From a virus: DNA of 21,184 nt. This document shows positions 1 through 21,184 of this stretch, piece by piece. Below the pieces are notes generated by a model that saw nothing but the letters and a program-made list of their open reading frames with translations, did not search any database and was not told where the DNA came from. Position numbers and translations under genes: made by a program. The number at the start of each line of letters is the position of its first letter. Within the stretch, counting starts at the first letter, position 1. The stretch covers positions 1-21,184 of IMG/VR virus record IMGVR_UViG_3300017989_000501; one strand, 5' to 3'.

Positions 1-26
1 CGGTCTCGGCGGCGCTGTCGTGTGTG

Positions 27-428
27 CTAGTGGCTTGGGTTGTCTGGGCGTGGTGTGCGGCGTTCTGATGCGCGCCTGCGCCGCCTCAACGCCTCAACAA
101 CCGCCCGCACGTCCGTCCGCTCCACATCCAGCGCCCCGCGAGCTTCGGCGGCCTTGACGAGCTCGTTGCAAGCCGCGCGCTCGGTCGCCCGAGCCTCCCG
201 CGCGCTGTCCTCCGCGTCTCGCTGGCAACGCTCCACAGCCGCCCTCTCCGCGTCTACGAGGCCCAGGCAGCGGGTGTGGCGCTTGGACGCCTGCGCGACG
301 CTCCGGCGGGCGCTGGCGAGGTCTGCGCGGGTGTCTGCGAGGGTCCGCACGTCCCGCCGCCACAGAGAGCCGCCGAGGGCGATTGCGGCGACGAGCAGGG
401 CGCAGACGATGGCTAGGGCGCGGGTCAT
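27..428 (-). CDS. Small membrane-anchored coiled-coil protein, i-spanin (Rz)-like
   Basis: A 133-aa protein with one N-terminal hydrophobic segment (about residues 4-22) followed directly by RRD and then a long charged, Ala/Arg/Glu-rich stretch (about 28-118) that should form a coiled coil in the periplasm. This N-in, C-out single-anchor layout is that of inner-membrane spanins, which join inner and outer membranes in the last step of lysis of Gram-negative hosts. It lies at the end of the lysis region, which fits. The C-terminus is strongly basic (RRRRR near residue 115). No outer-membrane lipoprotein partner with a lipobox was found inside or beside it. The ATG at 428 is the first start after an in-frame TAG and has no clear ribosome binding site, so translation may be weak or coupled in some other way. 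The spanin role is inferred from architecture and position only. Confidence 0.6.
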   Translation of the reverse strand: MTRALAIVCALLVAAIALGGSLWRRDVRTLADTRADLASARRSVAQASKRHTRCLGLVDAERAAVERCQRDAEDSAREARATERAACNELVKAAEARGALDVERTDVRAVVEALRRRRRASERRTPRPDNPSH

Positions 429-442
429 GCGCGGAGGCTAGC

Positions 443-486
443 ATTGTTCCATGGCGCGGAGGGTGTTTTTCCGCTCATGGGACAAT
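443..486. repeat. Long imperfect palindrome / stem-loop in the divergent intergenic region
   Basis: The arms ATTGTTCCATG (443-453) and CATGGGACAAT (476-486) pair over 11 positions, ten Watson-Crick and one G-U. Inside them GCGGA (456-460) pairs with TCCGC (470-474) around a 9-nt loop ending in a T run. It lies between the start of the minus-strand spanin-like gene and the promoter of the plus-strand gene. There is no U-tract after either arm, so a standard intrinsic terminator is unlikely. A protein-binding palindrome or a structured leader is more plausible. Confidence 0.7.
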
Positions 487-491
487 AAAGC

Positions 492-503
492 GCACATTTG
501 TGC
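492..503. promoter_or_regulatory. Candidate operator: short inverted repeat GCACA-TT-TGTGC
   Basis: A perfect inverted repeat with 5-bp arms and a 2-bp centre ends exactly one base before the candidate -35 box of the plus-strand gene at 580. Dyads at this place commonly bind dimeric regulators. The symmetry is seen directly; the operator role is inferred. Confidence 0.4.
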
Positions 504-532
504 TTGCGTTGGTCGCTAGGTGGTGGCATAAA
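504..532 (+). promoter_or_regulatory. Candidate sigma70-type promoter for the plus-strand gene at 580
   Basis: The -35-like TTGCGT (504-509) is separated by 17 bp from the -10-like CATAAA (527-532). The -10 is preceded by TGG, an extended -10 element. The spacing is optimal, the -35 matches the consensus only at TTG, and the -10 matches 4 of 6. The predicted transcript would start near 539-540, about 40 nt before the ATG. The ATG at 532 lies inside the -10 box, which argues against its use as a start codon. Confidence 0.45.
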
Positions 533-544
533 TGTTCTCGCCAA

Positions 545-572
545 GGCGGGAGAGACCGCCGCAACACTGGAG
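545..572 (+). promoter_or_regulatory. Leader hairpin and ribosome binding site of the gene at 580
   Basis: GGCGG (545-549) and CCGCC (556-560) form a 5-bp stem with a 6-nt GAGAGA-type loop in the predicted 5' leader. Nine bases later comes GGAG (569-572), 7 nt before the ATG at 580. The GGAG spacing is what decides the start codon. The hairpin could protect the messenger or tune initiation. Confidence 0.4.
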
Positions 573-579
573 CGACCCG

Positions 580-804
580 ATGAAACGCTTTGATATTACA
601 GCTAGCATCCCCGTTGACGAGATTCATTGGGTTAGCGACGACTGTGCCGCGCTGCGACATGGTGACATCGTCGCGACCCTGACTCGCGACGGCGATGATT
701 GGACGATGCACAGCAAAGGGCCGAACGACGGCATGTGGCAGGAGGACGCGGTGTCGTCAACCGATGATATCGCACAGGCGCTCTGGTACGAGGCTCCGCG
801 CTGA
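580..804 (+). CDS. Acidic 74-aa protein of unknown function, reverse-oriented moron candidate
   Basis: I do not recognise this protein. It is the only credible plus-strand gene in the window, inserted between minus-strand lysis-region genes: tail-to-tail with the gene at 881-1075 and head-to-head with the gene at 27-428. The product has 15 Asp/Glu against about six Lys/Arg in 74 residues, with Asp pairs spread along the chain (SDD, GDD, TDD) and four Trp. It has no signal peptide or membrane segment. It has its own candidate promoter, operator-like repeat, leader hairpin and GGAG ribosome binding site. The start at 580 is preferred over the in-frame ATG at 532, which overlaps the -10 box. A small, acidic, separately expressed phage gene is typical of host-takeover or anti-defence morons, some of which mimic DNA. 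That function is a guess from charge and context. Confidence 0.65.
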   Translation: MKRFDITASIPVDEIHWVSDDCAALRHGDIVATLTRDGDDWTMHSKGPNDGMWQEDAVSSTDDIAQALWYEAPR

Positions 805-826
805 CCCACTTTCCAATCGCCCGCAA

Positions 827-853
827 CCCCCGGCGCGGTATTGCCGCCGAGGG
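827..853. other. GC-rich hairpin between two convergent genes
   Basis: CCC plus CGGCG (827-835) can pair with CGCCG plus GGG (845-853), with single-base bulges and a 9-nt loop. It sits in the 76-nt gap between the ends of the plus-strand gene (804) and the minus-strand gene (881). A two-way terminator would be useful there, but no T-run follows on either strand, so termination activity is uncertain. Confidence 0.3.
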
Positions 854-880
854 TGACCGCGGCGAGGAGGCGGGCGCGGG

Positions 881-1075
881 TCACTTGAACAGCAGCGCTC
901 GCACGGCGCAATCTTTGGCCTCCAGCAACTTTCGCAGCGCCATCGTGCGCTCAGGGTTGCTGGGGAGCGTCTCGGCAATGCGGTGCGCCGCATCGCAAAA
1001 CGGCTTGCTCACTTCGGCCAGATGCGGCGGGAGGTGCTCGTAGGTGAAGAACTGAAGAAGATAGTCGTGGTTCAT
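881..1075 (-). CDS. 64-aa protein resembling the Acb2/Tad1 hairpin family (possible anti-CBASS/Thoeris sponge)
   Basis: A 64-aa soluble protein whose start is fixed by a full AAGGAG ribosome binding site 6 nt before the ATG at 1075; the longer in-frame ORF upstream is Arg-rich shadow sequence. It starts with an aromatic FFTY segment (9-12), then LPPH (15-18), a predicted helix (about 20-36), the turn LPSNPER (37-43), and a second helix (44-62) with AL-KLLEAKD. The order F-T-Y, Pro-rich turn, helix, (L)P..(R)E(R)..AL.KL.EA, helix matches what I recall of the Acb2/Tad1 hairpin domain of small phage proteins. Acb2 and Tad1 bind cyclic oligonucleotides or cyclic ADP-ribose signals and block CBASS and Thoeris immunity. 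I also recall close relatives of this sequence as uncharacterised phage proteins. The resemblance is from memory without alignment scores, and sponge activity is an inference. Confidence 0.55.
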   Translation of the reverse strand: MNHDYLLQFFTYEHLPPHLAEVSKPFCDAAHRIAETLPSNPERTMALRKLLEAKDCAVRALLFK

Positions 1076-1101
1076 GTCTTGCTCCTTGTTGTTGTTTGGA
1101 A

Positions 1102-1455
1102 TCACTCCGCAGGCCCGACAGGTCCCGGCGCCGAAGACACAACCGACACAACGCGCCGCTGAATCGCTGGCCATACAGACGGACCCGCAAGCCCGCCGAG
1201 TCCGCCGACGACCTCGCACACGCGCACGCCGACCTCCGACAGCTCGGGCGCGACGTAGCCGCCGAGCAGGGCAGCGCCGACGACCGCGAGACCGTAGCCG
1301 CAACCGATGCCGAGCATGTCAGCCCAGCGAGGGAGGTGCTGCGCCGCGTCGATCGCACGGTAGCCCGCGACCATGGCGCCGCCGACGATGCCGCCGACCG
1401 TTGCGCCGCCGAGGAACAGGCCGCCGAGTTGGATTGCTAGTTGGGTGTTGGTCAT
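1102..1455 (-). CDS. Small glycine-zipper membrane protein, holin candidate
   Basis: A 117-aa protein with a long hydrophobic N-terminal segment (about residues 7-31) and a second at about 48-69; a third, weaker one (about 78-93) is possible. The first segment repeats Gly pairs (GG at 11, 16, 21 and 25), a glycine-zipper pattern that favours tight helix packing and oligomers. Position between the endolysin gene and the phage end of the lysis region, size and topology all fit a holin, which would let the signal-less M15 enzyme reach the cell wall. Holins share no conserved motif, so this stays a candidate. The ATG at 1455 is chosen because GAGG stands 5 nt before it; an in-frame GTG at 1461 would add two residues. 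Confidence 0.6.
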   Translation of the reverse strand: MTNTQLAIQLGGLFLGGATVGGIVGGAMVAGYRAIDAAQHLPRWADMLGIGCGYGLAVVGAALLGGYVAPELSEVGVRVCEVVGGLGGLAGPSVWPAIQRRVVSVVSSAPGPVGPAE

Positions 1456-1510
1456 GGCCACCTCGTGTTTGCTGTCTCGCCGCCCGCGAGGTACCGTTAG
1501 GTTGCTAGAC

Positions 1511-1564
1511 CCGGTGGGTGCCTACCGGCGAGCGCCCCCTAGCCGGCAGCGGTTGGGGGGCGTT
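1511..1564. other. Two tandem stem-loops between endolysin and holin-candidate genes
   Basis: The larger one pairs AGCGCCCCCTAGCCG (1531-1545) with CGGTTGGGGGGCGTT (1550-1564) around a GCAG tetraloop. All 15 positions pair if the plus strand is transcribed (three as G-U); on the minus strand those three become C-A mismatches. The smaller one pairs CCGGT (1511-1515) with ACCGG (1524-1528). The big stem begins 7 nt after the endolysin stop codon. With no T-run on either strand it is not a classical terminator. It could be an RNA-processing or stability element, or part of a plus-strand RNA. Confidence 0.6.
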
Positions 1565-1570
1565 CAGCTT

Positions 1571-2014
1571 TCATCGCGCCCTCTTCGTCGGCCGGTTCTT
1601 GCCCCACTCCGCGTACCGCCCGCCGCGCCGGTCGATGTGGACGAATGAGGGTCGCCCGTCGCTCGGCGGACGCTTGTAGTAGCCCGCGCCGTTGAAGCCG
1701 ATGTGCTCGCGGTTGGCGTGCAGAACGCGCCAGAACTCCTCGATCGTGGGCTTGCCGTCGCCCTCAGCTAGCACAAGGTCGGCCGCTCGCGCTGACTGCG
1801 ACGGGAGGTGCTGCGACCGCTTGGCCCCGCCGCACTGCCGGTTGTAGTCCTCGCAGCGGATGCCCGTGCGGACGATGAGGGGCCAGCCGATGGCGTCGCG
1901 TGCGCGCTGGCACATCTCGGCGGTCTCCTGCAGGTCGCGGATGTGCTCGCGCTCGATGCCGCAACCGCAGCCGCAACGGAACTCGCGGAGGGCGAAGTTC
2001 TTGGTGAGTCTCAT
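1571..2014 (-). CDS. Endolysin, M15-type zinc peptidase (VanY-like / peptidase M15A fold)
   Basis: A 147-aa cell-wall peptidase predicted to cut peptide stems of peptidoglycan at the end of infection. The N-terminus has the family's F-x-x-x-E-F-x-C-x-CGCG start (residues 7-19). RTGIRCEDYNRQCGGAKRSQH (49-69) is followed by RAAD (76-79) and FVHID (124-128). The expected zinc ligands are therefore His69, Asp79 and His126, in the M15 order SxHxxx...A-D...H. It is a single catalytic domain of the normal length for this family, with no wall-binding domain, signal peptide or membrane anchor, so it needs a holin. Its ATG overlaps the stop of the upstream gene (ATGA), with AAGGGGG just before it. Confidence 0.88.
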   Translation of the reverse strand: MRLTKNFALREFRCGCGCGIEREHIRDLQETAEMCQRARDAIGWPLIVRTGIRCEDYNRQCGGAKRSQHLPSQSARAADLVLAEGDGKPTIEEFWRVLHANREHIGFNGAGYYKRPPSDGRPSFVHIDRRGGRYAEWGKNRPTKRAR

Positions 2015-2388
2015 GCTGCCCCCTTCGCCATCTCCTGGCGCGTCTCGACCCGCGTGAGCCGGTCGGCGTGCGAGTCGATCCGCTTGTGGAGCGTCGAGTG
2101 TGCCGCCGTGTTGTGTTCGGCGCCTGACTCAACGGCCGCGATGCGTTCGTCGTAGCGCCGTTGCTCGCCACGGATCTCGGTCAACACAATCTCCGTGCGC
2201 TGCTGCGACTCTGCCATCCGGTCGAGCCTCGCCGCGAGCGCGTCGATCCGCTGGATGATGTCCTCGGTCTCAGCCGCCCGCGCCGCGCTCAGCCGCCGGA
2301 ACGCTTCCCGCGCCGCCCATCCGGCCGCGCTGAGAGTGACGCCGCCGACGCCTGAGGCCACCGCTAGTGTGGTCGGGTCCAGTTCCAT
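2011..2388 (-). CDS. Membrane-anchored coiled-coil protein of unknown function
   Basis: A 125-aa protein with one hydrophobic helix near the N-terminus (about residues 8-26) followed by about 95 residues of heptad-like charged sequence (IIQRIDALAARLDRM..., IRGEQRRYDERIAAVE...), a probable coiled coil. The ATG at 2388 has GGAGGCGAGG upstream; the longer in-frame ORF to 2478 has no such signal. It ends in an ATGA overlap with the endolysin, so the two are likely translated together, and a role in lysis (holin regulator or accessory membrane protein) is suggested by that linkage. Its N-terminal coding sequence overlaps another membrane-protein gene in a second frame. Confidence 0.65.
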   Translation of the reverse strand: MELDPTTLAVASGVGGVTLSAAGWAAREAFRRLSAARAAETEDIIQRIDALAARLDRMAESQQRTEIVLTEIRGEQRRYDERIAAVESGAEHNTAAHSTLHKRIDSHADRLTRVETRQEMAKGAA

Positions 2389-2605
2389 CGATCCTCGCCT
2401 CCAAGCGCTTGCGGCGCCGACGTTCAGCGCGCAGGGCCTTGACCAGCAGGGCTTGCGAAGCCTCGAGCCTGTCCACATGATCGCGTAGTTGCCGAATCTC
2501 TACGCGCGCCACCGCGTCCCGCAGTTGACCGCGCCTCCACCACGGGAGCACCGCCACGAACAGGACGCACCAGACGACGGCGAGAGCGGTCAGGAGCGCG
2601 ATCAC
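2270..2605 (-). CDS. Small transmembrane protein overlapping the next gene
   Basis: A 111-aa reading frame starting with an excellent membrane helix (about residues 3-21, ending PWWRR) and then a charged helical stretch to about residue 72. The last 39 residues lie over the start of the gene at 2388 in another frame and are Arg/Gly-rich, as shadow sequence would be. The 119-nt overlap is much longer than the 4-nt overlaps elsewhere in this operon. The start is a GTG at 2605 without a good ribosome binding site. The convincing helix and the otherwise empty stretch support a real gene, probably another lysis-region membrane protein, but either the end of this frame or the exact start could be wrong. 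Confidence 0.5.
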   Translation of the reverse strand: MIALLTALAVVWCVLFVAVLPWWRRGQLRDAVARVEIRQLRDHVDRLEASQALLVKALRAERRRRKRLEARIDGTGPDHTSGGLRRRRRHSQRGRMGGAGSVPAAERGAGG

Positions 2606-2638
2606 GCGGGCAGCATACCGCAGCGGCGCCGGTCGTGC

Positions 2639-2854
2639 TCACTGCTCGTCATCCCGGCGCCATGCCTCGGTCTGCATGCGCGCCGTCGCCTGCTCGTGCG
2701 AGAGAGCGCCGTCGGTCCGCTCGGCAAGCGACACAATGGCCCGCTGCCCGCTGCGGCTGAGGCGAGGGGTGCCCGACGCGATCGGCAGCGTCTCGCGCAA
2801 CGTGGGGAGTTGCGACGTGTAGACGACGAGGTACCAGCGGCGCGTGTTGCTCAC
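2639..2854 (-). CDS. Small hypothetical protein
   Basis: A 71-aa protein that I do not recognise. The start is taken as the GTG at 2854, which overlaps the stop of the upstream LamG-domain gene as GTGA and has GAGG 8 nt before it. The in-frame extension further upstream (to 3124) is antisense-like Arg/Pro-rich sequence inside the LamG gene. The N-terminus (RRWYLVVYTSQLP) could be a beta strand; the rest is mixed and charged, without membrane segments. It is the last small gene before the lysis genes, so it may be a virion accessory or a small regulatory protein. Confidence 0.55.
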   Translation of the reverse strand: MSNTRRWYLVVYTSQLPTLRETLPIASGTPRLSRSGQRAIVSLAERTDGALSHEQATARMQTEAWRRDDEQ

Positions 2855-3624
2855 AGACCGGACCTCACAACGTCGGCGCGGACGATGTTCTGCAGGGCCG
2901 CCGCGTCGGTCGAGCCCTGGATGTCGGTTGTCATCGCGTCGAACCCGAGGCCGCCGAGGACGTACCACCGCGCCGGGGTCGGGGTCGCGTTGCGGAGGTT
3001 CAGCGCCGGGCCGGCTGCGTGAATCTGGGCGGCGAGGCTTGTCAGGTCCAGCTGCTCGAACCATACCGCTACTCCCAGCACGTCTCCTGCCCAGTAGTTG
3101 CCCGCGTTTGGGCCCGGGTCCCACTCTGCGCCGAGTGTGACAAGGTCATCAGCGGCGAGCGCCGGAAACGGTGTCGCGGCGGCGCCTTGCTCGAGCAGGC
3201 CGTCAACGTACCAGTCGAGCCGGTTGACGCTGTGGTCGATGGCGATCATGACGTGATGCCACTCGCCGTCGAGAATGTTTGTCGTGCGGGCGCGCCCGGC
3301 GCTGACGGCAGAGTTGCCGCCATAGATCGTCATGTAGTTGTTTGTGCCCAGAAACGTCGAAGTGGCCACGTTGCCATAGGATGCGTCATTGATGTTCCAG
3401 ACATTCTGCCCGGTTGCGGTCGGGCCATCGTGCCGCAGCCACATGCTGACCGTCCACGCCTGCGACGCGAACAGGTACGGCGCGAGCGGGTCCATGGTGA
3501 CATACTCGTTGACGCCGCCGAACGACAAGCACGCGTGCCGAGCGTGGGCGATCTCCGCGTCGCCGCCGTCGCGACGGAAGCGCCCTAACAGCGTCGGGGC
3601 GCCGCTGGTTCGACGCGACCTCAC
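2851..3624 (-). CDS. LamG/concanavalin A-like domain protein, probable tail-tip or receptor-binding component
   Basis: A 257-aa protein whose residues about 32-205 show the LamG / laminin-G-3 pattern: an opening LSFGGVNEYVTM (33-44), TVSMWLRHDG (58-67), GEWHHVMIAID (about 120-130) and the LDWYVDGLLE strand pair, followed by a final AVWF strand near residue 190. This jelly-roll fold usually binds carbohydrate, which suits a phage structure that touches the host surface. It is last in the row of tail-tip genes, where receptor-binding proteins are often coded. There is no signal peptide and no recognisable glycosidase catalytic motif. It starts at a GTG overlapping the previous stop (GTGA). The fold is fairly secure; the adsorption role is inferred from place. 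Confidence 0.7.
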   Translation of the reverse strand: MRSRRTSGAPTLLGRFRRDGGDAEIAHARHACLSFGGVNEYVTMDPLAPYLFASQAWTVSMWLRHDGPTATGQNVWNINDASYGNVATSTFLGTNNYMTIYGGNSAVSAGRARTTNILDGEWHHVMIAIDHSVNRLDWYVDGLLEQGAAATPFPALAADDLVTLGAEWDPGPNAGNYWAGDVLGVAVWFEQLDLTSLAAQIHAAGPALNLRNATPTPARWYVLGGLGFDAMTTDIQGSTDAAALQNIVRADVVRSGL

Positions 3625-4043
3625 TTGGGAGTGTCCTGCGAGACCGTCGCGAACACGGTCGCGGTCGCGCTCGAACCGAGCGCCGAGATTTGAACGTGCA
3701 TGTAGTCAGCGCCGCGAACCTCGTAGGACTTGCGGACAGCAGGCTTGTCGCTGAAGTCCACAAGCAACTCGCCACCCACGCCGAACGCGGTATCGACATA
3801 CCAACCGCCCGCCACAGAGCTATAGCTCCAGACGGTGATCGTCACATCAGCGACGCCCGCCGTCAGCCACAGATCCACCCACCCGATGCCGGTGGTTCGG
3901 AGTGTGCCCGCGCTGGTGAGATTGGTCGGCGCCGACGTGGTTGACGCCTGCGCGGCATAGAGCTTGCCCGCAACGTCGCCGGCAGGATCGATCACGGACG
4001 CCGCGTAGCCGGTGGGCAGGGTTGTAGGGATCGTGACAGACAT
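3621..4043 (-). CDS. Small beta-rich virion protein of unknown function
   Basis: A 140-aa protein, rich in Thr, Ser, Ala, Val and Gly, with alternating hydrophobic strands (VDLWLTAGVADVTITVWSY, YMHVQISALGSSATATVFA), as in small beta-sandwich virion proteins. The ATG at 4043 has GGAGG 6 nt upstream, one of the stronger ribosome binding sites in the tail-tip region. The 49-nt gap before it is larger than most gaps here, so it may be translated independently and at a higher level. It is coupled to the LamG gene by a GTGA overlap. It might be a tail-tip, decoration or fibre-associated protein; no family is recognised. Confidence 0.6.
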   Translation of the reverse strand: MSVTIPTTLPTGYAASVIDPAGDVAGKLYAAQASTTSAPTNLTSAGTLRTTGIGWVDLWLTAGVADVTITVWSYSSVAGGWYVDTAFGVGGELLVDFSDKPAVRKSYEVRGADYMHVQISALGSSATATVFATVSQDTPK

Positions 4044-4092
4044 GCTCGGCCTCCATTCTGCGGGGAGTGTAGCGCAGACAACCCGCCGTGCG

Positions 4093-4674
4093 CTACAGCG
4101 TCTCCAAGTCCTGCGACTGGCGCACCACGGACAGCCCGAAGCCCTGCGCCGCACCGATCTCCACCAACTCGACCGTTGGCGTCAGCGCTCCTGCCATCTC
4201 CAACAGTCGATCCTTGGTGGCGGACGGGCTTGCGTCGTCCTCGTCGCCGGTGCGGGTGATGACCGACGCCCAGGGTGCCGCAGTGCCGAGGTAGGCACTC
4301 GATCCAGAGATGCCGGCCGGTGTCGTCACCACCTCCGCAGCCGCCACAGGCAACGAGCCCGAGCCGCTGCTTTCGGCGCTGATTGTGGTGTCGTTCTGCC
4401 CCATCGGGCTCAGCGCGTTGACGACGCCGCCGCCGCGCGTCACCCACGCCCGCATGCGCTCCGAGTAGGGTGGGACGATGAGCGCGACGCGGCGCAGTGA
4501 CAGCCCGGATGAGGTGCCGTCGAACATCAGCGCGGGTTGAGCGTAGCACCCAAGACCTGACATGACGTAGTTGTCGGCCGCCGCAAGGAACTCGACGCGG
4601 GCTGGGGCCGTTGGGGTGGCGATCAGTGTAGGCGCGGCACTCGGCCAGTTGCTGCTGTGTGGAGGCTTTCGCAT
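4093..4674 (-). CDS. Tail-region protein of unknown function
   Basis: A 193-aa protein that begins with a Pro/Thr/Ala-rich tail (about residues 10-26) and continues as a mixed domain with clear beta strands (LSLRRVALIVPPYSERMRAWVTRGGG around 58-84; a Ser/Gly-rich linker near 105-110). I do not recognise the family. The start ATG at 4674 overlaps the TGA of the previous gene (ATGA), so it is translationally linked to the tail-tip cluster and is probably also a virion component. Longer in-frame sequence upstream is a shadow of the preceding gene. Confidence 0.6.
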   Translation of the reverse strand: MRKPPHSSNWPSAAPTLIATPTAPARVEFLAAADNYVMSGLGCYAQPALMFDGTSSGLSLRRVALIVPPYSERMRAWVTRGGGVVNALSPMGQNDTTISAESSGSGSLPVAAAEVVTTPAGISGSSAYLGTAAPWASVITRTGDEDDASPSATKDRLLEMAGALTPTVELVEIGAAQGFGLSVVRQSQDLETL

Positions 4675-5684
4675 CAGTCCCCCGGGCGCCAATAGGCGAC
4701 AACTGCGTGAATATAGGTCGTTTTTGAGGCTGCAGGGATTGAGCCCTGAAGCACCAATTCCGCCCCCGCGTCGATGGCTCCAGGCCGATCGCACTGCACC
4801 GTGAGCGCTGCTGTTTCCACAGTCCCGTCGGCGTCGAAGGTGACTTCCGCGCCGTCTGCCTGTCCGAAGCGCACAACGTCGCTCGCGCTTGTGTGGTCGT
4901 GCGTCGCGATGCAGTACACAGACAACTCGGTCTTTGCCTGCCAAGGTAGCGTCGCGACTGCGCGCCCGTACAGAACGCGCACGTCTGCAGCGCTCGCGTG
5001 TGACGCGTTGCCGACATCGTGCAGCACGTTGCCCGGCGTGCTCGCGTCCTCCTGCACAAACGCCGCGACGCACTGGCGCCGGTCGCGCATCAGAGCGTGC
5101 ATGTTCTTTACCGGGCGATTGACGTGCTCTGTCGTGATGGGGGCTCCCGTCGCGCTAAGCAGCCCGCCATCGAACGCTTCGAAGCCGCTGCTTTGTGTGC
5201 CGGTTGAGGCGGCGCCGGGCTCCGGGTACACGGTGACGCTGTGTGGCGTGTAGGGGTCAGACGCGGCGCGGCTGTAGGTGATCCGCAACTTGGTAGAGGT
5301 GGCGGAGATCGTCGCAGTGTGCCGGTACTCAACCCAAGACGAGGCCGCCGCCGTGATCGTCGTCGTAGTGTGGATGCTGTTCCACCCGCTGTCGTACTCC
5401 TCGACGGTGACCCCGAGGTTGCCGGAGCCGGTCCCCGTTAGCGCGTGGTGCTCGAAGCGGTACGTCAGCCCGTCCGCGCTCGGGACGATGGGCACCTGAA
5501 ACACGGCGTTACGCGCGATCCCGCTCTCGACCGTGTAGACCGCGACGAGCAGCGGCGGCGTGTAGTGGGCCCATGCGTGGTTTGCGTTTTCCAAGATGGT
5601 CTGCAACGGGTCGGCGTCGGCGGCTGGCAGGAACAGATCGGCCTCAGAGACGACGACGGGCGCGCTTGGTGTGGTGATCGTCAT
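4674..5684 (-). CDS. Tail-tip/baseplate-associated protein, unknown family
   Basis: A 336-aa beta-rich protein placed straight after the large hub gene. Residues about 60-165 consist of strand-like Thr/Val/Tyr repeats (TTTTITAAASSWVEYRHTATISATSTKLRITYSRA style), suggesting an Ig-like or jelly-roll domain. A middle part (about 188-235) with many charged residues and Met/His is followed by a second beta domain ending in VVAYWRPGD. A secreted-protein signal is absent. It is probably a distal tail or fibre-attachment protein, but no known family is recognised. The ATG at 5684 gives an ATGA overlap with the hub gene and a GGGAG 9 nt upstream; an ATG two codons earlier (5690) is too close to that site. 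Confidence 0.6.
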   Translation of the reverse strand: MTITTPSAPVVVSEADLFLPAADADPLQTILENANHAWAHYTPPLLVAVYTVESGIARNAVFQVPIVPSADGLTYRFEHHALTGTGSGNLGVTVEEYDSGWNSIHTTTTITAAASSWVEYRHTATISATSTKLRITYSRAASDPYTPHSVTVYPEPGAASTGTQSSGFEAFDGGLLSATGAPITTEHVNRPVKNMHALMRDRRQCVAAFVQEDASTPGNVLHDVGNASHASAADVRVLYGRAVATLPWQAKTELSVYCIATHDHTSASDVVRFGQADGAEVTFDADGTVETAALTVQCDRPGAIDAGAELVLQGSIPAASKTTYIHAVVAYWRPGD

Positions 5685-8251
5685 GCCCATCGGCTCCCAT
5701 CGGCGTCGTGCATGTACCGCGCTTGGTAGTCATCATCATCAGCGGACAGGGGCCACGTAACGCGGGAACTGCCGACCGTGAGGACCGGCGCCGGGCCGGT
5801 GATGGTGCAGCGGCAGACGCCGCCCGTTACCGCCACCGCGTCGATGTCGAACGTCGTAGCGCCTGACTCCGCCTGCCCCGGCCGGTAGTGGATCAGCGTG
5901 ACACTCGCCGCCTTGGAGACCTCGAGCAAGCGCTCGAAGATCGGCGCGTACTCCTCCGCGATGTCGAACGTGCCCGCGCCGGTCGCGACTACCTGAGCCG
6001 ATGGGCACAGACCCGCCGTCGCCTGTGAGCCGTCGGCGAGCAGTTCCAGAGTCACCGCGCCAGTCAGCGGGTCTAGCATCTTGCCGAGGACGCGAGCTTG
6101 CCCGGTGTAGCCGGGGGTGCCGCTCGACCACTGCCAGATCGCGTGATGCGTCAGAGACAGGCGGACCATGTCGCCCACCTCAACGTCCAGCCACGGGCCG
6201 ACGCGAATCGTCATGACCTGGGCCACATGGTCGCGAGCGAATCGAGCCGCCGCCCATGACGCGACGATGGGGGCGAGCAAGTCGCGGTCGCCGATGGGCA
6301 GTTCGTAACTGGCCGAGCGCGCCCCCGATGCCATGACCGCGCCGCGATCGGTGACGGTGACGCGGATCTCGTTGGCGCCGTCTACCTCTGTGCCGACCGC
6401 CTCGATCTGGTTGATGCCGCCTGGGGGTTGCCCGGCCTCGACGGGCTCAACGAGCCGCGAGAGCAGGTCTGCATCGGTGATGGTCACAACGTGGTCAGAG
6501 CCCACCGGCGAGGTCTCGACAACCGTCAACTGAGCCGCGCGGTTGTCGGCGGTACGGATCTGTCGCATGGCCACCGCGCGCGATGACAGCGCGAGTAGCC
6601 CGCCGAAGATCTCTTGAAGCGAGCGCGACCCGTGCGCGACGGCGATTGTCTGCGTGGCCAGCCATCCGGTGTTGACCGCCGCAGGGATGCCCGCCACATC
6701 GACCGCATCCGACGAAAGCCCGTAACCCTGCCCGGCGATCAGCGTGTCGTGCGTAGCGTCGCGCAACCCTGGCTCGCCCGACGATAGGAGGGTTTGCAAA
6801 ATGACCGCGCCGGCCGTGTCCTGGGCTTGCGCCACGATTGTGCAGTCGGTCTTGCCGAGGGTCTGCACGTCGGCGCCCTTGCCGGCGAGGGTTAGCCCGC
6901 CGAGAAACAACTTTCCCGCCGCCGTCGCTGTGCTGCTGTAGTTGTAGACCGCGCCGCCGATCTTGATCTTGCCGGGGCTAGGTGCGGCGCTAGGGTCCCC
7001 CTCGTCGAGATCGATCCCGTAGTACGGTCCGGGCGCGATGGTCGAGGGTGACCCAAAGCCCTTGTCCACCATGATCTCGGTCGAGGCCCATCCTGTAGCG
7101 ATCGGGGTGGATGCGGCGATACCGCCCTGCGTGCTGATGGTGATTGGGCCGAGAAGTCCGCCAAACGGGCCTGTGATGGACAGATTGACCTCATCCACAG
7201 TGGCGGCGGCGGCGTGTTCGATGTAAGCGCCGACCGTGCCGGTGTACCCCTGCGGCGGCCCGTTGTTGAAATAGCCCTGCCCCACCTTGCTGCCGGTGTA
7301 CCAGTGCCATGCAGTGAGTTCGGCGATGCTCGAAACGGCCGAATCGAAAGCCGACTTGATCGACGCGCGGATCTGGCTGGGGGTCATCAACTCGCCCGGA
7401 TCGAACCCCGAAAACGCGTCGAACTCAAGCGCGCTGCCGCCCGTGTAGTTGTAGACCGAGGCGCCCGCCGCAGTGCGCCCAGCGATGGACACAGACATCA
7501 TGCGCCCGAGAGGGCCGGGAGCCGGAAAGCGCGCCTCGGAAGGGTCTAGCGTGCCGGTCCACTCGGCAGCGAGTGAGCGAGCGCACACACGGTCAACAGG
7601 TAGCGCCTCGAACTGCCAGATTGCGCGGTCGCGGGTCGGCCCGGTGTTGACGAACCCGCGCCAGATCAACTCAGCATCATCGGTCCAGTTGGTGCCCGGC
7701 GCGAACCCGGTAGGCGTCACCGGAGAGGCCCACAGCTTGACCTCGCGCCCGCGCCACCACCTCGGCAAGTCGGTAAGCATGGACGACGCGCCCGACGCGC
7801 TGTGTGGGTACGCACGGCCGGCCACACCGCGTGTGCAACCGGTAAACGTGGTCGCAGTTGTGCCGGAATAGGTGACGCGCTCCGCGCCAATGTAGAGCGC
7901 GCCGGAGCTTGGCCACCCGCTGGTTGACGCGACGGTGAGCGTAGTTGCGCTGCTTGTGGCATCGGCTGAGAGCGTCGCGAGGTAGGATGGTTGCTTGAAC
8001 AGGCCGCGCACGACAGCGGTGTCACGCAACCCCCATCGCAGCGGGGTCCCTCGCGCAAGCCCTGCCTCACGGTCAACGCTGACGCCGATCTCTCCGGTCT
8101 TGTCCATCACTAGCGACGCGTCGGTCGTGCTGTACCCGCTAGGGCGCGTGAGCCCTAGATCGCGCTCTGCGTAGAGCACGGGCACGCCCTCGAGGGTGAG
8201 CCAGTAGACCCACCCCCAGCCGTAGCGCAAAGGCTGGCCCGCCGTCGTCAT
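5681..8251 (-). CDS. Large tail-tip / central hub protein
   Basis: An 856-aa protein, the largest in the window, coded after two small tail genes that follow the tape measure; in siphovirus maps this is where the central tail hub or tail-associated protein lies. It opens with strand-rich sequence (GWGWVYWLTLEGVPVLYAERDL) and carries at about residues 91-145 a Thr/Ser-rich module (SSATTLTVASTSGWPSSGAL... IGAERVTYSG) that I know as a recurrent insertion in phage tail proteins. A long Gly/Ala/Ser region (about 320-480) is followed by a more regular part (about 640-760) with LDVEVGDMVRLS, like the closing domains of phage hub proteins. No lysozyme or peptidase motif was seen. ATGA junctions link it to both neighbours. 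Confidence 0.7.
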   Translation of the reverse strand: MTTAGQPLRYGWGWVYWLTLEGVPVLYAERDLGLTRPSGYSTTDASLVMDKTGEIGVSVDREAGLARGTPLRWGLRDTAVVRGLFKQPSYLATLSADATSSATTLTVASTSGWPSSGALYIGAERVTYSGTTATTFTGCTRGVAGRAYPHSASGASSMLTDLPRWWRGREVKLWASPVTPTGFAPGTNWTDDAELIWRGFVNTGPTRDRAIWQFEALPVDRVCARSLAAEWTGTLDPSEARFPAPGPLGRMMSVSIAGRTAAGASVYNYTGGSALEFDAFSGFDPGELMTPSQIRASIKSAFDSAVSSIAELTAWHWYTGSKVGQGYFNNGPPQGYTGTVGAYIEHAAAATVDEVNLSITGPFGGLLGPITISTQGGIAASTPIATGWASTEIMVDKGFGSPSTIAPGPYYGIDLDEGDPSAAPSPGKIKIGGAVYNYSSTATAAGKLFLGGLTLAGKGADVQTLGKTDCTIVAQAQDTAGAVILQTLLSSGEPGLRDATHDTLIAGQGYGLSSDAVDVAGIPAAVNTGWLATQTIAVAHGSRSLQEIFGGLLALSSRAVAMRQIRTADNRAAQLTVVETSPVGSDHVVTITDADLLSRLVEPVEAGQPPGGINQIEAVGTEVDGANEIRVTVTDRGAVMASGARSASYELPIGDRDLLAPIVASWAAARFARDHVAQVMTIRVGPWLDVEVGDMVRLSLTHHAIWQWSSGTPGYTGQARVLGKMLDPLTGAVTLELLADGSQATAGLCPSAQVVATGAGTFDIAEEYAPIFERLLEVSKAASVTLIHYRPGQAESGATTFDIDAVAVTGGVCRCTITGPAPVLTVGSSRVTWPLSADDDDYQARYMHDADGSRWA

Positions 8252-8937
8252 CAGGACCGCCCCACCGCAACAAGCAGCGTCACTGTGCGGATCGACTCGT
8301 CGAACTCGAGGCTGCGCAGCCCCGAAAGCGCCGCGACGTAGCCGTCAACGTAGCCAGCCTCATTCTCTAGAGCGTAGGCCGTCGCGACCGACGTGTCTTG
8401 CCACACGCGCACCTTGCCGGCGGCGCAGTAGCTCCGTGGAAGCGTGCTTTGTGTGTCGGCGTCGAGGTACAGCACAAACCGCATGAGGTCGTGATTGCCG
8501 AACACGTGCGACTCAACCCGGCCGTGCCGGAACTCCTCCAGTTCGACGCGCTCAGACAACTCGAACGGGGCACAGTCGATCGCCAGCGCTTGCCAATACG
8601 CCGACGCCTCGGAGCCGGTGTAGGAGTCGGAGCCGCTGTCATTGTCGGGCATGCCCAGCGCTGTGCTGAGGTCGCCGACAAGCTCGTAGTCAAACACGCC
8701 GGTCGCCGCGATGGTGATCGCGCGCCCCGAACGGCTGAACGTGTAGGTCTCGGACAGGGTGCCGCTCGCGTTCGCCTGCGTCTCCCACTCGGACAGCGCA
8801 TCATCCAGCAGCGCCGGGGCCGGCAGGACCAGAGACACCGGCCCACCTCCCGCGTCCGTGAGCTTGATCGTTTGCGTCGCGTCCTGCGTACCTTCAGTGC
8901 CGCTGCTGTAGAGCGTCGCCATGATCGCGCCAGCCAT
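8251..8937 (-). CDS. Tail protein, paralogue-like partner of the preceding gene
   Basis: A 228-aa predicted tail protein coded between the tape-measure neighbour and the hub. Residues about 47-95 contain L..W..QAN....ETYTFSRSGRAITIAAT...FDYE..DLSTALGM, a pattern close to one in the protein coded just upstream. The second half (about 130-228) has another strand-rich domain ending in VTLLVAVG. In siphophage order this location often holds distal-tail (Dit) or minor tail proteins; no specific Dit motif is visible. An ATG at 8937 is preferred because GAGG lies 7 nt before it and the ATG shares a base with the previous stop; a GTG at 8940 is also possible. Confidence 0.65.
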   Translation of the reverse strand: MAGAIMATLYSSGTEGTQDATQTIKLTDAGGGPVSLVLPAPALLDDALSEWETQANASGTLSETYTFSRSGRAITIAATGVFDYELVGDLSTALGMPDNDSGSDSYTGSEASAYWQALAIDCAPFELSERVELEEFRHGRVESHVFGNHDLMRFVLYLDADTQSTLPRSYCAAGKVRVWQDTSVATAYALENEAGYVDGYVAALSGLRSLEFDESIRTVTLLVAVGRS

Positions 8938-9584
8938 CACGCCACCTCACCGAGACAGGCGAACGACACTCGGAACAGCGACGCGCCTACGCGCTCTCGC
9001 ACCACCTCTCCGACCGCGTAGCCACGCCAGAACCCGCCATCATAAACATAGGCCGTTCGGGGGTTGGTGGCCGACGCCATGACATCACGCACGCGCGCCG
9101 GGAGCGACCAGTCCCCAAGCTCCTCGACCCTTGGGCGGAACGGGCGCCACGCCGAGACTGTGGGGGCGGCCGTGCCGTTGCCCGCTGTTGACGCGTCCCG
9201 GTCCGGCGACAGGATGTGTTGCCGAAATCCCGACCGCGCCCCGTAGATCGTGCCCGCTGCGCTGTTCGGTGCCGCCGCGCTCGTCGTGCTGCTGTACGAT
9301 GCGGAGAACCCAAGCAACGTCTGCGCCTCGGCGTCGAACGTCGCAGAGAACGACGTGTCACACGAGAGCGTGACTTGCGCTCCGCTCTGCGCGTCATGGC
9401 GATCGAACGACCACGAAAACACCGCGCCCGCAAACGTCGCGTTGGCGTTCGCCCAATCTACAAGGGCCGTCATCGCGCTGTTTGCGTCGTTCTCGTCTGC
9501 CGCGAACGTGTAGGAGTCCGTGCCGGTCGCCGTAATGGTGACCTGCGCGGCTGTCCAGTCGTCATCGGTCACGAACGCGATCAC
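8937..9584 (-). CDS. Tail protein following the tape measure (distal-tail/minor tail candidate)
   Basis: A 215-aa protein coded straight after the tape measure and coupled to it by a GTGA overlap. The N-terminal half has a beta domain with the segment L.DWANANATF...FSWSFDRHD...AQVTLSCDTSFSATF...TLLGF (about residues 41-93), which resembles residues 47-95 of the next protein. The C-terminal half (about 140-215) is more charged and ends in strands (RTAYVYDGGFWRGYAVGEVV). Its position suggests it seals the tube tip or joins it to the hub. I do not recognise a named family. Confidence 0.65.
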   Translation of the reverse strand: MIAFVTDDDWTAAQVTITATGTDSYTFAADENDANSAMTALVDWANANATFAGAVFSWSFDRHDAQSGAQVTLSCDTSFSATFDAEAQTLLGFSASYSSTTSAAAPNSAAGTIYGARSGFRQHILSPDRDASTAGNGTAAPTVSAWRPFRPRVEELGDWSLPARVRDVMASATNPRTAYVYDGGFWRGYAVGEVVRERVGASLFRVSFACLGEVA

Positions 9585-11638
9585 GCCGCCGCCTCGTAGC
9601 CGGTGCCCTTGAGCGACTTCATCGCATCCGCCACAGACTTGCCGATCATCTGCGGTGTGCCCACGACGAAGCCGCCGCCCAACGTGACGTTGACGACGCG
9701 GGGGCCGCCGTTGTCCTGCGCTTGAGGCGCCGCCTGCGACTCGGCTTGAGTGCCCCCGCCGAATCGTCCAGCCGAGGCCGCGCCGCCCTGGCCCGCACCG
9801 AGAGCGACCGCGCCGTACTGTGCCGCCGCGAAGCCTCCTGCGATGGCTCCAGGGATGTTGCCGCGCATGAACTGCACTGCCGCGTCTGCTGCCGCAACCA
9901 CAGCCATGAGGCCCGCGCGCTTGCGCTCGCTCTCCATCATGCCCGCGAGCCCGGACGCTGTCGCCTTGCCGATCTCGATGTAGCCGCTAACCGTTGCCAT
10001 CTTGCGCGCCTGTTCTGCCTGCGCCATCGCCTCGGTCGCCTGCCGCATCTCACCGAGGACGCGAATCCGATTCGTCTCAACTCCGACCGCCTGCGCCTGG
10101 AGCGCCAAGTCTCTCGCGCGGGCATCGGTGATCGTGCCGGTGATCTCGGCGATCTTGCGCTTGTTGTCGATCTCGAGTGCCTGGAGCCGCAACTCAGCCT
10201 CGCGCACGGGGTTGGTTGCCGCGTCGATCTGGGCCGCCAACAGGTCGCGAGCGGCCTGCGCCTGCGCCGCCGCAGCGCGAGCAGGGGCCTGCGCGTCGTC
10301 GAGAAGCGCGCCAACATCGCCGACGGCGGACTGGATCCGCTGCTGCTGGGAGGGGCCGCGCGCCCTGCGCCGGGCGGGCCGAGATTTCGACTTCGCCTTC
10401 TCCAGCGCCTCCGCATGCTTGTTGACCGCGCGTGTGACCTTGTCGAGCCCGCGAAACGTCTCCGTGAGACCACCCGAGACCTCAAGCGCCGCCGCGTTGA
10501 CCTTCTGCGGCCCGGCCTTGTACGCGCTGACGACATTGTCCCACGCCGCAGACGCGTCCTCGCTGGCCTTGTTCAGATCCTTGCCGAGTTGGGAGAAGGT
10601 GCGCTTGATCGCCGCCATGCCGTCGCCACGCGCCAACTGCACGGAGACGGCCGCGATCGCTCCGAGAATCGCGCCGAGCTGCCGGAACGGCCCCGCGACC
10701 GCCTTGCTGATGAGAGAGCCTAGCGCGCCGATCACGCGCCCCCATCGCGCCATCTCTGTGACCGTGTCCGCGACAGCCTCAAGTAACCCCGCCGCCGGTC
10801 CTCGCAGGTACTCAGAGACGCGCAGTTTCAGCAGGGACCAAGCCACATCGAGCCGTGCAAGGATCGCGTCCTGGCGCGCAAACTCAGTCGAGGTCGAGCC
10901 CAGCGAGGTCGCCAAGTCGTGCTGAACAGCCTCGACGATCGCGACTTGCTTTTCATAGGCGGTCAACTCCGTGGTCGTGATTTTCCACTTCTTAGCGTAC
11001 TCATCGAGCACGCGGCCCGAGTTGAGGAACGTGCCAACCGAGGCAAGCGCGCGCGTGTTGCCTTTCTGAATCGCGTCCGCGAACGCGGTCAAAGCCTCGT
11101 CGCCACTCTTGCCCATCGTGGTGGCGCGAGCGGTCAACTCCTGCATCTGCTCTGCGGTGAACGTGGCGCTGATGCCCGCCGCTTTGAGCGTGGTGGCCAA
11201 CTTGGCTACCGAGTCCACTCCGACGCCGCCGACCGCCTGCGCGAAGCCTGTGACGCGCTCCACACCTTTGCCGGCGCCGAACGTCGAGTCTAGAGCCGCG
11301 CGGGTGCGCTCAATCTCGATCGACCATTCCGTGAACTTATAGGCCGCTGCGACCGCTGCCGCGCCGAGCGCTGCCGTCCCTGCCGTCGCAACCGCTGCCG
11401 ATGCCGCAAGTCCGCCTGAGCTTCCTAGCGCCGAGGACATCGCGCGCACGCTGCCCACAACATCGCCAGAGAACGCCGACCGCATGACCGCGCCCGCCTT
11501 GCGGCTGCTCTCGCTCGCGCGGTTGACGCTGCGGGTCACCTTGTCCGTAGAAGCCGCTACGCCGTTCATGACGGCGGACACGCGATCTTTGCCCGTCAGA
11601 AGGAACTTGACAACCACATTGGAGGCTGCTCGCGTCAT
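9581..11638 (-). CDS. Tail tape measure protein
   Basis: A 685-aa protein, alpha-helical, Ala-rich, with an N-terminal coiled coil, then hydrophobic segments near residues 72-99 (GLAASAAVATAGTAALGAAAVAAA) and about 318-335, a basic linker (KSKSRPARRRARG) near 415-430, a second helical block, and a hydrophobic region near 575-620 before a Gly/Gln/Ser-rich end. This is the usual character of tape measure proteins, which fix tail length and pass into the cell envelope during DNA entry. Its place directly after the frameshifted chaperone pair is diagnostic. By the usual ratio of about 0.15 nm per residue, the tail would be near 100 nm. No lytic transglycosylase or peptidase motif was seen. The ATG overlaps the chaperone stop (ATGA), with AAGGG 6 nt upstream. 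Confidence 0.9.
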   Translation of the reverse strand: MTRAASNVVVKFLLTGKDRVSAVMNGVAASTDKVTRSVNRASESSRKAGAVMRSAFSGDVVGSVRAMSSALGSSGGLAASAAVATAGTAALGAAAVAAAYKFTEWSIEIERTRAALDSTFGAGKGVERVTGFAQAVGGVGVDSVAKLATTLKAAGISATFTAEQMQELTARATTMGKSGDEALTAFADAIQKGNTRALASVGTFLNSGRVLDEYAKKWKITTTELTAYEKQVAIVEAVQHDLATSLGSTSTEFARQDAILARLDVAWSLLKLRVSEYLRGPAAGLLEAVADTVTEMARWGRVIGALGSLISKAVAGPFRQLGAILGAIAAVSVQLARGDGMAAIKRTFSQLGKDLNKASEDASAAWDNVVSAYKAGPQKVNAAALEVSGGLTETFRGLDKVTRAVNKHAEALEKAKSKSRPARRRARGPSQQQRIQSAVGDVGALLDDAQAPARAAAAQAQAARDLLAAQIDAATNPVREAELRLQALEIDNKRKIAEITGTITDARARDLALQAQAVGVETNRIRVLGEMRQATEAMAQAEQARKMATVSGYIEIGKATASGLAGMMESERKRAGLMAVVAAADAAVQFMRGNIPGAIAGGFAAAQYGAVALGAGQGGAASAGRFGGGTQAESQAAPQAQDNGGPRVVNVTLGGGFVVGTPQMIGKSVADAMKSLKGTGYEAAA

Positions 11639-12332
11639 GCCTTGCCCTTGCTGGCGCGCTCCATCTGCGCGGCCTCGTAGCGACTGCGCTCAATCCGCAG
11701 CGCGCGCACGCCGTCCACTATACCGCCGCTGAAGTCTTCCGGCCAACCTGAGACCGCGCCGAGGTCGAGCGCTGCGCTGATGTGGCAGATCGCGCGCCAG
11801 TACGGAGACCTCAGCGCCCCGTCTGGGCATTGATCCCACGTCCTGCCGTGAATGGGCTGCCCCGGCGACTTGTCGCACGGACCCGCCTTGCAGTCGCAGC
11901 GGTGGCGGATCCAGCGGCGCCACGTCTGGTCGAGCGAGGCGCGGGCGAGCAACTGCCAGTGTTCGAACGCGTCAACCTCGCGCCAGTTGTCGCGGTGACG
12001 GACCCTCAGGCGTCGCCAGACAAAGGGCCGGTCTGCACCCTCTGCCAAGCCTCGAAGAGCGCGGTCAGCGGCCCTAGAGGAAGTTCGGCGACGAGTTCTT
12101 TGGGCGCTGGCTCGCCGTTCCACTCGGTAATCGTCGTGGACAAAGTGTCCTTCAGAACGCGAACAGGGTCCTCGGTGGTCTGCGTCTGCACCGCAATGAC
12201 CTCAAGCCCGGCGAGTGGACGCAGCGACACAACGTCCACACCCTCAAGCGTCGCTGTCTCGCAGGGCTCCCACGCCTCGCCGTTCCAGGCGAAGTGCATC
12301 CGGTCGCTTGTCTTGACTAGGGCGATCTTCAT
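11635..12332 (-). CDS. Tail assembly chaperone, GT-type product of a -1 ribosomal frameshift
   Basis: The reading frame ending at 11635 lies in the -1 frame relative to the upstream chaperone gene and overlaps its 3' end. A slippery heptamer C CCU UUG in the proper frame, six codons before the upstream stop, would join them. The fusion would be about 232 aa: 104 residues of the first frame followed by 128 of the second, continuing as VWRRLRVRHRDNW. The second part has a Trp- and Cys-rich core with five Cys (about residues 146, 148, 153, 169 and 183 of the fusion) and a charged C-terminal helix. GT-type fusions help assemble tail tube protein around the tape measure. Independent translation from the GTG at 12123 is possible but has no clear signal, and the codons there look like shadow sequence. 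Confidence 0.75.
12006..12332 (-). CDS. Tail assembly chaperone, G-type short product
   Basis: A 108-aa protein coded between the major tail protein and the tape measure, the standard place of the lambda gpG-type tail chaperone. It is an acidic, mixed alpha/beta protein with no recognisable motif, beginning MKIALVKTSD and ending in a helix (LTALFEAWQRVQ). Most ribosomes should stop at the TGA at 12006-12008; a minority would slip at 12021-12027 to make the longer form. The ATG at 12332 is chosen because GGAG lies 8 nt upstream, in a 15-nt sequence identical to the start region of the scaffold gene; a GTG at 12341 would add three residues. Confidence 0.75.
   Translation of the reverse strand: MKIALVKTSDRMHFAWNGEAWEPCETATLEGVDVVSLRPLAGLEVIAVQTQTTEDPVRVLKDTLSTTITEWNGEPAPKELVAELPLGPLTALFEAWQRVQTGPLSGDA
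12021..12027 (-). other. Slippery heptamer C CCU UUG for -1 programmed frameshifting
   Basis: On the minus strand the sequence reads CCCTTTG, with codons GGC CCT TTG in the first frame. This is exactly the X XXY YYZ form needed for simultaneous slippage of two tRNAs to CCC UUU. It lies near the end of the first chaperone frame, and the -1 frame then runs open for 128 codons up to the tape measure start. Confidence 0.75.
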
Positions 12333-12344
12333 GGTCCTCACTCC
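12330..12344 (-). promoter_or_regulatory. 15-nt translation start element, copy 1 (GGAGTGAGGACCATG)
   Basis: The sequence covering the ribosome binding site and start codon of the short chaperone is identical over 15 nt to that of the scaffold-like gene at 17641-17655. It contains GGAG 8 nt and GAGG 3 nt before the ATG. Confidence 0.6.
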
Positions 12345-12362
12345 ATGCTGACCGCGAGCCGG

Positions 12363-13655
12363 CTACGCGAAGCCGATCCGCAGAATGCTGTTACCGGCGT
12401 TGGTGCTCGCGCCGTCGCCGCTGTACTCGCCGGGACGTAGGTTGAGCCGGTGATAAAGCACGCCGTCGATGTCCTCAAGCGTCGGCTGCTCGCTGATGTG
12501 CCACGAAGGGCACAGGATCGACATGATGCGGCCGACGGACGTTCCGACCGTGATGGACACCGAAGCAGCGAAGCCCTGCTCGAAACCATACTCGTAGTGA
12601 TGCTCGCCGTCCGTGATCGTGTCGCTAGAGTCGTGCGGGACCGCGTAGGACAGAGACCATGCACGCTCGACGACCTTCACCGCGTTGTAGCCCTCGGCGC
12701 CCGAAGCGCACTCGAAGAACTTGAGCGTGTTGGTCCACGACAGGGTGACATCGGTGAGCCCGCACGCCTGCGAGCCGTTGATGGCGATGCGCCCGCCGTT
12801 GTTGCCAATGATGGGCGGCAGGCGAGCGAATGCGTCGGAGGTCTGGAGCCCGCCGATCGAGTCGTCCCACTCGCGAGAGGTGCAGGTGAACTCAAGCTCG
12901 AGGATCGGCGTCGCGTTCGCGTTCAGGGTGATGGATCCGCCCGAGCAAATACAGCCGATGTACTTCAACCCGAACTCAGTTTGATCGCCGACAATTCGGA
13001 CGGTCAGAGGCAGGGGCGCGGCGTTGCTCAGGTACGCCGTCACGGTAGGAAAGTTCTCGTCGTTCGCGCTGGCGGTGTTGGCGGCAGCCTCGAACAGTGT
13101 GAGAACGTCGGCGGCGATCGACTTGATAAAGCCGAGTTGCGGCGCGGTCTGAGCGGAAACGTCATCAAAGCACGCGAAGTCGCCAACGTTGTAGTTGGCG
13201 CCGCTTGCAGCCTGGACAGTGACCGCGCTGCTTGTGGCGCTAGACACGTCGTTCGCGGTGTAGGCGTTCGACGAGGACAGGTGCGCCCCCAACATCAGAT
13301 TGGCGTTGCTGTTTGCCGCGCTGTTGTTGCTGCCGACGACAGCGCCGAGAAGCGCGATCTCGCGGCTGATCACGTCGGCATCGACGCCGGGCTGCTCAGA
13401 GGTCGGGTCGTATCCGGACTTGAAGCCGCGCAGAGGGATGCGGACTGAGAAGGTCGCGCCGTGCTTGCCGCCGACTGCGGGCGGCTGGTAGGCGCCGACC
13501 TGGGCCGTCGAGAAGGTGAAGTCCTCCGCATCGCGCACATGCTCCGGCAACGCGACCTCGGCGGGGATGAACTCGAAGCCGGTGGTCGCCGCCGTGGTGA
13601 GGTCGCTCTGGAGCGCGAACCCGATCGAAACGTCACGCCATGCCCAATTCGCCAT
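12363..13655 (-). CDS. Major tail (tube) protein
   Basis: A 430-aa protein, beta-rich and coded just before the chaperone pair and after the tail terminator, the normal place of the tube subunit that polymerises into the siphovirus tail. A very strong ribosome binding site (AGGAGG, 5 nt before the ATG) suits a protein made in many copies. It starts with strand-like sequence (GFALQSDLTTAATTGFEFIP) and has at about residues 136-190 a small Ser/Thr-rich module (SSATSSAVTVQAASGANYNVGDFACFDD) that resembles modules in the tail hub and the head-tail adaptor. It is longer than many simple tube proteins, which suggests added surface domains. A TAG at 12363 ends the gene. The role is assigned from order and expression signals. 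Confidence 0.8.
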   Translation of the reverse strand: MANWAWRDVSIGFALQSDLTTAATTGFEFIPAEVALPEHVRDAEDFTFSTAQVGAYQPPAVGGKHGATFSVRIPLRGFKSGYDPTSEQPGVDADVISREIALLGAVVGSNNSAANSNANLMLGAHLSSSNAYTANDVSSATSSAVTVQAASGANYNVGDFACFDDVSAQTAPQLGFIKSIAADVLTLFEAAANTASANDENFPTVTAYLSNAAPLPLTVRIVGDQTEFGLKYIGCICSGGSITLNANATPILELEFTCTSREWDDSIGGLQTSDAFARLPPIIGNNGGRIAINGSQACGLTDVTLSWTNTLKFFECASGAEGYNAVKVVERAWSLSYAVPHDSSDTITDGEHHYEYGFEQGFAASVSITVGTSVGRIMSILCPSWHISEQPTLEDIDGVLYHRLNLRPGEYSGDGASTNAGNSILRIGFA

Positions 13656-13664
13656 CTCAGCCTC

Positions 13665-14102
13665 CTATGCGCGCTGATACTGTACCACGCACGACCGCGT
13701 GACTACCACAGACCCGTTCTCGCCCTCTAGCACAAGGTCCGGCACGTCGAGCAGGACCTCCAACAGATCGGCATCCGACGCCCGGAGGTCTTCGATCGCC
13801 TCGGTCAACGCCTCGCCGTCGTCGAGGATCCGTGCCATGACCTCTGAGGTCCATGTGTAGTTGACGGTGATGAACAACTCGACCTCATGCACGTCCGGGC
13901 AGACGACCGTGCCGCCTGGAGCCGCAAGGGCGCGCACGCCGCCGAAGGTCGCGGTGACGCCGAACGCGCGATCTCCGCCGGTGGTGTCGGGGTAGCCGAC
14001 GCGCCCGTGGAACTTGTCGCTCGATCCGGCTCGCTCGTCGGTCGAGATCGCCTCGATCGCCGCAACGAACGCCGCGCAAACCTGAGAGAGCGACTTAGCC
14101 AC
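13665..14102 (-). CDS. Tail terminator / tail completion protein candidate
   Basis: A 145-aa mixed alpha/beta protein: a helix at the N-terminus (SLSQVCAAFVAAIEAI), strands through the centre (HEVELFITVNYTWT), a helix with many acidic residues (ILDDGEALTEAIEDL) and closing strands (DLVLEGENGSVVVTRSCVVQYQ). This size, fold order and place before the major tail protein are typical of the tail terminator (lambda gpU / HK97 gp10-neighbour type), which caps the tube and joins it to the head. The GTG at 14102 is chosen, with GGAGG 7 nt upstream and an 8-nt overlap with the previous gene; the TTG at 14108 lies only one base from that ribosome binding site and is unlikely. Confidence 0.65.
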   Translation of the reverse strand: MAKSLSQVCAAFVAAIEAISTDERAGSSDKFHGRVGYPDTTGGDRAFGVTATFGGVRALAAPGGTVVCPDVHEVELFITVNYTWTSEVMARILDDGEALTEAIEDLRASDADLLEVLLDVPDLVLEGENGSVVVTRSCVVQYQRA

Positions 14103-14874
14103 GAGCAAGCCTCCGCTGTTGGCGTGCGAGTGCCGCGTAAAGACGCCGGTCGCCGGTGGTGCCTAGCGAGCGCAGGCGCCGGAGATCCAAAGTCACACGC
14201 GCGCCGTCCATGATGAAGCCCAGCAGCAGATCGCCGACAGCTTGATTCTCAACCTCGCGGGGTTGAAGCACGTTGACGCCCAGGTTGTTGAAGACGGCCG
14301 CCGACTTCCACCGATTCTTCGCCTTCTTGCCGAGCCGCGCCGAAGTCTTGACGCCCTTGCGGGTCTCGCGGCGCCTGATTCTCGCGGCGCTACTGGTTCC
14401 AATGCTCGACCCGGTGAACTCTAGGCGCGCGCCCGTGCGACCGCTGGCGACCGCCTGCGCGCCCCGCCACATCAGCCCGGTTGTGTTGCCCGGGACCGAG
14501 CCCGCCTTACGGTGCCAATCGGCGGAAGTGTCGCCGTAGTTCTCCTCGCCCGCGTCGCTTCGCTCGCTGTACGCCTGCGCGACGACGTAGCCGGGGCGCC
14601 CGTTCTTGCCCTTGCGGCCTGTGCTGTACGGGCGTGCCTTGGTGGCTAGTTCGCCGCGCATGGCCCGGCGCTTGACGTGCGAGAGGATGGTTGCGCCGAT
14701 CGTCGCCATGCGCATGAGCCGTCGTGTCTCGCGCTCGGATCGCGCGGGCTTGCCCTTGCCGACCTTCACGATGCGCCCGACGGCGCTATCGATCTCAAAG
14801 GCGATGAAGCCTTGAGTGCGGAGCTTGGCAGTCTGCTGTGAGGCGCTGCCGATTGTGGAGACACCGCGCGCCAT
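14095..14874 (-). CDS. Basic neck / head-tail joining protein candidate
   Basis: A 259-aa protein, strongly basic (Arg/Lys clusters at about 50-56, 66-90 and 165-190) coded between the head-tail adaptor and the tail terminator. In siphophages this slot often holds the HK97 gp10-like or minor capsid joining protein, but this protein is longer than usual and the family match is not clear. The segment TGLMWRGAQAVASGRTGARLEFTGSSIG (about 132-159) has a strand-turn-strand look like that family. High charge fits contact with DNA or an acidic portal/adaptor surface. The ATG at 14874 follows the previous TAG by one base, with GAGG 7 nt upstream. Confidence 0.55.
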   Translation of the reverse strand: MARGVSTIGSASQQTAKLRTQGFIAFEIDSAVGRIVKVGKGKPARSERETRRLMRMATIGATILSHVKRRAMRGELATKARPYSTGRKGKNGRPGYVVAQAYSERSDAGEENYGDTSADWHRKAGSVPGNTTGLMWRGAQAVASGRTGARLEFTGSSIGTSSAARIRRRETRKGVKTSARLGKKAKNRWKSAAVFNNLGVNVLQPREVENQAVGDLLLGFIMDGARVTLDLRRLRSLGTTGDRRLYAALARQQRRLARG

Positions 14875-14875
14875 G

Positions 14876-15748
14876 CTACCGCCTCACGCTGGCTGTGTAG
14901 CCGCGAGCGCGCCGGTCATCCTCGGAGAGAACCCCGTCGGCGTTCTCGTCGTACTGACGCAAGCCGGCGATCTGCGTGCGAAGCTCCTCGTTGGCGCGGA
15001 ACGATAGATCGCGATAGTAGGTCTGTGGGTCCATGCCTCGCGGGATCAACCCGCGCTCCGCAAGGTACAGTTGCACAGCGAGGCGACCGCACTCGCGGAA
15101 GGCGGCGCTTGAGCCGTACAGAGACGGGCGCTTGCCCGTGGCCTCAATTCGGCTGCGGATCCAGTTATTGGCCCGCCCCGCAACGTCGGCGTAGAACTGA
15201 AGCTCCCGAGAGGCGCTAGGGAAGGCTTGCGCGACGTACTCGCGCACCTCCCAAGCCTCGATCGGGGTCTGCCACAGCCACCGAACCACGGCGGTCTCTG
15301 CCGCGTGCTGGCGGGTCGTGGTGCCGTCCGTGTACTCCCACCGAAGAGCGTAGCCGTCGCCGACGTTGGCCTCTCCCGGCGCCGCGACGGTGGCCGTCAT
15401 GCGGAGCGCAGAGACAGTCGCGCCGGTGTCTGGAATCTGTGGGAGAGCGGCGACCGGGTAGATGGTGGCGCTGTCGATGCGCGCCACCCGGAAGACGTAC
15501 GAGACGCCGTCGGAGACGACCTTGCACGCCTGCCCGACGGCGAATCCGGCCGCGCTGTCGAGGATGATCGCCGACGCCGTAGTGGACGCCTGGACGGTCG
15601 CTGTGACCGTCGGCAGCGTCACGGTGGGAGAGGCGAGCGCGGTTCCGTCGGGCTTGACGACCGACAGTGTTGCGGACGTGGGGACCATGCCGGCGGCATC
15701 CTCATGCCACACCGGGGTTCCTACGTCGTACAGCAGATCCACGCTCAT
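14876..15748 (-). CDS. Head-tail adaptor (connector) protein with N-terminal beta domains
   Basis: A 290-aa protein coded right after the major capsid. Residues 1-160 look like two small beta domains; the segment about 48-105 (VTATVQASTTASAIILDSAAGFAVGQACKVV...) resembles modules in the tube and hub proteins. Residues about 165-255 are helical (WEVREYVAQAFPSASRELQFYADVAGRANNWIRSRI, CGRLAVQLYLAERGLI), the pattern of head completion proteins that dock under the portal. The C-terminal part is acidic then basic. The ATG at 15748 has GGGAG 5 nt upstream; a GTG at 15760 would add four residues. The adaptor role is inferred from position and helix pattern. Confidence 0.6.
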   Translation of the reverse strand: MSVDLLYDVGTPVWHEDAAGMVPTSATLSVVKPDGTALASPTVTLPTVTATVQASTTASAIILDSAAGFAVGQACKVVSDGVSYVFRVARIDSATIYPVAALPQIPDTGATVSALRMTATVAAPGEANVGDGYALRWEYTDGTTTRQHAAETAVVRWLWQTPIEAWEVREYVAQAFPSASRELQFYADVAGRANNWIRSRIEATGKRPSLYGSSAAFRECGRLAVQLYLAERGLIPRGMDPQTYYRDLSFRANEELRTQIAGLRQYDENADGVLSEDDRRARGYTASVRR

Positions 15749-15778
15749 TGCCTCTCCCACCGGGCCTACGCTTCCGGC

Positions 15779-16666
15779 CTAGCTGACGCTCGCGCCGTAG
15801 ATGCAGGTGTCGCACTCGGGCGGGTACGCGACCACGGCACGGTAGCTCGCGTGCAGCGAGAAGTGCTTGTCGGTCGGGTCCTGCGCGATGTTGAAGATCG
15901 GCGCCGAGCGGAGCCAGAAGTGCGCGAACTCGTTGCCGGGCGTCTGGTCCACGAGGAACCAGTCATTGGCATCCGAGAGGCGCGGAGCCACGAGCACGCC
16001 CGCGATGCCAGAGTCACCGCCGGCCGCGAGGGTGTTGGTCTGATTGTCGGCGCCCGAGAGCGACGAGCGCACCAGCTCCTTCGCGGTGGCCTCCAACTCG
16101 GCCGGCACCACCAGCAGGTGATTCATGCCGCCGATCTGGTCGCCGTCGTGGTTCTTGTACTCGCGCACAGCCAGACGCGCCGCGTTGAGCGTCGCCTCGC
16201 TCAGCGCGGTCGAGCCCTTGTTGCTCTGCGTGACCGGGCTGGTGAACGAGTCCACGACGTACTTCGACGAGATCACCGGGTGCGACGTAGTGAACACGCC
16301 CGCCAGCGCCGACCATGCAAGACCGCTCATGTGGTAGCGCATCTCGTTGGCCATGCGGAGCGCGCCCTGCACGAGCGCCTCGGGGTTGTCCTCGGCGTCG
16401 TAGTAGTCGATCTCCATGCGCTTGCGGTACGCGACCGGGGTAGCCGCGCTCGCAGCCACGCCGGTGAAGTCCGTCGCCGTGGTGGCGCCGCCGGTCCACG
16501 ACGCGAAGGCCGAGGAGCCGCCGGTGCGGATCTGATGCATCTTCAGACTGGTCGCCTCGTCGGCGCGGATCCGCATGAAGCGCTGCCAGTCCATCTGATC
16601 GTCAGCGAGACGCGTGTAGAAGCGCTCGACGGCCTCGACGTAGACGTTGGAAAAGCTGTTGGCCAT
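15779..16666 (-). CDS. Major capsid protein, HK97-fold, Mu gpT-like
   Basis: A 295-aa protein with the typical order of Mu gpT-type HK97-fold coat proteins: an N-terminal helix (SNVYVEAVERFYTRLADDQMDW), a strongly conserved-looking EIDYYDAEDNPEALVQGALRMANEM (about 85-109), TSHPVI (126-131), LLVVPAELEATAKELV (about 184-199) and VLVAPRLSDANDWFLVDQ (about 224-241). It has a perfect AGGAGG 6 nt before its ATG, as expected for the most abundant virion protein. It has no long N-terminal delta-domain, and no prohead protease gene lies nearby, so assembly probably relies on the separate scaffold-like protein coded upstream. Confidence 0.85.
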   Translation of the reverse strand: MANSFSNVYVEAVERFYTRLADDQMDWQRFMRIRADEATSLKMHQIRTGGSSAFASWTGGATTATDFTGVAASAATPVAYRKRMEIDYYDAEDNPEALVQGALRMANEMRYHMSGLAWSALAGVFTTSHPVISSKYVVDSFTSPVTQSNKGSTALSEATLNAARLAVREYKNHDGDQIGGMNHLLVVPAELEATAKELVRSSLSGADNQTNTLAAGGDSGIAGVLVAPRLSDANDWFLVDQTPGNEFAHFWLRSAPIFNIAQDPTDKHFSLHASYRAVVAYPPECDTCIYGASVS

Positions 16667-16687
16667 GGTGGGCCTCCTCTGCGCAGG

Positions 16688-17038
16688 CTAGCGGACTCCG
16701 AGCCGCTGTCGTTCCTGCGCGTCTCGCGCTGCGCGGCGTTCATGCCACTGCGCAGCAACATCGTTGGGGACAAGCCAGACCTCAGCGTTGCCGATGCCGT
16801 TGACGACGACTCCGCTTCCCTCTGGCGCTGCGAACGCCCCTTTGTCCGTGAGTTCCCGGCGCAGCTTGTCGGCCCGACCTCGCTTGAGTTCGTCGGGCAC
16901 AAACCATCGGGCCTCGAAGCCTTCAGGGCAGTTGAGCACATCGCCGACGCGGCGCGGTGCTCGAGTCGCGAACTCCTCAGCGCGGGCGCGTGCCTCGGCT
17001 GCGAGTTTCGCAAGATCAGGTGTGTTTCGGCGTGCCAT
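16688..17038 (-). CDS. Small head-region protein of unknown function
   Basis: A 116-aa protein coded between the scaffold-like gene and the capsid gene and linked to the former by an ATGA overlap. It starts with a helical, Ala/Arg/Glu-rich part (about 8-30), then has a compact domain (FEARWFVPDELKRGRADKLRRELTDKGAF; AEVWLVPNDVAAQWHERR) whose two W-x-V/L-P strands flank an Arg/Lys-rich helix. The end is charged and helical. The place suggests a minor head, decoration or assembly factor. I do not recognise a specific family. Confidence 0.6.
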   Translation of the reverse strand: MARRNTPDLAKLAAEARARAEEFATRAPRRVGDVLNCPEGFEARWFVPDELKRGRADKLRRELTDKGAFAAPEGSGVVVNGIGNAEVWLVPNDVAAQWHERRAARDAQERQRLGVR

Positions 17039-17643
17039 CAGCGCACCCCCTTGCCAAGCGACAGCGGGGTCGCCCGCGCCTCGGACATGGCGGACCTGAG
17101 TCCACGCAGAAAAGGCGAACCCTTGGCGGCCTTCTCGGCCAGCGACTTCGGCAGTTCGCCGTCGGCGGTCGCGGGGCTGCTCGGGGCCTTCCGCAACTCG
17201 GGGTTGTCCGCCGCCCACTTCTCCAGCGTGGCGAGACCGTCCGGCGTCCGGGGGTCAGCGTCCGGGGCGTACCGGGCGAACTTGTCGCGGACGCCCAGGC
17301 GAGACAGGACGCGCGCTCGCTCGGACTGCAAAGCCTGTGTCTGCGTCTCGGACAACTGAGCCTCAAGCGCTGCGACCTTCTCGGCCATCTGCTCGGAGGC
17401 GGACAGCTTGGCCTTGCGCTCTGCCTCTGCCGCTTCCGCAGCCGCCGCTTTGTCGGCCTCGGTCTGCTCGAGTTTGCCCGTCAGCGCTTCGATCTTGGCT
17501 TCGAGCGCCGCGACCGTATCGGCAAGCGGGCTGCCCTCGGTCTTGCCGGAGGCCGCGTCTGGGGCGGGGGGCGCCTGCTCATTCGCCGGGGGCGTGCTTG
17601 GCCGCTCCTGCGGCGGCGGCGCCGTCTCGTTTACCTCTGCCAT
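17038..17643 (-). CDS. Head scaffolding protein candidate
   Basis: A 201-aa protein with a disordered Pro/Ala-rich N-terminus (residues 1-35), a long coiled coil (about 42-115, with repeated LEAKIEALTGKLEQTEADKAAAAEAAEAE-type heptads) and a Pro-rich to basic C-terminal region. Together with its position between portal and major capsid, this is the usual appearance of phage scaffolding proteins, which form the internal core of the prohead and leave or are degraded afterwards. No protease motif is visible. The ATG at 17643 is preceded by GGAG (8 nt) in an element shared with the tail chaperone gene; a GTG at 17652 would overlap the portal stop and add three residues. Confidence 0.75.
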   Translation of the reverse strand: MAEVNETAPPPQERPSTPPANEQAPPAPDAASGKTEGSPLADTVAALEAKIEALTGKLEQTEADKAAAAEAAEAERKAKLSASEQMAEKVAALEAQLSETQTQALQSERARVLSRLGVRDKFARYAPDADPRTPDGLATLEKWAADNPELRKAPSSPATADGELPKSLAEKAAKGSPFLRGLRSAMSEARATPLSLGKGVR

Positions 17644-17655
17644 GGTCCTCACTCC
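17641..17655 (-). promoter_or_regulatory. 15-nt translation start element, copy 2 (GGAGTGAGGACCATG)
   Basis: This is identical to 12330-12344. The TGA inside this element (17649-17651) is also the portal stop codon, so scaffold translation is probably coupled to portal translation. Confidence 0.6.
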
Positions 17656-19121
17656 GCGACTTCGGGGGCCGATGCGGCCCGGTTGATGTTCCCGCTCGGG
17701 TCCACCCCGAGGCTGGCGGCCTGCGCGGTCTCGGCGAGGTTTCGCCGTACCGTCTCGATCGCCTGCGTCATGCTAACACCGTCGCGCCGCATAACGTAGC
17801 GAATCGGCGAGTCAACGCCCGCAGCGTAGTCGAGCGCTCGCGCCTGCGCCTCGTGCAGCGGGTCGGCCGGCATCTCCCAATCCTGCCACTCCACCGAGAC
17901 GCGAAGAACCTCGTAGGGCAGCGAGACGACGCCCGCACCGTTGAGGACCCACGCCGCGAGGCGGATCAGGTCGTTCTCGGCGCGACGCATGACGCGCTCC
18001 CACGCCTTGCGCGCCTGTGCCCGATCGAGCTTGTCGAAGGCGCGAGAGACCGCAGTCTTTGCCGTAGCCTGCTTTGCGAAGGCGTCGGGGGACATGTCGC
18101 GCATGATCGCGAAGTGCCGGATCTCGCTTTCGATGGTCCGCAGGTAGGCATCAACCGGCGCTTGCTTGTTGACGACCTTGACCTGTGAGCCCTGTCCAGG
18201 GAGCGCCGCGCGGACCTGGGGGCCGCTCGCCATCTTGTCAACGAGCGCCTGCGTCAGTCCGCCGTCCGCACCGGGCTCAATGAACGTCTCGGGCCACGAA
18301 AACTGGAGACCCCACGCCAGATCGCTGACTGCCATGTTCACGCCGATCTGCGTAGTCAGCATGTCTTCGGGCAGTTCGGAGAAGTAGTGCCCGGACGGAG
18401 GCTGAGCGCCGGGAGCGCGAACGGTGAACAACGGGACCGCGCCATAGTCGTGCGTGATGCTGTCGCCGTAGATCGGCGTCTTGGTCGCGCCGGTCTGGTA
18501 GTAGGCTTCCGTCGGGGTCAGCACAGCGTGCGCCCACCAGACCTCTCCGTCGCTCGACTTCTGCGGGACGCGCAACTTCACCACGGCGTGCGTCTGCACG
18601 TTGTCGGTGGTCAGCGGGTTGCCGGCCGCGAACTGCACATCGTGAGGACTGACGCTGTAGACCCGCACGCGGCGGGGACCGTCTGGAAACACCGCAACGG
18701 TCTGCTGGTTGAGCGCGCAGGTTCGGCGCTGGATCTGATGCATGCACTCATCGACCGAACTCGCGCGGTACACCTCGCGAAGTTTGGCGACCTCTTCGGC
18801 GCTGAGACGAACGCTCGTGCGCCGCGTGTCCTCGTTGGGTGTGAACGTCCGCCGAACCGGGCCGGTGTAGAGCGTGGCGATCTCGTGCACATAGCGGCTG
18901 ATGAGAGGGACGACGTGGTAGGTCATCCCGTCGCGGTGCGCGTTGGGCATGCGCTTACGGATCTCGTCATCCATGCTCGACCAGTCGCCGTCGAGGAACT
19001 GCTCAAGCTGTAGCGAGTTCTCGCGAAACGCGTACATGTCGCGCTGCGTGTACGGCTGCATGTGCGACTTGTCAGTCAGCGCCCGAAGCTCCGCGATCTC
19101 TGTGTCGTACCAGTCAGCCAT
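17649..19121 (-). CDS. Portal protein
   Basis: A 490-aa protein, the dodecameric ring at one capsid vertex through which DNA is packed and released. Visible portal features: a helical N-terminus with YAFRENSLQLEQFLDGDW; a central wing with VYSVSPHDVQFAAGNP (about 155-170); long helices at about 255-290 and 330-400 (AIMRDMSPDAFAKQATAKTAVSRAFDKLDRAQARKAWERVMRRAENDLIRLAAWVL), which look like the stem and crown; and a Ser/Ala-rich C-terminus. Length and position after the large terminase are normal. The ATG at 19121 has only a weak ribosome binding site (AGGA, 10 nt), and a small hairpin lies just upstream. Confidence 0.85.
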   Translation of the reverse strand: MADWYDTEIAELRALTDKSHMQPYTQRDMYAFRENSLQLEQFLDGDWSSMDDEIRKRMPNAHRDGMTYHVVPLISRYVHEIATLYTGPVRRTFTPNEDTRRTSVRLSAEEVAKLREVYRASSVDECMHQIQRRTCALNQQTVAVFPDGPRRVRVYSVSPHDVQFAAGNPLTTDNVQTHAVVKLRVPQKSSDGEVWWAHAVLTPTEAYYQTGATKTPIYGDSITHDYGAVPLFTVRAPGAQPPSGHYFSELPEDMLTTQIGVNMAVSDLAWGLQFSWPETFIEPGADGGLTQALVDKMASGPQVRAALPGQGSQVKVVNKQAPVDAYLRTIESEIRHFAIMRDMSPDAFAKQATAKTAVSRAFDKLDRAQARKAWERVMRRAENDLIRLAAWVLNGAGVVSLPYEVLRVSVEWQDWEMPADPLHEAQARALDYAAGVDSPIRYVMRRDGVSMTQAIETVRRNLAETAQAASLGVDPSGNINRAASAPEVAE

Positions 19122-19138
19122 AGCGCCGCCATCCTACA

Positions 19139-19152
19139 CCGCCCGTCGGCGG
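19139..19152 (-). other. Small GC hairpin between large terminase and portal
   Basis: CCGCC (19139-19143) and GGCGG (19148-19152) form a perfect 5-bp stem with a 4-nt loop, starting 4 nt after the large terminase TAG and ending some 17 nt before the portal ATG. It has no T-run. It could slow ribosomes or affect initiation of the portal gene, but short GC stems also arise by chance here. Confidence 0.35.
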
Positions 19153-19156
19153 CTTG

Positions 19157-20584
19157 CTACCAGTGAGGCCGGTGCTCGCTGATGCGGTTGCCCTGTACGT
19201 TGCCGTCATTGTCGAGCCCGACCATAGACGGCAGGCGCTCGTGGAGGTCCGGACGCAGCCTGCATGCGCTGTAGGCGTAGCGCAGCGCATCGACGGCGTG
19301 CTTGTTCTCGTCGTCGAACACGCGCCGATAGTTGGGCGAGCCGTAGCGATCGGTCGTGTAGCGGAACGACTGGAGCGACGGGATCAGCCCCGGGTTGCGC
19401 CGGTCGAGCACCTTGCGAGGCAGCGACCGAGAGAAGCGCAGGCGCGGGATCTCGGAGTCGCTGGGGTCGAGAGCGTCGCGCAGGAGTTCAAGCCCGCTGA
19501 TGATGCGCTGCTCGTTGCGGCTCTCGAGCGATGTGACGGCCGTTCGCTGCAAGAGCGCCTGAAGCCAATGGTTCTCGTTGGGCTTCGCTCGGTCCACACC
19601 GGCGACGACCGGCGGGCGATCCCGCAGCGCGACCCAAGCCTTAAGCATCTGGCGAAACTTGCGGTCGCTCGCCTTCTGACCCGGAAAGTCGTCCTCGCTC
19701 GGGCACAACTGGTCAGCAACCACCCAGCGCTTGCTCTGAGGATCAACTCGGATGTCGAGCGCGACGTGCCCCGTCACGTTGCCCCAATCGACGCCGAGGA
19801 CCCAAGGCCAGTGCTGGTGCTTGCGCCAGTCGAAGTCTGTGAAGTGCCGCGAGCCGGTCATCTCGACTTCAGGGAACACCACATGCTCTGGGCGCAGGAT
19901 GTCGCCGTAGATTTCCTGACGGGCGCGACGACGGCTCATGTTGTCGAGCCAGCCTTGCACCGTGTCGCGGTCGAGGTGCGGGTTATCCCACGACGAGGCA
20001 CGGACGACGTAGTAGCGAGGATCGGCGCGACGCTGGGCCTCAACAAAGCGACGGATGGTGGGGGCCAGTCCCTTCGGCGAGCACGTCACCAGGAGCTGTT
20101 GATGCGTGTTCGCGATGCGGAGACGACCGTCCACAAGTTCGTGAACGTAGGCGTCATCGACAGCCCCGAAAAACAACTCATCGAGCCACGCCCATGCATA
20201 CTCAGGACCGCGCATCTTGTCCGGTTGATTGAAGCCCCGGAAGTAGATCAGCGACCCGTTGACCAACTCCAACACGTTGTCATTGCGGTTGAATCGCCGG
20301 ATGTAGTCATACCCCGTCGCCTTCTTGATGTCGTCGAAGCGCGCCACCACCATCTTCGCTAGCAGGAGCATCGCGTCTTTCTGCTCGGTTCGGCCTGCGA
20401 CAAGCCCCGGCTGCCCCGGGTTGCGGACAACCGACTGAATCACGGTCCAGATCGAGCCGGTGTGAGTCTTGCCGGCGCCGATGCCCGCCAGGAACAGAAG
20501 GTAGCGCGAGCCGCTACCGAGGAGGCGCGCTTGGTGCTCGTAGGGCTGGAAGATCCGCCCGAGGTCGATCTGTAGCTCGGCCAC
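19157..20584 (-). CDS. terL: Terminase large subunit (packaging ATPase and nuclease)
   Basis: A 475-aa DNA-packaging motor. The N-terminal ATPase shows Walker A AGIGAGKT (33-40), Walker B WLDE (133-136, with Asp135 and catalytic Glu136) and the coupling motif TCSPKG (167-172). The C-terminal RNase H-like nuclease shows GVDWG (Asp266), AGVDRA (Asp331) and the closing HAVDALRYAY (Asp432), the three acidic residues expected to bind metal. A YGD segment lies at about residue 226. Length is normal and all key residues are present, so the enzyme is probably active. The GTG at 20584 is chosen because AGGGG lies 5 nt upstream and the gene then follows its neighbour by 8 nt; longer in-frame sequence overlaps the upstream gene. 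Confidence 0.93.
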   Translation of the reverse strand: MAELQIDLGRIFQPYEHQARLLGSGSRYLLFLAGIGAGKTHTGSIWTVIQSVVRNPGQPGLVAGRTEQKDAMLLLAKMVVARFDDIKKATGYDYIRRFNRNDNVLELVNGSLIYFRGFNQPDKMRGPEYAWAWLDELFFGAVDDAYVHELVDGRLRIANTHQQLLVTCSPKGLAPTIRRFVEAQRRADPRYYVVRASSWDNPHLDRDTVQGWLDNMSRRRARQEIYGDILRPEHVVFPEVEMTGSRHFTDFDWRKHQHWPWVLGVDWGNVTGHVALDIRVDPQSKRWVVADQLCPSEDDFPGQKASDRKFRQMLKAWVALRDRPPVVAGVDRAKPNENHWLQALLQRTAVTSLESRNEQRIISGLELLRDALDPSDSEIPRLRFSRSLPRKVLDRRNPGLIPSLQSFRYTTDRYGSPNYRRVFDDENKHAVDALRYAYSACRLRPDLHERLPSMVGLDNDGNVQGNRISEHRPHW

Positions 20585-20592
20585 ACGTGCCC

Positions 20593-21093
20593 CTAGTGGA
20601 GTTGGATTTCGTCGCCAGTCTTCTCGTTGCGATCCCACGCCGGAGCCTCGGCGGCGGGCGGGGGCGGAGCGGCGGGCATGATCGCTTCGGCGTCGAAGGT
20701 GACCTTGACGGCCTCGACCTTGGCGCCGTGAGCGTTCGCCTCTGCGAGCTTGACCGCGATGCGCGTGCTCTGACCCAGCGCAGTCAGGACCTTGTCGGGC
20801 TCGACGGTCTCATCCTCCGCGTACTTCACGATCGTCGCGGTGAAGCACCCCCAGGCCACGGCAGCATCGCCCATGGTGACGCCGTGGCGGCGAAGCGAGT
20901 CCACATCAAACCCGACATCTCCCGTCAGCCGGCCCATGATTGACTCGACCTGACTGACGGCCTCAGCGGCGGCGGCGTCGGCCTCTGCGCGCAACCGGGC
21001 CTCAGCCTCTCCGCGCTCCTGCGCGCGCTTTGCTCCGCGCCGCCCCCGGTGCTTGCCCGGACCCCTACCATCGTCGCCTTTTCGCCTGGGCAT
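20593..21093 (-). CDS. Probable terminase small subunit
   Basis: A 166-aa protein with a very basic, Gly/Arg/Lys-rich N-terminus (residues 1-30), a charged helix (about 31-60, EAEARLRAEADAAAAEAVSQVESIM), a central helical part (about 62-130) and an acidic, Pro-rich C-terminus (PPPP near 145). Small terminases are typically small helical DNA-recognition proteins coded just before the large subunit, and this fits by place, size and a likely DNA-binding basic tail. A helix-turn-helix is not obvious by eye, so the label rests mainly on position. The ATG at 21093 has GAGG 5 nt before it; a GTG at 21117 would add eight residues and lies on the candidate -10 box. Confidence 0.55.
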   Translation of the reverse strand: MPRRKGDDGRGPGKHRGRRGAKRAQERGEAEARLRAEADAAAAEAVSQVESIMGRLTGDVGFDVDSLRRHGVTMGDAAVAWGCFTATIVKYAEDETVEPDKVLTALGQSTRIAVKLAEANAHGAKVEAVKVTFDAEAIMPAAPPPPAAEAPAWDRNEKTGDEIQLH

Positions 21094-21184
21094 GCTGTCC
21101 TCGCTCTCTGTTTGCACGTTATAGACACGCGCGCGCGTAACTGGTTGTTATCAAAAAAGTTTCGCCAAAAAGGTGCGGGGTGTA
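21094..21184 (-). promoter_or_regulatory. Upstream region with -10-like box, 12-bp palindrome and A-tracts
   Basis: Reading on the minus strand, TATAAC (21118-21123) is a good -10 candidate 24 nt before the small-terminase ATG. The perfect palindrome ACGCGCGCGCGT (21127-21138) sits between it and the place of a -35 box, for which no good match is seen. Further upstream are A/T-rich tracts (about 21150-21172), unusual in this GC-rich DNA. It may be a late promoter with an operator, or part of the terminase recognition site. The window ends here. Confidence 0.35.

What the first reader, a model, noticed from the sequence alone, without database searches (positions are those of the whole stretch)
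881..1075. Possible cyclic-nucleotide sponge (Acb2/Tad1-hairpin-like) in the lysis region
Seen: a 64-aa protein with FTY, a Pro-rich turn, two helices and (L)P..PER..AL.KL.EA, with a perfect AAGGAG start signal. Known: Acb2 and Tad1 hairpin proteins are similarly small phage proteins that sequester second messengers of CBASS and Thoeris. Inference: this is a divergent member, perhaps a subfamily whose ligand has not been examined. It lies next to an independently expressed acidic gene, as expected for an anti-defence pocket.
Basis: partly seen in the sequence, partly recalled or inferred. Interest (0 to 1): 0.7.

Follow-up and report, generated by a model that had tools for sequence, protein, structure and literature searches.

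The report
Divergent relative of phage signal-sponge proteins
This is a real 64-residue phage protein from a large, unnamed and functionally uncharacterised phage family that is distantly related to the proteins phages use to soak up bacterial immune alarm signals, but it lacks a key residue of the known ones, so what it binds, if anything, is not known.

Summary
The gene is real: window 881-1075, minus strand, 64 aa, AAGGAG six bases before ATG, under purifying selection. It belongs to a very large, unnamed phage family (PHROGs 1761/5120; at least 332 GenBank phage records, 422 IMG/VR stretches). The window protein fails the Pfam test for the Acb2/Tad1 hairpin (PF24729); family members score only below cut-off. 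Family-level evidence nevertheless places it next to that hairpin. One member hits PHROG 1454, which contains genuine PF24729 proteins, at 4e-6. An HMM built only from nine PF24729 hairpins ranks family members as 95 of the top 100 of 19,416 ORFs (60 shuffles: at most 14). AlphaFold (pLDDT 94) gives the short-helix-plus-two-long-helices fold reported for Acb2; the best named structural matches outside the family are Acb2/Tad1 hairpins. In one virus a family gene is followed directly by a PF24729 gene. The Acb2 Lys26 column is Ser here; the Tyr11 column and C-terminal Arg are kept. Most likely a sister subfamily of signal sponges with another ligand. Binding, oligomeric state and anti-defence activity are untested. 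The lysis position is incidental. Recent sponge papers were not available, so the family may already be described.

The parts
881..1075 (-). 64-aa gene, family PHROG 1761/5120 (ATG 1075, stop 881-883)
1082..1087 (-). Shine-Dalgarno AAGGAG, 6 nt before the ATG
1049..1063 (-). codons of the predicted short N-terminal helix (residues 5-9)
   Evidence: AlphaFold2
968..1027 (-). codons of predicted long helix 1 (residues 17-36)
   Evidence: AlphaFold2 pLDDT 93.7
890..955 (-). codons of predicted long helix 2 (residues 41-62), holding the near-invariant ALRKLLEAKDCAVRA segment
1102..1461 (-). neighbouring Gly/Ala-rich membrane ORF, holin-like by composition and place only
   Evidence: no significant family hit
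1571..2014 (-). neighbouring M15 peptidase / endolysin
   Evidence: Pfam PF08291 3.9e-13; PHROG 894 endolysin 4.6e-21
27..428 (-). neighbouring Rz-spanin-like ORF (weak)
   Evidence: PHROG 214 E=0.029; N-terminal hydrophobic segment
580..804 (+). acidic orphan ORF, 74 aa, opposite strand; not shown to be part of the system

Best explanation
The 64-aa protein is a member of a large phage family that is a sister group of the Acb2/Tad1 hairpin domain. Supported by computation: it is a compact helical hairpin (short helix, then two long antiparallel helices) with the same loop and second-helix register as PF24729 proteins. Inferred: like Acb2 and the C-terminal part of Tad1 it packs through these helices into a small homo-oligomer and binds a nucleotide second messenger between protomers, so that a host signalling defence (CBASS, Thoeris, Panoptes or type III CRISPR class) is not triggered. 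Because the column of Acb2 Lys26 is Ser in this family, and a separate set of charged residues (Arg48, Glu52, Lys54, Asp55, Arg59) is near-invariant instead, the ligand probably differs from that of Acb2.
For: Transitive homology: the AGM5 member (PHROG 1761 2e-22) hits PHROG 1454 at 3.9e-6; PHROG 1454 is also hit by genuine PF24729 proteins (L185 3.9e-11 with Pfam 1.1e-6; Gray gp14 1.1e-7 with Pfam 5.2e-12, which also hits PHROG 1761 at 0.005 and T4-Acb2 PHROG 717 at 0.0098) and by T4 Acb2 at 7e-4. An HMM of nine PF24729 hairpins puts family ORFs at 95 of the top 100 of 19,416 ORFs; 60 column shuffles give at most 14, reversal 3; best family E 1.4e-4 against 1.3 or more (residue-shuffled control). 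hhalign A3 against A4: E 0.0065 over 43 columns, score above 100 of 100 shuffles. AF2 pLDDT 93.7, helices 5-9, 17-36, 41-62, matching the published Acb2 protomer (PMC10419184, PMC12043709); a true PF24729 protein models as 13-36, 41-62. BFVD Foldseek: best named matches outside the family are Acb2/Tad1 hairpins, including ranks 9-13; the reciprocal search lists proteins shared with the family's own top matches at ranks 21, 33, 44. In L060 the family gene ends at 4356 and a PF24729 gene (7.8e-11) starts at 4362. Phages carry it in changing positions, as expected of an accessory gene.
Against: No PF24729 hit for the window protein; family members reach 14-16 bits against a cut-off of 27. Direct comparison with the Acb2 set alone is weak (hhalign E 0.05-0.17). 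No Acb2 entry among the listed PDB fold or sequence matches. The window's own sequence ranks only 72nd (E 0.35) with the hairpin HMM. The Lys26 column is not conserved. No ligand, oligomer or anti-defence data.
Confidence: 0.55

Rival explanations
1. It shares the hairpin fold and ancestry with Acb2/Tad1 but has another job, for example binding a host or phage protein or a non-immune metabolite. The hairpin would be only a scaffold.
For: PF24729 hairpins include very many untested phage proteins. The family's conserved surface (Arg48, Glu52, Lys54, Asp55) differs from the hairpin columns (Thr, Glu/Gln, Phe/Met, Met). Conservation across many bacterial phyla would also suit a constant intracellular target.
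Against: The PF24729 proteins with a solved function known to me are signal sponges; tandem placement with a PF24729 gene in L060.
Confidence: 0.24
2. A lysis-cassette protein, such as an antiholin or lysis-timing factor, as its place between endolysin/holin-like and spanin-like genes suggests.
For: Window position; AGM5 copy directly after a holin; phiNP copy at the end of Rz.
Against: Neighbours elsewhere are capsid/connector, portal, head genes, topoisomerase/RNA ligase and recombination/SSB-like genes. No signal or membrane segment evident in the 64 residues. A PF24729 hairpin also sits between endolysin and holin in phage Jace, so the slot is not lysis-specific.
Confidence: 0.08
3. An unrelated two-helix protein that resembles the hairpin by convergence and helix composition.
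For: Short helical hairpins give weak matches to many families (archaeal DPS 0.004-0.1; designed helical proteins).
Against: Column-shuffled, reversed and residue-shuffled controls lose the signal; PHROG 1454 hit 3.9e-6; same register of Tyr12, Ala46, Leu50, Ala53, Arg59.
Confidence: 0.13

Closest known systems
Acb2/Tad1 hairpin domain, Pfam PF24729, stand-alone phage hairpins (Paenibacillus phage Bob 74, Mycobacterium phage Sparky gp92, Gordonia phages Gray gp14 and Jace gp19)
   Same: Length, two-helix fold, LP.[GN].E...A...L..A register, phage-encoded, sometimes in lysis modules or in tandem with the family.
   Different: Below the Pfam cut-off; loop before helix 1 about 3 residues shorter; Arg/Lys column replaced by Ser23; Met-Trp-Ala-Asn replaced by Asp-Cys-Ala-Val.
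Acb2 (Pseudomonas phage p26 and T4 Vs.4)
   Same: Short helix plus two long helices; Tyr of GY aligns with Tyr12; C-terminal Arg (RA) aligns with Arg59.
   Different: About 30 residues shorter than Pseudomonas Acb2; no Lys at the Lys26 column; insertion between the helices missing; direct sequence similarity not significant on its own.
Tad1
   Same: C-terminal two-helix hairpin (by publication, PMC12043709).
   Different: No N-terminal beta-sheet in the window protein, though some family members have N-terminal extensions, untested for any likeness to Tad1.
PHROG 1761 / PHROG 5120 (phage families of unknown function)
   Same: The window protein is a member (3.7e-28 and 1.6e-20).
   Different: Nothing functional is attached to these families in the libraries used.

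Membership tests
Acb2/Tad1 hairpin, PF24729 | Score above Pfam gathering cut-off (27 bits) | tested here: not met
   No hit for the window protein at E<=10; best family members 14.4-16.4 bits
Acb2/Tad1 hairpin, PF24729 | Demonstrable homology to accepted members | tested here: met
   PHROG 1454 bridge 3.9e-6; hairpin HMM 95 of top 100 against shuffles; supported at family level, not by the window sequence alone
Acb2/Tad1 hairpin, PF24729 | Two long antiparallel helices (short N-terminal helix in Acb2) | tested here: met
   AF2 pLDDT 93.7; Foldseek BFVD; a prediction, not an experiment
Acb2 | Tyr11 and Lys26 ligand contacts (roles recalled from Huiting et al. 2023, not readable here) | tested here: not met
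   Tyr11 column kept (Tyr12); Lys26 column is Ser in 40 of 48 and Ala in 6
Acb2 / Tad1 | Homo-hexamer | not testable with these tools
   Only single-chain prediction available
Acb2 / Tad1 | Binds cyclic oligonucleotides or cADPR isomers and blocks CBASS or Thoeris | not testable with these tools
   Needs purified protein and phage assays
PHROG 1761 / 5120 | Profile match | tested here: met
   3.7e-28 and 1.6e-20
Lysis proteins (holin, antiholin, spanin) | Constant linkage to lysis genes | tested here: not met
   Linkage varies

The most novel reading that the evidence does not exclude
A very large, unnamed sister family of the Acb2/Tad1 hairpin that sequesters a defence signal different from those bound by Acb2, possibly one whose host system has no known phage inhibitor yet; its strongly conserved Lys-Asp-Cys-Ala-Val-Arg helix would be the ligand site.
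Probability: 0.3. Interest if true: 0.82.

Novelty: new variant of a known kind. Interest (0 to 1): 0.6.

Why it matters
If right, a protein annotated as hypothetical in hundreds of phages (T4-like, jumbo, temperate and actinobacterial), with hosts in many bacterial phyla, is a missed branch of signal-sequestering anti-defence proteins. It lies below standard profile cut-offs and so would be missed by anti-defence catalogues built on them. The changed site predicts a changed ligand, which makes it a cheap probe for signals that known sponges do not take up.

Tried and rejected
Pfam, PHROGs and NCBIfam on the single sequence: no functional name. PDB by sequence and by fold: only designed helical and unrelated proteins, no Acb2. 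Direct profile comparison with the Acb2 set alone: too weak to use. Frame rotations of the hairpin HMM are not a valid negative control because the C-terminal helix stays intact. Lysis role: set aside on variable context. Acidic neighbour as partner: no relatives found. Literature for PHROG 1761/5120 or the AKDCAVRA motif: none held. The Nat Commun 2026 (Chen), Cell 2023 (Huiting), Nature 2024 (Li), bioRxiv 2025 (Hadary) and Science 2026 (Tal) sponge papers are not held, so overlap with the newer sponge families they describe (Sequestin and Lockin, names from memory, and the TIR-caspase sponge) could not be excluded. Two viral scans with single hairpins found no relatives.

Full report
OBSERVATION. 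The gene lies on the minus strand of a 21,184-base viral record. ATG at 1075, TGA at 881-883, 64 residues, AAGGAG six bases before the start. It is protein-coding: compared with the closest relative (L001, 87% identical) differences by codon position are 9, 6 and 30, and 25 changed codons are synonymous against 8 that are not. Relatives: 332 GenBank phage records, 422 IMG/VR stretches, 53 loci in bacterial and MAG contigs labelled as Proteobacteria, Actinobacteria, Bacteroidetes, Acidobacteria, Planctomycetes, Verrucomicrobia, Bdellovibrio relatives and others, and 24 records of the plasmid collection, most predicted non-mobilizable. PHROGs 1761 (3.7e-28) and 5120 (1.6e-20) hold it, both without function.

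FAMILY ANATOMY. In 62 close relatives F10, H14, L15, S23, F26, A30, E42, R48, L50, L51, E52, K54, D55, A57, V58 and R59 are invariant; in a wide set of 48, L50, E52, D55 and R59 remain invariant. AlphaFold2 with the family alignment gives mean pLDDT 93.7 and helices 5-9, 17-36 and 41-62. [quoted passage not shown]).

IS IT RELATED TO THE ACB2/TAD1 HAIRPIN? The direct Pfam test fails for the window protein, while T4 Acb2 (Vs.4) passes at 7e-20. Of the 62 relatives, one reaches PF24729 at E 0.035 (it is L022); the Enterovibrio and AGM5 members reach 0.045 and 0.011, all matched over the same part of the profile and all below cut-off. Evidence at family level is stronger. (a) The AGM5 member hits PHROG 1454 at 3.9e-6 and the Brachybacterium member at 8.2e-5; PHROG 1454 is hit by L185 (3.9e-11; PF24729 1.1e-6) and Gordonia phage Gray gp14 (1.1e-7; PF24729 5.2e-12), and by T4 Acb2 at 7e-4; Gray gp14 itself also reaches PHROG 1761 (0.005) and the T4-Acb2 PHROG 717 (0.0098). 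(b) An HMM from nine PF24729-type hairpins, none from the family, was run over 19,416 six-frame ORFs from 133 loci and the window, of which 134 are family members: 95 of the top 100 are family members; 60 column-shuffled HMMs give at most 14, the reversed HMM 3; best family E is 1.4e-4 against 1.3 at best in shuffles. Residue-shuffled family sequences lose the score (best 17.1 bits real, 9.7 the highest of 60 shuffles). Family members are related to each other, so these 95 hits are one observation about one family, not 95 independent ones, and the window's own sequence ranks only 72nd (E 0.35). (c) hhalign of the wide family against hairpins plus Acb2: E 0.0065, 43 columns, 35% identities; in a rerun its score exceeds all 100 column shuffles, 16.9 against at most 15.4. 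(d) Foldseek against viral predicted structures: after the family's own members, the next named matches are Acb2/Tad1 hairpins (ranks 9-13, 19, 22, 30, 37, 46). The model of a true PF24729 protein in turn lists, behind many hairpins, three proteins that were among the window protein's best matches (ranks 21, 33 and 44). Against the PDB no Acb2 entry was among the listed matches. Taken together I put common ancestry at about 0.8.

CONTEXT. In the window the gene follows an M15 peptidase and a holin-like membrane ORF and precedes a weak Rz-spanin-like ORF, at the end of a run of minus-strand ORFs that read as terminase, portal, capsid and tail genes (my reading; lysis genes). Elsewhere the family sits after a holin (AGM5), at the end of Rz (phiNP), between capsid and connector genes (DelRio), before portal (martha 12B12), among head genes (Ab105-2phi derivative), by topoisomerase and RNA ligase (ZZ1), and next to ORFs that read as SSB-like and recombination genes (L060). 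Among 140 neighbours the commonest PHROGs are terminase, replication, portal and endolysin, each in only a few loci. So lysis linkage is not a constant. PF24729 genes use similar places: Jace gp19 (Pfam 5.7e-22) lies between endolysin and holin. In L060 the family gene (4123-4356) and a PF24729 gene (4362-4577) are adjacent, five bases apart.

MECHANISM. Acb2 is a hexamer that takes cyclic di- and trinucleotides into pockets between protomers; Tad1 does so for gcADPR and cyclic nucleotides (PMC12043709). In the merged alignment the Acb2 Tyr11 column is Tyr12 here and the C-terminal Arg column is Arg59, but the Lys26 column (Lys or Arg in 18 of 19 hairpins) is Ser in 40 and Ala in 6 of 48 family members, and Met-Trp of helix 2 is replaced by Asp-Cys. 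The roles of Tyr11 and Lys26 are recalled from Huiting et al. 2023, which I could not open. I infer an oligomeric sponge with a changed ligand. Fold and ancestry are supported by computation; oligomerisation, binding and counter-defence are inferred.

VERDICT. A new variant of a known kind, with the caveat that several recent sponge studies could not be read.

Noticed in passing
L060:4123-4577: A family gene and a true PF24729 hairpin gene lie in tandem, 5 bases apart, in one phage contig; L064 has a PF24729-like gene (26.5 bits, just under cut-off) about 2.4 kb downstream of its family gene.
   Followed up: partly
L197:2501-2722: Phage Jace gp19, a strong PF24729 hairpin, sits between endolysin and holin and is annotated as hypothetical.
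   Followed up: partly
L011, L028, L036, L072, L136, L163 upstream parts: Some family members carry N-terminal extensions of roughly 40-80 residues (MGQAFD...TKREVFDKL...HEIRIKS type, or another type in L136 and L163), and a Foldseek match is named Anti-TRAP domain protein; possible two-domain proteins.
   Followed up: no
L207:1486-1794 and L208:1492-2349 (minus): Small proteins with LPNKAEATLAQRRLEEAAFW that match PF24729 near its cut-off and look intermediate between the hairpins and this family.
   Followed up: no
window 580-804 plus strand: Acidic 74-aa ORF (pI 4.3) opposite to the late operon, no relative in IMG/VR by pattern scan.
   Followed up: partly
L022 and window protein: Weak matches (0.004-0.1) of the family to archaeal DPS helices in NCBIfam; probably helix composition.
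   Followed up: no
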